This document shows positions 1 through 64,000 of a stretch of 64,000 nucleotides of DNA, piece after piece. The notes under the pieces were generated by a model that ran no database searches, was not told where the DNA came from, and was given only the letters and a program-made list of their open reading frames with translations. Position 1 is the stretch's first letter. Each line of letters starts with the position of its first letter. The stretch spans positions 62,001 through 126,000 of the forward strand of contig NZ_MWLK01000016.1 in NCBI RefSeq assembly GCF_002198715.1, written 5' to 3'. The position numbers and the translations under genes were made by a program. The DNA comes from Rhodomicrobium sp. R_RK_3. GTDB taxonomy: Bacteria > Pseudomonadota > Alphaproteobacteria > Rhizobiales > Rhodomicrobiaceae.

Positions 1-124
1 AGGCGTCTCCCTGGGGTTGCTTCCTCGCAATGGCCGTCGCCGCTCATTTGCTCGGGACGACGCGGCCATGGTTTTTAGCGGCGGTTGACCCGCTCGTCTG
101 TTGTCCGGCGCCTACATGGCCGGT

Positions 125-1333
125 TTATTCGGCAGCCAGCTTGAGACGGCGCTCGCGGCATTCGGCGAGCCAGCCCATGGCGGCATCGACGCCGCCCGCC
201 TGATGCGGCACGCCGGCAAGGCGCAGGCTCATTTCCACGCCGGCCAGCGCGCCAATGATAGTGAGGTCGTTGGTGTCGCCCAGATGGCCGATGCGGAACA
301 CCCGCCCCGCGACCTTGCCGAGCCCCATGCCGAGCGAAATGTCGAAACTCTCCAGCGCGGTCTTGCGCAGCACGTCGGCATCGTGGCCTTCAGGCGTGAT
401 CACGCCGGTGAGGATGGGCGAGTAATATTTCGGATCGCGGCAGAGGATGTCGAGGCCCCAGGCGGTGACCGCCCGGCGCGTCGCCTCGGCATGGCGCTGA
501 TGACGGGCGAAGACATTGTCCAGCCCTTCCTCCTGCAGCATGGCGATGGCGGCGTCGAGCCCGTAGAGCAGCGTCGTCGCGGGCGTGTAGGGGAAGAAAC
601 CCTTTTCGTTCGCCGCCAGCATCTCGTCCCAGCCGAGATAGGAGCGCGGCAGCCGCGCCGATTTCGAGGCCGCGATGGCCTTCGGGCTGACGGCATTGAA
701 GGAGAGGCCCGGCGGCAGCATCAGCCCCTTCTGCGAGCCGGCGACGGTGACGTCGACGCCCCAGGCTTCGTGCTGGTATTCGGCCGAGCCCAGCGATGAG
801 ATGGTGTCGACGAAGAACAGCGCCGGATGGCGGGCGGCGTCGATGGCCTTGCGAATCTCATCGATGCGGGAGAGCGCGCCGGTCGAGGTCTCGTTATGGA
901 CGACGCAGACGGCCTTGATCTTGTGCTCACTATCGGCGCGCAGGGCGGTTTCGATGGCCTCCGGGTCGGCGCCCGAGCGCCAGTCCGAGGTGATGTAGGT
1001 CGGCGCCAGCCCCAGCTTCAGCGCCATCTTGTGCCAGAGCGCGGCGAAATGGCCGGTCTCGTACATCAGCACCCGGTCGCCGGGGGACAGCGTGTTGACG
1101 AGCGCCGCCTCCCAGGCGGCCGTGCCCGAGGCCGGGAAGATGATGACCGGACCGCTGGTCTTGAAGATGGCCTTGATGCCGCTCAGCACCCGCCGGGCGA
1201 GCGCCTGGAATTCGGGGCCGCGATGGTCGATGACCGCCGAATGCATGGCCCGCTGAATGCGGTCGGGAACGGGAGTGGGGCCGGGAATCTGGAGAAAATG
1301 GCGTCCGGCGACCCTGGTCGGCAGATCCGGCAT
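125..1333 (-). CDS. Serine-glyoxylate-type class V aminotransferase
   Basis: A 402-residue PLP-dependent fold-type I aminotransferase of the class V serine-glyoxylate/alanine-glyoxylate group. The N-terminus has the IPGPTPVPDRI signature of this group, residues near 80 read FPASGTAAWEAAL (PLP phosphate region), VDTISSLGS holds the PLP-ring aspartate, and AGSQKGLMLPPGL contains the Schiff-base lysine. The family usually moves the amino group of serine or alanine to glyoxylate, giving glycine. I start at the ATG at 1333, where similarity to the family begins; the frame stays open to 1510 but that extension is not conserved-looking. It diverges from a 2-hydroxyacid dehydrogenase gene, so a glyoxylate-linked role is plausible. 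The exact donor is inferred, not shown. Confidence 0.88.
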   Translation of the reverse strand: MPDLPTRVAGRHFLQIPGPTPVPDRIQRAMHSAVIDHRGPEFQALARRVLSGIKAIFKTSGPVIIFPASGTAAWEAALVNTLSPGDRVLMYETGHFAALWHKMALKLGLAPTYITSDWRSGADPEAIETALRADSEHKIKAVCVVHNETSTGALSRIDEIRKAIDAARHPALFFVDTISSLGSAEYQHEAWGVDVTVAGSQKGLMLPPGLSFNAVSPKAIAASKSARLPRSYLGWDEMLAANEKGFFPYTPATTLLYGLDAAIAMLQEEGLDNVFARHQRHAEATRRAVTAWGLDILCRDPKYYSPILTGVITPEGHDADVLRKTALESFDISLGMGLGKVAGRVFRIGHLGDTNDLTIIGALAGVEMSLRLAGVPHQAGGVDAAMGWLAECRERRLKLAAE

Positions 1334-1548
1334 GGCGTGCTCCGCTCCCTGTCTTATCCTCAGCGTACTTCCTATTGTTATTATTCGCTGAATTGTCTTG
1401 ATTATTAAGAGTGATGAATGCGAATTTATGTCAAGCAGGCAATGCGTAATAAGCCTGATTTTGTGGGAAAACGCGCTGGGGACCGTTGATTCGACGGAGG
1501 TTTCTCCCAAGATCCGGCGGACGTCGCGGCGTGGAAGCAGAGGTTGGC
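1334..1548. promoter_or_regulatory. AT-rich divergent promoter region
   Basis: This gap lies between two divergently transcribed genes and is clearly richer in A and T (about 1370-1465) than its GC-rich surroundings, as expected of a promoter region serving both directions. A short imperfect palindrome, CTTGATTATTAAG, lies near 1398-1410. I cannot assign -35/-10 boxes or a regulator. Confidence 0.4.
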
Positions 1549-4542
1549 ATGGCAGGCAGGATGATGCCGGTCCTGGAGCGGCGGCTGAAATCCGGTGCTG
1601 CCGGCGAGATCCTAACGGACGCTTTTTCCCGCGGCCGCTACGCCACCGATGCCTCGCATTACCAGATCATGCCGACTGCCATTTCGGTTCCCGGTACTAT
1701 CGGCGAGGCCGAGAATGCGCTTGCCATCGCCTTGTCCGAAGGCGTCAGCGTGGTGGCGCGCGGCGGCGGCACCTCGCAATGCGGGCAGACGGTCAATGAC
1801 GGGCTGGTCATCGACTGCTCGAAGAACCTCACCCGGCTGATTTCGCTCGATGCCGAGGCGCGGCGCTGCACCGTCGAGCCCGGCATCGTGCTGGACGAAC
1901 TCAACCGGGCGCTGAAGCCGCATGGCCTGTGGTTCCCGGTCGACGTCTCGACCGCCTCGCGCGCCACCATCGGCGGCATGACCGCAAACAATTCCTGCGG
2001 CGGCCGCTCGCTGCGCTACGGCACCATGCGCGACAATGTCATCTCCGCCGAAGCGGTGCTCGCCGATGGCCGCAAGGCGCATTTCGGCCGCGTCCGCGCC
2101 GACCTGTCCGACCTCGACGCGGGCAATCCCTTGCGCGATGTCTTCGCCGACCTGATCGCGCTCGGCGCCCGCGAGGCCGACGAAGTCGCCGCCCGGATGC
2201 CCGCCGTGCAGCGCCGCGTCGGCGGCTATAATATCGACGCGCTGTCGCCGCGAAAATCCAATGACGGCACGGTCAACCTTGCCCATATCCTGGTCGGCTC
2301 GGAGGGCACGCTCGCCTTCACCACGGCGGTCGAGCTGAAACTGTGGCCGCTGCTCGGCAGGCGCGGCGTCGGCGTCTGCCATTTCGGCTCGTTCCACAAG
2401 GCGATGGAGTCGGCGCAGCATTTGGTCACACTCAAGCCGATCGCGGTCGAACTGGTCGACAGCACCATGATCGCGCTCGCCAGCGGGATCGCCATCTTCC
2501 GCCCGACCTTCGAGCGTGTCGTCCGGGGCGAGCCGGAGGCGCTGCTGATTGTCGAATTTGCCGAGGACGAGGCGGAGAATCTGGCCCGGCTGCGCCAGTT
2601 GCACGAGATGATGGGCGATCTCGGCTTCGGCTGGGACAAAAGCGGCGCACGATGGGGCGGCGTGGTCGACATCCTCGACCCTGCCTTGCAGGCGAGCCTG
2701 ACCGATGTGCGCACCTCCGGCCTCAACATCATGATGTCGATGAAGGACGCGCGAAAGCCGGTCTCCTTCGTCGAGGATTGCGCCGTGCCGCTGGAGCATC
2801 TGGCCGATTACACCGCGCGCCTGGCCGAAGTGTTCGAGCGCCACGGCACACGCGGCACCTGGTATGCGCACGCCTCGGAAGGCTGCCTGCATGTGCGGCC
2901 GGTGCTGAATTTGAAGCTCGACAAGGATGTCGCCGCCATGCGCGCCATCGCCGAGGAAGCCTTTGCGCTGGTGCGGGCCTATAAGGGCTCGCATTCCGGC
3001 GAGCATGGCGACGGGCTGGTGCGGTCGGAGTTCCATGAGGTGATGTTCGGCTCGCGGCTGGTGCGGGCCTTCGAGGAGGTGAAGGACCGCTTCGATCCGC
3101 GCGGGCTGATGAACCCCGGCAAGATCGTGCGCGCGCCCAAATTCGACGATCGCAGCAATTTCCGCTTTGCCCCGGCCTATCGCTTTGCGGACATCAAGCC
3201 CGCGCTCGACTGGTCGGAATTCCCCGGCCCGGCGGCAGGCTTCGCGGGCGCGGTCGAGATGTGCAACAACAATGGCGCCTGCCGGAAGCTCGAAGGCGGC
3301 GCCATGTGTCCGTCCTACCGCGTCACCCGCAATGAGCGCGATTTGACGCGCGGCCGCGCCAACAGCCTGCGGCTGGCGCTGTCCGGACAGCTCGGACGGG
3401 GCGCGCTCGGCTCCGACGAGATGGCGGAGACGATGAAACTCTGCGTCTCCTGCAAGGCGTGCCGGCGCGAATGCCCGACCAGCGTCGACATGGCCCGCAT
3501 GAAGATCGAGGTGCTGGCGGCGCGGGCGCGGGAAGGCCGCCTGTCGCTGCGCGACCGCTTGGTGGCCTACCTGCCGCGCTATGCGCCCTATGCCGCGCGG
3601 GTGCCCTGGCTGCTGAACCTGCGCGATGCCGTTCCCGGCCTCGCGCGGCTCAGCGAAGCGGCGCTCGGGCTAGCGGCGAAGCGTCCCCTGCCCCGCTGGC
3701 GCGGCGATATTTTCCGGGAAGCGGCGGCGGCTGTCGGCCTGGCCGACGGGCCGGAAGTCGTGCTCTGGGCGGACAGCTTTAATCGCGCCTATGACCCGGA
3801 AATCATCGACGCAGCGATCAATGTGCTGGTCGCGGGCGGATACCGGGTTCACCTGCCGCGTCCCGCCGAAGATGGCCGCCCCCTCTGCTGCGGACGAACA
3901 TTCCTCGCCGCCGGGCTGGTCGATCAGGCGCGCTACGAGGCCATCCGCACGCTTGCCGCGCTCGCCCCTTTTGCAGAGCGGGGCGTCCCGATCGTCGGCC
4001 TGGAGCCAAGCTGCCTGTTCACCTTCCGCGACGAGATGACGGCGCTGGGCCTCGGCGCACCAGCGCGCGAGGTCGCGGCTCGAGCCGTTCTCTTCGAGGA
4101 ATTTCTCGCGCGCGAAGATCAGGCCAAGCGCCTGCAACTGCCGCTCGCCCCCCTGCCCCGCAAAGCGCTGCTGCACGGCCATTGCCACCAGAAAGCCTTC
4201 GGCGCGATGGGCGCCGTCGAGGCCGCCCTGCGCCTCGTGCCCGAGCTGAGCGTCAAGACCGTCGAGTCGAGCTGCTGCGGCATGGCCGGTGCCTTCGGCT
4301 ATCAGGCCGAGACCGTCGACATTTCCCTCGCCATGGCCGAGCTGTCCCTGCTCCCGGCCGTGCGCGCCGCCCCCGCCGACACGCTCATCGTCGCCGACGG
4401 CACCTCCTGCCGCCACCAGATCGCGGACGGGTCGGGGCGCCGGCCGATCCATGTCGCGCAACTGCTCGCCATGTCGCTGACGAAACCGGGCGCGCCGCCG
4501 CAAGGGCGAAACCGCGCCACCGAGGAGTTCATCCCCGCATGA
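1549..4542 (+). CDS. Fused FAD-linked/Fe-S 2-hydroxyacid dehydrogenase (YdiJ/GlcDF type)
   Basis: A 997-residue membrane-associated type flavoprotein that joins a GlcD-like FAD domain to a GlcF/LutA-like iron-sulfur half. The FAD pyrophosphate loop ARGGGTSQCGQTVNDG lies near residue 85, the FAD-oxidase C domain with GTWYAHASEGCLHVRP near residue 440, the first cysteine set CNNNGAC near 571, the ferredoxin motif CVSCKACRRECP near 631, and two CCG-type motifs near 779 (PLCCG) and 908 (SSCCGMAG). Such fusions oxidise D-2-hydroxyacids (D-lactate, D-2-hydroxyglutarate, glycolate) and pass electrons to the respiratory chain. The ATG at 1549 has an AGAGG a few bases upstream; the frame is open to 1486. 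The stop overlaps the next ATG (ATGA), so the two are co-translated. Substrate is inferred. Confidence 0.85.
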   Translation: MAGRMMPVLERRLKSGAAGEILTDAFSRGRYATDASHYQIMPTAISVPGTIGEAENALAIALSEGVSVVARGGGTSQCGQTVNDGLVIDCSKNLTRLISLDAEARRCTVEPGIVLDELNRALKPHGLWFPVDVSTASRATIGGMTANNSCGGRSLRYGTMRDNVISAEAVLADGRKAHFGRVRADLSDLDAGNPLRDVFADLIALGAREADEVAARMPAVQRRVGGYNIDALSPRKSNDGTVNLAHILVGSEGTLAFTTAVELKLWPLLGRRGVGVCHFGSFHKAMESAQHLVTLKPIAVELVDSTMIALASGIAIFRPTFERVVRGEPEALLIVEFAEDEAENLARLRQLHEMMGDLGFGWDKSGARWGGVVDILDPALQASLTDVRTSGLNIMMSMKDARKPVSFVEDCAVPLEHLADYTARLAEVFERHGTRGTWYAHASEGCLHVRPVLNLKLDKDVAAMRAIAEEAFALVRAYKGSHSGEHGDGLVRSEFHEVMFGSRLVRAFEEVKDRFDPRGLMNPGKIVRAPKFDDRSNFRFAPAYRFADIKPALDWSEFPGPAAGFAGAVEMCNNNGACRKLEGGAMCPSYRVTRNERDLTRGRANSLRLALSGQLGRGALGSDEMAETMKLCVSCKACRRECPTSVDMARMKIEVLAARAREGRLSLRDRLVAYLPRYAPYAARVPWLLNLRDAVPGLARLSEAALGLAAKRPLPRWRGDIFREAAAAVGLADGPEVVLWADSFNRAYDPEIIDAAINVLVAGGYRVHLPRPAEDGRPLCCGRTFLAAGLVDQARYEAIRTLAALAPFAERGVPIVGLEPSCLFTFRDEMTALGLGAPAREVAARAVLFEEFLAREDQAKRLQLPLAPLPRKALLHGHCHQKAFGAMGAVEAALRLVPELSVKTVESSCCGMAGAFGYQAETVDISLAMAELSLLPAVRAAPADTLIVADGTSCRHQIADGSGRRPIHVAQLLAMSLTKPGAPPQGRNRATEEFIPA

Positions 4543-4970
4543 GCCTGACGCTGACCGCCGCCCGCACTATCCTGGACGCCGCCCTCGCCAAGAGCACCGA
4601 ACTGGGGCTGAAACCACTCGCCGTCGCCGTGCTGGACGCACGCGGCTGCCTCGTCTGCTTCGCTGCCCAGGACGGCACCAGTCTGCTGCGCGGCGAGGTG
4701 GCGCATGGCAAGGCTTATGGCGCGCTGGCGCTGGGCGTCGGACCGCGCGCCATTTTCAAGCGGGCGCAGGAACAGCCGTTTTTCGTCGATGCGGTCAACA
4801 CGCTAGCGCGCGGCGCGCTGATCCCGGTCCCCGGCGGCGCGCTGATCCGCGACGCGAACGGCACGCTCATCGGCGCGATCGGCGTCAGCGGCGACAGCTC
4901 GGAGAATGACGAGATCTGCGTGCTCGCCGGCATCGAGGCCGCCGGGCTAAGGGCGGACGTGGGCTCGTAG
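4539..4970 (+). CDS. GlcG/HbpS-like heme-binding family protein
   Basis: A 143-residue protein of the GlcG/HbpS/PduO-C (DUF336) family. It has the family pattern LTAARTILDAALAKSTEL at the N-terminus, LAVAVLDARGCLVCFAAQDG, then GKAYGALALGVGPRA, and the C-terminal GALIGAIGVSGDSSENDE-like loop. Members sit in glycolate oxidase operons (glcG) and some bind heme; a catalytic role is not established. The ATG overlaps the stop of the upstream dehydrogenase by four bases, supporting a shared operon and function. No signal peptide is visible. Confidence 0.85.
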   Translation: MSLTLTAARTILDAALAKSTELGLKPLAVAVLDARGCLVCFAAQDGTSLLRGEVAHGKAYGALALGVGPRAIFKRAQEQPFFVDAVNTLARGALIPVPGGALIRDANGTLIGAIGVSGDSSENDEICVLAGIEAAGLRADVGS

Positions 4971-4975
4971 TTTGT

Positions 4976-5082
4976 CAGCCTCGCGAAAGCGGGGATCCAG
5001 TAAAGGGCAAACTTCGCCGTGAGGCTGTGCCTCAAACGCGAATGCTGCGGGGTAATGGATTCGCGCCTTCGCGGGAATGACA
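4976..5082. repeat. Palindromic intergenic repeat, family A (copy 1)
   Basis: About 107 bases with terminal inverted repeats: one end reads GCGAAAGCGGGGATCCAGTA and the other ends CTTCGCGGGAATGACA. On the minus strand the interior contains GTTTGCCCTTTACTGG, which recurs in the copies at 46439 and 51531. It fills the gap between the converging glcG-like and panE-like genes and could also act as a transcription end. Confidence 0.75.
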
Positions 5083-5106
5083 AGCGAGTGGGCGGCGGTC
5101 AGTACC

Positions 5107-6033
5107 CTACGCCGCCTTAGCCGCGAGCCGGTTCTGATAGATCGACAGGCTGGCATAGACCACTTCGAGCAGCGGCACCGGAATGCCGGCGCCCTGCGCG
5201 CGCGCCAGCAGATCGCCGATGATCTGGTCGGCCTCGATCGGGGCGCCCTTCGACATGTCGCGGTACATCGACGGCGAGACCGTCGAACCGGCCAGAGTCA
5301 GCGTCCCGCGCACAGTCTCGACGACCTCCGGCCGCGGTGCCTTGCCGACCGCGCTGATGACGGCGACCACTTCGCCGACGAACCGTTCCGCAATCTCCGC
5401 CCCGCCATGCGCCGCGACGATCTCGCCGACATTGCCGCGCAACATGCAGGTGAGGGCGAGCGAGGCGAGCAGCGTCCATTTCTCCCACATCTCCCGCTCG
5501 ATCTCGGGGAGGAGCCTCGCATCGAACCCGGCGCCCTGCATGAAGGCGTCCAGTTGCTCCATGCGCGGCGAAATCGTGCCGTCCCGTTCGCCATAGGCAA
5601 GCTCGTGGAACTTGGCCATCTGCACGATGCGGCCTTCGGCGTCGATATCGGCCGCGACCCGGCAGACGGATCCGGCAACGGCCTCCGCGCCGAAGCGGGC
5701 GGTGAGAACGTCCATATGTCTCATGCCGTTGAGCACGGGCAGGATCATCGTCCCAGGGCCGACGGCCGGGGCAAAATCCTCGATCGCCGCGTCGAGCGAA
5801 TAGGCTTTCACGGAGAGCAGGATCGCGTCGAACTTTTCCGCGAGATCGGCGGCGGTGACGGTCTTCGGCGTGAGCGTCAGGTCGCCGTGCGGGCTGAGGA
5901 TTTGCAGGCCGTTCGCCCGCAGCGCTTCCGCGCGCTTCGGCCTGACGAGAAAGGTCACATCGCGCCCGGCCCCTGCCAGCCGCCCGCCGAAATAGCCGCC
6001 GGTCGCACCGGCCCCAACCACCAATAGACGCAT
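5107..6033 (-). CDS. 2-dehydropantoate 2-reductase family (ApbA/PanE) protein
   Basis: A 308-residue NADPH-dependent oxidoreductase with an N-terminal Rossmann motif VGAGATGGYFGGRLAGAG and a C-terminal helical domain. The catalytic lysine region EMWEKWTLLASLALTCMLRG is present, as are the conserved VKAYSLD and the NG block near residue 100. The family reduces ketopantoate to pantoate for pantothenate and CoA synthesis, but many alphaproteobacterial paralogs act on other 2-keto acids, and no panB/panC neighbour is present. Start is the ATG at 6033 at the Rossmann strand; the frame is open ten codons further. It converges on the hydroxyacid dehydrogenase operon with repeat A between. Confidence 0.85.
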   Translation of the reverse strand: MRLLVVGAGATGGYFGGRLAGAGRDVTFLVRPKRAEALRANGLQILSPHGDLTLTPKTVTAADLAEKFDAILLSVKAYSLDAAIEDFAPAVGPGTMILPVLNGMRHMDVLTARFGAEAVAGSVCRVAADIDAEGRIVQMAKFHELAYGERDGTISPRMEQLDAFMQGAGFDARLLPEIEREMWEKWTLLASLALTCMLRGNVGEIVAAHGGAEIAERFVGEVVAVISAVGKAPRPEVVETVRGTLTLAGSTVSPSMYRDMSKGAPIEADQIIGDLLARAQGAGIPVPLLEVVYASLSIYQNRLAAKAA

Positions 6034-6170
6034 GGCGTCCTCCGATTTCTCGCGCGGGCACACGCCGCGACATCTGTTTCCTCGATCCGGCTATGCCTTA
6101 GCCCGTCAGCCTCGGCAAGGTTCACATGGCCGCCGGGCAGCAGCTCTGCGACGTCGGTGCGTCGCCGCCA

Positions 6171-6280
6171 CTCTCCCCGGCCGTCAGAGCTGGGAGCCCA
6201 CTCGCATATCCTCTTGCGCCAGCCTTCGCGGATCGATGATTGGGTCCCGGCTCACCTTTTAGCGGCGTCCGGGACGAAGG
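6171..6280. repeat. Palindromic intergenic repeat, family B (degenerate copy)
   Basis: A divergent copy of the family B repeat. CCCGGCCGTCAGAGCTGGGA is followed by CCCACTCGC on the left, and TGGGTCCCGGCTCACC plus GGCGTCCGGGACGAAGG on the right, matching 19357-19465 and 60570-60677 with several changes. It lies downstream of the toxin gene. Confidence 0.65.
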
Positions 6281-6282
6281 CG

Positions 6283-6561
6283 TTAGCGGTCTTCGCGCGT
6301 GTGCCAGAGGCGGAGCACGAAAATCGTCGAGCCCTGGAGCTCGTAGCGGAGCTCGTACTGCCCGACCAGGAGGCGGCGCACTTCGCGCGGGTCGAACTCC
6401 TCTAGCTTTTCGCCGAGGCGCGGATGCTCCAGCAGCCGGACCGGTGCGGCGGTCAGAGATTGAACCGTGCGCGCCGCTACCTTGCGGTTCACCGGCGCCA
6501 GAAATGCGTGCAGACGCGCCAAATCCGAGACGGCCTTGGCGGTCCATTTCAGCTCCATCAT
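6283..6561 (-). CDS. ParE/RelE-type toxin
   Basis: A 92-residue (or 91, if the second ATG is used) protein of the ParE/RelE superfamily. It starts ELKWTAKAVSDLARLHAFL, has the family AARTVQSLTAAPVRLLEHPRLGEKLEEF segment, then VRRLLVGQYELRYELQGSTIFVLRLWHTRED, the usual last strands with a conserved arginine and the terminal LRLWH.R. The start overlaps the stop of the antitoxin gene by four bases. ParE toxins poison DNA gyrase while RelE toxins cut mRNA; this sequence looks ParE-like. Family-level call is firm; target is inferred. Confidence 0.85.
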   Translation of the reverse strand: MMELKWTAKAVSDLARLHAFLAPVNRKVAARTVQSLTAAPVRLLEHPRLGEKLEEFDPREVRRLLVGQYELRYELQGSTIFVLRLWHTREDR

Positions 6562-6818
6562 CGCGGTACCGGCAGCGGGTCCTCCTCATCCAGGCTCTCG
6601 GCCCAGGATTTCACCGCATGATGGTCGATCGCCTCACCGGAATCGACATCGGCCAGAGCCTCGCGCGTCAGCCGGCTACGCTCCTCTTCCTGCTCGACCC
6701 ACGCCATCAGCGCCTGCTTGACGATCCAGCCGCGCGACCGCTCCAGCCTAGCGGCGATCTGGTCCACCTTCTCGGCGAGCGGCAGCGGCACGTGAGCGGT
6801 CAGGACTTTGGTTTCCAT
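6558..6818 (-). CDS. Ribbon-helix-helix (CopG-type) antitoxin
   Basis: An 86-residue protein with an N-terminal ribbon-helix-helix: the strand TKVLTAHVPLPLAEKVDQIA, a helix, then RSRGWIVKQALMAWVEQE, typical of CopG/ParD-type DNA-binding antitoxins. The acidic C-terminal tail (SGEAIDHHAVKSWAESLDEE) would bind the toxin. The ATG at 6818 is preceded by AAAGGA at a good distance, which rules out the in-frame TTG at 6833. It overlaps the toxin start, the standard antitoxin-first order, and probably represses its own promoter. Confidence 0.85.
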   Translation of the reverse strand: METKVLTAHVPLPLAEKVDQIAARLERSRGWIVKQALMAWVEQEEERSRLTREALADVDSGEAIDHHAVKSWAESLDEEDPLPVPR

Positions 6819-6987
6819 CGAGAATCCTTTCAATCAAATCTAATCATAGTGATTGCGATCGATTAATTCAAGGACAAGGCCGGAGCTGACAAAAATGTTG
6901 CTTGGCCCCCGCCCGCGCGAGGGCCAGATTCCGGATTCGATTTTGCGAGTGTTTCCGCACTCCCCATCCCCAGATTGGAGCTAAACC

Positions 6988-7833
6988 ATGCTGAACAGCA
7001 TTCTCACATCCGGCCGGACCGCCGTTATCACCGGCGCGGCAAGCGGCATCGGGCTTGCCGCCGCCCGGCGCTTCGCCGCGCTCGGCATGAATGTCGTGCT
7101 GGCCGATCTTCCCGGCGCGGCGCTCGAGGCGGCGCGATCCGAGGTCGAAAAGGCAGCCAAGGGCGGCGGCGTGCTCGCCGTGCCGACCGATGTCTCGCAC
7201 TATGAGCAGGTTGAGAAACTGCGCGATCAGGCGCTGGCGCAATTCGGCGATGTCGCCGTGCTGATGAACAACGCCGCCATCGGCGCGGGCGACGCCAAAC
7301 CCTGGCAGGACGCGGCGCTCTGGCACCGGGTCATCGACGTCAATCTGATGGGCGTCGTGCATGGCGTCACCGCCTTCACCGAAGGCATGATCGCGCGGAA
7401 GCAGCCCGGCCTCATCATCAACACCGGCTCCAAGCAGGGCATCACCAACCCGCCGGGCGCCGCCGCCTACAATGCCAGCAAGGCGGCGGTGCGCTCGCTC
7501 ACCGAGCAACTGGCCTTCGCATTGTCGACGGAAGCGCCGCATCTGGGCGTGCATCTGCTCATCCCCGGCTGGGTGCATACCGGCCTCACCGGCGCGGCGG
7601 GCGGCAAGCCCAAGCCCGACGGCGCCTGGACACCCGATCAGCTCATCGACTTCATGATCGAGAGCCTCGAGCGCGGCGATTTCTACATCCTGTGCCCGGA
7701 CAATGCCGTCGCCCGCCCGGTCGATGAACGCCGGATGCAATGGATGGCGGACGATCTGATCAAGAACCGGCCGGCTCTGTCGCGTTGGCGCGAGGATCAC
7801 AAGGACGCCTTTGCGCGCTTCATGGCGGAATAG
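6988..7833 (+). CDS. SDR-family NAD(P)-dependent oxidoreductase
   Basis: A 281-residue classical short-chain dehydrogenase/reductase. The cofactor motif TGAASGIG is near residue 16, the stabilising motif NNAAIG follows near residue 90, and the catalytic triad region has a serine in NTGSKQG and YNASK for Tyr and Lys. Unusually for the classical type, the active-site tail runs on to a long C-terminal region ending REDHKDAFARFMAE, giving about 30 residues more than the usual 250. The substrate cannot be deduced. It stands alone, converging on the TetR gene. Confidence 0.85.
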   Translation: MLNSILTSGRTAVITGAASGIGLAAARRFAALGMNVVLADLPGAALEAARSEVEKAAKGGGVLAVPTDVSHYEQVEKLRDQALAQFGDVAVLMNNAAIGAGDAKPWQDAALWHRVIDVNLMGVVHGVTAFTEGMIARKQPGLIINTGSKQGITNPPGAAAYNASKAAVRSLTEQLAFALSTEAPHLGVHLLIPGWVHTGLTGAAGGKPKPDGAWTPDQLIDFMIESLERGDFYILCPDNAVARPVDERRMQWMADDLIKNRPALSRWREDHKDAFARFMAE

Positions 7834-7838
7834 CCTGA

Positions 7839-8582
7839 TCAGGCCGCGCCTTCGTCCCGCACGACCGAACGGCGGCCATAGGCCGAGCGCATGCGGACCG
7901 AGGTCGCGAACAGCCGGGAGATGCCTTCGAGAAAGACATCGAGCGCGTTGGCGATGACGCGGTCCTTGTCCTCCAGCACCTCGAGCCCGTAGAGATGCTT
8001 GCGGACGCCGTAATAGAAGATGCCGCCTTGCAGGAACCAGGCCAGCTCCATCTCGGCGGCGGCGGGTTTCTCCTGCGGCGGCAGGCCGGCCTCATGCCGG
8101 TATTCGACGATGATGCGGGTGAGAATCCGCTCCTGCACGAATTCGATATAGCGGCTGTTGAGGTCGAGGCCCTTCAGGCCGGCGAACAGATAGATGCGCA
8201 GCCATTGCCGGGTGAAGATGGCGTCGGTGTAGGAGCAGTAGAACCGCTCCAGCCGCTCGCGGATCGGCACGGCGCGGTCGGCGAGCAGCGCGTCCCATTC
8301 CGGGTCCCAGCGGTCGAGGAAGACCGAGCGGTAGACCTCCTCGATCAGCTCTTCCTTGCTCGGGAAATAGCGGTAGAGCAGCGGCTGGGTGACGCCGAGC
8401 TTGTTCGCCAGCTCGCGCGTGCCGCCGCCAAAACCTTCCTCGGCGAAAAGTTCGGCGGCCTTCTGGATGAAGTCGCGCTTGCGCTCGCCGGGCGAGAGCC
8501 GCTTCTGCTTCTGGGGCGGCGGGGTCGCGGGCGCCGCGAGTTTTCTTGCTCTTTCGGTCTTCATTCGGGGCATGGGCGTCAT
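7839..8582 (-). CDS. TetR/AcrR-family transcriptional regulator
   Basis: A 247-residue regulator with a basic N-terminal arm, then a TetR helix-turn-helix: IQKAAELFAEEGFGGGTRELANKLGV followed by TQPLLYRYFPSKEELIEEVY, the recognition helix signature. The C-terminal half is the variable ligand-binding domain. The first ATG overlaps the stop of the upstream flavoprotein gene (ATGA), so it is the last gene of that operon; ATGs at 8573 and 8564 are alternative starts. Two similar palindromes, at 10338-10351 and 13588-13601, lie just upstream of genes of the same cluster and are the obvious candidates for its operators, which would make it self-regulating. Confidence 0.88.
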   Translation of the reverse strand: MTPMPRMKTERARKLAAPATPPPQKQKRLSPGERKRDFIQKAAELFAEEGFGGGTRELANKLGVTQPLLYRYFPSKEELIEEVYRSVFLDRWDPEWDALLADRAVPIRERLERFYCSYTDAIFTRQWLRIYLFAGLKGLDLNSRYIEFVQERILTRIIVEYRHEAGLPPQEKPAAAEMELAWFLQGGIFYYGVRKHLYGLEVLEDKDRVIANALDVFLEGISRLFATSVRMRSAYGRRSVVRDEGAA

Positions 8583-9796
8583 AGCACGGGGTTCTCATTG
8601 GGCAGGCCGAGGGCGACCTTACCAAAATTGCCGCCCGCGGCGTCGAAGCTAAACGAGATATGCGCAGCAACCGCAAGCGCGTCGCGAAGCTGGCGCTGCA
8701 CCGCGCCGGACATTGCGAGCCCGCGCGCCCCGCTGATGGCGAACAGCGTCGAGACCGCCTCGGTGCAGAGATTGACGGAGAACGCGCCGTCGCGGCGATA
8801 GCGGTTCTTCTCCAGCATGCCGGGGATGCGGCCGGCGGCGGCGTCCTGCTGGGCGTCGATACAGGCTTGCCGCATGATGAGCCGGGCGGCGTCGATCTTG
8901 GCCGAGGCCTCGGCGATCTTGATCTGGATCGATTGCAGATCGCCGAGCCGGGCGCTGTTGAAGGTCGCGGTGCGCGTGCGCGTCGCCTCCACGTAATCGT
9001 CGAGGCAAGCTTGCGCGTTGCCGAGCGCGATGCCCGACAGCACATAGGGGAACAGCGCGAAGACCGGGATCCTGAACAGCGGCGCCGGATTGACGGCGTG
9101 CCCCGGCGTCGGCCCGCCCGCCATCGACGCCACCGCGACCGTCATGTGTTCCGGCACGAAGGCCTCGGCGATCTCGACATCATGCGAGCCGGTGCCTTGC
9201 AGGCCGAGCGCGGTCCAAGTGTCGATGATTTTGTAATCGCTCCTCGGCACTAGGAAGACGCGGTGCTCCGGCGGGCCGCCCTCGCCCGCGACCATCCCCG
9301 CCAGCATCGACCAGCCGCTCGGCTCGACGCCGGAGCAGAACGGCCAGCGGCCTTTCAGCACATAGCCGCCTTCGGCTTTCTTGGCGCGGCCAGCAGGAAA
9401 CACGAAGGAGGAGGCGATCAGCACATCCGGGCTCTCGTCCCAGATGGCGTTCTGCGCGGCCTCGTCGAACATGGCCAGCATCCAATGATGGCTAGCCAGA
9501 TTCGTGACGTTCCAGGCGACGGAGGCATCGCCCCGCGCCAGCACATCGGCGATGTCGATCATGGCGACGTAATCCAGCTCCGCCCCGCCGACCCGGCGCG
9601 GCTGGCAGATGCGGAACAGGCCCGATGCGTGCAATGCGCGCTCGGTCTCCTCGGGCAGACGCCGCAGCGCCTCGGTCTCCACCGCGCGCTCGCGCAGCAT
9701 CGGCACCAGCGCCTCGGCGCGCTGCATCATGGCGTTGTAGCCGGCGCCCATATTAGCCCAGGGGCGCCTTGGGGCCGTCGCATTGGTCTCGGACAT
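8579..9796 (-). CDS. Acyl-CoA-dehydrogenase-fold flavoprotein (possible monooxygenase)
   Basis: A 405-residue flavoprotein of the acyl-CoA dehydrogenase superfamily, closest in layout to the flavin-dependent hydroxylases of the HsaA/DszC group: RRLPEETERALHASGLFRICQPRRVGGAELD near the N-terminus, GDASVAWNVTNLASHHWMLA in the alpha domain, GRWPFCSGVEPSGWSMLAG in the beta domain, and LQGTGSHDVEIAEAFVPEH. A dehydrogenase catalytic glutamate is not obvious. HsaA-type enzymes hydroxylate ring substrates using reduced flavin from a partner reductase, but none is adjacent. Start is the ATG at 9796 (MSETNA); upstream codons overlap the preceding gap. It lies 25 bases after the VOC gene and overlaps tetR. 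A monooxygenase role is inferred. Confidence 0.8.
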   Translation of the reverse strand: MSETNATAPRRPWANMGAGYNAMMQRAEALVPMLRERAVETEALRRLPEETERALHASGLFRICQPRRVGGAELDYVAMIDIADVLARGDASVAWNVTNLASHHWMLAMFDEAAQNAIWDESPDVLIASSFVFPAGRAKKAEGGYVLKGRWPFCSGVEPSGWSMLAGMVAGEGGPPEHRVFLVPRSDYKIIDTWTALGLQGTGSHDVEIAEAFVPEHMTVAVASMAGGPTPGHAVNPAPLFRIPVFALFPYVLSGIALGNAQACLDDYVEATRTRTATFNSARLGDLQSIQIKIAEASAKIDAARLIMRQACIDAQQDAAAGRIPGMLEKNRYRRDGAFSVNLCTEAVSTLFAISGARGLAMSGAVQRQLRDALAVAAHISFSFDAAGGNFGKVALGLPNENPVL

Positions 9797-9821
9797 CGCG
9801 TCCTCCGCTTTGGGTTGGGCG

Positions 9822-10313
9822 TCAATGCCCGCTGGGGGCGAAATCCGGGCGGTCCAGATAGAGTGAGGCGGCCAGCGCCTCGCCCTCCTGCGGCGCGAAT
9901 TCAGCAAGGCTGCGCAATTCGGGGATGCGCGAGCGGTCGAGCGTCGTCACATCCGGCCAGTCGACTTCGAGCAGATTGCCACCAGGGTCGCGCAGATACA
10001 TCTGCACCGAGCCGTCCGGCAGCTCGTTGATGGCATTGCGGAAGGTGACCGATTCCAGCGCGCCGAGCTTTTTTGCCGCTTCATAGACGGCGTGGAAATC
10101 GTCCACATCGAGCGCGAAATGCTGATAGACCGGCACATGGTCGTCGAGCTGGAAGACGTGGAGCTGTAAATTCCCGCAGCGCAGATATTGCGTGGTGAAA
10201 CCGAAATTATAGGTCGGGATGCGCTCCATGCCGAAAACGGTCTCGTAGAACCGCAGGGACGCCTCCAGGTCTTTCGACCCGATCGACAGATGATTGAAGC
10301 CAAGCGCACGCAT
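9822..10313 (-). CDS. VOC-superfamily enzyme, extradiol-dioxygenase/glyoxalase type
   Basis: A 163-residue protein with the beta-alpha-beta-beta-beta fold of vicinal oxygen chelate enzymes. The metal triad can be read as His8 (GFNHLSI), His65 (YQHFALDV) and Glu116 (GNLLEVDWP), the 2-His-1-Glu set of extradiol dioxygenases and glyoxalase I. The one-repeat length matches glyoxalase-like enzymes more than two-domain extradiol dioxygenases. The ATG at 10313 starts at the conserved strand. A palindrome with possible operator function lies 25 bases upstream. With the neighbouring ring-hydroxylase-like flavoprotein and cyclase-family hydrolase, a ring-cleavage or isomerase step is plausible but not proven. 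Confidence 0.82.
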   Translation of the reverse strand: MRALGFNHLSIGSKDLEASLRFYETVFGMERIPTYNFGFTTQYLRCGNLQLHVFQLDDHVPVYQHFALDVDDFHAVYEAAKKLGALESVTFRNAINELPDGSVQMYLRDPGGNLLEVDWPDVTTLDRSRIPELRSLAEFAPQEGEALAASLYLDRPDFAPSGH

Positions 10314-10337
10314 CTGGGGGTTCCTCACTTGCCTTGA

Positions 10338-10351
10338 TTATCAGTCGATAA
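10338..10351. promoter_or_regulatory. Palindromic operator candidate 1 for the TetR regulator
   Basis: TTATCAGTCGATAA, an inverted repeat with half-sites TTATC and GATAA, within the wider context GATTATC...GATAATTTA. It lies 25 bases upstream of the VOC gene ATG. The same pattern occurs at 13588-13601 upstream of the cyclase-family gene. The sequence match is direct; binding by the TetR protein is inferred. Confidence 0.65.
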
Positions 10352-10383
10352 TTTAGCGTGAGTTGCGCGGCGGGACAAGGCTT

Positions 10384-11157
10384 TCAATCGGCGGTCCAGC
10401 CGCCGTCGAGCATGAGCGAGGAACCCGTCATCAGCGCCGAGGCGTCGGAGGCGAGGAAGATCGCGGCGCCCATCAGGTCCTCGAGCGTGCCGAGCCGCCC
10501 GAGCTTGATCTTGGAGATGACGCTGCGGCGGAAGGCTTCGTCCTCGAAATAAGGCCGCGTCATCGGCGTCTCGATGAAGGTCGGGCAGATGGTGTTGACG
10601 CGGATGGCGTGCGGCCCGAGTTCGATGGCCATGGCACGCGAAAACCCCTCCATCGCCCATTTGGAGGCGCAATAGAGCGAGCGGTTCGGGCCCCCGACAT
10701 GGCCCATCTGCGAGGACACGTTGATGATCGAGCCCGGCTTGCCCGCCGCGATGAGCTTGCGGACGACGGCCTGGGCGGCGAAATAGGCGGCGCGGACATT
10801 GAGGTTGAAGATGGCGTCGAAATCGGCGGGAGGCACGTCGACGAAGGGCTTTGGCCGGTTGGTGCCGGCATTGTTGAAGAGGATGTCGTAGGGCTCGGCG
10901 CGGTCGATGGCGGCGGCGAAGGCTTCGAGATCGGTGACGTCGCAGGCGAGCGTATCGGCGCGCTGGCCGCGCGCGCGGATGGCCTCGGCGGCGGCTTCGA
11001 TCTCGGCCGCGCTACGCGCACAGAGCGTGACATGCGCCCCGGCCTCCGCGAAGGCGGCGGCGACCGCGAGGCCGATGCCGCGCCCGGCTCCGGTCACCAG
11101 CGCCCGCCGCCCGTCGAGGCGGAAGGACGGGGTCTTCGGCAGCTCGTTTGCGTCCAT
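10384..11157 (-). CDS. SDR-family oxidoreductase
   Basis: A 257-residue classical SDR. Motifs: TGAGRGIG at the cofactor site, NNAGTN near residue 95, NVSSQMG with the catalytic serine, and YCASKWA with Tyr and Lys; the C-terminal SSLMLDGGWTAD is typical of 3-oxoacyl/gluconate-type SDRs. Start is the ATG at 11157; the upstream open frame overlaps repeat B and is rejected. It sits inside the TetR cluster, separated from the HisD-like gene by repeat B and from the VOC gene by an operator-like palindrome. Substrate unknown. Confidence 0.87.
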   Translation of the reverse strand: MDANELPKTPSFRLDGRRALVTGAGRGIGLAVAAAFAEAGAHVTLCARSAAEIEAAAEAIRARGQRADTLACDVTDLEAFAAAIDRAEPYDILFNNAGTNRPKPFVDVPPADFDAIFNLNVRAAYFAAQAVVRKLIAAGKPGSIINVSSQMGHVGGPNRSLYCASKWAMEGFSRAMAIELGPHAIRVNTICPTFIETPMTRPYFEDEAFRRSVISKIKLGRLGTLEDLMGAAIFLASDASALMTGSSLMLDGGWTAD

Positions 11158-11198
11158 GGTGTGTTCCCCTGTCCCCGTTCCCCAAAGTTCCCCTACTC

Positions 11199-11297
11199 CG
11201 TCGCCCCGGCCGTCAGAGCCGGGGCCCACTCGCCTCACCTCTTGCCGCAACGCCCGTGGATCTGCGAGTGAGCCCCGGCTCAAGGCCGGGACGACGA
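11199..11297. repeat. Palindromic intergenic repeat, family B
   Basis: CGTCGCCCCGGCCGTCAGAG begins the left arm and continues CCGGGGCCCACTCGCCTC; the right arm has GCGAGTGAGCCCCGGCTCAA and ends GGCCGGGACGACGAG. About 99 bases, placed between the HisD-like and SDR genes. Other copies are at 19357, 60570 and, degenerate, 6171. Confidence 0.8.
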
Positions 11298-11299
11298 GA

Positions 11300-12607
11300 T
11301 TATTCGGCGGCTGCGCCGTATGGCACATTCCGCCCGCCATAGCGCCGAACGCGGATGTTCGCCTGCTCGGCATGGCCGACAAAGCCCTCCAGCATGCACA
11401 GCCGCGAGCAATATTCGCCGACCTTCGCGGAGGCTTCATCCGTCAGCACGCGCTGGTAGGTGCAGGTCTTCAGGAATTTGCCGACCCACAAGCCCCCCGT
11501 ATAGCGCGCCGCCTTCATGGTGGGCAGCGTGTGGTTGGTGCCGATCACCTTGTCGCCATAGGCCACATTGGTGCGCGGGCCGAGGAACAGCGCGCCGTAA
11601 TTGGTCATCCGCTTGAGGAAATAATCCGGGTCGCGCGTCATCACCTGCACATGCTCGGAGGCAATGCGGTCGGCCTCGCGCACCATCTCCTCCTCGTCCT
11701 CGCAGACGACGACCTCGCCATAATCCTCCCAGGCTTTGCCGGCAATGGCCGCGGTCGGCAGGATCTTCAGCAGCCGCTCGATCTCGGCCATGGTGTCGCG
11801 CGCCAGCTTCTCGGAATTGGTGAGCAGGATCGCGGGCGAGTTCGGCCCGTGTTCGGCTTGGCCCAGGAGGTCGGTCGCGCAGATTTCGCCGTCGACGCTG
11901 TCGTCGGCGATCACCAGCGTCTCGGTCGGACCGGCGAACAGGTCGATGCCGACGCGCCCGTAAAGCTGGCGCTTGGCCTCGGCGACGAAGGCATTGCCCG
12001 GCCCGACCAGCATATCGACCGGCGCGATGCTCTCCGTCCCGAGCGCCATCGCCCCGACCGCCTGGATGCCGCCGAGGCAGTAGATCTCATCCGCACCGGC
12101 CATATGCTGGGCGGCGACGATGGCGGCGGCGGGCTTGCCATGGAAGGGCGGCGCGCAGGTGGCGATCCGCTCGACGCCCGCAACTTTCGCGGTGATGATC
12201 GACATATGCGCCGAGGCCACCATCGGATATTTGCCACCGGGCACATAGCAGCCGACCGAATTCACCGGGATGTTCTTATGACCCAGCACGACGCCCGGCA
12301 GCGTCTCGACCTCGATATCCTTCAAGGCGTCGCGCTGGTGCTGGGCAAAGCCGCGCACCTGCTCCTGGGCGAAGCGGATATCGTCCAGATCGCGCTGCGG
12401 GAGCTGCGACAGGCAGTCCTTGATCTCGGCATCGGTGAGCCGGAAATCCTCTCGCTCCCAGCCGTCGAACTTGGCCGAGAGCGCGCGCACGGCCCGATCG
12501 CCGCGCGCCTCGATATCGGCCAGGATGGTCTCGACGGCGGTGCGCACCTGCGCGGCGTCTTCCGCCCGCAAGGCCGCGTCCCGGCCGCGCTTGAGATATT
12601 TCGCCAT
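11300..12607 (-). CDS. HisD-like NAD-dependent dehydrogenase (catabolic paralog)
   Basis: A 435-residue member of the histidinol dehydrogenase family. The zinc-site residues are recognisable: Gln and His in [12 protein letters not shown], the catalytic Glu-His in IASEHVQVM, the [13 protein letters not shown] block, and His in [10 protein letters not shown] near the end. The distinctive [21 protein letters not shown] stretch is typical of catabolic paralogs (sulfopropanediol dehydrogenase HpsN-type and relatives) rather than biosynthetic HisD. No other his gene is near, and it lies in a TetR-flanked catabolic cluster 12 bases downstream of the cyclase-family gene. The start ATG at 12607 follows the GCGCC of the upstream spacer. 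Oxidation of an alcohol to an acid is the likely chemistry; substrate unknown. Confidence 0.82.
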
Positions 12608-12619
12608 GGCGCCTTGTCC

Positions 12620-13570
12620 TTATTTGATCGCCTGTGGATTGATCGGCGAGCCGGCCCCGCCCGGCAGATGCAGCGGCGGCGCGATGAAGAAGAACTCATA
12701 AACCTTGTCGGAGGCGCAATCCTCGGCGAGTTCCTTCAGATAGAAGATCTCGCCCATGGAAATGCCGAGCGCCGGGATCACCACCCAATGCCAGGGCTGG
12801 TTGGCTTCGTTGGTCTCGTTCGGCCGCACCTCACAGCCCCAGGTATCGGAGCAGATCGCGGCGACGTCCTTCTCCTTCAGCCAGAAGCAGGTCTCGAAGG
12901 CAAAGCCCGGCGCCGCGCCGCCCGCGTAGCCCGACCAGTCCTTCTTGGCGAGGCAGCGCTCCTGATGGCCGGTGCGCACGATGACGAAATCGCCCTTGCG
13001 GATCGCCACCCCTTGCGCCGCCGCGCATTCGTCCATGTCGGAATTCGTAATCGCATAGCCGTCGGCGAGCGAATCCAAGCCCTTGAAGCGCGCCATGTCG
13101 AGCAGCACGCCCCGCCCGACCATCTTGTCGCGCGTATGCTCGATGCCGAGTTTTTTCGCGCCCCTAGCGTCGACCAACGTGGCGTCGAAACCATTATACA
13201 TCTTGTCGTCGAGGAAGATGTGGCAGAGCGCGTCCCACTGGGTCGAGGCCTGGCAGGGCATATTGATGGCGTCGTCGGCGTAGCGCAGGTATGGCGCGGG
13301 CTCGTCCTGATTGCCGGCGGCGGCGTCGGTGCCGGTCGCCAGCATGGTGTGGATGGGGTTCCAGCGGCCGCCGAACAGGCCCGACTGGATCGGCTCCTTC
13401 AGCGACAGGCCGAGCGAGAACACCTTGCCCCGCTTCACGAGCCCGGCGGCGCCGACAATGTCGGCGGGGGTCACGTTGTTCAAGGTGCCGATCTGGTCAT
13501 CCTTGCCCCAGCGGCCCCAATTGGAGATCTTTTTCGCCGCATCATAGATGGCTTGCCGGTTCAGGCTCAT
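12620..13570 (-). CDS. Cyclase-family (kynurenine formamidase-like) hydrolase
   Basis: A 316-residue protein of the cyclase/kynurenine formamidase superfamily (PF04199). It has the family NWGRWGKDDQIGTLNNVTP near the N-terminus, the metal site in QWDALCHIF (usually DxxxHxxxHxD-like, here with H only partly retained), GRGVLLDMAR, GDFVIVRTGHQ, and the C-terminal ALGISMGEIFYLKELAEDC. Members hydrolyse cyclic amides or lactones and related compounds. It is the first gene of the minus-strand cluster, with an operator-like palindrome 18 bases upstream of its ATG at 13570. The substrate cannot be named. Confidence 0.82.
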   Translation of the reverse strand: MSLNRQAIYDAAKKISNWGRWGKDDQIGTLNNVTPADIVGAAGLVKRGKVFSLGLSLKEPIQSGLFGGRWNPIHTMLATGTDAAAGNQDEPAPYLRYADDAINMPCQASTQWDALCHIFLDDKMYNGFDATLVDARGAKKLGIEHTRDKMVGRGVLLDMARFKGLDSLADGYAITNSDMDECAAAQGVAIRKGDFVIVRTGHQERCLAKKDWSGYAGGAAPGFAFETCFWLKEKDVAAICSDTWGCEVRPNETNEANQPWHWVVIPALGISMGEIFYLKELAEDCASDKVYEFFFIAPPLHLPGGAGSPINPQAIK

Positions 13571-13587
13571 TGCATCCTCCCAACTGA

Positions 13588-13601
13588 TTATCGACCGATA
13601 A
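13588..13601. promoter_or_regulatory. Palindromic operator candidate 2 for the TetR regulator
   Basis: TTATCGACCGATAA in the context GATTATC...GATAAATTA, 18 bases upstream of the cyclase-family gene. It is a nearly perfect palindrome and matches the site at 10338-10351 in 12 of 14 positions. Proposed target of the TetR protein encoded at 7839-8582 (inference). Confidence 0.65.
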
Positions 13602-13798
13602 ATTATAGCATCGAGGCGGATTTGTGAACCGCTTCCGACGGGCCGGGCAGACTGCCGCAGCAAGGCGGCGCGCGACATCCCGAGAATGTGAACCGGCCGC
13701 AAAGCCTTGGCGATTGCGCGGGTGCGATCCCGGCCTATGATTCTCACCGCTTCCAGAATGGCCGCCCCCGGCCGGCCTCCCGACCTCAGAGCGGACCC

Positions 13799-14563
13799 AT
13801 GATCGTGCATAAACTGCTTCCGGCATTCCTGATCGCCGCCGCCGCGCTCGCGGCCGCCCCGGCGCGCGCCGCCGACCTCACGATCTATAGCGGCGGGGCG
13901 GTGCAGAACGCGCTGGCCGAAGTCGCCACGCTCTATGAGAAGAAATCCGGATCGAAGCTCGACATCAGCTACATGCCGATGGGTCCGCTGATGCAGAAGC
14001 TCGGCGAGGGCGCCGCGCCGGACCTCGTGGTGCTGTCCGACGACCGCATGGCCGCCGCGACCAAATCCGCGACCGTCGACGCCGCCTCGATCACCGATAT
14101 CGGCCGCGTCGCCATCGGCGTCGCCGTCAATGCCAAGGCCCCTTACCCGGACATCTCCACGCCGGAAGCGCTCAAACAGGCGCTGCTTTCGGCCAAATCC
14201 ATCGTCTATATCGACCCGGCGCGCGGCACCAGCGGCGCCTATGTCGCCAAGATGATCGAGCAGCTCGGCATCGCCGACGCGGTCAAGGCCAAGACCACGC
14301 TCGGCAGCGGCGGCTATGTCATCGAGCCGGTCGGCCATGGCGAAATCGAACTCGGCATTCACCAGATTACCGAAATTCTGCCCGTCGAGGGCGCCAAGCT
14401 GGTCGGGCCGCTGCCGGCCCCGCTGCAAAAGGAAACGCTCTACCAGGGCGCGGCCCTCGCCGCCTCGCCGCGCAAGGCGCAGGGGCGTGCCTTCCTGGCC
14501 TTCGCCGCCTCGCCCGAGATGCGGCAGGTCTTTGTCGCCAAGGGTTTTCTCGAAAAACCCTGA
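13799..14563 (+). CDS. ModA-like periplasmic solute-binding protein, orphan
   Basis: A 254-residue exported protein. A signal peptide is clear: MIVHKLL, a hydrophobic AFLIAAAALAAA core and an ARA-A cleavage site near residue 25. The mature part starts DLTIYSGGAVQNALAEVATLYEKKSG, the opening of ModA-type (molybdate/anion) binding proteins, followed by PDLVVLSDDRM, YIDPARGTSGAYVAKMIEQLG and a C-terminal LAFAASPEMRQVFVAKGF. No permease or ATPase gene is adjacent; the next gene is an MFS permease. It may work with a transporter elsewhere or bind another anion. Start is the ATG at 13799 that gives the signal peptide. Confidence 0.8.
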   Translation: MIVHKLLPAFLIAAAALAAAPARAADLTIYSGGAVQNALAEVATLYEKKSGSKLDISYMPMGPLMQKLGEGAAPDLVVLSDDRMAAATKSATVDAASITDIGRVAIGVAVNAKAPYPDISTPEALKQALLSAKSIVYIDPARGTSGAYVAKMIEQLGIADAVKAKTTLGSGGYVIEPVGHGEIELGIHQITEILPVEGAKLVGPLPAPLQKETLYQGAALAASPRKAQGRAFLAFAASPEMRQVFVAKGFLEKP

Positions 14564-14600
14564 CGTGACCACGCAAGCCACAGTCAGAGCAGCAATTCGG

Positions 14601-14630
14601 GCGGCGGAACAAAGCCTTCCGCCGCGTTGT
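14601..14630 (+). terminator. Hairpin terminator candidate after the ModA-like gene
   Basis: CGGCGGAA and TTCCGCCG pair across a 7-base loop (stem 14602-14609 with 14617-14624), followed by CGTTGTTAT. The stem is strong but the T-run is poor, so termination is likely but not certain. Confidence 0.45.
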
Positions 14631-14707
14631 TATGGGCGCGCGATCCGCTGAGCCAATTCGACGCACGGGCCGCCCGGCTGAAATCGGCAAGATGAAGGAA
14701 ACGCTGC

Positions 14708-16018
14708 ATGGTCGCGGTGACGCCAGAGGAATTTTCGCGCGCGGATGTCAGCCGGCGGCTGAAGGCCATTTTCATCGGCTCGGTCGGCAATCTGGTCGAG
14801 TGGTATGATTTCTACGCCTACGCCGCCTTCGCGCTCTATTTCGCGCCCGCCTTCTTCCCCTCCGAAGACCCCGTCGTCCAGCAGCTCAACGCCGCCGTCT
14901 TGTTCGCCGCCGGCTTCCTGGTCCGCCCGCTCGGCGGCTGGCTGTTCGGCTACCTGGCCGATCGCCATGGCCGCCGCAATGCGCTGACGCTGTCGGTCGT
15001 GCTGATGTGCTTCGGCTCGCTGATGATCGCGGTGACGCCGACCTATGCCACCATCGGCATCGCCGCCCCCATCGTGCTCGGCATCGCGCGCATGGTGCAG
15101 GGCCTCAGCCTTGGCGGCGAATACGGCACCAGCGCCACCTATCTCACGGAAATCGCCGACGAAAAGCACCGCGGCTTCTATTCCAGCTTCCAATATGTGA
15201 CGCTGATCGGCGGCCAGCTCTGTGCCATCCTCGTGCTGATCCTGCTGCAGCAGTTCTTCCTGACGCCCGACGAGCTCAGGGCCTGGGGCTGGCGCATCCC
15301 GTTCTTCATCGGCGCGCTGCTGGCCATCGTCGCCGCCGTGATGCGCCGCAATCTTCAGGAAACCGAAGCCTTCGTCGAAGCGCAGAAGACCGGCACGGAG
15401 AGCAATTCGCTGCGCGCGCTGCTGAAATACCCGCGCGAGATCCTCTTGGTGGTGGGCCTGACCGCAGGCGGCACGGCAGCTTTCTACACCTACACGACCT
15501 ATATGCAGAAATTCCTGAAACTGTCGGTCGGGCTGACGGACAATCAGACGACGCTGGTCACCGCCGGCAGCCTGATCTTCGCCATGGTGCTGCAACCGCT
15601 TTACGGCGCGCTGTCCGACCGGATCGGGCGCAAATGGCTGCTGATCTGGTTCGGCGTCACCGGCACCTTGTTTACCGTGCCGCTGCTCAACCTGCTCGGC
15701 CAGTCGAAATCGGCCCTCACCGCCTTCCTTCTGATCTGCGCCGCCTGGCTGATCGTCTCCGGCTACACCTCGATCAACGCCGTGGTGAAGGCCGAGTTGT
15801 TCCCCACCAAGGTGCGCGCGACGGGCGTCGGCCTGCCCTATGCGGTCACCGTCTCGATTTTTGGCGGCACGGCGGATTCGATCGCGCTCTATTTCAAGTC
15901 GATCGGGCACGAGGTCTGGTTCGCCTACTACCTCACCGCGCTCATCGCCATCTCGCTCCTCGTCTATTTGACGATGCGCGACACCAAGCACCATTCGGCG
16001 ATGCACCGCCACGAATGA
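14708..16018 (+). CDS. MFS permease of the metabolite:H+ symporter (KgtP/ProP-like) family
   Basis: A 436-residue inner-membrane carrier with about 12 predicted transmembrane segments. It starts FIGSVGNLVEWYDFYAYA, the hallmark of the metabolite:H+ symporter family (KgtP, ProP, ShiA), has the MFS loop GYLADRHGRRNALT between TM2 and TM3, GLSLGGEYGTSATYLTE in TM4, and the second-half loop ALSDRIGRKW. Likely substrates are carboxylates such as 2-ketoglutarate or a related compound. AGGAAA lies just upstream of the ATG. The substrate cannot be settled from sequence. Confidence 0.87.
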   Translation: MVAVTPEEFSRADVSRRLKAIFIGSVGNLVEWYDFYAYAAFALYFAPAFFPSEDPVVQQLNAAVLFAAGFLVRPLGGWLFGYLADRHGRRNALTLSVVLMCFGSLMIAVTPTYATIGIAAPIVLGIARMVQGLSLGGEYGTSATYLTEIADEKHRGFYSSFQYVTLIGGQLCAILVLILLQQFFLTPDELRAWGWRIPFFIGALLAIVAAVMRRNLQETEAFVEAQKTGTESNSLRALLKYPREILLVVGLTAGGTAAFYTYTTYMQKFLKLSVGLTDNQTTLVTAGSLIFAMVLQPLYGALSDRIGRKWLLIWFGVTGTLFTVPLLNLLGQSKSALTAFLLICAAWLIVSGYTSINAVVKAELFPTKVRATGVGLPYAVTVSIFGGTADSIALYFKSIGHEVWFAYYLTALIAISLLVYLTMRDTKHHSAMHRHE

Positions 16019-16039
16019 GTTCAGCAATGGAGCACAGCG

Positions 16040-16342
16040 ATGGCCAAGGCCAAAGGCAAGACCAAGCCGCCGGATAAATGGTCCGCCGAAGTCACCGAAC
16101 ATAGCGACGCCCTCGATCTCGAACATGATGTGTTCAAAGGCAGCGACCCCGACGAGATCGCGCGGTCGCTGAAGCGGTCGGCGGAGGCCAGCAAGCGGCG
16201 CAAAACCACGCCCTACCAGTCCGCCATGTCGATGCTGACTTTCTACATCAACCGGGCCGGGACAAACCTGCCCGCCGCCCAGCTCAAGACGCTGGAGGCG
16301 GCAAAAACCTCGCTGAAGCGCGTTTTCGGCCGCGAAGATTGA
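16040..16342 (+). CDS. DUF3175 family protein
   Basis: A 100-residue hydrophilic protein matching the DUF3175 pattern: KWSAEVTEHSDALDLEHDVFKG, then DPDEIARSLKRSAEASKRRK, PYQSAMSMLTFYINRAGTNL and a final lysine-rich helix. Function is unknown. It lies 22 bases after the MFS gene, possibly in the same transcript. The basic N-terminus (AKAKGKTKPP) could bind nucleic acid, but that is speculation. Confidence 0.8.
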   Translation: MAKAKGKTKPPDKWSAEVTEHSDALDLEHDVFKGSDPDEIARSLKRSAEASKRRKTTPYQSAMSMLTFYINRAGTNLPAAQLKTLEAAKTSLKRVFGRED

Positions 16343-16412
16343 TCCGGCCGGGCCTGACTTGCGGCGGCAATGCGCGTAATCTCTCCCGCTCGTGAAAGCA
16401 GGAGCGGCATTG

Positions 16413-17081
16413 ATGACCGAAAAGACCCCGAACGAAGTGGATCGCTATCTGGCCGAGAGCTTGCGCCTCGGCGATCCGGCGCTGGACGCGGCGCTTGCGG
16501 CCAATGAAGCGGCGCATCTGCCCGCCATCGACGTGTCGCCCCTGCAGGGCCAGTTGCTCAATCTGCTCGCCCGCATGATCGGCGCGAGGCGCATCCTCGA
16601 AATCGGCACGCTCGGCGGCTACAGCACGATCTGCCTCGCCCGCGCGGTCGGCAAGCAGGGCCGCGTCATCACCCTCGAAGCGGAACCCGCCCACGCCGCC
16701 GTCGCCAAATCGAATATCGCCAATGCCGGGCTCGCCGACGCGGTCGATTTGCGCATCGGCTTCGCCATCGACCTCCTGCCGGCGCTGACCGCCGAAGCGC
16801 CGTTCGACCTGATCTTCCTTGACGCCGACAAACCGTCCATGCCGGACTACCTGACCTGGGCGCTCAAACTCTCCCGCCCCGGCACGGTGATCGTCGGCGA
16901 CAATGTGGTGCGCCAGGGCGAAGTCGCGAACCCTGACAGTATCGACCCGAGCGTGCAGGGCGTCCAGCGCTTCCTAAAAATGATCGGCGAGAACCCGCGC
17001 CTCAGCGCCACGGCCCTGCAGACCGTCGGCGGCAAGGGCTGGGACGGCCTCGCCATCGCCCTGGTCGGCGAGGAAGCGTAG
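16413..17081 (+). CDS. Class I SAM-dependent O-methyltransferase (Methyltransf_3)
   Basis: A 222-residue methyltransferase of the catechol/caffeoyl-CoA O-methyltransferase group. The SAM motif is RILEIGTLGGYSTICLA, followed by ITLEAEPAHAAVAKSNIANAG, and FDLIFLDADKPSMPDYL carries the metal-binding Asp (motif IV) with VGDNVVRQG as the next metal ligand site. The ATG at 16413 follows GCAGGAGCGG; the GTG at 16392 is a weaker choice. Substrate not predictable. Confidence 0.86.
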   Translation: MTEKTPNEVDRYLAESLRLGDPALDAALAANEAAHLPAIDVSPLQGQLLNLLARMIGARRILEIGTLGGYSTICLARAVGKQGRVITLEAEPAHAAVAKSNIANAGLADAVDLRIGFAIDLLPALTAEAPFDLIFLDADKPSMPDYLTWALKLSRPGTVIVGDNVVRQGEVANPDSIDPSVQGVQRFLKMIGENPRLSATALQTVGGKGWDGLAIALVGEEA

Positions 17082-17083
17082 GC

Positions 17084-17857
17084 TCAGATCCCCGAGGACA
17101 GATAGCCGCCATCGACGCGTAAGCTCGAGCCGGTGACAAAGCGGGCGGCGTCCGAGGCGAGGAAGATCGCCGCGCCGACCAGTTCGGGCAATTCGCCCAT
17201 GCGCTTCATGGCGCTGCGCCGCCGGGCCTCGGCTTTGCGCGCCTCCGGCATTTTCGCCCGATTGAGGTCGGTCATGAAGAAGCCGGGCGCGATGGCGTTC
17301 ACCCGGACGCCGCTCTCGCCCCATTCGGCGGCAAGGCTCTGGGTGATGCCGGCGACCCCCCATTTGCTGGCGCAGTAGGCGGCGGCGTTCGCCCAGCCCG
17401 TATGCGCGGCGAGCGAGGAGATGTTGATGATCGCGCCCTCCCCGCGCTCGATCATGCCGCGCCCGAATAAAGTGCAGGCGAAGAAGACGCTCTTCAGGTT
17501 GGTGTCGAGAATGGCGTCGTACTCGGCTTCGGTGAGGTCGATGGCGGGCTTGATCTCCGTCACGCCCTGGCAGTTGACGAGGATATGCAGCGCCCCATGC
17601 TCGGCACGCACGATCTCGCAGAGCGTTGCCAGCGCGCCGACATCGCGCAGATCGGCGGCATAGGCGATGCGGGCGCCGGCCTCCGCGCCAAGTTCGGCAG
17701 AAACGCGATCGAGCCTCTCCTGCCCCCGCGCGGCGATCAGCACCTTCGCTCCCGCCCCCTGAAAGCCGAGCGCGATCTCCCGGCCGATGCCGCTCGAGCC
17801 GCCGATGACGAGCGCGGTCTTTCCGTCGAGTGCAAAGCTTGGCGTGGCAAAACTCAT
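17084..17857 (-). CDS. SDR-family oxidoreductase
   Basis: A 257-residue classical SDR with GGSSGIG at the cofactor site, NCQGVTE in place of the usual NNAG, NISSLAA with the catalytic Ser, YCASKWG with Tyr and Lys, and a C-terminal SSLRVDGGYLSSGI. It converges on the O-methyltransferase gene, leaving two bases between the stops, and diverges from the Ldh-type gene, with which it probably shares a regulated promoter region. A gluconate- or polyol-type substrate is a guess. Confidence 0.86.
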   Translation of the reverse strand: MSFATPSFALDGKTALVIGGSSGIGREIALGFQGAGAKVLIAARGQERLDRVSAELGAEAGARIAYAADLRDVGALATLCEIVRAEHGALHILVNCQGVTEIKPAIDLTEAEYDAILDTNLKSVFFACTLFGRGMIERGEGAIINISSLAAHTGWANAAAYCASKWGVAGITQSLAAEWGESGVRVNAIAPGFFMTDLNRAKMPEARKAEARRRSAMKRMGELPELVGAAIFLASDAARFVTGSSLRVDGGYLSSGI

Positions 17858-17927
17858 CGATTCTCCTCCCGGCCGTCTTCGGTACGCGGCACAGAATGAT
17901 GATAAAATGCATTTGTGCGACCCGCTG

Positions 17928-17951
17928 TTTTATTGTTTCGTGTCCATAAAA
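17928..17951. promoter_or_regulatory. Candidate operator in the divergent SDR/Ldh promoter
   Basis: TTTTAT and ATAAAA are separated by 12 bases, forming an inverted repeat in the 234-base gap between two divergent genes. A second small palindrome, AAATGCATTT, lies at 17905-17914. No regulator gene is adjacent. Confidence 0.3.
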
Positions 17952-18091
17952 GACGTAAAGGGCGGCACCCCAGCAAGGTGCAACGCCTATGGGGAGGACC
18001 GACGCATGGCCGCAGCCGCTATTGACCCGGCATGGGAGAGTTGCGCCTTTTTGCCTGGGCATCTGCCCCCTGCGACGGGGAGGCAGCCCCA

Positions 18092-19192
18092 ATGAGCGCC
18101 ACCCCGCCGCCCTCGGGCGATCCCGTCGCCAAACGCGCCCCCATCGACGCCCTCGCCCGCTTCTCGCGCGCCGTGCTGCTCGCCGTCGGCGCCGACGAGG
18201 CGACCGCCGATGCCGCTACCCGCGCCATGCTGCACGGCTCGCGCCTCGGCGTGGACAGCCACGGCGTCCGGCTGCTGGAGCATTACGCCAAGGTGCTGAC
18301 GCTCGGCCGCGTCAATCCGCGCCCGGAGATGCGGATTTCCAGCAATCTCCCCGCCATCGCGACGCTCGACGCCGATAATGGCCATGGCGCGCTGGCGACC
18401 TACAAGGCCATGGAGCACGCCGTCCAGATCGCGCAGACAAACGGTCTCGGCGCGGTGGCAGTGCAGAACAGCTCGCATTTCGGGCCGGCGGGGGCTTTTG
18501 CCCTCGCCGCCGCCGAGGCCGGCTGCATCGGCCTTGTGAGCTGCAATTCCGACAGCATCGTCCGCCTGCATGACGGCGCGGCCCCGTTCCACGGCACCAA
18601 TCCGATCGCCGTCGCGGCACCCTCCGGCGAGGCGCGGCCCTGGCTGTTCGACATGGCCACCAGTGCGATCTCCTACAACAAGGTGCGGCTGAGCCGCAGC
18701 CTCGGCCGCACGCTGCCGGCGGGCGTCGCCTCCTCCGCCGATGGCGAGGATACGCAGGACGCGGCCGAAGCGACCATGCTGGCGCCGCTCGGCGGGGCCT
18801 TCGGCTTCAAGGGCGCGGGGATGGCGGGCATTGCGGAAATCCTGAGCGCGGTGTTCACCGGCATGAGGCTCAGCTTCGAAGTCGGCCCGATGGTGACGCC
18901 GAACATGTCAAAACCCCGGCATCTGGGCGCCTTCGTGCTGGCGATGCGCGCCGATGCCGTCGTCGGCGAGGACGGTTTCCAGTCCTCGATGCAGCGCTAT
19001 CTGAAGCGCCTGCGCGCCTCCCCGGCACGGGCGGGCGCGGCGGTGATGGCGCCGGGCGACCGCGAATGGGCGGAGGCGGCCCGGCGCGAGACGCAAGGCG
19101 TCCCCGTCGATCCCGAGACGGCGCAGGCTTTCGAGCGCTTTGCCGGCCGCTTCGGCATCGCCCTGCCCTTCATGCAGAACGGCGCGGGCTGA
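18092..19192 (+). CDS. Ldh-family (malate/lactate/ureidoglycolate dehydrogenase-type) oxidoreductase
   Basis: A 366-residue NAD(P)-dependent dehydrogenase of the type-2 malate/L-lactate dehydrogenase family, which has its own fold. Characteristic parts: HGSRLGVDSHGVRLLEHY with the catalytic His, NGHGALATYKAME, VQNSSHFGPAGAFAL with a second conserved His, and GTNPIAVAAPSGEARPWLFDMATSA. The ATG at 18092 has GGGGAGG upstream; the ATG at 18032 would add 20 residues unlike the family. Reaction is oxidation of a 2-hydroxyacid; substrate unknown. It diverges from an SDR. Confidence 0.86.
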   Translation: MSATPPPSGDPVAKRAPIDALARFSRAVLLAVGADEATADAATRAMLHGSRLGVDSHGVRLLEHYAKVLTLGRVNPRPEMRISSNLPAIATLDADNGHGALATYKAMEHAVQIAQTNGLGAVAVQNSSHFGPAGAFALAAAEAGCIGLVSCNSDSIVRLHDGAAPFHGTNPIAVAAPSGEARPWLFDMATSAISYNKVRLSRSLGRTLPAGVASSADGEDTQDAAEATMLAPLGGAFGFKGAGMAGIAEILSAVFTGMRLSFEVGPMVTPNMSKPRHLGAFVLAMRADAVVGEDGFQSSMQRYLKRLRASPARAGAAVMAPGDREWAEAARRETQGVPVDPETAQAFERFAGRFGIALPFMQNGAG

Positions 19193-19356
19193 GGGGCCGC
19201 AACATTCCCGGTTGACGAACGCCGCCGGGTTGGGCTCTGTCGCTGGCTAGACCAGGATCAGATGAGATAGAGGCAATCTCCCGACGGCCTCGCGCCAATC
19301 CGCAGCGGTGTCCCTTTCGCATTGGGAAGCCTCTGCAAATTCCAAAACCTCTCATC

Positions 19357-19465
19357 CGTCGCCCCGGCCGTTAGAGCCGGGGCCTACTCGCCTCCCGGCT
19401 GGCACGGTGCTTGCTGATCAGCGAGTGGGTCCCGGCTCACCGCTTCGCGGTGTCCGGGACGACGG
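19357..19465. repeat. Palindromic intergenic repeat, family B
   Basis: CGTCGCCCCGGCCGTTAGAG then CCGGGGCCTACTCGCC on the left; GCGAGTGGGTCCCGGCTCAC then TGTCCGGGACGACGG on the right. It occupies the middle of the 377-base gap 19193-19569, the rest of which shows no gene or clear signal. Confidence 0.8.
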
Positions 19466-19569
19466 AAGGGATAGGTCTCTTCGGAGAGGAAAACGCAGCC
19501 GTGCGGGGGCGAGGCCGACTTGCTTTTCAACTGATCCGGTCCCGTTAGGCACCAATCCGAGGCGCGACC

Positions 19570-20499
19570 ATGCCTGATCTGCTCTGTTTCGGCGAACCGC
19601 TCTACGAACTCAGCTCGGTCGAGCGCAATGGCGAGACGCTGTTCCTGCCCGGCTTCGGCGGCGACACCTCGAATTGCGCCATCGCCGCCGCGCGCCAGGG
19701 CGCGAGCGCGGGCTATCTCAGCGCGGTCGGCGGCGACAGTTTCGGCAAGGCGCTGATCGAGCTATGGACGCGTGAAGGCGTCGATATCGGCGCCGTCCGC
19801 ACCGTGCCGGACGCTCCGACCGGCCTCTATTTCATCACCTATGAGAATGGCGAGCACCGCTTCACTTTCCGCCGAAAGGGCTCGGCGGCGAGCCTCATTA
19901 CGGCCGCCGACCTCGACCCGGCCGTCATCCAGAGCGCCCGCATCCTACATGTCTCCGGCATCAGCCAGGCCATCAGCGACAGCGCCTGCGACGCCGTCTT
20001 CGCCGCCATCGGCATGGCGCGCGCGGCAGGCGTCCGCGTCAGCTACGACCCCAATCTGCGGCTCTCGCTCTGGCCGGTGGACCGCGCCCGCGCCGTCATC
20101 CACGCCGCCATGGCGCAGGCCGACATCGCCCTGCCCGGCCTCGACGACGCCCGCCACCTCATCGGCATCGACGACCCGTCCGCCGTCGTGGATTTCTATC
20201 TCAATCTCGGCCCGAAGATCGTCGCCCTCACGATGGGCAAGTCCGGCACGCTGGTCGCCACGCCCGAGGCGCGCGAACTCATCCCGGCCTTCCCGGTCAG
20301 CCAGGTCGATGCCACCGGCGCGGGCGATACGTTCGACGGGGCCTTTCTGGCGAGGCTGCTGGCGGGCGATGCCGTGATCGAGGCCGCGCGCTACGCCAAT
20401 GTGGCGGCGGCGCTGTCGACGCTCGGCTGGGGCGCGGTCGCCCCGATGCCGCGCGAAGCCGATGTGCGCGCCGCGATGCAGGCCGGACGCCCGGTCTGA
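19570..20499 (+). CDS. PfkB-family sugar kinase, KDG-kinase-like
   Basis: A 309-residue ribokinase-family kinase. It has GFGGDTSNCAIAAARQG near residue 30, VGGDSFGKALIELWTREGVD, YDPNLRLSLWP, and the catalytic VDATGAGDTFDGAFLARLL signature with the anion hole and base Asp. GLYFITYENGEHRFTFRRKGSAAS is typical of 2-keto-3-deoxygluconate kinases. It would phosphorylate KDG for the Entner-Doudoroff route. No KDPG aldolase gene is near. Substrate is a family-based inference. Confidence 0.82.
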   Translation: MPDLLCFGEPLYELSSVERNGETLFLPGFGGDTSNCAIAAARQGASAGYLSAVGGDSFGKALIELWTREGVDIGAVRTVPDAPTGLYFITYENGEHRFTFRRKGSAASLITAADLDPAVIQSARILHVSGISQAISDSACDAVFAAIGMARAAGVRVSYDPNLRLSLWPVDRARAVIHAAMAQADIALPGLDDARHLIGIDDPSAVVDFYLNLGPKIVALTMGKSGTLVATPEARELIPAFPVSQVDATGAGDTFDGAFLARLLAGDAVIEAARYANVAAALSTLGWGAVAPMPREADVRAAMQAGRPV

Positions 20500-20569
20500 G
20501 CGGGATCATCGCGAGCTACGCGGGATCATTTCAGATGGAAACGTCAGGCGCGCGACCCATCCCCTTTTT

Positions 20570-20650
20570 GTCATTCCCGCGGGCGGGAATCCAGCATCCT
20601 CGAGGAGCCCGCTGTGGACGTGGCTGGATTCCCGCCTTCGCGGGAATAAC
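20570..20650. repeat. Palindromic intergenic repeat, family A (short form)
   Basis: GTCATTCCCGCGGGCGGGAA followed by TCCAGCATCC on the left, GGCTGGATTCCCGCCTTCGC and GGGAATAAC on the right. Its interior is shorter than and unlike the long copies. It separates the kinase and NDH-2 genes, which converge, and may end transcription. Confidence 0.75.
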
Positions 20651-20689
20651 AATACAACTGGTAGCGGGCTGATCCCGAACCGGGCTCGA

Positions 20690-22081
20690 TCAATGCACCT
20701 TGACCTGCGGGCGGGTGACGCGGCGCATCCAGCCGCCGATGCTGTCGAGCGAGACGGCCCACCAGCCGTACAGCGCGGCCTGATGGCGCTTATAGAGCCA
20801 GCGATAGATCATCTGCGCCAAAAACCCTTCGATGCGGATGCCGGCGCCGCGCGCCAGCCCCATCAGCGTGCCGACCGCGCTTTGGCCGCCGAGCGACACC
20901 AGCGAGCCCAAATCATTGTAGCTGAACGGCTTCAGCAGCTCGCCGGCCGCTGAGCGCGGGATCGCCTTCAGCAGATAGCGGGCCTGCTGATAGGCGGCCT
21001 GGGCGCGCGGCGGCACCAGCTTGTCGGTGCCGAGCCAGGGCGCGGCGGCGCAGTCGCCGATGGCGAAAATGTTGGGGTCGCGCGTCGTCTGCAGCGTCGG
21101 CGTGACGACGATCTGATTGGCGCGGTTGGTCTCCAGACCGCCGATATTGGCGAGAAAACCCGGTGCCTTGACGCCCGCCGCCCAGATGGTGATATCGGAG
21201 GCAATACTCTCGCCCGATTTCGTCATGATGCGGCCGGGCGTGACCTCGGTCACCATCTGGCCGTTCAGCACGTCGACATTGAGCTTGTGCAGGATCTCCT
21301 CGACCGAGGAGGCGATGCGCTCGGGCAATTGCAGAAGCAGGCGCGGATCGGCGTTGATGACTTTCAGGCGGATGAATTTTTCCGGATCGAGATTGTCGAG
21401 CCCGTAGGCCAAGAGCTCGCGTGTCGTGGCGCGCAGCTCGGCGGCCAGTTCAACGCCTGTCGCGCCGCCGCCGACGATGGCGATATCGAGATGCTGGACG
21501 CCGGCATCCAGCCCGTGATTGGCGCGCATACAGGCCTGCACGATGCGCCGGTGCAGCCGCTCGGCATCGACGGCGCCGTCGAGAAAATAGGCGTTTTCAC
21601 GCACGCCGGGAATGTTGAAATCGTTGGTGACGCCGCCGACCGCGATCACCAGCACGTCGTAAGGCAGACGGCGGGGCGGCGCGAGTTCGGCGCCGGTCTC
21701 GTCATGCGCGGCGCCGATCAGCACTTCGCGCTTTTCGCGGTCGATGGCTTCCAGCGGCCCTTGCGCGAAGTGAAAGCCATGCCAGCGGGCAAGCGCAATG
21801 AAGGCGACCTCGTGGAAGCTGGCATCGGCGCTGCCGGAGGCGAATTCATGCAGCAGCGGCTTCCAGACATGGGTCGCGGTCGGGTCGACGAGCGTGACGG
21901 CATAGTTTGGATTGCGGCCATTCTTGTCGGCAAGCGCCGTCGCCAGCACGAGGCCGCCGGAGCCGCCGCCGCAGATCACGACGCGCAAAGGGCCTGTTTC
22001 ACTGCGCTTCGCCGTCGCAATGCCGCTGGAAACGCCTGAATCGGTTACGCGTTCGGCAGGCTGGTTGCTCGCGCGCTGCAT
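20690..22081 (-). CDS. Type II NADH dehydrogenase (NDH-2)
   Basis: A 463-residue membrane-bound flavoprotein with two dinucleotide folds: GGGSGGLVLATALADK for FAD near residue 37, and IVGGGATGVELAAELR for NAD(P)H near residue 205. NIFAIGDCAAAP is the second FAD motif. The C-terminal amphipathic, tryptophan-rich helix (YRWLYKRHQAALYGWWAV) attaches it to the membrane. NDH-2 moves electrons from NADH to quinone without pumping protons. A strong AAAGGAGG precedes the ATG. It stands alone, before the M20 gene on the same strand. Confidence 0.88.
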   Translation of the reverse strand: MQRASNQPAERVTDSGVSSGIATAKRSETGPLRVVICGGGSGGLVLATALADKNGRNPNYAVTLVDPTATHVWKPLLHEFASGSADASFHEVAFIALARWHGFHFAQGPLEAIDREKREVLIGAAHDETGAELAPPRRLPYDVLVIAVGGVTNDFNIPGVRENAYFLDGAVDAERLHRRIVQACMRANHGLDAGVQHLDIAIVGGGATGVELAAELRATTRELLAYGLDNLDPEKFIRLKVINADPRLLLQLPERIASSVEEILHKLNVDVLNGQMVTEVTPGRIMTKSGESIASDITIWAAGVKAPGFLANIGGLETNRANQIVVTPTLQTTRDPNIFAIGDCAAAPWLGTDKLVPPRAQAAYQQARYLLKAIPRSAAGELLKPFSYNDLGSLVSLGGQSAVGTLMGLARGAGIRIEGFLAQMIYRWLYKRHQAALYGWWAVSLDSIGGWMRRVTRPQVKVH

Positions 22082-22215
22082 GGCGCCTCCTTTGCGGCCA
22101 CGCGCCCGCGAGGAGGCCGGCCGCCGCGAAATTCCGTGGGACTCGATGCACCAGCCTTTATCTATGCCTTGGCGGCGCGGATTGCGAGAGCTTCCGCGCG
22201 CGCCATTGGCGTCTA

Positions 22216-23382
22216 TTACGGCGCGATGGCGAGGCGGCGCTCGACGATGCGGGCCAGAATGCTGGCGCCGACCGGCAAAATGCCGTCATCGAGCACGAAG
22301 CCGGGATTGTGCACCGGCACGTCGCCCGCATGGCCGACCCAGCAGTAGGCGCCCGGCACGGCCTCCAGCATGTCGGCGAAATCCTCGCTGCCCATGACAG
22401 GAAACGGCTCGGTCAGCAGGTTCTCCGCGCCGACAATGTCTTTGATGGCATCGGCATAGGCGGCGGTCTCCGCCTCGTGGTTGACCAGCACGGTGAAGGT
22501 GTTGCTCATGTTCAGGTCGATCTCGACCTCGAAGGCGGCGGCGATGCCGGCGATGATGGCGCGCATCCGGCCGCGCACCAATTCGGCAAGCTCGGGCGAG
22601 AAAGCCCGCATGGTCCCGGCGAGCGTCGCCTCCTCGGGGATGATGTTATGGGCGGTGCCGGAATGGATCTGCGTCACCGACAAGACGACCGCCTCCAGCG
22701 GGTTGGCATTGCGGCTGACGATGGATTGCAGCGCCTGCACCAGCGCCGAAGCGATGACGATCGGGTCGCGCGAGGATTCTGGCCGCGCGCCGTGGCCGCC
22801 GCGCCCCTTGATGCGGATGTCGAAGAAATCGGCCCCCGCCATGGCCGGTCCGGGGAAGATCGAGACCTTTCCGGGATCGAGCCGCGGCGCGTTGTGCATG
22901 CCGTAGACCTCGTCGCAGGGGAAGCGCTCGAACAGCCTGTCGGCGATCATGGCGCGGGCGCCGCCGAGCCCTTCCTCGGCGGGCTGGAAGATGAACACGG
23001 CGGTGCCGGCGAAATCATTGTGCTCGGCCAGATAGCGCGCCGCGCCCAGCAGCATGGTGGTGTGGCCGTCATGGCCGCAGCCGTGGAATCGTCCGGGAAT
23101 GGTCGAGCGGTAAGGCAGGTTGGTCATCTCGTCCATCGGCAGCGCGTCCATGTCGGCGCGCAGGCCGATGCGGCGGCCGGGACCGCGCTTGCCGTGCAGA
23201 ATGCCGATGACGCCGGTGCGGCCGACGCCGCGATGCGTCTCGATCCCCCAGCTCTCCAGCTTTTCCGCGACGATGCCTCCGGTGCGCAGCTCTTCGAAGC
23301 CGATTTCGGGATGGGCATGCAGATCCTGCCGGATGGCGGTGAGTTCCGGAGCGAAGGCTTCGATCGAGGGGATCAGGGACAT
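22216..23382 (-). CDS. M20D amidohydrolase (hippurate hydrolase-like)
   Basis: A 388-residue metallo-amidohydrolase of the M20D group. It begins with RQDLHAHPEIGFEE, has LRADMDALPMDEMTNLP, the zinc site FHGCGHDGHTTMLLGAARYL, and IFQPAEEGLGGARAMI with the metal-bridging Glu. Such enzymes hydrolyse N-acyl amino acids, hippurate or peptides. Start ATG at 23382 lies 10 bases downstream of the M81 gene stop, so the two are probably one transcript with the transporter genes. Confidence 0.88.
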   Translation of the reverse strand: MSLIPSIEAFAPELTAIRQDLHAHPEIGFEELRTGGIVAEKLESWGIETHRGVGRTGVIGILHGKRGPGRRIGLRADMDALPMDEMTNLPYRSTIPGRFHGCGHDGHTTMLLGAARYLAEHNDFAGTAVFIFQPAEEGLGGARAMIADRLFERFPCDEVYGMHNAPRLDPGKVSIFPGPAMAGADFFDIRIKGRGGHGARPESSRDPIVIASALVQALQSIVSRNANPLEAVVLSVTQIHSGTAHNIIPEEATLAGTMRAFSPELAELVRGRMRAIIAGIAAAFEVEIDLNMSNTFTVLVNHEAETAAYADAIKDIVGAENLLTEPFPVMGSEDFADMLEAVPGAYCWVGHAGDVPVHNPGFVLDDGILPVGASILARIVERRLAIAP

Positions 23383-23392
23383 GGGGGTTTCC

Positions 23393-24904
23393 TTAGGACG
23401 AAGGCGGCGTGAAGACCGGGCCGTTCGGCGATAGGCGCATCCCCGGCCGCAGGCGTTTCCAGGGCAAGCTTGCCGGATCGACGGGCATCGGTCCAGGCGC
23501 GGCGCAGACGAGGATGTTTTCCGAGATCGGCTCGAAATCGGCACGGAAGTGGACGGAGCTTTTGTTGACGAGGATGGCCTGGTCGCGCGGCTCGATGCCG
23601 ACAAAGCGGTACATTTGCTGGTCGGCCATCTGGGTCTTGCGCGAGGCGACGACGATGCGGACATCGCCGATGCGCAGGCAGGCCGATGGCCCCAGCGCGA
23701 GGCGGCTGCCGCCGTAGAACGGGCCGGAGGCGACGAGCCGGCCGTCTGAGAGCGCTTCGACGGTGAAGGCGGCCTCGAAGGGCGCATCGCCCGGAATGTT
23801 GGATTTGCCGCCGAGCGCGATCTCGATGGTCGCGCCGACGCCTGCGGTGTGGGCGGCATTGGCTGCCGCGGCGTCGACGATCAGGCCGATGGCGGCGCGC
23901 CGGGCATTGTAGGCGACGAGCGCCCGCAGCATCCCCGTGGTGTCCGAATTGCCCCCCGCGCCGGGATTGTCCTGGGTGTCGGCGATGACGACGGGGCGGG
24001 ATGCCGTCGCAGCGATCTGCGCGGCGCGCTTCACGCCTTCGTCGGGGTTGAGCACTTCGCCGGCGAAGGCGGATTCCTGGGCGGCGACGAGGGCGGCGAA
24101 GCGGTCGGCGGCGGCGTCCGCCTCGGACTGGTCGCGGCCATAGGCGATGACGGAGGGGCCGCAATCGGGGAAATCCGCCGCCGGGAAGCCGGGCAGGAAG
24201 GAGAGCGACGGGACGGCCTCGCTTTCCATGGCGGCGAGTTCGGCATAGAGGCTGCGGCAGGGCTCCATGCCGGTCGATTGCCAGGCGATGGGGATGAGAA
24301 AATCGAGCTGGCGGAAGGCTTTGGCGTGGCGCGCGCCGCCGAGCAGCCCGGCGAGATGCAGGGCGCTGCGGCGGCCGGTGTCGGCCATGTCGATATGGGG
24401 ATAGGTGCGATAGGCGATCATCGCGTCGGCCTTCTCCACCATCAGCGGCGTGACATTGCCGTGCAGGTCGAGGCTCGCGACCAGCGGCACGTCCGGGCCG
24501 ATCACGTCGCGGATGCGCGCCAGGATCTCACCCTCGCCATCGTCCAGGTGCTCGCAGACCATGGCGCCGTGCAGGTCCATGTAGACCGCGTCGAGCGCGC
24601 CCGCCGCGCGGATGCCTTCGACGATCTCGCCGGTGATGCGCTCGAAGGCGTCCTCGGTGACATGGGCGGAGGGACTGGCCGCCGCCCACACCGTCGGGAC
24701 GAGGTCCCAGCCCGATGCCTGCCCCGCGTCGATGAAGCCGCTGAGGCCGATATTCACATTCCGGCTCGCAGGGAAAATCTCCGCGCCGCGCGATAAGGCC
24801 GGCCAGCCGCCGCCGAGCTGGAAGGACTGAAATCCCGCCTTGCTCGGCGCGAACGTATTGGTTTCATGCATGAATCCGCCAATGGCGATGCGCGGTGCAG
24901 GCAT
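23393..24904 (-). CDS. M81-family metallopeptidase (MlrC-like)
   Basis: A 503-residue protein of the MlrC/M81 family, with the N-terminal DUF1485 part (IAIGGFMHETNTFAP, then SGFIDAG and VYMDLHGAMVCEHLDDGEGE with likely metal ligands) and the C-terminal VVIADTQDNPGAGGNSDTTG block. MlrC finishes microcystin breakdown by cutting linear peptides; most relatives are unassigned. Start at 24904 (MPAPRIAIGG); the open frame continues upstream through repeat A and is not coding. It lies between the M20 gene and the peptide ABC transporter genes, which fits import and hydrolysis of peptides. Confidence 0.85.
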   Translation of the reverse strand: MPAPRIAIGGFMHETNTFAPSKAGFQSFQLGGGWPALSRGAEIFPASRNVNIGLSGFIDAGQASGWDLVPTVWAAASPSAHVTEDAFERITGEIVEGIRAAGALDAVYMDLHGAMVCEHLDDGEGEILARIRDVIGPDVPLVASLDLHGNVTPLMVEKADAMIAYRTYPHIDMADTGRRSALHLAGLLGGARHAKAFRQLDFLIPIAWQSTGMEPCRSLYAELAAMESEAVPSLSFLPGFPAADFPDCGPSVIAYGRDQSEADAAADRFAALVAAQESAFAGEVLNPDEGVKRAAQIAATASRPVVIADTQDNPGAGGNSDTTGMLRALVAYNARRAAIGLIVDAAAANAAHTAGVGATIEIALGGKSNIPGDAPFEAAFTVEALSDGRLVASGPFYGGSRLALGPSACLRIGDVRIVVASRKTQMADQQMYRFVGIEPRDQAILVNKSSVHFRADFEPISENILVCAAPGPMPVDPASLPWKRLRPGMRLSPNGPVFTPPSS

Positions 24905-24934
24905 TAAAGGGCCTTTCTCAGTGTACCTTTTCGC

Positions 24935-25012
24935 AATCCCCGCGAAGGCGGGGACCCAGTACGCCGCAGCGTTCCGGCCGGGGTCTCGTCTGAGGGGAAC
25001 GACAGCGCGGGG
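24935..25012. repeat. Palindromic intergenic repeat, family A (degenerate)
   Basis: AATCCCCGCGAAGGCGGGGA then CCCAGTACGCCGCAGCG match the left end of the copy at 51531. The right arm, GGGGTCTCGTCTGAGGGGAA, is eroded. It lies in the gap between the fused ATPase stop and the M81 start. Confidence 0.6.
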
Positions 25013-25028
25013 ACAAACTCCAAAGACA

Positions 25029-26683
<1,655 letters not shown>

Positions 26684-26687
<4 letters not shown>

Positions 26688-27568
26688 AGCCGGCTCCTTT
26701 TGGCGAGACGCGGGTCGAGCAGGTCGCGCGCGGCGTCGCCGATGAGATTGATCGAGAGGATGCAGAGCGACAGGAACAGGCCGGGCCAGAAGATCAGCCC
26801 CGGATTGATCTGGAAATAGACGCGGCCCTCGGCGATGACGTTGCCCCAGCTCGGCGTTTCCGTGCCGAGCCCAGCGCCGAGGAAGGAGAGGATGGCCTCG
26901 GTCAGGATGGCGGAGGCGCAGATATAGGTGCCGAGCACGATGAGCGGCGCCAGGGTGTTCGGCATCAGGTGGCGCCACATGATCTTTGGCATCGAGCTGC
27001 CGACCGAGATCGCCGCCTCGACATAGGGCTCCTCCCGCGCCGACAGCACCACCGAGCGCGCCAGCCGCACGAGCTTGGGGATTTCCGGGATGGTGATGGC
27101 GATCATCACCGTCCAGATGCTGACGCCCGAGAGCGTGACGATGGCGATGGCGAGCAGCACGCTGGGGATGGCCATGATGCCATCCATGATCCGCATCAGG
27201 ATGCCGTCGAGGATGCGGAAGAAGCCCGCCAGCAGACCGAGCGGCAGGCCGATGGCGATGCTGATGAGAGCCGCGCCGATGCCGACGATCAGCGAGACGC
27301 GGGCGCCGTAGATGATGCGCGAGAGCAGGTCGCGGCCGAAGGCGTCGGTGCCGAGCGGGAACATCTCGCTCGCCGGTTTCAGCCGCTGGGCGGGCAGCAT
27401 GGCGAGCGGGTCGTGCGGGGCAAGGTAGGGCGCGAACACCGCCATCACCACCAGCGCCGCGAGGCACAGACCCGCCGCGACCGGCACGATCAGCCGGCGG
27501 CGGAATCTCAGCGCCGGCATCCGCCATCGCGAAAAGGCTTCGGTCTCTTCTTTCAGGTGGATGGCCAT
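26684..27568 (-). CDS. Peptide ABC transporter permease, DppC-like
   Basis: A 294-residue inner-membrane permease with about 6 transmembrane segments. It has the DppC-type N-terminal region (FAPYLAPHDPLAM), PLGTDAFGRDLLSRIIYGARVSL, and the EAA loop (YVEAAISVGSSMPKIMWRHLMPN) that contacts the ATPase. Its ATG at 27568 overlaps the DppB-like stop (TGATG), and its stop overlaps the ATPase start. Product works with the DppB-like subunit and the binding protein. Confidence 0.9.
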
Positions 27569-28509
27569 CAGTAGCGGATCCGCGGGTCGAGAAAGGCGTA
27601 GGAGAGATCGATCAGCAGGTTGACCGCGACATAGATGAAGCTCGTCAGCAGGATCAGGCCCTGGATGACCGGGTAGTCGCGGGCAAGGATCGCGTCGACG
27701 GTGAGCCGTCCGAGGCCCGGCAGGTTGAAGACGCTCTCGGTGACGACGACGCCGGAGATCATGAAGGCAAAGCCGGTGCCGATCACGGTAAGAATCGGCA
27801 CGGCGGCGTTGCGCAGCGCGTGGCGGAAGAGCACCAGCCGCTCGGTCAGCCCCTTGGCGCGGGCGGTGCGAATGTAATCCTCGCCGAGCACGTCGAGCAT
27901 ACTGGCCCGGGTCATGCGCGCGATCAGGGCGATGTAGATGGTCGAGAGGGTGAAGGCGGGCAGCACGATGCGCTCGGCGAAGGGGCCGATGCCGGAAAAG
28001 ATGCTGCGAAAGCCCTGGACGGGGAAGAGGCCGAGGTCGATGGCGAAAAGCTGGATCAGCATATAGCCGATGACGAAGACCGGGATCGAGAAGCCGAGCA
28101 CGGAGCCGCTCATCACCAGATTGTCGATGAAGCCGCCATGGCGCCAGGCGGCCATTACGCCGGCCGGCACCGCGATCAGGATCGACAGGGTGATGGCGAC
28201 CAGGGCGAGGCTGAGCGTCGGCTCGAGCCGCTGGCCGATCAGCGTGGTGACGGGTGTCTGCGAGATCAGCGAGGTGCCGAGGTCGCCGGAGAGAAGCTGG
28301 CCGATCCAGGTGAAGAACTGCACGGTGATCGGCTGGTTGAGGCCGAGCGAGGCGCGGATGCGCTCCAGCTGTTCGGGCGTCGCCATGTCGCCGGCGATGA
28401 TCGCGGCGGGATCGCCGGGCGTGATGCGCAAGAGCAGGAAGACGAACAATGCCACCACGCCCATGACCGGGATGGCGGCGAGGATGCGGCGCAGAATGTA
28501 GCTCAGCAT
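27568..28509 (-). CDS. Peptide ABC transporter permease, DppB-like
   Basis: A 313-residue permease typical of DppB/OppB: YILRRILAAIPVMGVVALFVFLLLRITPGDPA at the start, followed by periplasmic loop, GLNQPITVQFFTWIGQLLSGDLGTS, the EAA loop YIRTARAKGLTERLVLFRHALRN, and a C-terminal LTSFIYVAVNLLIDLSYAFLDPRIRY. First permease of the operon, after a 168-base gap that holds repeat C following the binding protein gene. Confidence 0.9.
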   Translation of the reverse strand: MLSYILRRILAAIPVMGVVALFVFLLLRITPGDPAAIIAGDMATPEQLERIRASLGLNQPITVQFFTWIGQLLSGDLGTSLISQTPVTTLIGQRLEPTLSLALVAITLSILIAVPAGVMAAWRHGGFIDNLVMSGSVLGFSIPVFVIGYMLIQLFAIDLGLFPVQGFRSIFSGIGPFAERIVLPAFTLSTIYIALIARMTRASMLDVLGEDYIRTARAKGLTERLVLFRHALRNAAVPILTVIGTGFAFMISGVVVTESVFNLPGLGRLTVDAILARDYPVIQGLILLTSFIYVAVNLLIDLSYAFLDPRIRY

Positions 28510-28579
28510 TCGGGGCCTCGGTGGTTCGCGGTAGCACTCCGCATTCGGCTTTTGAGATCGCTGGGAGGGTGCCAGCGGC

Positions 28580-28660
28580 TCCCCCTCACCCGGTCGCCTT
28601 CGGCGCCCGCCCTCTCCCTCGAGGGGAGAGGGCGCCGACGCAGCCGCAGGGTGAGGGGGG
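28580..28660. repeat. Palindromic intergenic repeat, family C
   Basis: CCCCCTCACCCGGTCGCCTT leads to GCCCTCTCCCTCGAGGGGAG (a 14-base palindrome core) and ends GCAGGGTGAGGGGGG. It lies between the binding-protein and DppB-like genes; it could lower transcription of the transport genes relative to the binding protein (inference). Confidence 0.7.
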
Positions 28661-28677
28661 CGCCATTAGCTCCGCGC

Positions 28678-30288
28678 TCAATCCTTGATCTCGGCGTTCC
28701 AGAACACCGGCACCGGCGAGAACAGCAGACCCGTCAGCTTCTTGTTCCAAACCCCCGGCACGTCATATTGGCCGAGCGGCACGTAGTTCACCACCTCCAG
28801 CGCGTGTTCCTGGATCCTGGCAGCGATCGCCTTGCGCTCCTCGGGCGTCGCCACCTTGACGAATTCGGCGCGCATCGCGTCGAGCTTGGCATCCTCCGGC
28901 CAACCGAACCAGCCGCCGGTCTTGCCGCGCCCGTTCAGCATCGGATTGACCACCGGGTTCCACACCTCCGGGATCACCCAATTGGTGAAGAACAGGTTCC
29001 AGCCGCCCTCGGCCGGCGGCTTCTGGCTGGCGCGGCGGCCGACCAGCGTCTGCCAGTCCATCGGCTGCATGTCGACGGTGAAGCCCGCCTTGCGCAGAAG
29101 CTGCGCCGCAACGATCGGCTGCGCCGTGAGCGTCGTCACGTCGGTCGCCTGCAGCAGCGTCACCGGCGTGCCGTCATAGCCGGCCTCCTTGAGTAGCGCC
29201 TTGGCGCCCTCGACGTCGCCATCGCCAGTCAGCGTCTTGGAGCCGACATCGGTCGCCAGCGGCGTGCCGCAGCCATACATCGAGCCGCAGACCTTGTAGT
29301 ACTCGGGATTGCCGACCAGCGCCGCCAGCACGTCCTTCTGGTTCAGTGCCAGCAGCGCCGCGCGGCGGATCTTGGGATTGTCAAAGGGCGGATAGAGCCA
29401 GTTCATCCGGCCCATGGTCTGCTGGCCGAGCTTGTTCAGCGTGACGACGTTCAGATCCTTGTTGGAGGTGACGAGCGGCAGCAGGTCCCATGGCGCCTGC
29501 TCTATATAGTCGATCTCGCCATTATTGATCGCGTTCACCGTCGTCTGCGCGTCCGGCATGGTGATCCATTCGACGCGGTCCACCTTAACGACCTTGCCGC
29601 CCGAGGTGGCGCTCGGCGGCTCGGAGCGGGGGACATAGTCGGTGTTCTTCTCGTACACCACCTTGACGCCCGGCTGATATTCGGCGGCGACGAATTTGAA
29701 CGGCCCGGAACCGATATGCTCGCTGATCGCCTTGTCGGCAGGCGTTTCGGCGATGCGCTTGGGCATGATGAAGGTCGGGATGGCCGAGGGCTTGGCCAAA
29801 AGGTCCAGCACCAGGGAGAATTTCTCCTTCAGCTTCAGATTGATGGTCTTCGCATCGGTCGCCTCGAGGCTGGCGACGGAGCCCATCATCATCTGTCCTC
29901 CGCCGTCGCGCTGTGCCCAGCGCTTAAGCGAGGCGACGCAATCTTCAGCAGTCACCGGCGCGCCGTCGTGGAACTTCAAGCCGTCGCGCAGGGTAAAGGT
30001 GTAGGTCAATCCGTCATCGGAGACCGCCCAGGAGGCCATTTGCGGCTGTGGCTGGAATTTCTCGTCGATCGCCAGCAGCGTGTCGTAGATCATGTAGCCG
30101 TGGTTGCGGGTGATATGGGCGGTGGTGATGACCGGATCGAGCACGCGCACGCCCGAATGCATCACCGCCGTAATGGTTTTTGGCGCGGCGGCGAGGCCGT
30201 TCTGGAGCGCCATAAGCAAAGCTGCGGCGGCCGCACCGGCCCTGATCGCGCCGCTGAGCGTCGAGCGGCTCGCGTTGAATAAAGCCAT
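28678..30288 (-). CDS. Peptide ABC transporter substrate-binding protein (SBP_bac_5)
   Basis: A 536-residue periplasmic binding protein with an Arg/Ser-rich signal peptide (AGAAAAALLMALQNGLAAA, cleavage after AAA). Family motifs: YMIYDTLLAIDEKFQPQPQMASW, YTFTLRDGLKFHDGAPVTAEDCV and the block GSGPFKFVAAEYQPG. The family binds oligopeptides, dipeptides or opines. First gene of the uptake operon; the ATG at 30288 yields the signal peptide. A possible GntR-type palindrome lies 91 bases upstream. Confidence 0.88.
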   Translation of the reverse strand: MALFNASRSTLSGAIRAGAAAAALLMALQNGLAAAPKTITAVMHSGVRVLDPVITTAHITRNHGYMIYDTLLAIDEKFQPQPQMASWAVSDDGLTYTFTLRDGLKFHDGAPVTAEDCVASLKRWAQRDGGGQMMMGSVASLEATDAKTINLKLKEKFSLVLDLLAKPSAIPTFIMPKRIAETPADKAISEHIGSGPFKFVAAEYQPGVKVVYEKNTDYVPRSEPPSATSGGKVVKVDRVEWITMPDAQTTVNAINNGEIDYIEQAPWDLLPLVTSNKDLNVVTLNKLGQQTMGRMNWLYPPFDNPKIRRAALLALNQKDVLAALVGNPEYYKVCGSMYGCGTPLATDVGSKTLTGDGDVEGAKALLKEAGYDGTPVTLLQATDVTTLTAQPIVAAQLLRKAGFTVDMQPMDWQTLVGRRASQKPPAEGGWNLFFTNWVIPEVWNPVVNPMLNGRGKTGGWFGWPEDAKLDAMRAEFVKVATPEERKAIAARIQEHALEVVNYVPLGQYDVPGVWNKKLTGLLFSPVPVFWNAEIKD

Positions 30289-30378
30289 GAAGAGGATCCC
30301 TTTTCTCTCGATCTGTCGCGAAAGGCACCTGGCGCGCGGGGTTCGGCTGCCGCCGGCCACGCAAACCCCCGCGCCGCA

Positions 30379-30390
30379 ATTGTATGCAAT
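30379..30390. promoter_or_regulatory. GntR-type operator candidate upstream of the binding protein
   Basis: ATTGTATGCAAT, near-palindromic, resembling sites of FCD-type GntR regulators (TTGTATACAA). It is 91 bases upstream of the binding-protein ATG. No GntR gene lies in this window. Confidence 0.35.
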
Positions 30391-30568
30391 GCAAGAACCG
30401 GGCCTAATTGCGCCATCTCAGCGCGTCAGGCGATGATGCGGGCTGCTCGCCCGCCGCGCAAGGCCCGGGGGGTGGCGAGGTAAAGGCGAAGGGTGCGGTA
30501 TCGAGGATTGCGACTGGCGTCGGCTCGGGCGGACCTGAATGGAAGCAACGCGCCGCCCTCGCCGCAGC

Positions 30569-30685
30569 TCAACCCTCTCCAAGGGGAGAGGGTGGCGTGC
30601 GTGAGCACGCCGGGCGAGGGGTTGGTGCCTCACGGCTCGCTCACGAACCCCTCACCCCCTGCCCTCTCCCGATGGAGAGGGAGTC
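30569..30685. repeat. Palindromic intergenic repeat, family C (paired)
   Basis: Two arms: AACCCTCTCCAAGGGGAGAG at 30569, and CCTCACCCCCTGCCCTCTCC then GATGGAGAGGGAG at the far end, with GGCGAGGGGTTGG between. It occupies most of the 446-base gap 30289-30734; outside it and the GntR-type site I see no gene. Confidence 0.7.
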
Positions 30686-30734
30686 CGGCTGCGGATCGTC
30701 GAGGACGCCGTGTCCATCTGAAACGGCGCCGCTC

Positions 30735-32915
30735 CTAAAGCCCGGCCCCCGAGGCATCGTCGAGTACTTGCCGCACCTTCTCGCCGACCTGGGAGATGGT
30801 GAACGGCTTGGCGATCAGCGCGACGCCGGGGTCGAGCACGCCATTATGGACGATGGCGTTGCGGCTGTAGCCGGTGGTGTAGAGCACCTTCAGATGCGGC
30901 AGCCGGCTGCGCGCCTTGTCGGCAAGCTCCCGGCCGTTCATGCCGGGCATGACGATGTCGGTGAACAGGAGGTCGACGCGCGGATGCCGGTCGAGAATGG
31001 CCAGCGCGTCATTGCCGGAGGGCGCGTCGAGCACGGTGTAACCCAGATCCTCCAGCGCCTCGCGGGTGAACTGGCGGACGCGGTCCTCATCCTCGACCAC
31101 CAAAATCGTCTCCGACCCCGAAAGCGCGCCCTCGGCGACCGCGGTCGCGGCGGCTTGCGGCGCGGTGCCCATATGGCGCGGCAGATAGACCTTCACCGTC
31201 GTGCCGTGGCCGACCTCGCTATAGATCTTCAAATGGCCCCCGGACTGCTTGACGAAGCCGTAGACCTGGCTGAGGCCGAGCCCGGTGCCATGGCCGTCCT
31301 TCTTGGTGGTGAAGAACGGATCGAAGGCCTTGGCGACGATGTCGGGCCGCATGCCGTGGCCGGTATCGGTGACGCAAATCGCCACATATTGGCCGGGCGT
31401 CACGTCGCCATGCGTCGCCGCATAGGTCTCGTCGAGATAGGAATTGGCGGTCTCGAGCGTCAGCTTGCCGCCGCCGAGCATGGCGTCGCGCGCATTGACG
31501 GCGAGGTTGATGAGCGCGTTTTCGAGCTGGTTGGCGTCGATATTGGTCGGCCACAGGCCGCCGGCGAGCACAGTTTCGACGATGATCTGGTCGCCCAGCG
31601 TCCGCCGCAGCAATTCCGACATGCCGGCGAGCAGCTTGTTGGCATCGACGGGCTTCGGCTCCAAGGGCTGCTGGCGGGCGAAGGCGAGCAGGCGGGCGGT
31701 CAAAGCCGCGGCGCGCTCGGCGCCTTCGGTGGCGGCATCGAGATAGCGCTGCACGCCGCCCGGCTCGCCTCGCTCCTGCTTGCGCCGCATCATCTGCAGC
31801 GAGCCGAGGATGATGGTCAGCAAATTGTTGAAATCATGCGCGATGCCGCCGGTCAACTGCCCGACAGCCTCCATCTTCTGCATCTGACGGATGCGCTCCT
31901 CCGAGGCCTCGCGGCGCTCGGTCTCCAGTTGCAGGCGCCGCAGCGCGCGCTTCTCCTTGCGGGTGAATTGCAGCGCCAGCAGGCTCAGCCCGAACATGGC
32001 GAGCGAAGCCGGCAATACGAAGGTCAGCCAACCGAGCGTCTTGTTGCGCCAAGCGGCGACGACGACGCTGCGGTCGACGGCGACGATGACATAGGCCGGA
32101 TCGTTGGGCAGGCGCTCGAAGGCGACGAGGCGGGTGACGCCGTCAAGGCTCGAGACCGCCTCGTACATGCCCGCCTTGGCGCCATGGGTGCGCTCCCGGA
32201 AAATCGTCGCCTGCGGCAGCCTGGTCAAGTCCTCGACGCTGCCGGGAATGCGGGCCAGCACCGCGCCGTCCTCGCGGATCAGGCTGACGCCGTTGAATTC
32301 GAGCCCGGCGAACTGCTGGTAAAAATTCTGGAATTCGTCCGGGTTGAACGACATCATGCTGACGGCACGCAGATCGCCATTGGGGCCGCGATGGGCAAAG
32401 CTCAAGGTGAAGAACACGCCCTTATGCAGCCGGCCGGTCAGGATGCCGCTCAGATAGGATTTGCCCGGCGGCGTGGTGCCGTCGATATGGGCGCGGAAAT
32501 AATCGCGGTCGGCGCGCTCCAGATCGCGCGGCGCGGGATATTCGAAGGCGGAGACCAGCGGCTTGCCGGCCGCGTCGAACACCCAGATGTCCTCGATCTG
32601 CGGCAGTTGCTCGGCCAGCTTTTTCAGCGTGTCGTGCAGCGGCCCTTCCGAGCTTCGGATCTGCTCGTCGGTCTTCTGGCCGAGTTCGTTCTCAAGATAG
32701 AGGGCGGCGAGGCGCTGGGTGTTGAAAACCTTGATCGCATGTTCGCGGACGATCTGTACGCCCCAGCGCAATTTGCTCTGCGCTTCGGCGAACTGGGCGT
32801 TATAGGCGTCGCGCGCGGCGAGGCCGAAGACGATTGTGGGCACGAGCAAAGACAATCCGGCGAGAATGCGGACATAGCGGGCAACTTCGCCGATCGTGCG
32901 ATTAGCGTCCTGCAA
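30735..32915 (-). CDS. Hybrid sensor histidine kinase/response regulator with periplasmic dCache domain
   Basis: A 726-residue (from the TTG at 32915) inner-membrane sensor. A first transmembrane helix near residues 15-35 is followed by a periplasmic dCache-type sensing domain (to about 255), a second helix LTFVLPASLAMFGLSLLAL, then a HisKA/HATPase module: HDFNNLLTIILGSLQMM with the phosphorylatable His near residue 356, NALINLAVNARDAM (N-box), GHGMRPDIV and GHGTGLGLSQVYGF (G-boxes). A C-terminal receiver has the phospho-Asp in FTDIVMPGMNG near 651. No output-domain regulator is adjacent. The start is uncertain: an ATG at 32964 with an AGGA site is out of frame by one base (see 32902-32964). 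Confidence 0.88.
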   Translation of the reverse strand: MQDANRTIGEVARYVRILAGLSLLVPTIVFGLAARDAYNAQFAEAQSKLRWGVQIVREHAIKVFNTQRLAALYLENELGQKTDEQIRSSEGPLHDTLKKLAEQLPQIEDIWVFDAAGKPLVSAFEYPAPRDLERADRDYFRAHIDGTTPPGKSYLSGILTGRLHKGVFFTLSFAHRGPNGDLRAVSMMSFNPDEFQNFYQQFAGLEFNGVSLIREDGAVLARIPGSVEDLTRLPQATIFRERTHGAKAGMYEAVSSLDGVTRLVAFERLPNDPAYVIVAVDRSVVVAAWRNKTLGWLTFVLPASLAMFGLSLLALQFTRKEKRALRRLQLETERREASEERIRQMQKMEAVGQLTGGIAHDFNNLLTIILGSLQMMRRKQERGEPGGVQRYLDAATEGAERAAALTARLLAFARQQPLEPKPVDANKLLAGMSELLRRTLGDQIIVETVLAGGLWPTNIDANQLENALINLAVNARDAMLGGGKLTLETANSYLDETYAATHGDVTPGQYVAICVTDTGHGMRPDIVAKAFDPFFTTKKDGHGTGLGLSQVYGFVKQSGGHLKIYSEVGHGTTVKVYLPRHMGTAPQAAATAVAEGALSGSETILVVEDEDRVRQFTREALEDLGYTVLDAPSGNDALAILDRHPRVDLLFTDIVMPGMNGRELADKARSRLPHLKVLYTTGYSRNAIVHNGVLDPGVALIAKPFTISQVGEKVRQVLDDASGAGL

Positions 32916-32964
32916 GGGCGGCGGCCAGGAGTGGGTGGTTTGCGACGGGTTTGTCGGATGCCAT
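32902..32964 (-). other. Out-of-frame 5-prime segment of the sensor kinase gene (probable frameshift)
   Basis: The ATG at 32964 has AGGA about 10 bases upstream and encodes MASDKPVANHPLLAAALAGR then stops. Its end overlaps the kinase reading frame in the other phase. Removing one C from the GCCGCCGCCC run would join LLAAAL to QDANRTIGEVARYV, giving a natural-looking N-terminus. Either a one-base error or mutation, or a short leader peptide. The kinase frame itself offers only a TTG. Confidence 0.5.
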
Positions 32965-33141
32965 AGCTAGCACGTCCTGAGTATTAATGCCTAATCGCTA
33001 CTTGCGCATTATTAAAGACGAGCCTTATCGCCGCACTACGCCTTTCGGGTGTCCGAGCATAAGAGCCAAAATCGGGGATGTTGAGAAGATTCGGTGAGGA
33101 GCGGCGGCCGGCGCCGACGGGCGCGGCCTTGCCGTCGTGCG

Positions 33142-33390
33142 TCAGGCGGCGTTTTCCAGCCGCCCCTGCTCGCGCAGGATCGTATAGCCCTGGCGCGCGA
33201 TCTCGAAGCGCTGGGCGGGTTTCAGATTTTCCATTTCGACCGCATGCGCGCCGTACCACGGGCCCATCAGGCGGATTTCGAACGGCAGCAATTCATAAGT
33301 CCCCACAGGGAATATCAGGGTCATCGGCTCGGGGCCGCTGCTACGCGTGGCTTCATATTGCGTGGTCATGGTCATGAATGTCTTATGCAT
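33142..33390 (-). CDS. Small hypothetical protein
   Basis: An 82-residue protein of unknown function; later ATGs at 33375 and 33369 are equally possible starts because no clear ribosome binding site is seen. The sequence contains FPVGTYELLPFEIRLMGPWY, then GAHAVEMENLKPAQRFEIAR and QGYTILREQGRLENAA. No transmembrane segment or motif I recognise. Composition and codon usage suggest real coding. It lies between the kinase gene and the PfpI-like gene. Confidence 0.55.
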   Translation of the reverse strand: MHKTFMTMTTQYEATRSSGPEPMTLIFPVGTYELLPFEIRLMGPWYGAHAVEMENLKPAQRFEIARQGYTILREQGRLENAA

Positions 33391-33705
33391 GAAGAACAAA
33401 AAGTGAACAAGGGGTTTTTACAGGGACGGATGTTTACGCCCCGAAGTTGTATAATTGGTGAACGGCGGCGCTCAAATGCGTTTGGCCGCGCGCCGGCGGC
33501 ATTGCCGCCGCCAGGGATGTGTAAGTTCATGATTCGCCTCTGTCTCGTCGCAGCTTCCGGTAGAAATCTGTCAAAATAACAACCTTTACGGGACATTTTG
33601 GCAGCACGGAACCCGGCCGAGACCCAACGGTGGTAGCCCAAGCCATAAATTCGGAACCCGCGCCGTTGGTTCCCCGTTGGAGTTCACAAGAAAAGGAGGT
33701 CAGCC
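33391..33705. other. Intergenic gap with a hairpin
   Basis: No convincing gene. CGGCGGC-ATT-GCCGCCG forms a strong hairpin at 33494-33510. GTATAATTGG near 33448 resembles a -10 box. The last bases hold the PfpI ribosome binding site. Confidence 0.4.
33693..33699 (+). promoter_or_regulatory. Strong Shine-Dalgarno for the PfpI-like gene
   Basis: AAGGAGG seven bases before the ATG at 33706, near-perfect complement to the 16S tail; it fixes the start of the next gene. Confidence 0.8.
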
Positions 33706-34266
33706 ATGCAGAAATTAATGGGAAAGCGGATCGCCATCCTGGCAACCCACGGCTTCGAACAGAGCGAACTCGAGACCCCGCTGAAGACATTGCGGGAGCT
33801 TGGCGCCGAGGTTCATGTGGTCTCGCCTGAAAGCGGCGCCATCAAGGGCTGGCAGGATCATGATTGGGGCCGCCCGGTGCCGGTCGATCGCACGCTCGGC
33901 GAGGTGCAGGAGGCCAATTACGACGCGCTGGTGCTGCCCGGCGGCCAGATGAATCCCGACACGCTGCGCCTCGATCCGCGCGCGGTCGCGCTGGTGAAGG
34001 CGTTCTATGATTCGGGCAAGACCGTCGCCGCCATATGCCATGCGCCCTGGCTGCTGATCGAGGCCGGCGTCATTCGCGGGCGCCGGGCGACGTCTTATGC
34101 TTCGATCAAGACGGACGTGATCAATGCCGGCGCGAATTGGATCGACGAGGCCGTCGTCGTCGACGATGGGCTGGTGACGAGCCGCAAGCCCGCCGACCTG
34201 CCCGCCTTCTGCGATAAGATCGCCGAGGAGATTCTGGAAGGCTTTCATCAGCGCGCGGCCGCCTGA
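33706..34266 (+). CDS. DJ-1/PfpI-family protein
   Basis: A 186-residue DJ-1/PfpI protein. It reads ILATHGFEQSELETPL with Glu22, PGGQMNPDTLRLDP, and the nucleophile elbow AICHAPWLLIEAGV with Cys111 and His112, the family catalytic pair. Members are described as proteases, chaperones or deglycases; the PfpI/YhbO-type is the closest. Usually stress-related. It has its own strong ribosome binding site, and dnaX follows after a repeat. Confidence 0.88.
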   Translation: MQKLMGKRIAILATHGFEQSELETPLKTLRELGAEVHVVSPESGAIKGWQDHDWGRPVPVDRTLGEVQEANYDALVLPGGQMNPDTLRLDPRAVALVKAFYDSGKTVAAICHAPWLLIEAGVIRGRRATSYASIKTDVINAGANWIDEAVVVDDGLVTSRKPADLPAFCDKIAEEILEGFHQRAAA

Positions 34267-34364
34267 GCAGGAGGACGCGAAAGCAAAAGCCCCGCACCCA
34301 CTGGAGTGTAGGGGGAGAGCGGCGCTGTCGGCAGCGCTTGCGAATCCATGCCCTCTGAATAGCC

Positions 34365-34417
34365 CTCTCCCTTGGCGGGAGAGGGCGGTCGCCGTCAGGC
34401 GGCCGGGTGAGGGGGCG
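34365..34417. repeat. Palindromic intergenic repeat, family C (half copy)
   Basis: CTCTCCCTTGGCGGGAGAGG then GCGGCCGGGTGAGGGGGC. A short copy in the 284-base gap between the PfpI-like gene and dnaX; the rest of the gap shows nothing distinct. Confidence 0.6.
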
Positions 34418-34550
34418 GAACTGGCACTTCGCCCATCCCCAACCCACATAAGCCCCGAACCCAGCGCGGTTGCACCCGGCCCCCCCGGCTGGTAGCTTCG
34501 GCGCGAGGGCCCGGCCTTGGGCCGCGACGCAAATCCAACCGGCACGGCCG

Positions 34551-36278
34551 ATGACCGCCGACACGAAGCCTTATCTCGTCCTCGCCCGCAAATACCGGCC
34601 TCAGACCTTTCAGGATCTGATCGGGCAGGACGCGATGGTGCGCACGCTGAAGAACGCCTTTCACAGCGGACGCATCGCGCAAGGCTACATGCTCACGGGC
34701 GTCCGCGGCGTCGGCAAGACCACCACGGCGCGCATCATCGCCCGCGCGCTCAATTATTCGAAGCCCGGCCAGGATCTCGGCCCCACCATCGACATGCCCG
34801 ATTTCGGCGAGCATTGCCAGGCCATCATCGAGAGCCGCCATGTCGACGTCGTCGAGATGGACGCCGCTTCCCATACCGGCATCGACGATATCCGAGAGAT
34901 CATCGAATCGGTGCGCTACAAGCCGGCCTATGCCCGCTACAAGGTCTTCATCATCGACGAAGTGCACATGCTCTCCAAGGCGGCCTTCAACGGCCTCTTG
35001 AAGACACTGGAAGAGCCGCCGCCGCACGTCAAATTCATCTTCGCCACCACCGAAATCCGCAAGGTGCCGGTGACGGTCTTGTCGCGCTGCCAGCGCTTCG
35101 ACCTGCGCCGGATCGACGCCGCCCTGCTCACCGAGCATTTCGGCAAGCTGGTCAAGGCGGAGGGCCAGAGCGCCGAGCCGGAAGCCCTGGCGCTGATCGC
35201 CCGCGCCGCCGAAGGCTCCGCCCGCGACGGCCTGTCGATCCTCGATCAGGCGCTCGCGCATGGCGAGGGCACGGTCAAGGCCGCCGATGTGCTCGCCATG
35301 CTGGGCCTTGCCGATCGCGGCCGGGTCTACGACCTGCTCGACGCCGTCCTCGGCGGCGACCCGAAAACCGCGATCGCCCAGCTCGCGGCGCTGCACAATG
35401 ACGGCGCCGACCCGATCCAGATCGTCGGCGACCTTGCCGAGGCCGTCCATGCCGCAACCCGGATCAAGGCGGCGGGCGAGGAGTCCGTTGCCACGCTCAG
35501 CGCCGCCGAGCGGGCGCGCGCCAAGCTCGTCGCCGGCCGGCTGTCGATGGGCGCCCTTTCCCGCGCCTGGCAAATGCTGCTGAAGGGCCTCGATGAGGTC
35601 GCCCGCGCCCCGCGCGGCATGACCGCCGCCGAAATGCTGCTGATCCGCATGTGCTATGCCGCCGACTTGCCCTCCCCCGACGAGCTGATCCGGAGCTTGA
35701 CAGGCCGGACGCAGGCTCAAACGAAGGGTGAACCGAGCGGAAACGAATCGGCAGTCCGAGGCCATGTTCCTGATTCGTCTGACGCGATGTCCTCGGTGCC
35801 GCCCGGCCGGCGTGCCATGGGCGGCGAGAGCGGCGCCGTCTCCGAAGCGCGGATGCCCGAACAGGCCGCCGCGCCTGCCCCTGCCCTCCCCGCCTTGCAG
35901 AGCTTTGCCGATGTCGTGGCGCTCGCCAATGAGAAGCGCGACGTCAAGCTGAAGATCGCGCTTGAGGACGCCGTCGAGATCGTCCGCTTCAAACCCGGCC
36001 AGATCGAGCTGCACCTGCTCGACGCGGCTCCCAAGGAGCTCGCCAACGAACTCGCGCGCAAGCTGAAGCACTGGACCGGCGAGCGCTGGATGATTTCCGT
36101 GACGGATGAGCGCGGCAGCACGCCGCTCGGGGTGCTGCGCCGCGCCCGCGAGGCCAAGCTTTTGGAGGATGCCCGCCGCCACCCGGCCGTGCAGTCCGTG
36201 CTGCGCCATTTCCCGGAGGCCGAGATCACCGCCGTGCGCGAGCTCGGCCCTGGGGACATGCCGCCGAAAAAGCATTGA
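34551..36278 (+). CDS. dnaX: DNA polymerase III subunit gamma/tau
   Basis: A 575-residue clamp-loader ATPase. It starts YLVLARKYRPQTFQDLIGQD, has Walker A GVRGVGKTTTARI, the sensor region VDVVEMDAASHTGIDDIR, Walker B KVFIIDEVHMLSKAAFNGLLKTLEEPPPHVKFIFATTE, and an SRC motif LSRCQRFDLRR. The zinc module of the E. coli protein is reduced to a single Cys (GEHCQAI), as in alphaproteobacterial homologs. The C-terminal part (about residues 430-575) is the tau region that binds the polymerase. Start at the ATG 34551; the upstream open frame is not coding. It precedes ybaB as is usual. Confidence 0.92.
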   Translation: MTADTKPYLVLARKYRPQTFQDLIGQDAMVRTLKNAFHSGRIAQGYMLTGVRGVGKTTTARIIARALNYSKPGQDLGPTIDMPDFGEHCQAIIESRHVDVVEMDAASHTGIDDIREIIESVRYKPAYARYKVFIIDEVHMLSKAAFNGLLKTLEEPPPHVKFIFATTEIRKVPVTVLSRCQRFDLRRIDAALLTEHFGKLVKAEGQSAEPEALALIARAAEGSARDGLSILDQALAHGEGTVKAADVLAMLGLADRGRVYDLLDAVLGGDPKTAIAQLAALHNDGADPIQIVGDLAEAVHAATRIKAAGEESVATLSAAERARAKLVAGRLSMGALSRAWQMLLKGLDEVARAPRGMTAAEMLLIRMCYAADLPSPDELIRSLTGRTQAQTKGEPSGNESAVRGHVPDSSDAMSSVPPGRRAMGGESGAVSEARMPEQAAAPAPALPALQSFADVVALANEKRDVKLKIALEDAVEIVRFKPGQIELHLLDAAPKELANELARKLKHWTGERWMISVTDERGSTPLGVLRRAREAKLLEDARRHPAVQSVLRHFPEAEITAVRELGPGDMPPKKH

Positions 36279-36366
36279 CGAAAGCCCGACGACTCCCAAC
36301 TTTGACGGTATAATACAATCAGGTTTCCGCGAGGCGCGTCCGCCCACGCGGCCGGAAGGACGGGCG

Positions 36367-36687
36367 ATGAAGAACCTCATGGATATGATGAAGCAGGCCA
36401 AGCAGCTCCAGGAGAAGATGACGGAGATGCAATCCGCCGTGGAAGCTGTTTCGCAGACCGGCACCGCCGGCGCCGGCCTCGTCAGCGTCACGCTGAACGG
36501 CAAGGGCGTGCTGAGCGAGATCAAGATCGACCCGAGCCTGCTGAAGGACGGCGAAATCGAGATTCTGGAGGATCTGATCGTCGCCGCCCATGCCGACGCC
36601 AAGTCGAAGATCGAGGACACGCTGCAATCGAAGATGCAGGAACTCGCCGGCGGGCTGCAATTGCCGCCGGGACTGAAGCTGTTCTAA
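36367..36687 (+). CDS. YbaB/EbfC nucleoid-associated protein
   Basis: A 106-residue DNA-binding protein with a helix (MKNLMDMMKQAKQLQEKMTEMQSAVE), the strand GLVSVTLNGKGVLSEIKIDPSLL, then the long helix LEDLIVAAHADAKSKIEDTLQ. It forms dimers that bind and bend DNA. It lies 88 bases after dnaX, the conserved dnaX-ybaB-recR arrangement, but recR is further along with a membrane protein gene in between. Confidence 0.92.
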   Translation: MKNLMDMMKQAKQLQEKMTEMQSAVEAVSQTGTAGAGLVSVTLNGKGVLSEIKIDPSLLKDGEIEILEDLIVAAHADAKSKIEDTLQSKMQELAGGLQLPPGLKLF

Positions 36688-36874
36688 ACTGCGCAAGTCT
36701 AAGACAAGCGAAATCTTGGAGAAATTAGGCCATCTCCGCCTCAGTTCTGCCATAGCCCGGCAATAGATGCTCGTTGGGGGCGAGGGGCTAGGTGGTTATT
36801 AAGGCAATGACGGGTACATCCTCGGCATTGCCTCGATTGTCTTCCGCTCGCTGGGCAAGCTGGGGGAGACGATC

Positions 36875-37849
36875 GTGTATCATGAGAGTGGCCGTAAAAT
36901 CCGCTTCGGCATCGCTTGGGAGGCGGTCCGGTACCCTTTTGCGAATATTTTTGGCCTGCTGCGCCTGACATTGCTGCCGGCGCTGATATCGGCGGCGCTT
37001 CTTTACGCGGCCTACCGGCTTTTCGGCTCCCCGATCAGCCTGCAGGTTGAGACCCCGGAAGACATCGAGCGTTTCGCCAAAGCGATCGTGCCGCTGACGA
37101 TGCCGTTTTGGGCGCTCTGCCTTTTCGTCTCGGTCATCATGGCCGTTGGAATTCATCGGCACATCCTGCGCGGCGAAGGGCTAGAGTGGACGCTCGTGCC
37201 GATACGCGGATATGAACTTGCCTATGCCGCCGTCGCGGGCCTTTTCACTGCCGCAACTTTCATCGAGCAATATCTTTTTCATCTGGTCGCCGGATGGTTT
37301 GGCATCGTCACGCCGCCGCCTCTCGGCGGCAGCGGTTTTACCGCGGCTCAGTATGACATCGTGCAGTTCGTAAAGGACGCCTCGCCGGCCCTGATCGCGA
37401 CGGTCGCGCTGTTGACGGCGGTATTGATTTGGGCCCATGTCCGCCTTGCGCTGGTTTTTCCCCACGCAGCGGTTACCGGCCGCATTTCGCTGAGCGAGTC
37501 CTGGGCGGCCATGCGAGGCAATGTCTGGCGGTTTGTGGTCGCGGCCCTGCTCATGAGCATATTGGTGTTCGTCGTTTATTTGCTGACCGTTTTGGCGGTG
37601 GCGGTGCTCGGCTTCGTGGCGGTGACGCTTAAGGCGCTTCTGGCAATGACGCCGCAGATCCCGTACGCACCCGATGTCGTGCCGGTCAGTGTTTCCGTCT
37701 TTACAATCATTCTCTTCTTGCTGTCGAATTGGCTGCTGATCGGGATGATTGTGGCGTTCGTATCTTTCATCTATCAGGATTTGGTCGATGGTTCGGCCCC
37801 GGTGCCACAGCGGCCGGCCAGCGGTCTCTTTGCCGGCATCGGTTCTTAG
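36875..37849 (+). CDS. Multi-spanning membrane protein, unknown function (paralog 1)
   Basis: A 324-residue membrane protein with about 6 hydrophobic segments and a GTG start at 36875 preceded by TGGGGGAGACGATC. It contains LALVFPHAAVTGRISLSESW then AAMRGNVWRF in a cytoplasmic loop. The second membrane protein after recR (38862-39749) carries the same pattern (MLMAPHAAVTGRISLATSW, AAMRGN), so the two are related. No enzymatic motif is seen. Inserted between ybaB and recR. Confidence 0.75.
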   Translation: MYHESGRKIRFGIAWEAVRYPFANIFGLLRLTLLPALISAALLYAAYRLFGSPISLQVETPEDIERFAKAIVPLTMPFWALCLFVSVIMAVGIHRHILRGEGLEWTLVPIRGYELAYAAVAGLFTAATFIEQYLFHLVAGWFGIVTPPPLGGSGFTAAQYDIVQFVKDASPALIATVALLTAVLIWAHVRLALVFPHAAVTGRISLSESWAAMRGNVWRFVVAALLMSILVFVVYLLTVLAVAVLGFVAVTLKALLAMTPQIPYAPDVVPVSVSVFTIILFLLSNWLLIGMIVAFVSFIYQDLVDGSAPVPQRPASGLFAGIGS

Positions 37850-37928
37850 GACGAGATGCGGCATGCCATTGGCAAATCGGCGGGCCAACGCTAAATATCC
37901 GGGAGCACCGCAATAACCCGCATGTCGC

Positions 37929-38534
37929 ATGTCCCGCAAAGCCGCCGGCCCTGAAATCGAAAATCTGATCGCGCTGCTCGCCCGGATGCCGGGGCTCGGC
38001 CCGCGCTCGGCCCGGCGCGCCGCGCTGCATCTCATCAAGAAGCGCGAGCAGCTCATGCAGCCGCTCGCCCGCGCGCTCGCCGAAGCCGCCGAGAAAATCC
38101 TCGTCTGCCCCGAATGCGGCAATCTCGACACCGCCTCGCCCTGCACCATCTGCCAGGACAGCCGCCGCGACGGCGGCATGATCTGCGTCGTCGAGGAAGT
38201 CGGCGACCTCTGGGCGCTGGAGCGGGCCGGCGTGCTCAACACCCGCTATCACGTGCTCGGCGGCACGCTCTCCCCGCTCGACGGCATCGGCCCGGAAGAC
38301 CTCTCCATCGGCAAGCTGCTCGACCGCGCCCGCGCGACGGGCGTGACCGAGGTGCTGCTGGCGCTGAACGCCACGGTCGAGGGCCAGACCACCGCCCATT
38401 ACCTCTCCGCCGAGCTCGAAAGCGCCGGCGTGACGGTCTCGCGCCTCGCCCATGGCGTGCCCGTCGGCGGCGAGCTGGATTATCTGGACGAAGGCACGCT
38501 GGCGGCGGCGGTCAAATCGCGGCGGCCGGTTTAG
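37929..38534 (+). CDS. recR: Recombination protein RecR
   Basis: A 201-residue RecR: helix-hairpin-helix at the N-terminus ([26 protein letters not shown]), a zinc finger [16 protein letters not shown], and a Toprim domain [17 protein letters not shown] with [14 protein letters not shown]. It works with RecF and RecO in loading RecA at gaps. The ATG at 37929 lies 79 bases after the membrane protein gene. Its neighbours here are membrane proteins and repeats. Confidence 0.93.
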
Positions 38535-38559
38535 CGTTGCCGCCCGGCGGATAGCGCCT

Positions 38560-38675
38560 TACCCCTCACCCACCCGCCTGGCGGCGCAAGCGGCAGAGCG
38601 AGACGTTTCACCCGCACGGGCTCAGCCCTCTCCCCTCGTGGGAGAGGGCGGGCGCGAAGCGACCGGGTGAGGGCC
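38560..38675. repeat. Palindromic intergenic repeat, family C (complete)
   Basis: Left arm CCCTCACCCACCCGCCTGGC, then AGCCCTCTCCCCTCGTGGGA, GAGGGCGGG and GAAGCGACCGGGTGAGGG at the right. It occupies most of the recR-membrane protein gap. Confidence 0.75.
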
Positions 38676-38861
38676 CCGGCTCTCCGCCTAACATCCAGCG
38701 CGCGCCATGATCGCCCAGCACCGCAATCCCGCCATGCTCGGATCACAAATCGGCGCGGTTTCTCCGTATAATTACGGCACCTACCGCAATATTGACGGAT
38801 ATTATTTGGCTCAACTGGGCGTGGCCGCGCGAGGTTTCGCCCGTATCTCGGGGGGGAGGGC

Positions 38862-39749
38862 ATGGGGCATTCGCCGGATTGGAGTGTCAGCGCGCCGAAG
38901 GACGCCGGCACCTTCCCCTCGCGCCATCGCGGCGCGCTCCTGCGGCTGGCGCTCGTCCCGGCCCTGCTCGGCTTAGTCGCCACCTGCGGCCTCCTCCTTT
39001 ATTTCGGCGGCATTCCCGGCCAGGCGGCGCCGCTCGGCTTCCGCGATTGGCCGGTCGGCTTGCGCCTCACCCTGCTGCTGCTCCGCCAGTTCGCCGGCGT
39101 CCTCCTTCTCGTCCTGCCCATCCTGCTCGCGGCGGCGATCATCGGCACCGGGGTGCAGCGGCTGGCCGTGCTCGGCGAGATGCCCGGCTGGGTGATCGTC
39201 CGCTTCCGCAAATATGAACGGGCTTATCTGCTGGTAATGCTCCTCACCATCGCCGCCACGGGCATCGCGCTGGCGGCGTTCTCTTCCATGTCGCTAACGG
39301 CCGCGCACCGGTCCGCCGGCGGGCTCCCGTCGCCCTCCGGCCTGGTGATCCCGGTGCTCGCCATCGGCGCGCTGTTCGGGCAGACAAGGCTGATGCTGAT
39401 GGCTCCGCACGCCGCCGTCACCGGCCGGATCTCGCTGGCGACCTCCTGGGCCGCCATGCGCGGCAATATGATACGCGCGACCTGGGCGCGCCTCGCCCTT
39501 TCCTGGCGCATCCTCTTGATCCTGCTTGCGATGATCGCCGTCTCCCTCGTCACACAGCTTGCGTCCACGCTGTTTCAAACCGTGACCGGGTCGGGCGCCC
39601 TGCATCAGATCCGGGGGGCACTGATCTTCGCCGCCATCTTGGCAGCGCTCGTCTATCTCTACGCCATTTATGCCGCGCTCGCCGGCTACGCTTACAAGGA
39701 ACTGATCGGCACGCAGGCGCAGGCCGATCCGGCGGGAGCGCCCGCCTAG
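38862..39749 (+). CDS. Multi-spanning membrane protein, unknown function (paralog 2)
   Basis: A 295-residue membrane protein with about 6 hydrophobic segments. The ATG at 38862 is preceded by GGGGGGAGGGC. Shares the cytoplasmic pattern PHAAVTGRISLATSWAAMRG with the protein at 36875-37849, and a similar order of hydrophobic segments. No domain of known function recognised. Alanine-rich C-terminal tail. Confidence 0.75.
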   Translation: MGHSPDWSVSAPKDAGTFPSRHRGALLRLALVPALLGLVATCGLLLYFGGIPGQAAPLGFRDWPVGLRLTLLLLRQFAGVLLLVLPILLAAAIIGTGVQRLAVLGEMPGWVIVRFRKYERAYLLVMLLTIAATGIALAAFSSMSLTAAHRSAGGLPSPSGLVIPVLAIGALFGQTRLMLMAPHAAVTGRISLATSWAAMRGNMIRATWARLALSWRILLILLAMIAVSLVTQLASTLFQTVTGSGALHQIRGALIFAAILAALVYLYAIYAALAGYAYKELIGTQAQADPAGAPA

Positions 39750-39861
39750 AGCAGGATGAGCCAATCCAAAGTCATCGTGATCGAGGCGGTCCCGGCTCGA
39801 AACCGCCTCTTCAATCCGCGCCGATAAGCTGTTAAAAGAATGCGGATCAGCGGAGGCAGGC

Positions 39862-40167
39862 ATGGTTGCGCGCATTTATCAGCCGTCGAAGACGGCCATG
39901 CAGTCGGGTGACGCCAAGACGCGGCATTGGGTGCTCGAATTCGAGCCCGACGCACCGCGCGAGACCGACCCTTTGATGGGCTGGACCTCGTCGGGCGACA
40001 TGAAGCAGCAGATCGTGCTGTCCTTCCCGACCAAGGACGACGCCATCGCCTACGCCCATCGCAACGGCATTCCTTACCGGCTGTTCGACGCCCATCCGCG
40101 CGCCCGCTCGAAGAAGGCGTACGCGGATAATTTCAAATTCGGCCGCATCGGCAGTTGGACGCATTGA
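39862..40167 (+). CDS. NADH dehydrogenase accessory subunit, NDUFS4/ETC_C1-like
   Basis: A 101-residue homolog of the mitochondrial complex I subunit NDUFS4: ARIYQPSKTAMQSGDAKTRHWVLEFEP, then DPLMGWTSSGDMKQQIVLSFPTKDDAIAYAHRNGI and a final RSKKAYADNFKFGRIGSWTH. Such small subunits are found in alphaproteobacteria and support the taxonomic placement. Gene starts 112 bases after the membrane protein gene and precedes tRNA-Arg. Confidence 0.9.
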   Translation: MVARIYQPSKTAMQSGDAKTRHWVLEFEPDAPRETDPLMGWTSSGDMKQQIVLSFPTKDDAIAYAHRNGIPYRLFDAHPRARSKKAYADNFKFGRIGSWTH

Positions 40168-40201
40168 CGCGGATTTGAGGCTGCGGCGCGCTCGCCGCTA
40201 C

Positions 40202-40277
40202 GGTCCCGTAGCTCAATGGATAGAGCACCAGCCTTCTAAGCTGGGGGTTGCAGGTTCGAGCCCTGCCGGGATCGCCA
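40202..40277 (+). tRNA. tRNA-Arg(UCU)
   Basis: A 76-base cloverleaf with encoded CCA. Acceptor stem GGTCCCG pairs with CGGGATC (one G-T), D-arm GCTC...GAGC, anticodon stem CCAGC/GCTGG with loop CTTCTAA giving anticodon TCT, and T-arm GCAGG-TTCGAGC-CCTGC. It reads AGA codons. Confidence 0.95.
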
Positions 40278-40328
40278 AATTCTCCCCTTGAATCACCTAT
40301 TTCTTGCTGGCTTCGTCCGTGCATCCGT

Positions 40329-40763
40329 TCATTTCGGGAGTGGTCCCACGATTTTCTGATCGAATTGCGTTGCGACGCGATCGAGATCTCTCGGATCGAT
40401 CGGAACCGCAAGGTCTGCCATGGCGCGGAAGAACTGATCGTGCCGGGCTGGCGAACAGACAACATCCTGCATCGCATTCACCTGCCCGAGATTGGCAAAA
40501 CCGTGCTCATCTCCGCGTTTCACTGCGACACGCTCGCCGGGCTTAACGTCGAAGCTTTGTCCCGCCACGCTGAAACGCAGCGCTCCCGCGGAAATTAGGA
40601 AGACTTTATCTCCGTCGAAAGATCGATGCAGAGGCGCGCCATGGCCAGGCGTCACCGTCATGCGCATGATGGTCACAGGGCTGTCTTCACTGCCGGCGAT
40701 GATTTCCGTTTCCAGTCCGGCGAAACGAACGACATCGGCTTTCGTAATTTTACCGCTTTGCAT
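40329..40763 (-). CDS. Cupin-domain protein
   Basis: A 144-residue single cupin: GHGAPLHRSFDGDKVFLISAGALRF for the first motif and VKPGERVAVKRGDEHGFANLG for the second, with His residues in place for metal binding. The ATG at 40763 follows GGAGG; an upstream ATG at 40790 is less likely. It diverges from the LysR gene; both may be controlled by the operator at 40846-40863. Function unknown. Confidence 0.82.
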   Translation of the reverse strand: MQSGKITKADVVRFAGLETEIIAGSEDSPVTIMRMTVTPGHGAPLHRSFDGDKVFLISAGALRFSVAGQSFDVKPGERVAVKRGDEHGFANLGQVNAMQDVVCSPARHDQFFRAMADLAVPIDPRDLDRVATQFDQKIVGPLPK

Positions 40764-40845
40764 GGTTGCCTCCGAGTTGCGGAGCTTCATGTTGGGGAGA
40801 TGGGACAGAACGCTCGGCAATCCAGGCAGCATTTGCTATTCATAC

Positions 40846-40863
40846 TGTCCAGTAGGATGGACA
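40846..40863. promoter_or_regulatory. Inverted repeat in the cupin/LysR divergent promoter
   Basis: TGTCCA and TGGACA separated by six bases, immediately upstream of and overlapping the possible starts of the LysR gene. Likely operator for the LysR regulator acting on itself and the cupin gene (inference). Confidence 0.5.
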
Positions 40864-40865
40864 AT

Positions 40866-41756
40866 ATGGACCTGAACACGATCCAGACCTTTGCCGACGT
40901 TGTGCGCGCCGGAGGTTTTTCAGCCGCCGCCAGACAAAGCGGGATGCCGCGTTCGACCGTCAGTCTGCGCGTGCGGATGCTCGAGGAAGCCCTGGGTGTC
41001 CGTCTCTTCAAGCGCTCCACACGCGCGATTGCGTTGACCAGCGAGGGGCGGGCGCTCTTTGACAGCGCCGGCCCGGTGCTCGACAGGTTGGCCGAAGCGG
41101 TCATTGCAGTCGGTGGCGTTCAGGGAGAGTTGAAAGGCCCAATTCGGATAACCGCGCCCGCCGATTTTCCCACCGACGGGCTGGCCGATGCTCTTGGTAG
41201 CTTCCGGCGCGAGCATCCCAAAGTCAGCTTCGAAGTGATATTGACCAACGCGGTGCTCGATCTGGTCGCCGAAAATATTGATATCGCATTGCGGATCGGC
41301 GCCGAGAACCAGCAGGACACCGTCACGCGAGCCGTGCTGGACGCGGCCTACGGCCTGTTCGCAAGCCCAGCCTATTTCGACGCCAATGGCGAACCGCGCG
41401 ATGCGAACGCGATACAGACCCTGATCGCGCCTCCCCGTATTTTGCGGCGTTTTATTGAGCGGCAGGTTTTCGAAGCGCGATCGCTTCCCGATCCCGCCAT
41501 CGAGGCGAATAACTTTCTCCTCATCCGTGACCTGGCCGTGGCGGGGCACGGTATTGGCTTGCTTCCCGTCGGACTGTGCAAGAAGGAGATTGCGGCTGGC
41601 ACCCTTCGCCAGACCTTGCGGAGCTTGTTCACGGGCTCGGTAAGGATGGGTCTTTCATTCCCGACCCGCAGTGATATGAACGCCCGCGTCCGAGCCTTTG
41701 CCGATCACCTGGCGCGTCGCCTGCTAAACCCGGGCGGCTGGCAGCATGAACAGTGA
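40866..41756 (+). CDS. LysR-family transcriptional regulator
   Basis: A 296-residue LysR regulator with N-terminal winged helix: LNTIQTFADVVRAGGFSAAARQSGMPRSTVSLRVRMLEEALGVRLFKRSTRAIALT. The C-terminal half is a periplasmic-binding-like effector domain. ATG at 40866 has TAGGATGG upstream; the ATG at 40857 is in the operator-like repeat. It diverges from a cupin gene that is probably its target. A 20-aa shift in start is possible. Confidence 0.87.
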   Translation: MDLNTIQTFADVVRAGGFSAAARQSGMPRSTVSLRVRMLEEALGVRLFKRSTRAIALTSEGRALFDSAGPVLDRLAEAVIAVGGVQGELKGPIRITAPADFPTDGLADALGSFRREHPKVSFEVILTNAVLDLVAENIDIALRIGAENQQDTVTRAVLDAAYGLFASPAYFDANGEPRDANAIQTLIAPPRILRRFIERQVFEARSLPDPAIEANNFLLIRDLAVAGHGIGLLPVGLCKKEIAAGTLRQTLRSLFTGSVRMGLSFPTRSDMNARVRAFADHLARRLLNPGGWQHEQ

Positions 41757-41837
41757 TCTAGGTCTTACATTACAGCAGGATGACGTGCGGAAACCGGTCC
41801 CACTTTACCTGATCCCGCTAGCGCCTTGCCGGCGACG

Positions 41838-42245
41838 CTACAGTCCGAGCTGCTTCAGCATCGACGCCCTGTTATAGTGATCGGTGCAGCGCTTCAGGCT
41901 GTCGCCATCCAGCTCGAAAATGCTCGCCCCGCGCAGGGAAATCGCCCGGCCAGTCGCCGGGATTTCAGGAAGAGCGCCATGCTGCGTGCCGGTCGTGACC
42001 CAGGCTGCCGCCGCATGGCTGCCATCCCAGACATGCGAGATCACCGTCAGCTTGAAATCGGGGAAGGCGGTCCGGACCCTGCGATAGAATTCGCCCGTCT
42101 CGGCCTTGCCGACGAGGAGGCGTTGCGCCGCGACATTCTCATAGATGCAGTCGTCGACGAAAAGCGACAGAAACCGCTCGGGCGCCTCCGACGACCAGGC
42201 CGCCGCCCATTCCTCGATGAGCTTTTTTGAATTATCCTCTATCAT
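41838..42245 (-). CDS. SnoaL-like (NTF2-fold) protein
   Basis: A 135-residue NTF2-like protein: EEWAAAWSSEAPERFLSLFVDDCIYE, FYRRVRTAFPDFKLTVISHVWDG, then GRAISLRGASIFELDGDSLKRCTDHYN. SnoaL-type members are cyclases, isomerases or uncharacterised. ATG 42245 has AAAGG upstream; an earlier ATG at 42320 is less likely. Divergent from Ku. Confidence 0.8.
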   Translation of the reverse strand: MIEDNSKKLIEEWAAAWSSEAPERFLSLFVDDCIYENVAAQRLLVGKAETGEFYRRVRTAFPDFKLTVISHVWDGSHAAAAWVTTGTQHGALPEIPATGRAISLRGASIFELDGDSLKRCTDHYNRASMLKQLGL

Positions 42246-42460
42246 CCTGACGAGCCTTTCACCTTGCGCGCCTCCCGGGCAGCGGCGCCCGCGGGCGGGA
42301 CGGGTCTTCAGCTTGCTCATACGCTCGGCGCGGCTTGCAACCGTCGCATGTCAAACCGGGCGGATTGCGTTACGCCGGTAATGGACGCCGCAAAAAGCGG
42401 TGGCCGGAACAAGTTCTTCAACCTCGTGTTGAATCTCCGGTACCAGTGGAGTCTCGCGTC

Positions 42461-43327
42461 GTGGCACCTAGGGCGAATTGGAAGGGTTTCCTCAAACTTT
42501 CGGAACTCAGCATTCCGGTGGCGCTCTATTCGGCCGCCACGACCTCCGATCGCGTCTCCTTCCACACCATCAACCGCCAGACCGGCAACCGTTTGCGTCG
42601 CCAGTTCATCGACGAGCAGACCGAGCAGCCGGTCGACAAGGAGCAGCAGGTCAAGGGCTACGAGATCAGCCAGGGCGAATATGTCATCCTGGAACCGAAG
42701 GAGATCGAGGAGGCGATCCCGGAAAGCGACAAGACCATCCGCGTCGAGGCCTTCCTGCCCTGCCCCGAAATCGACACCGCCTATTTCGACAAGCCCTATT
42801 ACCTCGCGCCCTCGGGCAGCATCGGCAATGAGGGTTTTGCGCTGCTCAGCGAAGGCATGCGGCGGCAAAAAGTCGCCGCCCTCGGCCGCGCCGTGCTGTT
42901 CCGGCGGCTGCGGACGGTGCTCTTGCGCGCGGACGGGCCGCTAATCGTCGCCCATACCATGCATTTCGACTATGAGGTGCGCCCCGCCGCCGAGATCTTC
43001 GACGACATCCCCGAGCTGAAGATCGAAGGCGAGATGCTGGATCTGGCCAAGCACATCATCGAGACGAAATCCGGCACGTTCGACCCGCGCGCCTTCAACG
43101 ACCGCTATGAGGAGGCGCTGGCCGAGCTGGTGAAAGCCAAGATCGCCGGGCGCGAGATCAAGGCGCCGAAGCGGCCCACCGAGACCAAGGTCGTCGATCT
43201 GATGCAGGCGCTGCGCGAGAGTGCCGGCGTCACCGGCAAGACGGCCGCAAAAACCAAGGCCAAGGCCAAGACCAAGGCCCCGGCCAAGAAGAAGGCCGCG
43301 CCCGCGCCCCGCCGCAAAGCAAGCTGA
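42461..43327 (+). CDS. ku: Ku protein, non-homologous end joining
   Basis: A 288-residue Ku70/Ku80-like homodimer: NWKGFLKLSELSIPVALYSAATTSDRVSFHTINR at the start, the bridge and beta-barrel region, and a lysine/alanine-rich C-terminus (KTAAKTKAKAKTKAPAKKKA) that binds DNA. A GTG start at 42461 with GGAG upstream. It overlaps ligD by one base (TGATG), the classic Ku-LigD end-joining operon. Confidence 0.92.
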   Translation: MAPRANWKGFLKLSELSIPVALYSAATTSDRVSFHTINRQTGNRLRRQFIDEQTEQPVDKEQQVKGYEISQGEYVILEPKEIEEAIPESDKTIRVEAFLPCPEIDTAYFDKPYYLAPSGSIGNEGFALLSEGMRRQKVAALGRAVLFRRLRTVLLRADGPLIVAHTMHFDYEVRPAAEIFDDIPELKIEGEMLDLAKHIIETKSGTFDPRAFNDRYEEALAELVKAKIAGREIKAPKRPTETKVVDLMQALRESAGVTGKTAAKTKAKAKTKAPAKKKAAPAPRRKAS

Positions 43328-45816
43328 TGGCGACGCTCGCACCCTACCGGAAGAAGCGCGACTTCAAGACGACATCCGAGCCGCGCGGCAAGCGGGCGAA
43401 ATCCGAGGCGGGCGACAGTTTTGTCATCCAGAAGCACGATGCCCGCCGCCTGCATTACGATCTGCGGCTGGAAATGGACGGCGTCCTGAAAAGCTGGGCC
43501 GTGACCAAGGGGCCGAGCCTCGTCGCCGGGGAGCGGCGGCTCGCCGTGCATGTCGAGGACCACCCGCTCGACTATGGCGATTTCGAAGGCACTATCCCCA
43601 AGGGCGAATATGGCGGCGGCACGGTGATCGTCTGGGATCGCGGCCGCTGGACGCCGATCGGCAATGCCAAGAAGGGCTTTGCCAAGGGCCATCTCGATTT
43701 CGAGCTGCATGGCGAAAAGCTCAAAGGGCGGTGGCATCTGGTGCGCATGGCCCGGAAACCCCGCGACCGCAACGAAAACTGGCTGCTCATCAAGGGCGAC
43801 GACGAACATGCTCGCGAGGAGACCGAGCCTGAAATCACCGAAGAGCGGCCGGAATCGGTGAAGACCGGGCGCGGCGTCGCCGAGGTCGAAGGCGAGGCGC
43901 CGGGCTGGTCGTCGAAGACCGGCAAGATCGACAAGCCCGCCGCGCCGAAGCCGCCGAAGGGCGCCAAGAAGGCGGGCTTTCCCGGCTTCATCGAGCCGGC
44001 GCTGGCAAGCCTGCGCAGCACGCCGCCCTCTGGCAAGACCTGGCTGCATGAAATCAAGTTCGACGGCTACCGGCTGCAGGCGCAGATCCGCTCCGGCAAG
44101 GTCAAGCTCTTGACCCGTAGCGGCCTCGACTGGACCGCCAAGTTCGGCAAGCCACTGGTCGCCGCCCTGGCCGCCCTCCCCGCGCGCGACGCCATCCTCG
44201 ACGGCGAGGTGGTGGTCGAGGGCGCCGGACACGCCTCCGATTTCTCCGCCCTGCAGGACGATCTCTCGACGGGGCGCGGCGACCGGCTCGCCTATTACGT
44301 CTTCGACCTGCTTTATCGGGACGGCTACGATCTTCGCCCGCTGCCGCTGATCGAGCGCAAGGCGGCGCTGGAAACCCTCGTCGGCGACGCCGCTCCCCTC
44401 ATCCGCTATAGCGAGCATTTCGAGCAGAATGGCGAGCTGGTGCTTCGCCACGCCTGCCGCCTCAGCCTTGAAGGCATCGTCTCGAAACTGCGCGACGCGC
44501 CCTACCGGTCCGGGCGGCGTAAGGACTGGCTCAAGGCGAAATGCTCCGAGCGCCAGGAATTCGTGGTGGCCGGCTACGTGCCATCGACGACCGCGCGCAA
44601 GGCGATCGGCTCGCTGATCCTGGGCTATTACGACAAGGGCAGTCTGATCTATGCCGGGCGCGTCGGCACCGGCTACACCAACAAGGTCGCCGCCGACCTG
44701 TTTGAGCGGCTCGATCCCATCGCCATCCCGAAAAGCCCCTTCGCGCAAAAGCTCACCTCCGATGAGACCCGGCAGGCGCGTTTCGTGCAGCCCAACTATG
44801 TCGCCGAGGTGGAGTTCCGGAGCTGGACTGGCGACGGGCTGGTGCGCCACGCCTCCTTCCGGGGCCTGCGCGAGGACAAGCTGCCCGAAGAGGTGGTGCG
44901 CGAATCCCGGGCGACGGTCCCCGCCGAGCGGCCCGCGCCGCCGGTCAAGCTCACCCATCCCGACCGCCTCTATTGGGAGGATGCCGGCGTCACCAAACAG
45001 GGCCTTGCCGATTATTATTCGCAGGTCTGGCCGCGCATCGCCCCATTCATCGTCAACCGGCCGCTGTCGCTGCTGCGCTGCCCCGACGGCGCCGCCGGCC
45101 AGTGCTTTTTCCAAAAACACGCCTGGCGCGGCCAAAGCCCGGACATCCTCACCGCGCGCGACCCGCTGGACGAGGAAGACCAGCCGATCCTCGCCATCGA
45201 CGGCCTGCCGGGCCTGATGGGCCTCGTCCAAGGCGGCGTGTTGGAGATCCATCCCTGGGGGTCGAGCCTCAGCGACCTGGAGCGGCCGGACATGATCATC
45301 ATGGATCTCGATCCGGGCGAAGGCGTCGCGTGGCAGGAGGTGATCGGCGCTGCGCATGAGGTGCGCGAGCGGCTGCGCGCGGCCGGCCTGGCCAGCTTCG
45401 TCAAGACCTCCGGCGGCAAGGGTTTGCATGTGGTCTCGCCGCTGAAGCCGGCGGCGGGCTGGGACGCGGTCAAGGCCTTCACCAAGCGCATCGCCGACGA
45501 CATGACCGCCGACAGCCCCGAGCATTTCCTGGCGACGGTGACAAAATCGAAGCGGCGCGGCAAGATTTTGGTCGACTATCTGCGCAATGGCCGGGGATCG
45601 ACCGCCGTAGCCCCCTATTCGACCCGCGCCCGCCCCGGCGCCGCGATCTCGATGCCGCTGGACTGGAACGAATTGAGCCTTGCCATCGGCCCGGCCTATT
45701 TCACGGTGGTGAACGCCCCGACCAGGCTGGCCGCGCTCCCCGCCGATCCCTGGGAGGCGTTCTGGCAATCCGCCGCCCCGCTGCCCCAGCAGGCCAAGGC
45801 GCGCAAGCGGGCTTAG
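43327..45816 (+). CDS. ligD: ATP-dependent DNA ligase D
   Basis: An 829-residue three-domain ligase. The phosphoesterase domain is at the N-terminus (HDARRLHYDLRLEMDGVLK near 38), the ligase domain follows with the adenylated Lys in EIKFDGYR at residue 244, and the primase-polymerase domain begins near residue 540 (HPDRLYWEDAG) with DLD metal ligands at 660-662 (MDLDPGEG). It joins double-strand breaks with Ku, filling and trimming ends. Order PE-LIG-POL matches proteobacterial LigD. Its start overlaps the Ku stop. Confidence 0.93.
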   Translation: MATLAPYRKKRDFKTTSEPRGKRAKSEAGDSFVIQKHDARRLHYDLRLEMDGVLKSWAVTKGPSLVAGERRLAVHVEDHPLDYGDFEGTIPKGEYGGGTVIVWDRGRWTPIGNAKKGFAKGHLDFELHGEKLKGRWHLVRMARKPRDRNENWLLIKGDDEHAREETEPEITEERPESVKTGRGVAEVEGEAPGWSSKTGKIDKPAAPKPPKGAKKAGFPGFIEPALASLRSTPPSGKTWLHEIKFDGYRLQAQIRSGKVKLLTRSGLDWTAKFGKPLVAALAALPARDAILDGEVVVEGAGHASDFSALQDDLSTGRGDRLAYYVFDLLYRDGYDLRPLPLIERKAALETLVGDAAPLIRYSEHFEQNGELVLRHACRLSLEGIVSKLRDAPYRSGRRKDWLKAKCSERQEFVVAGYVPSTTARKAIGSLILGYYDKGSLIYAGRVGTGYTNKVAADLFERLDPIAIPKSPFAQKLTSDETRQARFVQPNYVAEVEFRSWTGDGLVRHASFRGLREDKLPEEVVRESRATVPAERPAPPVKLTHPDRLYWEDAGVTKQGLADYYSQVWPRIAPFIVNRPLSLLRCPDGAAGQCFFQKHAWRGQSPDILTARDPLDEEDQPILAIDGLPGLMGLVQGGVLEIHPWGSSLSDLERPDMIIMDLDPGEGVAWQEVIGAAHEVRERLRAAGLASFVKTSGGKGLHVVSPLKPAAGWDAVKAFTKRIADDMTADSPEHFLATVTKSKRRGKILVDYLRNGRGSTAVAPYSTRARPGAAISMPLDWNELSLAIGPAYFTVVNAPTRLAALPADPWEAFWQSAAPLPQQAKARKRA

Positions 45817-45870
45817 CGGGAAGTGCTATCAGCGCTCAGCGCTGCATGTGCTACAGCCCCAAACCCTTTT

Positions 45871-45896
45871 GCATTCCGGCCTTCGCGGGAATGACA
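45871..45896. repeat. Family A half-repeat
   Basis: GCATTCCGGCCTTCGCGGGA then ATGACA, one arm of the family A palindrome without its partner, between ligD and the ArsR gene. Confidence 0.55.
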
Positions 45897-46021
45897 CGAC
45901 ACAACTGGCGGCGCCGACTGATGCCTGCTGCCGATCCCGCTCCAATGCCCGGCCCCAGCTAAATGGGGCAGACCACCGGGCCCGGCGTCGCCGCCTCTTG
46001 ACCTTCGCCTCCGGCGTCACT

Positions 46022-46041
46022 ATTAAACCACCCAGTTAAAT
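46022..46041. promoter_or_regulatory. Candidate ArsR operator
   Basis: ATTAAACCACCCAGTTAAAT, an imperfect inverted repeat (TTwAAC half-sites) 18 bases before the ArsR ATG. Similar to sites of ArsR regulators that control SRPBCC genes. Inference. Confidence 0.45.
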
Positions 46042-46058
46042 GACGCATCGGTACTCCC

Positions 46059-46409
46059 ATGCCCGCCGATCCCCTCAGCACGACCTTCGCCGCGCTCGCC
46101 GATCCGACACGCCGCGCTATCCTTGCGCGCCTTGCGCTCGGCGAAACCTCCGTCACCGAACTCGGCGCGCCGTTCCAGATGACGCTGCCGGCCATCTCCA
46201 AACACCTCAAGGTGCTCGAACGCGCCGGCCTCATCGAGCGCGGCCGCACCGCGCAATGGCGCCCCTGCCGTCTGGATGCGGGTCCGCTGAAGGAGGTCGC
46301 CGGGTGGGTCGAAAGCTATCGCCGTTTCTGGGACCAGCGCTTCGACCGGCTCGACGACTACCTCCGGGAGGTCGAGGGCAAAGCCCAGCCGGGCACTGAG
46401 CCGAAGTAA
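46059..46409 (+). CDS. ArsR-family transcriptional regulator
   Basis: A 116-residue winged-helix repressor: LSTTFAALADPTRRAILARLALGETSVTELGAPFQMTLPAISKHLKVLERAGLIERG. No cysteine metal site, so it is the group usually paired with SRPBCC (AHSA1) proteins. Here no such gene follows; a family A repeat and dinB come next. Likely binds the palindrome just upstream. Confidence 0.87.
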   Translation: MPADPLSTTFAALADPTRRAILARLALGETSVTELGAPFQMTLPAISKHLKVLERAGLIERGRTAQWRPCRLDAGPLKEVAGWVESYRRFWDQRFDRLDDYLREVEGKAQPGTEPK

Positions 46410-46438
46410 GGCACAGGTTTTAATGCCCCCCAACTCTT

Positions 46439-46546
46439 GTCATTCCTGCGAACGCGGGAATCCAGCACGCCGCGGCACCGAAATGAAAGGAGAGATTCGC
46501 CGCTTAATTTGCCCTTCACCGGATTCCCGCCTGCGGAGGATTGACA
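46439..46546. repeat. Palindromic intergenic repeat, family A (long)
   Basis: GTCATTCCTGCGAACGCGGG then AATCCAGCACGCCGCGG on the left; TTTGCCCTTCACCGGATTCC then CGCCTGCGGAGGATTGACAG on the right. About 108 bases. Confidence 0.75.
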
Positions 46547-46632
46547 GTTGAGCGGTCGGCGTCGCCCTCCCCCACCCACAGGCCCGATCTCCGCATCTGG
46601 CCGCGCGGGGGCGAATATGGTACCTGAGTCCC

Positions 46633-47802
46633 ATGCTGACTCAGCTCTGCCGCGATTGCTGCCAGCTCGTCGCGCCGCGCGCCGGTTCGTGCCCGGACTG
46701 CGGCGGCGAAAGGCGCATCGCCCATGCCGAGCTCGCCGCGCTGACCATCGCCCACATCGATTGCGACGCCTTCTACGCCTCGGTGGAGAAGCGCGACCGG
46801 CCGGACTTGCGCGAAAAACCGCTGATCGTCGGCCATGATGGCGGGCGCGGCGTCGTCACCACCGCCTGCTACATCGCGCGGCGCTACGGCGTGCGCTCGG
46901 CCATGCCGATGTTCAAGGCGCTCGACCTGTGCCCGGACGCCGTCGTGCTGCCGCCCGACATGGGCAAATACAAAGCCGTCAGCGACGACATCCGCGCCAT
47001 CTTCCGCGCCGCGACCGAGGTCATCGAGCCGGTGTCGCTCGACGAGGCCTATCTCGACCTGACCGAGGCGCATGAATCCGGCGAGCGGGCGGCGGCCGAA
47101 GCGCTGGCCGTGATCGCCCTGCGCGTCGAGCGCGAGGTCGGCATCACGGTGTCCATTGGCCTCTCCTGCAACAAATTCCTTGCCAAGCTCGCCTCGGAAA
47201 TGGACAAGCCGCGCGGCTTCTCGGTGATCGGGGCGGCGGAGGCGAAAGCGGTGCTGGCGCCGATGTCGATCCGCAAGATCAACGGCGTCGGCCAGGCGAC
47301 GGCTCAGCGGCTCGAAGCGAGCGGCATCGCCAGCATCGGCCAGCTTCAAGCCTTGAGCGAAATGCAGCTCGTCACCCAATATGGCAAGTTCGGCCGGAGG
47401 CTTGCCCGCTATGCGCAAGGCGAGGACGAGCGCGCGGTCACGCCGGACCGGCCGACCAAAAGCATCTCCGCCGAAACAACCTTTTCGCGCGACACCGGCT
47501 CGGCGGATGAGCTGATCGCGGTCGCCCGGCGGCTCGGCGAGCGCGTCGCCACACAGCTTCAGCGCAAGGGGCTGGCCGGCGGCGCTGTCGTGCTGAAGCT
47601 GAAGACCTCCGATTTCCGCCTGCTGACCCGGTCAAAGCGCCTGCCGAATGCCACGCAGCGCGCCTCGGTGCTGGCGGAAGCCGCCGAATTCCTCATCCGC
47701 CGCGACGCCGATGGCCGCCGCTTCCGCCTGATCGGCGTCGGCGTCGACGACCTTCGCCCCGCCACCGAGGCCGACCCGCCCGGCCTGTTCGACATGGCGT
47801 GA
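46633..47802 (+). CDS. dinB: DNA polymerase IV with N-terminal zinc ribbon
   Basis: A 389-residue Y-family polymerase. The first 30 residues hold two Cys pairs, CRDCC and CPDCG, a zinc ribbon not found in E. coli DinB. The catalytic part starts AHIDCDAFYASVEKRDRPDL, with VSLDEAYLDLTE as the second acidic motif, the helix-hairpin-helix INGVGQATAQRL, and a little finger domain ending in LRPATEADPPGLFDM. Translesion DNA synthesis. No clear SOS box upstream. Confidence 0.9.
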   Translation: MLTQLCRDCCQLVAPRAGSCPDCGGERRIAHAELAALTIAHIDCDAFYASVEKRDRPDLREKPLIVGHDGGRGVVTTACYIARRYGVRSAMPMFKALDLCPDAVVLPPDMGKYKAVSDDIRAIFRAATEVIEPVSLDEAYLDLTEAHESGERAAAEALAVIALRVEREVGITVSIGLSCNKFLAKLASEMDKPRGFSVIGAAEAKAVLAPMSIRKINGVGQATAQRLEASGIASIGQLQALSEMQLVTQYGKFGRRLARYAQGEDERAVTPDRPTKSISAETTFSRDTGSADELIAVARRLGERVATQLQRKGLAGGAVVLKLKTSDFRLLTRSKRLPNATQRASVLAEAAEFLIRRDADGRRFRLIGVGVDDLRPATEADPPGLFDMA

Positions 47803-47981
47803 GCGGGCCGGGGAGCCGGGTTTTGCACGGCGTTAGCACGTTGATGCCGCGTTCCGGCCACCTTTGTCCGAGAGTTTTCTGATGTGTTGATTCTCGGCGC
47901 CGGTCCTAAATTCGACCATCCGGCCCGGCCGGGAAGTGATCGCCCAAGGCATGCTAGATAAGAAACGCGAAGGGACGAGAA

Positions 47982-48455
47982 ATGGCCAAGAATACGATCT
48001 GCCTGTGGTACGACAAGGACGCTGAGGCCGCCGCCCGATTCTACGCCGAGACTTTTCCCGAAAGTGCCGTTGGCGGCGTCCACCGGGCGCCCAGCGACTA
48101 TCCGGCGGGCAAGCAGGGCGATGTGTTGACCGTCGAATTCACGGTCCTCGGCATCCCCTGCCTGGGCCTGAATGGCGGCCCCATGTTCAAGCATAATGAA
48201 GCCTTCTCGTTCCAGGTCTCCACCGAGGATCAGCAGGAAACCGACCGCTATTGGAACGCCATCGTCGGCAATGGCGGTCAGGAGAGCGCCTGCGGCTGGT
48301 GCAAGGACAAATGGGGCATTTCCTGGCAAATCACGCCGCGCACGCTGATGGAGGCGCTGGCGGCCGGCGGCGGCGAAGCCAAGCGGGCGTTCGACGCGAT
48401 GATGGAGATGCGCAAGATCGACGTCGCCGCCATCGACGCGGCCCGGCGCGGTTGA
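47982..48455 (+). CDS. VOC-family protein (PhnB/3-demethylubiquinone methyltransferase-like)
   Basis: A 157-residue VOC protein of the PhnB-like group: ICLWYDKDAEAAARFYAETFPES, FTVLGIPCLGLNGGPMFKHNEAFSF, and ACGWCKDKWGISWQITP. Members were named methyltransferases in error; the real function is unknown. It is followed by an SDR on the opposite strand. Confidence 0.85.
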   Translation: MAKNTICLWYDKDAEAAARFYAETFPESAVGGVHRAPSDYPAGKQGDVLTVEFTVLGIPCLGLNGGPMFKHNEAFSFQVSTEDQQETDRYWNAIVGNGGQESACGWCKDKWGISWQITPRTLMEALAAGGGEAKRAFDAMMEMRKIDVAAIDAARRG

Positions 48456-48507
48456 CGGAGCGACAGGAGCGCGCTCGGCCTGGTTGGCGAGCGCGCTGCC
48501 CCCGCCC

Positions 48508-49290
48508 CTATCGCGGGGCCATGCGGATGGCGCCGTCGAGGCGGACGGATTCGCCGTTGAAATAGCCGATCTCGATCATCGACAGGGCGAGCGCCGCATA
48601 TTCCGATGGCCGCCCGAGCCGCTTCGGATAAGGCACCGATGCGGCGAGCGCCGCTTTCACATTCTCCGGCAGGCTGTGCAGCAGGGGCGTCTCGAACAGG
48701 CCGGGCAGGATCGTGTTCACCCGGATGTTCTCGTTCATCAGGTCGCGCGCGATCGGCAGGGTCATGGCGAGGACGCCGCCTTTGGAGGCCGAATAGGCGG
48801 CCTGCCCGATCTGGCCGTCCTCCGCCGCGACGCTCGCGGTGTTGACGACGACGCCGCGGTCGCCATCCGCCTGCGGCTCCAGCGTCAGCATCCCGGCGGC
48901 GGATTTGGCGATGCAGCGGAAGCTGCCGATCAGATTGACCTGGATGACCCGCTCGAAGGCGTCGAGCGGGAAGGACTGGATCTCGCGTGTGTCCTTGGCG
49001 CGGCCCGCCGTCTTCACCGCGCTGCCGATGCCGGCGCAATTCACCAGTACGCGCTCCTGGCCATGCGCCGCGCGCGCCTTGGCAAAGCCCGCGTCGACCT
49101 CGGCCTCCGAGGTGACGTTGACGGCGCAGAAAACTCCGCCGATCTGCGCGGCGAACGCTTCGCCCGCCTCCGCATTCATGTCGAAGATCGCGACCTTGAC
49201 GCCCTTGGCCGCCAGCGCCTCGGCGGTGGCGCGGCCGAGACCCGACGCGCCTCCGGTGACGATGGCGGCAACGGATGAGTCGAGCTTCAT
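48508..49290 (-). CDS. SDR-family oxidoreductase, HSD10/3-hydroxyacyl-CoA dehydrogenase type
   Basis: A 260-residue SDR with TGGASGLG at the cofactor site, VNCAGIGSAVKT (a longer loop, as in type II 3-hydroxyacyl-CoA dehydrogenase), VNTASVAAEDGQIGQAAYSASKGGV with Ser, Tyr, Lys, and LPGLFETPLL. Likely acts on 3-hydroxyacyl-CoA or similar. Conserved in many alphaproteobacteria. Confidence 0.87.
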   Translation of the reverse strand: MKLDSSVAAIVTGGASGLGRATAEALAAKGVKVAIFDMNAEAGEAFAAQIGGVFCAVNVTSEAEVDAGFAKARAAHGQERVLVNCAGIGSAVKTAGRAKDTREIQSFPLDAFERVIQVNLIGSFRCIAKSAAGMLTLEPQADGDRGVVVNTASVAAEDGQIGQAAYSASKGGVLAMTLPIARDLMNENIRVNTILPGLFETPLLHSLPENVKAALAASVPYPKRLGRPSEYAALALSMIEIGYFNGESVRLDGAIRMAPR

Positions 49291-49369
49291 ATGATGAGAT
49301 CCTTGCTCTGGGACGCGGGGGCATTGCGTCCAGAGCTTAGCCTATCGGCGGCGCGGCGCGAAGCAGGCT

Positions 49370-49675
49370 CTACTCTTCCGGCTCGGTGATGAATTGCAGC
49401 GGATAGCCCTGGCGCTGGCCGGTCTCGGTGGCGAGCGTCGCCTTGGTCTCGGCGACGTCGCGCGTATAGACCGCGACGACGCAGGCGCCGAGCCGGTGCG
49501 CGGTGATCATGACGCTATGCGCCTGATCCTCGGTCATGTGAAAGACGCCCATCAGCACCCGCACGACGAATTCGCGCGGCGTGAAGTCGTCATTGACCAG
49601 AATGACCTTGTGCAGGCGCGGCCGCTGCGTCTTGGGCCGCACCCGGCTGCGTGGCTTGATGTTGATGTCACTCAT
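49370..49675 (-). CDS. clpS: ATP-dependent Clp protease adaptor ClpS
   Basis: A 101-residue ClpS adaptor: LHKVILVNDDFTPREFVVRVL, MTEDQAHSVMITAHRLGACVVAVYTRDVAETK. It binds N-degron substrates and passes them to ClpA. Start MSDINIKPRS at 49675; no ClpA gene follows, so it may be a second ClpS. Confidence 0.92.
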   Translation of the reverse strand: MSDINIKPRSRVRPKTQRPRLHKVILVNDDFTPREFVVRVLMGVFHMTEDQAHSVMITAHRLGACVVAVYTRDVAETKATLATETGQRQGYPLQFITEPEE

Positions 49676-49772
49676 CGACAGCACTGTCCCGATGGCAAAA
49701 CGGCTGGAATCGCCGGATATTAGCCATGTGTTTTTCAATTCGTCCATCCGCCCTCAGGCGAATATCCCCGGC

Positions 49773-50447
49773 TCAGCGGCGGCCTCCGACCTCGTCAATG
49801 TGAAGCAGCAGGTCGGCTGGGTCCTCATAGACACGGTATGCGCCCGATTGCCGGAGTTCGTCCGGCCCGTAGCCGCCGCTCAGAACCCCGACGCCCAGCG
49901 CCCGGCAGCGAATCGCGGCCAGCATGTCCCAGATGCTGTCGCCGACGACGACGGCGGTCTCGATCGGCGCCCCGAGCCGATCGGCGGCGGCGAGGAAGAG
50001 ATCCGGGTCGGGCTTGGCGTATTTGACCTGATCGCGCGTCACCACCGGGATTTTGGCCGGGTCGACGCCGAGCGCTTCCAAATTCACCGCCGCCGTCTCC
50101 ATGCGGCCGCTGGTGGCAATGGCCCAGGGCACGCCGGCCTGGGTCAGCCAAGCCAGCAATTCGCGCGCGCCCGGCAGCGGGCGGATCTGGCGCCCGTGGC
50201 GCAGATAGGCGGCGGCGTGGGCCTGACGCAGGCGTTCTGTGCGTTCGGGGCTGATCTCGAGTCCCGTCTCGCGCAGGAGCTGGTTGGTGAACAGCCCGCC
50301 GCTCATGCCGATCTTGCGGTGGATGCGCCAGACCGAGAGGTCGATATTCTCCGAATCCAGCGCCTCCTTCCAGGCCAGGACGTGCTGGTAGACGCTGTCG
50401 ACGAGCGTGCCGTCGAGATCGAACAGGAAGACCGTTTGCAAGCGCAT
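49773..50447 (-). CDS. HAD-family hydrolase (phosphatase)
   Basis: A 224-residue HAD phosphatase: FLFDLDGTLVDSVYQHVLAW with the two catalytic Asp residues, a helical cap, IATSGRMETAAVN (motif II), and VVVGDSIWDMLAA (motif IV). Start at 50447, after GGAGGCATGAC. Acts on a small phosphorylated metabolite; substrate unknown. Confidence 0.87.
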   Translation of the reverse strand: MRLQTVFLFDLDGTLVDSVYQHVLAWKEALDSENIDLSVWRIHRKIGMSGGLFTNQLLRETGLEISPERTERLRQAHAAAYLRHGRQIRPLPGARELLAWLTQAGVPWAIATSGRMETAAVNLEALGVDPAKIPVVTRDQVKYAKPDPDLFLAAADRLGAPIETAVVVGDSIWDMLAAIRCRALGVGVLSGGYGPDELRQSGAYRVYEDPADLLLHIDEVGGRR

Positions 50448-50622
50448 GTCATGCCTCCTTCCGCGCCCTCTCTCGCGGGCGCCGAAGGGTCCAATGTGGC
50501 GATCATGCACGGTTTGAGCAAGCCGCACCGCTTTCAAACACGTCCGGCGCTTGGTATTGCGCCAAGTTCCGCCTACCTCCGGTGAGAGGGCAGCAGGGGG
50601 CGCATTCACGAAGGAGCATGTT

Positions 50623-51501
50623 ATGAATATCGGTTTCATAGGCTTGGGGCAGATGGGCGTCGCGATGGCGGCCAATCTGCTGAAGGCCGGGCATACGGTC
50701 ACCGTCTACAACCGCACGCGCGGCAAGGCCGAGCCGCTGGCCGCGCTGGGGGCGAAGGTCGCCGGGAGCGTCGCCGAGGCCAGCGGCAACGATGTGGTCA
50801 TCACCATGCTCGCCGATGACAAGGCGCTCGAAGCGGTCGCGCTGGGCGAAGGCGGCATCGTCGCCAGCCTGCCGAAGGGCGCCATGCATGTGTCGTCGAG
50901 CACGATCAGCCCCGCTCTGTCCGAGACGTTGACCGAAGCCCATGCCAAGGCCGGGCAGCGCTATGTCGCGGCGCCGGTGTTCGGGCGGCCCGAGGCGGCC
51001 GCTGCCGCCAAGCTGTTTGTGATGGCCGCCGGCGCGCCGGACGCCGTCGCCGCCGCGCAGCCGATCTTCGACGCCATCGGACAGAAGACCTTCGCCGTTT
51101 CGGAGACGCCGAAAGCGGCAAATCTGGTGAAGCTGAGCGGCAATTTCCTGATCGGCTGCGTGATCGAATCGCTCGGCGAGGCCATGACGCTGGTCGGCAA
51201 GGGCGGCGTCGACCGCAATCTCTATGTCGAAATTCTCAGCTCAACCCTGTTTCCCGGGCCGATCTATGGCACCTACGGCAAACTGCTCGCCGAAGGCAAT
51301 TTCCAACCGCCCAAATTCGCCGCGCCGCTGGGGCAAAAGGACATCCGCCTGACCCTTGCCGCCGCCGAGGCCATGAACGTTCCGCTCCCCCTCGCCAGCC
51401 TGCTGCGCGACCGCCTGCTCACCCTGATGGCACAAGGCGGCGCAGATCTCGACTGGTCCGCATTCGGCCGCCTCGCCGCCCGCGACGCCGGGGAAGGTTG
51501 A
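50623..51501 (+). CDS. NAD(P)-dependent beta-hydroxyacid dehydrogenase (GarR/MmsB type)
   Basis: A 292-residue dehydrogenase of the 3-hydroxyisobutyrate/tartronate semialdehyde reductase family. It starts NIGFIGLGQMGVAMAANLLKAGHTVTVYNRT (Rossmann), and has the catalytic Lys in NLVKLSGNFLIG. The ATG at 50623 has AAGGAG upstream. Reduces or oxidises a beta-hydroxyacid; substrate unknown. Confidence 0.87.
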   Translation: MNIGFIGLGQMGVAMAANLLKAGHTVTVYNRTRGKAEPLAALGAKVAGSVAEASGNDVVITMLADDKALEAVALGEGGIVASLPKGAMHVSSSTISPALSETLTEAHAKAGQRYVAAPVFGRPEAAAAAKLFVMAAGAPDAVAAAQPIFDAIGQKTFAVSETPKAANLVKLSGNFLIGCVIESLGEAMTLVGKGGVDRNLYVEILSSTLFPGPIYGTYGKLLAEGNFQPPKFAAPLGQKDIRLTLAAAEAMNVPLPLASLLRDRLLTLMAQGGADLDWSAFGRLAARDAGEG

Positions 51502-51530
51502 GCGGGATCGCAAGACCGCGTCCAAAATCT

Positions 51531-51639
51531 TGTCGTTCCCGCGAAAGCGGGAATCCAGTACGCCGCAGTGCTCGTGTTGAGGCAGGGCCACACGACTGGG
51601 TTTGCCCCTTTACTGGATTCCCGCTTTCGCGGGAGGACA
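51531..51639. repeat. Palindromic intergenic repeat, family A (long, intact)
   Basis: Left arm GTTCCCGCGAAAGCGGGAAT then CCAGTACGCCGCAG; right arm TTGCCCCTTTACTGGATTCC then CGCTTTCGCGGGAGGACA. The most complete copy, between converging genes. Confidence 0.8.
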
Positions 51640-51668
51640 ACAATAGGGCGGTTCGACTGAGCCCCGCG

Positions 51669-52607
51669 TTACCCGGCCCGCCCCTCTGGTAGATACGCCG
51701 TCCAGACCGCGTTCAGGCGCGCGGTCTCCTCCTGCAAAATGTCCACGAAAGCCTGCGCCGCCGGGGAGAGCACGCGGCGCGACGGCTCGATCAGCACCAG
51801 CTCGACCGGCAGAATGGGCCCGACGATCGGGTTGATGGTCAAAAGCGGCCGCTCGACATCGGACACCATCATGATGCCGGGCAAAATCGTCACCCAGTCG
51901 GAATTGGCGACGACGCCGAGCGTGCCCATCATGGCGTCGAGCTCGATCATGCGCTCGATGGCGATCCCGTTGGAAACCAGATAGGTCTCGATCAGCGCGC
52001 GCCGGGCATTCTGAGCGCCCGGCACGACGATCTTCAGAGGCGGCAGCGTCTTCAGCACCACCGGCGCCATATGCGTCATGGCCGCGCCGCCTCTCGACAC
52101 CAGGACCTCGGGCGTCCGCAAGAACAATCGGCTCTTCAGGCCCGCCAGCCCCGGAAAGCCCGGCACCACGGCGAAATCCAGAGCGCCTGCCCTCACCTGA
52201 CCCGTCAGCACGGCGCTGTAAGCCTCGACCACCCGCAATTGCACATTCGGATGCGCGGCGATGAAGCGCGACAGGGCCGGTGCCAGCGCGCAGCGGGTCA
52301 TGGTCGGCATCAGCCCGACGGCGATCTCGCCGGTCAGCCCGCCCGCATAGCCGCGCACCGCGCTGTCCGCCGCCTGATAGGCGCGCAGCAATTCGATGCA
52401 GCGGCGATAGTAGCTGTCGCCCGCCGGGGTCGGCGCAACGGTGCCGCGCTCGCGGGAGAACAGGCGCGCGCCGAAACGGTCTTCCAGCTTGCGGATATGC
52501 TGGGAGACGCCCGATTGCGTCGCGTGCTCGCGCTCGGCGGCGGCGGTGAAGGAGCGCTCCTCATAGACGGCGACGAAGAGGCGGATGTCCTTGAAGGTCT
52601 CGGACAA
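51669..52607 (-). CDS. LysR-family transcriptional regulator
   Basis: A 312-residue LysR regulator; N-terminal helix-turn-helix FKDIRLFVAVYEERSFTAAAEREHATQSGVSQHIRKLEDRFGARLFSRERGTVAPT. The effector-binding domain follows. It diverges from the flavin reductase-monooxygenase operon and is its probable controller. The intergenic region is AT-richer (52610-52660) and could hold its T-N11-A site. Confidence 0.87.
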   Translation of the reverse strand: MSETFKDIRLFVAVYEERSFTAAAEREHATQSGVSQHIRKLEDRFGARLFSRERGTVAPTPAGDSYYRRCIELLRAYQAADSAVRGYAGGLTGEIAVGLMPTMTRCALAPALSRFIAAHPNVQLRVVEAYSAVLTGQVRAGALDFAVVPGFPGLAGLKSRLFLRTPEVLVSRGGAAMTHMAPVVLKTLPPLKIVVPGAQNARRALIETYLVSNGIAIERMIELDAMMGTLGVVANSDWVTILPGIMMVSDVERPLLTINPIVGPILPVELVLIEPSRRVLSPAAQAFVDILQEETARLNAVWTAYLPEGRAG

Positions 52608-52783
52608 GCGGCATCAACTTTTCTAATAGGGTTTAGCAAAACATATTATTGGGAGCACGCCCTAAGCGCACGTAGTTTCGTCGGAGGCAGACTGACGCCG
52701 GGCTTTTGGGGAATTTCCTCGATCCTCGGCTGCTCCCTCTCCCATGGGAGAGGGGACGACTGTGCCGTAAGCGAGCGACGGGA

Positions 52784-53350
52784 ATGACCATCCATATGGC
52801 CGACATCGCGGAACAGCCGATCGACGAGCGCCATCTGCGCAACGCGCTGGGGCGCTTCGCGACGGGCGTCACCGTCATCACGACGCGCGCGCCGTCCGGC
52901 AAGCCGGAAGGGCTGACCGCGAACTCCTTCACCGCCGTCTCGCTGCACCCGCCGCTGGTGTCCTGGAGCCTGAAGCGGGCCGCCCCGTCCTATGCCGGTT
53001 TCCTCGCCGCCGATCATTTCGCGGTCAACATTCTCGCCGCCGACCAGCTCGCGCTCTGCCGCCATTTCGCGACCCCGCTCGCGGACAAGTTCGCCGGCAT
53101 CCCCCATGCGGACGGCCTGCACGGCGCGCCGATCCTTGCCGGCTGCCTCGCCTCCTTCGATTGCCGCACCGAGACCACCATCGAGGGCGGCGACCATCAG
53201 ATCTTCATCGGCCGGGTGATGCGCGCGACCTATCGCGACGGCGAGCCGCTGATCTTCAGCGCCGGGCGCCTCTGCCTGCCCGCGCTGATCGTCGAAACCA
53301 CGCCGGCGGGGCCTGACGGCTTCCTGTCGGAGAATTGGGAAGGCTTATGA
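52784..53350 (+). CDS. Flavin reductase family (HpaC/RutF-like) protein
   Basis: A 188-residue flavin reductase: RNALGRFATGVTVITTRAPSGKPEGLTANSFTAVSLHPPLVSWSL, FAVNILAADQLALCRHFA, then GDHQIFIGRVM with the conserved His. Gives reduced flavin to a partner monooxygenase, most likely the LLM enzyme whose start overlaps its stop (ATGA). ATG at 52784 or 52796. Confidence 0.86.
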   Translation: MTIHMADIAEQPIDERHLRNALGRFATGVTVITTRAPSGKPEGLTANSFTAVSLHPPLVSWSLKRAAPSYAGFLAADHFAVNILAADQLALCRHFATPLADKFAGIPHADGLHGAPILAGCLASFDCRTETTIEGGDHQIFIGRVMRATYRDGEPLIFSAGRLCLPALIVETTPAGPDGFLSENWEGL

Positions 53351-54453
53351 AACTCGGCTTCTTCACCATGCCCATCCATCCGGTCGGGCGCAACCTGACC
53401 GAGGTCTTCAAAGAGGACCGGGAGCTGGCGCTGATCGCCGACCGGCTGGGCTTCTCCGAGGGCTATTTCGGCGAGCACATCACCGACGCCGCCGAGACCA
53501 TCACCTCGGCGCTGATCTTCATCGCCTGGGTGCTGAATGATACCAAGAATATCAAGCTCGGCACGGGCACGGTGAACCTGCCGAACCATCACCCGGCCAT
53601 GGTCGCCGCCGAAGTCGCCATGGTCGATCACATGGCCGAGGGGCGTTTCATCTTCGGCATTAGCCCCGGCGGCCTGCTGTCGGATGCCGAGCTGTTCGGC
53701 AATCTCGACAAGGACCGCACGGCGATGTTCGTTGAGTCCATCGACCACATCCTGAACATCTGGGCCGGCGAGCCGCCGTACAATCTCAAGGGCCAGCACT
53801 GGACCATCTCGATCGAGCGCCAGACCATCAAGGAGATCGGCCAGGGCTACATCCACAAGCCCTATCAGCGCCCGCATCCGCCCATCGTCGTTACGGCGGT
53901 GGCGCCGTTCTCCAAGGGCGTCACGGAAGCTGCCGCGCGGGGCTGGGAGCCGATCTCGGCGAATTTCCTGCTGCCGGTCTGGGTGAAGTCGCATTGGCCA
54001 AAATACGCCGAAGGCTGCGCCAAGGGCGGGCGCGCGGCCGATCCGGCCAATTGGCGCGTCGCCAAGAGCATTTTCGTCGCCGACGACATGGTGATGGCCA
54101 AGCGCTATGCCACCGAGCCGGGCGGCCCGTATTTCCACTATTTCAATTCGCTGGCGACGAAGCTCGTGAAGAATGGGCGCGGCAACCTGTTCAAGGCCGA
54201 CCAGAGCGCGCCGGATTCCTCGGTGACGCCGGAAGGCGTGGTCAGGGATCTCGTCATCTGGGGCACGCCCGAGAAGGTCGCCGACGACCTGCTCGCCTTC
54301 CGCGACGAGGTCGGCGATTTCGGCACGCTGCTCTATGCCGGCTTCGATTGGGTGGACCGCGATCTCGGTATCCGCTCGATGGAGCTGATGGCGGAGGAGG
54401 TGATGCCCGCCGTGAACCGCGCCATCGGCACAAAAAGCGAGGCCGCGGAATGA
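53347..54453 (+). CDS. LLM-class flavin-dependent monooxygenase
   Basis: A 368-residue bacterial luciferase-like monooxygenase: LGFFTMPIHPVGRNLTEVFKEDRELALIADRLGFSEGYFGEHITDA, IKLGTGTVNLPNHHPAMVAAEVAMVDHMAEGRFIFGISPGG, WGTPEKVADDLLAF. Uses reduced FMN from the flavin reductase to oxidise a substrate, as in alkane, sulfonate or aminopolycarboxylate systems. Overlaps both neighbours. Confidence 0.88.
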   Translation: MKLGFFTMPIHPVGRNLTEVFKEDRELALIADRLGFSEGYFGEHITDAAETITSALIFIAWVLNDTKNIKLGTGTVNLPNHHPAMVAAEVAMVDHMAEGRFIFGISPGGLLSDAELFGNLDKDRTAMFVESIDHILNIWAGEPPYNLKGQHWTISIERQTIKEIGQGYIHKPYQRPHPPIVVTAVAPFSKGVTEAAARGWEPISANFLLPVWVKSHWPKYAEGCAKGGRAADPANWRVAKSIFVADDMVMAKRYATEPGGPYFHYFNSLATKLVKNGRGNLFKADQSAPDSSVTPEGVVRDLVIWGTPEKVADDLLAFRDEVGDFGTLLYAGFDWVDRDLGIRSMELMAEEVMPAVNRAIGTKSEAAE

Positions 54454-55472
54454 TCCGGGTAGCGGTCGCGGGGCTCGGCTGGTGGGGCAAGCATATCGTG
54501 CGGCGCATGGCCGGGTCGGAGCTGGTGCGGATCACCACCGCCGTGGAGACGAACCCGGCGCTCGCCTCCTTCGCGGCGGAGCACGGGCTGGACTTCCGCT
54601 CCACGCTCGATGAGGTTTTGCGCGACGGCGAGATTGACGCCGTCATCCTGTGCACGCCACATTCGGCGCACACGGGTCAAGTGCTGGCGGCGGCGGCCGC
54701 GGGCAAGCATGTGTTCTGCGAAAAGCCGCTGGCGCTGACCCGCGCCGACGCGGCCCGCAGCGTCGCCGCCTGCTCCGATGCCGGCGTCGTGCTCGGCATC
54801 GGGCATGAGCGGCGCTATGAGCCCGGCATGGCCGAGATCGCCCGGCTGGTGCGCGAGGGCGAGCTCGGCACGATCATGCATGTCGAGGCCGATTTCAGCC
54901 ATGACAAGCTTGCCAACGTCCCGCCCGGCGACTGGCGCACCGCGCCGAAAGACGCGCCCGCCGCCGGCATGACCGCCATGGGCATCCACCTGACCGACGC
55001 CTTCGTGCATCTGTTCGGACCTATCGCCGAGGTCTTCGCGATGACTGCCAGTCGGGTGACCTATCCCGACAATGGCGATGTGCTGAGCGTGCAATGCCGT
55101 TTCGCCTCCGGCGCGACGGGGCATCTGAACGCCATCCTGGTGACGCCGCTCTACATCAATTTCGTGGTGTTCGGTTCGGACGCCTGGGCGGAGCTGCGCA
55201 ACCACACCCATCCCGACACGCCCGGCCCCTCGACGCTGACCGTGCAGCACCGCGACGGCCGCCGCGACGTGCGCCAGTTCGCGTGGACCGATACGGTGCG
55301 CGCCAATATCGAGCAGTTCGCCCGCGCCGTGACGGGCGAGGCGCCCTACCCGTTCACCGACGCCGAGAAGATCGGCAACATCGCCGCGCTGGAGGCCATC
55401 TGCCAATCGGCAGCGACCGGGCAGGCCGTGCCGGTTCCGCCCCACGCGGACCCAGCCAAGGCGCCCGCGTAA
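54450..55472 (+). CDS. Gfo/Idh/MocA-family oxidoreductase
   Basis: A 340-residue NAD(P)-dependent oxidoreductase with VAVAGLGWWGKHIVRRMAGS (Rossmann) and AAAGKHVFCEKPLALT (the EKP motif with catalytic Lys). The C-terminal part is the beta-sheet domain. ATG overlaps the LLM stop. Its substrate may be the product of the monooxygenase; inferred. Confidence 0.87.
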   Translation: MIRVAVAGLGWWGKHIVRRMAGSELVRITTAVETNPALASFAAEHGLDFRSTLDEVLRDGEIDAVILCTPHSAHTGQVLAAAAAGKHVFCEKPLALTRADAARSVAACSDAGVVLGIGHERRYEPGMAEIARLVREGELGTIMHVEADFSHDKLANVPPGDWRTAPKDAPAAGMTAMGIHLTDAFVHLFGPIAEVFAMTASRVTYPDNGDVLSVQCRFASGATGHLNAILVTPLYINFVVFGSDAWAELRNHTHPDTPGPSTLTVQHRDGRRDVRQFAWTDTVRANIEQFARAVTGEAPYPFTDAEKIGNIAALEAICQSAATGQAVPVPPHADPAKAPA

Positions 55473-55533
55473 CGCCTGGGGCGCGACCCGCTTTTGACGC
55501 GTTTTGCATGGAGTCGCCCGGCGTTGCCGCAGC

Positions 55534-55675
55534 CCAGCCTCTCCCATGGGAGAAGGTTGCACGCGAAGCGTGCCCGGTAAGGGGGTAATGACTCTCCGTG
55601 TGGCAAAGCCGCGTTTCACGATAGGGATTACCCCCTCACCCCAACCCTCTCTTCATGGGAGAGGGAGTTCGGCTG
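55534..55675. repeat. Palindromic intergenic repeat, family C (paired)
   Basis: CCAGCCTCTCCCATGGGAGA at the left, GCCCGGTAAGGGGGTAATGA inside, ACCCCCTCACCCCAACCCTC and TTCATGGGAGAGGGAG at the right. It fills much of the 427-base gap 55473-55899, where I see no other feature. Confidence 0.7.
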
Positions 55676-55899
55676 CAGTTGGGTTCGGGCGCGATTTGTT
55701 TCCGGCTAACCGTTCCCGGCCGGGACGCGATTGAGCCGTCGCCTGTCGACTGCCCTGCCCCATGCAAATCTGCATGGGCATCGAACAAGCTTGTCGGTTT
55801 TGCATCATCGAGGACCGCCCATCTTCGCTCGATGAAATTCTCCATCACAATTTCGACGTCTCGCGTCCGCCTCGCGGCCGCGAGACGGGACTAGGCGCC

Positions 55900-56634
55900 A
55901 TGGCCCCGGTCAGCGGGAAGCAACCGCGCCTGGCGGTGGTCAGCGGCGATGCCGGCATGCGCCAGACCATCATCGACTGTCTTCAGCGCTACGACTTGTC
56001 CGCCGATTGGGGCGCCTCGCGCGAGGATCTCGACCGCATCGTCCGGGAGGGCGAGCCGAGGCTGATCATCCTCGATGCCCAACTCGGCGCGAGGAGCGGC
56101 TTCGACCTGTTGCGCGACATCCGCCGGGCCTCGAACGTGCCCGTCATCATGGTGGCGGCCGACCGGCGCAATGAGACCGAGCGGATCATCGGCCTGGAGC
56201 TGGGCGCCGACGATTATGTCACCAAGCCCTTCAGCCTCAGGGAGCTGATGGCCCGGGTGCGGGCGGTGCTGCGCCGGCATGAAAGCCGATCGCCCAAATC
56301 CGAGCACACCGCGCTGACCCGAGGCTACCAATTCGAGGGCTGGCGCGCGGACCGCAAGACCCGCCGCCTGACCGATCCGGCCGGCAATCACGTGCGGCTG
56401 ACCCGGGCCGAATTTGCGCTGCTGCTGGCCTTCCTGGATGCGCCGCAACGCATGCTGACCCGGGACCAGCTCCTCGGCGCCACCTCCATGCATGAGGGCG
56501 TCTACGACCGCAGCATCGACGTGCGGGTGCTGCGGCTGCGGCGCAAGCTGGGCGACGATCCGGTCAAGCCGCATTTCATCCTGACCGAGCGCGGCATCGG
56601 ATACAGCTTTGGCGTGCCGGTCGAGGTTTACTGA
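55900..56634 (+). CDS. OmpR-family response regulator, orphan
   Basis: A 244-residue response regulator with receiver (phospho-Asp59 in RLIILDAQLG, Lys in DDYVTKPFS) and a C-terminal winged helix (LTRAEFALLLAFLDAPQRMLTRDQLL, YDRSIDVRVLRLRRKLGDDP). The acidic pocket is incomplete: SGD replaces the usual pair of acidic residues. ATG at 55900 starts at the fold; the frame is open to 55762 and a 46-residue Cys-rich extension there is uncertain. No kinase gene nearby. Confidence 0.85.
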   Translation: MAPVSGKQPRLAVVSGDAGMRQTIIDCLQRYDLSADWGASREDLDRIVREGEPRLIILDAQLGARSGFDLLRDIRRASNVPVIMVAADRRNETERIIGLELGADDYVTKPFSLRELMARVRAVLRRHESRSPKSEHTALTRGYQFEGWRADRKTRRLTDPAGNHVRLTRAEFALLLAFLDAPQRMLTRDQLLGATSMHEGVYDRSIDVRVLRLRRKLGDDPVKPHFILTERGIGYSFGVPVEVY

Positions 56635-56672
56635 AACGCCTGACCCTTGGCCTCCGCCATGTCATGGCCGCG

Positions 56673-57077
56673 TCACGCGCCGACGGGGCCCTCGAACCAT
56701 GCCCGCGCCACATGCGATTCATGCAGGGTGACGCGGATCTTTGCCAGATTGTGCGCGTCGGTGCCGAGATCGCCCTTGCGCGTGGCCTCGGCCATGCGGT
56801 CGAAGATGTGGCGGCACAGGAATTCGGTGGTGGTCAGGGCCCCGCGCATCTCGGCGACCTCGTCGAGATTGGCGTAGTTGATCGGCGCCAGCACCGCCTT
56901 CAGCGCCTCCGAGGCGCGGCCGATATCGACCACGACATTATGCGGGTCGAGTTTTTCGCGGAAAAAGGCGACGTCGACGATGAAGGTCGCGCCATGCGTC
57001 TTCTGCGCCGGGCCGAAAAATTCATGCGGCAGGCTATGGGCGATCATGATGTGCTCGCGCACTTCCAAGGCATACAT
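56673..57077 (-). CDS. 6-pyruvoyl-tetrahydropterin synthase-like protein, degenerate metal site
   Basis: A 134-residue PTPS/QueD-like protein: REHIMIAHSLPHEFFGPAQKTHGATFIVDVAFF. The zinc site expected as H...HxH is only partly present: HGA replaces HGH, the catalytic Cys before it is absent, and the later DH and PT.EN motifs read NY and TTTEF. Still a clear relative of PTPS (VVVDIGRASEALK, LHESHVARAWFE). Function probably differs from QueD. Diverges from a PfkB kinase. Confidence 0.8.
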   Translation of the reverse strand: MYALEVREHIMIAHSLPHEFFGPAQKTHGATFIVDVAFFREKLDPHNVVVDIGRASEALKAVLAPINYANLDEVAEMRGALTTTEFLCRHIFDRMAEATRKGDLGTDAHNLAKIRVTLHESHVARAWFEGPVGA

Positions 57078-57260
57078 TCGGGAGCGTCCTTTCGCTTCGA
57101 CTGTGATCCGGGGCGTTCAGGGTCATGCGCGCCGGTTACCGTTGGATTTCGAGGCCGGTGACAATTGTAACGCGAAGAGCCCTGGCGGCCTCGCCTCGCC
57201 GCTCGATCCGCCCGGCCCGCTGGTCTAGGATGCCGCGGGCTCAGAAAGGACCGATCGATC

Positions 57261-58184
57261 GTGACCGCAGCCACCATCCACTGCCTCGGCCTGCTGGTGC
57301 TCGACCGCATCGTCGAGGTCGACCGCCTCCCGGGGCATGACGAGAAAGCCATGGTTGCCGCGAGGCGCGAGACGGCGGGCGGACCGGCGCGCAATGTCGC
57401 GGCGGCGCTTGCCGCCTGGGGCGAGCGCGCCGTGCTGATTTCGGCCATCGGCGACGACGCGGCAGGCGGGCTGCTGATCGACTCTCTCGGCGCGGACGGG
57501 CTCGGCCCCGAAGGCATCGCCGTCGTCGGCGGCATGGCGACGGGCACCACCATCATCATCGTCGACGCAACCGGCGAGAAGGCGATCCTGATCGATCCCG
57601 TCGCCGAAAGCGTGCTGGCGGGCATCGGCCGCGACCTGATGCCGGAGCCCGGCGACGTGGTGGTCGCCAATCTCTACCATCCTGGCGCGGTCACTGCCGC
57701 CTTCGCCCAGGCTGCCGCCTGCCGCGCGGCGTCCGTCATCGATCTGGAATTGCCAGAAATCGAGCGCTGGGGCTGGGACGCCGCCTTCGAGACGGCGGCG
57801 GGCGCGGGCCTTACGCTGACCAACCGGCAGGTTCTGTCCGCCTGGACGGCAAGCGTCGGGGTCGAGGGCACGCTCGAGGACGGCGCGGAACGGCTGGCAC
57901 GGCGCCTCGCCGGTGAGGGCCGGCGCGCCTGCGTCACGCTGGGCGATCTCGGCCTCGTCGCCTGCGATGCCGGACGCATCGTCCGCGTGCCCGCGCTGCC
58001 GGTCAAAGCGCGCGACACGACCGGCGCGGGCGACACCTTCCTCGCCGCCTTCATCCACGCCGAACGGCTCGGCAAGAGTTTCGACGATGCGCTGGCGCTG
58101 GCGAGTGCCGCCGCCGGCCTGTTCGTCCAGTCCGGCCGTCCCTCCTGGCCGGAGGTCGAGCTGCGGGCGCGGCCGATCGGATGA
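57261..58184 (+). CDS. PfkB-family carbohydrate kinase
   Basis: A 307-residue ribokinase-family kinase with GTG start at 57261, AAAGGA ten bases upstream. Motifs: HCLGLLVLDRIVEVDRLPGHDEK, ETAGGPARNVAAALAAWG, IGDDAAGGLLIDSLGADG, and DTTGAGDTFLAAFIHAERLG with the catalytic Asp. Sugar unknown (sulfofructose kinase-like branch is possible). Confidence 0.86.
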   Translation: MTAATIHCLGLLVLDRIVEVDRLPGHDEKAMVAARRETAGGPARNVAAALAAWGERAVLISAIGDDAAGGLLIDSLGADGLGPEGIAVVGGMATGTTIIIVDATGEKAILIDPVAESVLAGIGRDLMPEPGDVVVANLYHPGAVTAAFAQAAACRAASVIDLELPEIERWGWDAAFETAAGAGLTLTNRQVLSAWTASVGVEGTLEDGAERLARRLAGEGRRACVTLGDLGLVACDAGRIVRVPALPVKARDTTGAGDTFLAAFIHAERLGKSFDDALALASAAAGLFVQSGRPSWPEVELRARPIG

Positions 58185-58297
58185 CGCATCCGACCAAAGG
58201 TCATCGCTAAAGCGTGAGATGCACGGCATCTGTCCCCTCAGTAGAGTTCGAAGCGCCCGGCAAAATGCTCGATGCGCATCTGGGAAAAGGACAGTCC

Positions 58298-58933
58298 ATG
58301 CATCGCAAATTCCTCCCCGCGCTCGGCGCGGTTCTGCTGGCGGCACTCATGACCGCCGCATCGATTCCCTCCTCCGCTCCCGCCAGCGCCCAGGCGGAGC
58401 AGCGCGTCCGCGTACGGGGCACGGTCATCGGCCTGAGCGGCCAGACGCTGTCGGTCAAAACCCGCGAGGGCGCAACCGCCGAGATCGCGCTGGCCGACGG
58501 CTATGCGGTGGCGGGCGTGGTGCGCGCTTCGCTGGCGGACATCAAGCCGGGCGATTTCGTCGGCATCGCCTCGCTGCCGAAATCGAGCGGAGGCGACGGC
58601 GCGCTGGAAGTGCTGATCTTCCCGCCCGCCATGAAGGGCACCAATGAAGGGAGCTATGGCTGGGATTTGCAGCCCAACAGCACCATGACCAATGGCTCGG
58701 TCGCCAATGCCGTCAAGGATGTCGACGGGCACACCGTTACCGTCACCTACAAGGGCGGGGAGAAGAAGATCAACGTGCCCGAGGGGACGCCGGTCGTCAC
58801 CTTCGCCGCCGCGACGCCCGCCGATCTGAAGGCCGGCGCCGCCGTCTTCGTCAATGCCGAGAAGGGCGCCGGCGGCGCAATCACCGCCCGCCGCGTCGCC
58901 GTCGGTCTGAACGGCGTCGTCCCGCCGATGTAA
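58298..58933 (+). CDS. Exported DUF5666-like protein
   Basis: A 211-residue secreted or periplasmic protein; signal peptide MHRKFLPALGAVLLAALMTA then a SAQA cleavage site. The mature part has an OB-like repeat VRGTVIGLSGQTLSVKTREG, and later VKDVDGHTVTVTYKGGEKKI, as in DUF5666 proteins. ATG at 58298 follows AAAAGGACAGTCC. Function unknown. Confidence 0.8.
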   Translation: MHRKFLPALGAVLLAALMTAASIPSSAPASAQAEQRVRVRGTVIGLSGQTLSVKTREGATAEIALADGYAVAGVVRASLADIKPGDFVGIASLPKSSGGDGALEVLIFPPAMKGTNEGSYGWDLQPNSTMTNGSVANAVKDVDGHTVTVTYKGGEKKINVPEGTPVVTFAAATPADLKAGAAVFVNAEKGAGGAITARRVAVGLNGVVPPM

Positions 58934-58943
58934 GCTGGGGGCT

Positions 58944-58960
58944 GGGCGCATTTTGCGCCC
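58944..58960. terminator. Bidirectional hairpin between converging genes
   Basis: GGGCGCATTTTGCGCCC, a 7-base stem with a short loop, between the stops at 58933 (+) and 58973 (-). Lacks a long T-run. Confidence 0.5.
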
Positions 58961-58972
58961 GCTAGCCTTGCC

Positions 58973-60355
58973 TCAGCCGCCGAAATCGATGACGGTTTCC
59001 TCGCCTGCCTTGATCTCGAACGGCTCGACGGCCGTGAGCGGATTGCCGCTGGTCAGCCGGTAGCGTCCGGGCGGCAACTCGATGGGGATGTCGCGCGGCA
59101 CGGCGCCCATGGTGAACTTGCCGCCGGCCTCCTGCTCGATCCAAAGCCGCTTTTCGGAGTCGGTAAACAGATATTGCTCGTCCTTGTTGTTGATCAGGCG
59201 CAGCGAACCGACATGCTTGTGAAAATCGACAATGACGGTCTCGCCCTTTTTGATCTCCAGGGGCTTGACCGTGATGAGCCCGCTATTGCCCTTGATATGA
59301 TACCGCCCCTGCGGCAGCTCGAGCGCCACGCCCGCCGGAATGACGCCTGACGGATTGCTGTCGCTCACCAATATTTTCCGGCCGTTCTCATTGAAGAGAT
59401 ATTCGTTGCTCTTGTTGTTGACGATCTTGAGCGTGCCGGTAAAGCCTCCGGCCTTCACCACCCTCTGCTGAGGCGCCGGCGACGCCGATTCCGGCCCGGG
59501 CGCCGCGTTCAGGGCCGTCTTCGGCTCGGGGCCGGGGCTGGGGTCTGGATCGGCGGGTGCGGTCTCGCCCGTCGCTTGGGGCGCGAGCATGATTTCGGCG
59601 GTCAGCGCCGAATGCTCCCAGGGGATCTGGCGCTTGCCCGTCGCCGCCATGACCTCGCGGCGGACCTGGACCAGGACGGCCGGCAAATCCTTCCCCTGCG
59701 CGGTGATGTGCTTGACCAGCGCGCCGGCATAGGGCGAGTTGCGGCTCCGCACGCCGTCCAAGGCGACGTTGCCCGGCTGAGTCGAAAAGCTGATCAGCGT
59801 GCCGGCCCCGGCTTCCTGGGCGGTCAGGCCACTACCGATGGCCGCCGAGCGGGTGCCCATCGCGCGCGCAAGATTTCGGGAGAGCGGATTGTCACGGCAG
59901 GCATCGACGAAGAGGAGATTGGTTTCCGTCGCCGCCTCCATGACGCGCTGCACGACATCGAGGCCGACCATCTCGAAATCCAGCGACTCGGCGGTCTTGA
60001 GCTCCGCGTCGACGGGAACGAGGTAATTCTTGCCGCCGACCTGCAGGCCGTGGCCGGCGTAGAAGAACATGCCGACAGAGGCGCCGCGCAAGGCTTCGGC
60101 GAATTGCCGGATGGTGCGGTCCATGCCGCTCTTGTCGAGATCGAGCCCCCTTATAACCTTGAAGCCCAGTTTTTCGGCGGCGGCAGCCATGTCGACCGCG
60201 TCGTTCCTGGGATTGTCGAGAACCGAGGCATTCCGGTAAGCCGCGTTACCGATCACCAGCGCGACGCGGCCCTCGGAAGCAAGCGCAACCGAGGCGGCAT
60301 TGCCAGCGGCGAGCGCCAGGAGCACCAGCGCAAGTCGAGAGATCGCCTGAAACAT
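58973..60355 (-). CDS. Exported caspase-fold (C14) protein with tandem C-terminal repeats
   Basis: A 460-residue protein with signal peptide (LALVLLALAAGNAASVALAS), a caspase-like p20 domain RVALVIGNAAYRNASVLDNPRNDAVDM, catalytic His102 (YAGHG) and Cys153 (DACRDNP), then a proline-rich linker (PDPSPGPEPK) near 280-310 and two similar C-terminal repeats: GTLKIVNNKSNEYLFNENGR and GSLRLINNKDEQYLFTDSEK, each followed by a PQGRYHIKGN- or PPGRYRLTSGN-type strand. Probably a periplasmic cysteine peptidase (metacaspase-type). Confidence 0.85.
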   Translation of the reverse strand: MFQAISRLALVLLALAAGNAASVALASEGRVALVIGNAAYRNASVLDNPRNDAVDMAAAAEKLGFKVIRGLDLDKSGMDRTIRQFAEALRGASVGMFFYAGHGLQVGGKNYLVPVDAELKTAESLDFEMVGLDVVQRVMEAATETNLLFVDACRDNPLSRNLARAMGTRSAAIGSGLTAQEAGAGTLISFSTQPGNVALDGVRSRNSPYAGALVKHITAQGKDLPAVLVQVRREVMAATGKRQIPWEHSALTAEIMLAPQATGETAPADPDPSPGPEPKTALNAAPGPESASPAPQQRVVKAGGFTGTLKIVNNKSNEYLFNENGRKILVSDSNPSGVIPAGVALELPQGRYHIKGNSGLITVKPLEIKKGETVIVDFHKHVGSLRLINNKDEQYLFTDSEKRLWIEQEAGGKFTMGAVPRDIPIELPPGRYRLTSGNPLTAVEPFEIKAGEETVIDFGG

Positions 60356-60569
60356 GAGGCCCACCTGGCGAAAGCTGAAAAGATCATCGCAATATTTATC
60401 TCGGCCGAGGAATAGGCACTGAATAGGGCGCGGTGGAGGCTTCATATAGCCTGTGCGCCAGACGCTGAATTGCCGGAAAGGCAAATATCGGGGGCCGGGT
60501 TGTGGTTATTACTTCGGCGGCAAGGCTTCGGGCGGATGGGCGGGTCTCGCAGAACCGGGCCATTTACTC

Positions 60570-60677
60570 CGTCGCCCCGGCCGTCAGAGCCGGGGCCCAC
60601 TCGCCTCTCCGCTGGCACGGTGCCCGCTGCTCTGTGAGTGGGGCCCGGTTCGGCCTGACGGCCGCCCGGGACGACGG
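60570..60677. repeat. Palindromic intergenic repeat, family B
   Basis: CGTCGCCCCGGCCGTCAGAG then CCGGGGCCCACTCGCC on the left; GAGTGGGGCCCGGTTCGGCC and GCCCGGGACGACGGGG on the right. It lies in the 408-base gap 60356-60763, where I see otherwise only the hairpin below. Confidence 0.8.
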
Positions 60678-60700
60678 GGAGAGGTTTAGCTGAGAAAGGA

Positions 60701-60729
60701 AAGCCCTCTCCCATGCAGGGAAAGGGCTG
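60701..60729 (-). terminator. Terminator candidate downstream of the FKBP gene
   Basis: On the minus strand AGCCCTTTCCC pairs with GGGAGAGGGCT across a short TGCAT loop, followed by TTCCTTTCTC. Good position for ending fkp transcription. Confidence 0.5.
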
Positions 60730-60763
60730 TTGCTGGGTCTGACCGTGCGCCGTGGGCTGCGAA

Positions 60764-61231
60764 TCAGCCCTTCACGCCGAGCAGTTCGACGTCGAAGATC
60801 AGCGTGGCGTTCGGGGGGATGACGCCGCCGGCGCCGCGCGCGCCATAGCCGAGCTGCGGCGGGATGACCAGCGTGCGCTTGCCGCCGACCTTCATCGTGG
60901 CAACGCCTTCGTCCCAGCCGCCGATCACCTGCTTGGTGCCGATGCTGAACTCGAACGGCTCGCCGCGATCGACCGAGCTGTCGAACTTGGCGCCCTTGAC
61001 GCCGTCCTTATACAGCCAGCCGGTGTAATGCATGACGCAGATCTGGCCGGTCTTGGGCGTCGCGCCGGTGCCGACCTTGGTGTCCGTGATTTGCAGGCCC
61101 GATGGTGTCGTCATGGTCTTTCCCGAGGTTTGGCCCAGGACCGGGCCGGGGGTGAAACTTGTGAGTGCGCCGGCCAATGCGGCAGCCATCGTCAGCGCCG
61201 CCAGGCCGCGCGCTCGTGGAAATCCTTGCAT
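60764..61231 (-). CDS. Exported FKBP-type peptidyl-prolyl isomerase
   Basis: A 155-residue periplasmic FKBP: a signal peptide (AALTMAAALAGALTSF), then LQITDTKVGTGATPKTGQICVMHYTGWL, FDSSVDRGEPFEFSIGTKQVIGGWDEGVATMKVGGKRTLVIPPQLGYG. The aromatic pocket residues are mostly kept. Assists protein folding. Confidence 0.9.
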   Translation of the reverse strand: MQGFPRARGLAALTMAAALAGALTSFTPGPVLGQTSGKTMTTPSGLQITDTKVGTGATPKTGQICVMHYTGWLYKDGVKGAKFDSSVDRGEPFEFSIGTKQVIGGWDEGVATMKVGGKRTLVIPPQLGYGARGAGGVIPPNATLIFDVELLGVKG

Positions 61232-61311
61232 GCTCTTCCTCCTTGAGATCGGATGCGTGAGAGCTTTAGCCGAAGCGCCCCCTCACTCCCATCGGTTTTC
61301 AAGCACGGTGC

Positions 61312-62169
61312 CTACCCTGCCTGCCTGATCGAACCCGCAACCGGCGCCGCCGGCTGTTCCGAGGCGCCGACGATCTCGCTCCAATGGTCCGAAGCGAATT
61401 GTGATAGCGACAGGAGCTCGCGCAAAGCTTGCTCGGTCTCGGGCGGGGAGACCGCCGCCGCCTGCCCCGGCCCGGCGCTGTCGCGCCAATAGGCGATCAG
61501 CGCCATGCCGGAGGCCAGCGCCTGAGAAATATGGCGCGGGGCCTGGGCGACGATGAGGTTAAGCGTCGCACGCCGGCCGTCGCGGGCCGAATAGGCGCGC
61601 AGCACGCTGTCCTCATTGCCGGTTTTTACGGTCGCGAGCGTCAGCAGCAGGCTCTCGGCGGCGGCGCCGATCATGGCGCAGGCGGCGAGCCACGCCTCTG
61701 CGCTGCGGCAGCGCAGCGCTTCCTGCGCGCGCTGGTGATAGGCGTCGCCGAAACGGCCGCGAAAGCCGGCGAAGGCCGCCGCGAGCGCGCCGGGCTGAAG
61801 AGTGATGAATTGCGCGGCCTCGGCTTCCGGCAGCCAGCTCTCGCCATGGCTGGTCAGGCAGTAGCCGCCGCCATCGTTCACGCCCTGGTTGGAGGTGGCG
61901 CGCACGCCGGGCCGCAGCACGCCGCGCCGGCACAGCTCCCAGGTCGCCTCGAAGAACACGCCGCTCGCCTCCTGCGCCGTCCGCTCCCAATGGCCGGAAT
62001 GTTGCGACTGCGCGATCGCCCATTGCCGCGCGGCGGTCGGAGCGTAGATGTCGTAGCCGTAATGGCTGCCCGCCGGATTGGTGCGGCTGCTGCCGCCGCG
62101 CGCATTCACCGCGATGCGGTCGCGGAGAAGTGTCAGCGTGAAGGCAATCGCTTCATCCAGCGTCGGCAT
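61312..62169 (-). CDS. Hypothetical protein, possibly HEPN-like
   Basis: A 285-residue protein of unknown function. A helix-rich stretch RSAEAWLAACAMIGAAAESLLLTLA (near 160) resembles the first helices of DUF4145/HEPN-like domains, and IAYWRDSAGPGQ near 250 sits where such proteins have an RNxxxH motif; here N and H are replaced. ATG at 62169 (MPTLDEA) is the likely start. No clear partner. Confidence 0.6.
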   Translation of the reverse strand: MPTLDEAIAFTLTLLRDRIAVNARGGSSRTNPAGSHYGYDIYAPTAARQWAIAQSQHSGHWERTAQEASGVFFEATWELCRRGVLRPGVRATSNQGVNDGGGYCLTSHGESWLPEAEAAQFITLQPGALAAAFAGFRGRFGDAYHQRAQEALRCRSAEAWLAACAMIGAAAESLLLTLATVKTGNEDSVLRAYSARDGRRATLNLIVAQAPRHISQALASGMALIAYWRDSAGPGQAAAVSPPETEQALRELLSLSQFASDHWSEIVGASEQPAAPVAGSIRQAG

Positions 62170-62565
62170 GCTATGGCCCCCTCGATAGCCCCCAACTCCC
62201 AGGAATCGCCCTGAGTCTGCCAGGTTGCGCAACTCGGTCGGCGCGCTTGTCCACGCAAATGAGAGCATCACCTCCCGCGCCAAACGCAAAACACTCTTCA
62301 CAGCCAAGCCGAAGATAAAGTCGAAATATCGGCACCTTGGTGACCGCATGCACAAGTGAATACCGGGCCGCCCTCGCCGTCGAGCGCCGGACCTCCGCGC
62401 GGGAGGGCGCCGCCGGGCCTAAATTCTCACGCAGCCAGAACGTCTTATCTGATGGCCGCGCGGATTCGTCCGTTTTAACGGGCGCGGGTCGGTGATAATC
62501 CGACTAAACCAGTCGGGAATGGCGCCCCGCACATGCGGGCCGTCGCGCTTTGGGGAGCGGAGGCG
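62170..62565. other. Intergenic gap with AraC-type operator candidate
   Basis: A divergent gap of 396 bases between the hypothetical gene and the AraC regulator. No convincing gene. It holds the palindrome at 62498-62520. Confidence 0.5.
62498..62520. promoter_or_regulatory. Shared palindrome, copy 1 (upstream of the AraC gene)
   Basis: TCCGACT and AGTCGGGA flank a 5-base spacer, within a 23-base stretch that matches 63552-63574 in 18 of 23 positions. 45 bases before the AraC ATG at 62566. Confidence 0.6.
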
Positions 62566-63441
62566 ATGTTTCGTCCGCGCATGAAGAGCCGTGTCAGCGG
62601 CATTTCCGTCATTGGCGAGCTGAAATGGCGCGCCTGGAACGGCGTCGTCGCCGATGTCTGGTCGGTGAATTGCGCGGCCGACGCTTGCGGCGAATATTAT
62701 TCCGAGGACCCGCGCCTGTTCGTCGTGCTGGAGATGGACGGCCCCGGCGGCATCGCGCTGCAGGGCGAGAGCGAACGGGCGGGCGGGATGGTCGGCCGGC
62801 AATCGATCAGTTACATCCCCGCCGGCTACCCGATCCGGGGGAGCGTGGACGGCGCGTTTTTCATGCGCCATCTCGATCTGCATCTCGACGTGCCAGCGCT
62901 GATGCGCCGTTTCGGCGGCGAACTCGACGCGGAGCGGCTGGAGATCCCCCGCCTCGGCTTTCAGGACGCGCGCATCGCCGCGTTGCCTGCCCTGATCGCC
63001 GCCGAATGCACCAGCGACGCCCCGCTGCATGACCTCTATGGCGACGGGCTGCTCGGTGCCCTGCTGACGGCGCTGTTCGGCGTCGAGCGCAAGACCGGGC
63101 GGCGGCGCAGCCAGCTCTCGGGACGACAATTGCAGCGTGTGAAAGCCTATATCGAGGACCATTGCCTGGAGAACATCCGGCTGAGCGAACTGGCTGAACT
63201 CGCCGGCCTGTCGCCGACCTATTTCAGCCATGCCTTCAAGGCCTCGACGGGCGTTGCGCCCTATCGCTGGCACATGCGGGCGCGCATCCGCAAGGTGCAG
63301 CGGCTGCTGCTGGAAAACCACGCCCCGATCACCGATGTGGCGGCCGTCGCGGGCTTTGCCGATCAGGCGCATCTGACTCGCGTCTTCAAGCAGCATGTCG
63401 GCCTGACGCCGGCGGCATGGCTGCGCGATCATGCGCAGTAG
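62566..63441 (+). CDS. AraC-family transcriptional regulator
   Basis: A 291-residue AraC regulator with a cupin-like N-terminal part (ISYIPAGYPIRG) and a C-terminal double helix-turn-helix: VKAYIEDHCLENIRLSELAELAGLSPTYFSHAFKASTGVAPYRW and ITDVAAVAGFADQAHLTRVFKQHVGLTPAAW. ATG at 62566 has GGGGAG upstream; 62533 is an alternative. Adjacent to a TonB-dependent receptor, which such regulators commonly control. Confidence 0.87.
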   Translation: MFRPRMKSRVSGISVIGELKWRAWNGVVADVWSVNCAADACGEYYSEDPRLFVVLEMDGPGGIALQGESERAGGMVGRQSISYIPAGYPIRGSVDGAFFMRHLDLHLDVPALMRRFGGELDAERLEIPRLGFQDARIAALPALIAAECTSDAPLHDLYGDGLLGALLTALFGVERKTGRRRSQLSGRQLQRVKAYIEDHCLENIRLSELAELAGLSPTYFSHAFKASTGVAPYRWHMRARIRKVQRLLLENHAPITDVAAVAGFADQAHLTRVFKQHVGLTPAAWLRDHAQ

Positions 63442-63551
63442 CCCCGGCACAGAGGCGAGGCGGCCACAGTGCTGCGCCATTGCGTCACAAGCCCGCCCGG
63501 CTGACCAAAAACCTTCAGCGCTCCGAAAAACCCTTCAATACAGGATGAGAT

Positions 63552-63574
63552 ATCCGACCTAGACAGTCGGGATT
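63552..63574. promoter_or_regulatory. Shared palindrome, copy 2 (upstream of the TonB receptor)
   Basis: TCCGACC and AGTCGGGA flanking a short spacer, closely matching the site before the AraC gene. 80 bases before the receptor start. Confidence 0.6.
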
Positions 63575-63654
63575 AACCGCAAGGGGGTCCGGCGCGAACA
63601 GGCAGGCGCGGGAATTGCGGCCGGTGGGGCACGGAGATTGGGGAGTATCGGGCT

Positions 63655-64000
63655 TTGGCACGACAGGCAAGGATTGCGTTATTGAGCGGGGTTGCGGCGG
63701 CGGCATTGCTGCTGCCGGAGACGGTTTGGGCGCAAACGCCCCTCAACCCCATCGTCGTTGAGGGCGCCAATCAGGTGGCACCCGCCGCGACCGACGAAGG
63801 CGCTCCCACCACGACGGAAAGCGCGACCGGCCCGGTCAACGGCTACGTGGCAAAGACCACCGCGACCGGCTCCAAGACCGCGACGCCGATCACGGAAATC
63901 CCGCAATCGGTCTCGGTGATCGGACGGCAGGAGCTGGAAGATCGCGGCGTCACCAAGGTCGACGAAGCGCTGCGCTACACGCCGGGCGTTTTCGCCCAGC
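63655..64000 (+). CDS. TonB-dependent siderophore receptor, N-terminal part
   Basis: The first 115 codons of an outer-membrane receptor cut by the window end. A TTG start at 63655, GGGGAG nine bases upstream, then a signal peptide ARIALLSGVAAAALLLPETVWAQ. Mature sequence has a region with NPIVVEGA (TonB-box-like) and the plug motif TPITEIPQSVSVIGRQELEDRG then VDEALRYTPGVFAQ of FhuA/FpvA-type ferrisiderophore receptors. Confidence 0.85.
   Translation, partial: MARQARIALLSGVAAAALLLPETVWAQTPLNPIVVEGANQVAPAATDEGAPTTTESATGPVNGYVAKTTATGSKTATPITEIPQSVSVIGRQELEDRGVTKVDEALRYTPGVFAQ

Follow-up and report, generated by a model that had tools for sequence, protein, structure and literature searches.

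A TetR-family regulator and a conserved palindrome point to a scattered catabolic regulon in Rhodomicrobium and other Alphaproteobacteria

The window analysed here, a stretch of 64,000 nucleotides from Rhodomicrobium sp. R_RK_3, encodes a TetR-family regulator (7839–8582, minus strand) that is highly likely to be the pathway-specific, ligand-released switch of a scattered catabolic regulon, acting through operators of the TTATCRNNYGATAA type. Each unit would be repressed by a dimer of the regulator bound to such an operator at the unit's start. Within the window, the putative operator O2 would control the cyclase–HisD–SDR genes and O1 the VOC–monooxygenase–TetR genes, and as the latter unit contains tetR itself, the regulator would limit its own synthesis. 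Release of TetR by the pathway substrate or an intermediate would then allow the units, which may form one route and whose operon boundaries are predicted, to be expressed together. Judging from the enzymes, the route most likely oxidises a small aromatic or N-heteroaromatic acid and opens its ring. A wider proposal, plausible rather than probable, is that an undescribed regulon, widespread in Alphaproteobacteria and defined by one TetR family and TTATCRNNYGATAA operators, joins a molybdenum (Mo) hydroxylase, two flavin monooxygenases, a one-domain ring-cleaving dioxygenase, a PF04199 hydrolase and a HisD-like dehydrogenase to interchangeable transporters (branched-chain-type ABC, NMT1-type ABC, TRAP and tripartite tricarboxylate), consumes one class of N-heteroaromatic acids and accounts in part for the pea-specific response seen on pRL8. 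A literature search, its scope mostly papers outside subscription, found no pathway matching the gene set, and leads from homarine, auxin loci, Aquabacter and progesterone-type routes gave no match in the accessible parts of those sources.

The initial annotation had described two matching palindromes upstream of the VOC and cyclase genes, and both were confirmed together with their spacings. A pattern search with TTATCNNNNGATAA returned two occurrences in the window: O1 (TTATCAGTCGATAA, 10338–10351), in the gap between the SDR and VOC genes and 25 bases from the VOC ATG at 10313, and O2 (TTATCGACCGATAA, 13588–13601), ahead of the cyclase–HisD–SDR unit and 18 bases from the cyclase ATG at 13570. 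Neither putative operator is assigned a strand, and both gene starts translate. The number expected by chance in the window is 0.01, and two palindromes were seen in 0 of 100 shuffles. Because a formal sigma-70 scan listed no promoter at O1 or O2 (two hits elsewhere vs. 1.2 expected), overlap of the two sites with promoters is not established. Judged from comparative sequence analysis, the palindromes are very probably binding sites of the cluster's own TetR switch protein.

The genes of the cluster, all on the minus strand, are largely those first described, as profile searches bore out for the cyclase, HisD-like, SDR, VOC and TetR_N proteins. The cyclase-family (PF04199) protein (12620–13570; 316 amino acids; 77.9 bits vs. 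a cut-off of 23.1) is a putative metal-dependent hydrolase whose sole solved-structure match in a structure-sequence search is the uncharacterised 5ibz. The HisD/HpsN-like dehydrogenase (11300–12607; 435 amino acids; Histidinol_dh, PF00815) scores 446.9 against TIGR00069 (cut-off 243.8), and its nearest solved relatives are HpsN/DHPS dehydrogenases; its best solved match is the sulfopropanediol 3-dehydrogenase 8v35 (400.6 bits), with which it has GQAEHG, SEH, NHxLPT and EGxxxHA motifs in common, and the histidinol dehydrogenase 4g07 follows at 263.2 bits. The short-chain dehydrogenase (SDR; 10384–11157), with 257 amino acids from an inferred start at ATG 11157, matches Pfam adh_short in a scan of a sequence with 15 extra residues. 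The single-domain VOC protein (9822–10313), of glyoxalase fold, is a putative extradiol dioxygenase, and the full H-H-E triad claimed for it is kept: H8, H65 and E116, counted from ATG 10313 and assigned as metal ligands by position, are invariant in 11 aligned proteins and present in 14 of 14 sequences, the window's included. Its predicted model lies nearest to the glyoxalase-annotated 3r4q and the L-DOPA dioxygenase 6on3, with FosA close behind, and these rank together. The ACAD-fold flavoprotein (8579–9796; start inferred) is the one member whose description had to be refined. It does match ACAD Pfam domains, but in NCBIfam and the PDB the entries it matches best are HsaA and C2-type oxygenases (nearest solved structure 2rfq), so that the label "acyl-CoA dehydrogenase" was rejected in favour of the oxygenase part of an HsaA-like flavin-dependent monooxygenase; at 315 bits against NCBIfam HsaA NF045629 (cut-off 450), it stays below the threshold for HsaA itself. 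The first codon of the TetR gene overlaps the monooxygenase stop. TetR_N is matched at 54.6 bits (cut-off 24), the predicted structure is all-helical with a pLDDT of 89.9, and a fold search returned general TetR folds only.

The window cluster appears to belong to a scattered regulon as one of several units, an extent that the earlier reading had missed; support comes from comparing sites across the genome and its relatives. The own genome (5,785,296 bases) holds six occurrences of TTATCNNNNGATAA, vs. two of the reversed control pattern, and five of the tighter TTATCRNNYGATAA, vs. one control. Widespread occurrence at unrelated positions was looked for and not found, as five of the six places adjoin genes of families that neighbour this TetR in other genomes. 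Three further places with exact sites, on contigs C23 and C27, and one with a one-mismatch site, at C8:172471, stand out; the units found there are a 6PGDH/GlcG pair, an NMT1-type ABC operon and a molybdenum-hydroxylase/branched-chain-type ABC operon, the last preceded by the one-mismatch site. In the first, 6PGDH heads a series of hydrolase and ABC genes and the GlcG gene is divergent, and the second runs on to GntR, LVIVD and CobW genes. Relatives of all three units occur beside this TetR, with sites, in other genomes. Relatives lend no backing to the exact site C8:11369, which precedes a sorbosone-dehydrogenase-like gene, and no convincing unit was found at one-mismatch sites on C7, C30 and C36, that on C7 lying inside another, distant Mo-hydroxylase operon.

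Conservation of the palindrome in relatives that keep the regulator held in a sample of 80 loci chosen by TetR orthologue alone: it occurs with at most one mismatch in 79 and exactly in 49 of these loci, counts that are not independent because the loci are related, many of them from Bradyrhizobium or Afipia. It lies less than 3 kb from tetR in 75 of the 77 loci with a delimited tetR gene. Conservation of the recognition helix is partly built in, because one search pattern, QPL[LI]YRYF, selects that helix. The half-site TTATC gave 58 exact sites, while the other 159 half-sites of like composition gave at most four; no predicted gene covers 175 of the 205 sites, compared with 85 of the 404 found with ten control half-sites. 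Further, a site with at most one mismatch was sought from –60 to 350 bases of gene starts, where 248 of all 1582 open reading frames have one. It was found for 37 of 39 genes of the Mo-hydroxylase FAD subunit, 27 of 32 cyclase, 12 of 14 VOC and 12 of 12 DctP genes, and less regularly for those of the monooxygenase (27/50), luciferase-type (17/39), HisD (10/19), 6PGDH (7/19) and tetR (17/80) families; counting the head of the predicted operon raises the latter figures to 38, 21, 12, 9 and 48. Nine whole genomes, taken from those behind the 80 loci, contain 19 exact TTATCRNNYGATAA sites vs. one control site. Fifteen of the 19 lie less than 18 kb from tetR (ten already known from the locus set; five of nine among those newly found), and four are far from it. 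As in the own genome, a site between divergent 6PGDH and GlcG genes recurs in two loci (L077 and L133), and one before an NMT1-type binding protein in three (L078, L140 and L161). Seven genomes of the same family have neither a close TetR orthologue nor an exact site. Chance or background AT-rich palindromes are ruled out by the shuffles, the genome counts and the half-site and intergenic controls, and comparative genomics supports the proposed regulatory link between TetR and palindrome. The operator serves as a key that connects units lying on three contigs of a single genome, and others in many alphaproteobacteria, so that enzymes and transporters of several kinds whose substrates are not known become assignable to one regulon.

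The motif alone is not diagnostic, since exact sites occur in 25 of 101 genomes (own included) and 21 of these 25 have no close TetR orthologue; specificity by sequence alone was therefore rejected. In seven such genomes, 16 site regions contained no regulon family, save that one had a generic ABC ATPase (36%) and another had SDRs (42 and 33%). In a blind test, orthologue-bearing G064 (L173) had two further sites, whose neighbours are an SDR gene and a GFO/IDH gene (both 36%), ABC ATPases and permeases (27–47%) and PuuE-like genes (52 and 34%), and the exact site L174 of orthologue-bearing G038 was near no regulon family. No exact site accompanies a second TetR subfamily (L073 to L076), 42–47% identical; its neighbours in L073 and L074 are Mo-hydroxylase-type and TRAP-type genes, identified by eye and through a 48% match of the 2Fe-2S protein. 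The SDR–cyclase–HisD operons of the small genomes G010 and G060 have no TetR, and no site was found at their starts.

On pRL8 of Rhizobium johnstonii 3841, the counterparts of tetR, cyclase, SDR and hisD are RL_RS25340, RL_RS25345, RL_RS25350 and RL_RS25370; the window proteins are 57, 85, 62 and 71% identical to them (L129). Palindromes flank tetR there and one precedes the cyclase gene. The cyclase and SDR homologues, recognised from gene order, were induced in the pea rhizosphere according to the accessible part of the report (PMC3333776), which mentions neither the regulator nor the operators. No VOC or HsaA-like gene was found in the 30 kb stretch of pRL8, and its Mo-hydroxylase is distant, the large subunit being just 29% identical to one under these operators. 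For the pRL8 genes, which a 2011 report placed in a pea-rhizosphere-specific region, a candidate regulator and a candidate operator are thus at hand, and through these the question of the inducing exudate compound becomes testable.

A route of the indole type, like that of the iif/ind clusters, in which a two-component flavin monooxygenase and an SDR would act first and a PF04199 hydrolase would then open an oxidised indole ring, is unlikely. XiaF oxidises indole, and the window monooxygenase matches it at 150.7 bits among solved structures; HsaA, however, is closer at 230.9 bits. A flavin reductase gene, as such a route would use, is present in 34 of 87 loci and adjoins the monooxygenase gene in 26 of these. 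The Providencia rettgeri cluster, as described in the accessible part of its report, likewise combines a PF04199 cyclase, an SDR, a monooxygenase and a flavin reductase, but HisD-like, VOC and Mo-hydroxylase genes are absent from the gene table given there and its regulator is of the AraC type (PMC9871250). It is rather improbable that TetR binds the sites and activates, or both represses and activates. Some loci do have two sites about 23–130 bases apart, one often of the weaker TTATC....GAAAA form, and the folds nearest to the predicted structure include HapR/SmcR/LuxR-type regulators, among them LuxR in an activation complex; yet this match is general to the family, and the sites lie near gene starts, in the window at distances of 18 and 25 bases, which repression would predict. 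That the palindromes are operators of another regulator, for example a nearby GntR or LysR, with TetR a bystander, is very improbable. Genes for GntR (FadR type) and LysR recur near the units, but 79 of 80 loci picked by TetR alone have sites, whereas the GntR and LysR clusters occur in 9 and 11 of 87 loci; further, for the TetR protein FhtR, binding to this form of sequence is proven in the accessible account (PMC7858072).

Still more doubtful is a tryptophan/kynurenine route, suggested by the name of a pRL8 homologue (pRL80036, N-formylkynurenine formamidase) and by pea-rhizosphere induction in the accessible part of the same report (PMC3333776). Against it, the window cyclase matches just one solved structure, the uncharacterised 5ibz, and neither a tryptophan dioxygenase nor a kynureninase is among the named representatives of the neighbour-gene families. 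A sulfonate (dihydroxypropanesulfonate) route, considered since HpsN lies closest to the HisD-like enzyme (best solved matches 8v35, with variants 8v37 and 9cp9, and 8wwe), is the least probable, as oxygenases, Mo-hydroxylase and ring hydrolases have, to our knowledge, no role in it.

The preferred reading, a ligand-released TetR switch of a scattered regulon, has its closest operator likeness in FhtR, the TetR-family haem sensor of Enterococcus faecalis, which in the accessible part of its report bound TTATCAATCGATAA and TTATCGATTGATAA in gel shifts (PMC7858072). Its P1 and P2 operators, which sit at the promoter, are like the window sites 14-base palindromes of the form TTATCRNNYGATAA; unlike the window TetR, FhtR governs haem efflux by a pump and comes from a Gram-positive, and the likeness noted here is between operator forms. 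The iif/ind clusters (P. rettgeri GS-A to GS-D), as far as their description is accessible, share the PF04199 cyclase, SDR and flavin monooxygenase with the window locus, and their flavin reductase is matched in relatives of that locus but not in the window cluster. Such clusters are defined by monooxygenase, flavin reductase, SDR, cyclase and AraC; the window has TetR, and neither AraC nor flavin reductase. HsaAB, the 3-HSA hydroxylase of the steroid route, provides the best family match and the nearest solved structure of the window monooxygenase, which scores below the HsaA cut-off and, unlike HsaAB, has no flavin reductase in its cluster. HpsN, the sulfopropanediol 3-dehydrogenase, differs from the window HisD-like protein in neighbourhood and probable substrate, but is its nearest solved structure and has its active-site motifs in common.

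Six minus-strand genes run from 13570 down to 7839 in the window and encode, in order, a cyclase-family hydrolase, a HisD-like dehydrogenase, an SDR, a VOC protein, an ACAD-fold flavoprotein and a TetR regulator. The two matching palindromes that the initial annotation had placed upstream of the VOC and cyclase genes were confirmed: O1 (TTATCAGTCGATAA, 10338-10351) lies 25 bases from the VOC ATG within the gap behind the SDR gene, and O2 (TTATCGACCGATAA, 13588-13601) sits at a distance of 18 bases from the cyclase ATG. The pattern has a chance expectation of 0.01 per window and occurs six times in the 5.79 Mb genome, versus twice for a control motif, the pattern read backwards. By eye, a TATAAT (13607-13602) directly adjoins O2. 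Since a formal sigma-70 scan listed no promoter at O1 or O2, overlap with a promoter is not established. Two small overlapping minus-strand ORFs at 6283-6833 resemble, by eye, a RelE/ParE-type toxin and an antitoxin.

The proposed link between the regulator and these palindromes is supported by their conservation. A comparison across 101 genomes identified TetR relatives at 50-51% identity in three others, G038, G064 and G100. Each of these has such palindromes beside its TetR, cyclase or HisD genes; those of G064 and G100 are exact, and those of G038 have one mismatch. An alignment of the four TetR proteins was used to scan a collection of genome contigs from 84,980 species, and the best 80 of 307 confirmed loci were analysed. 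TTATCNNNNGATAA with at most one mismatch is kept in 79 of these 80 (exact in 49), L147 being the sole locus without it, and in 75 of the 77 with a delimited tetR it lies within 3 kb of that gene (exact in 47). When all 160 half-sites composed of four A/T and one G/C were compared, TTATC gave 58 exact and 208 near sites (at most one mismatch), against 4 and 75 for the runner-up and a median of 0 and 10. The 79 loci other than L129 contain 205 near sites; 175 fall outside predicted genes and 189 lie -60 to 250 bases from a predicted start. The corresponding figures for ten pooled control half-sites are 85 and 120 of 404, and the coding share of the locus sequence by the same rule is 84%. Because the loci are related and one of the two TetR search patterns spans the recognition helix, these counts are not independent trials. 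The TetR protein probably reads the window palindromes as its operators.

A search of nine whole genomes, from a choice of ten of the 80 loci, returned TTATCRNNYGATAA 19 times and the control once. By coordinates, 15 of the 19 sites lie within 18 kb of tetR; 10 of the 15 are explained by the exact sites already known from all nine loci, and five of the nine newly found sites fall within that distance. Exact sites are present in 25 of the 101 genomes, 21 of which have no close TetR orthologue; this makes the motif poorly informative where the regulator is lacking and rules out the palindrome alone as a regulon marker. Sixteen regions around sites in such genomes contained no regulon family, save generic matches in two. 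A sister TetR subfamily (L073 to L076) has the recognition helix TQSLLFNYF or TQALLYQYF; no exact palindrome was found near its genes, and it probably has a different operator. Compact SDR-cyclase-HisD operons (41-67% identical) in two genomes of 1.3-1.4 Mb (L082, L084) have neither TetR nor a palindrome at the operon starts.

Sites with at most one mismatch were also counted by gene family, -60 to 350 bases from gene starts, in 87 grouped loci. They head most genes for the Mo-hydroxylase FAD subunit (37/39), cyclase (27/32), VOC protein (12/14) and DctP (12/12), and are sparser for the monooxygenase (27/50), luciferase-type (17/39), HisD (10/19), 6PGDH (7/19) and tetR (17/80) families; the figure for all ORFs is 248/1582. 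Counting site-headed predicted operons gives 38, 21, 12, 9 and 48 for these five sparser families. A weaker second site, TTATC....GAAAA, lies 75-86 bases from the main site before a cyclase or HisD gene in L086 (9082), L087, L089, L136 and L140.

Further candidate units are scattered over the Rhodomicrobium genome. A site with one mismatch, TTATCGACTGATTA at C8:172471, lies some 80 bases ahead of a molybdenum-hydroxylase operon, which encodes the FAD, 2Fe-2S and large subunits and is followed by branched-chain-type ABC genes. The encoded proteins are 61-84% identical to relatives in the fetched loci. The site at C23:56805 separates a 6PGDH-type gene from a divergent GlcG/HbpS gene, a pair also found with a site in between in Aquabacter (L133). 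On the same strand behind the 6PGDH gene follow hydrolase genes, branched-chain-type ABC transporter genes (named by similarity to annotated genes of pRL8) and, farther along, a gene for an amidohydrolase that shares 78% identity with counterparts in the fetched loci. Two sites at C27:208991 and 209143 precede an NMT1-type ABC operon continuing with genes for an unnamed protein, GntR, LVIVD and CobW; in Ancylobacter (L140, L161) an exact site lies about 160-190 bases ahead of the gene for a binding protein that shares 82-85% identity with that of C27, and the GntR, LVIVD and CobW genes adjoin TetR itself. In L078 (7959-10855) a palindrome-bearing NMT1-type ABC operon adjoins, by eye, look-alikes of the photosynthetic reaction-centre genes pufC, pufM and pufL. 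An exact palindrome at C8:11369 (L067 9369) lies 77 bases ahead of two genes, one sorbosone-dehydrogenase-like and one for a cytochrome c. It may mark an extra unit or be due to chance; the arrangement was not found among fetched relatives. Window 51669-55472 encodes a LysR, a flavin reductase, a luciferase-type monooxygenase (68% identical to fetched-loci relatives) and a GFO/IDH oxidoreductase (61%); relatives of this module stand near TetR in other genomes, and it has no palindrome with at most one mismatch. The recurring neighbours suggest that all units could serve one pathway.

Plasmid pRL8 of Rhizobium johnstonii 3841 (L129) carries homologues of tetR (RL_RS25340, 57% identical to the window protein), cyclase (RL_RS25345, 85%), SDR (RL_RS25350, 62%) and hisD (RL_RS25370, 71%). 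One palindrome separates tetR from cyclase there, and another lies beyond tetR. According to a 2011 transcriptome study (PMC3333776), pRL80036, called N-formylkynurenine formamidase, is up 6-10 fold in the pea rhizosphere and pRL80037, a short-chain dehydrogenase, 2.5-3.5 fold, and nearby CoxMSL-like, CoxG and ABC genes are pea-specific. From gene order, pRL80036 would be the cyclase, pRL80037 the SDR and pRL80035 tetR. The Mo-hydroxylase encoded on pRL8 is only distantly related to the one under these operators (29% identity in the large subunit) and so gives no evidence for the latter. As regulation, the system is an ordinary TetR-operator circuit; the weight of the finding lies in the regulon's reach and the link to pea.

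The closest matches to the window flavoprotein are HsaA and C2-type oxygenases. A flavin reductase gene occurs in 34 of 87 loci, adjoining the monooxygenase gene in 26, and is absent from the window cluster. H-H-E is conserved in 14/14 VOC sequences, and the structures most like the VOC model are those of a glyoxalase-annotated protein, L-DOPA dioxygenase and FosA. For the Mo-hydroxylase large subunit of L094, the closest match is quinoline 2-oxidoreductase. Recurring across units are a PuuE-like hydrolase with a deacetylase fold, a luciferase-type monooxygenase (window relative nearest to diketocamphane monooxygenase) and four unrelated transporter kinds (branched-chain ABC, NMT1-type ABC, TRAP and tripartite tricarboxylate). 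This set fits oxidation, ring opening and amide or lactone hydrolysis, and suggests a small aromatic or N-heteroaromatic acid as substrate. A literature search, with most subscription journals outside its scope, yielded no described pathway or regulator matching the gene set. The nearest described pathway logic found (PMC9871250) is an indole cluster combining a PF04199 cyclase, an SDR, a flavin monooxygenase and a flavin reductase; its regulator and extra enzymes differ from those of the window cluster. For the operator, a literature search for 14-base sites of this form led to FhtR of Enterococcus faecalis, a TetR-family haem sensor; the likeness concerns the sequence form of the operators. 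FhtR binds P1 (TTATCAATCGATAA) and P2 (TTATCGATTGATAA) in gel shifts that include mutated sites (PMC7858072), which indicates that TetR proteins can read this sequence form.
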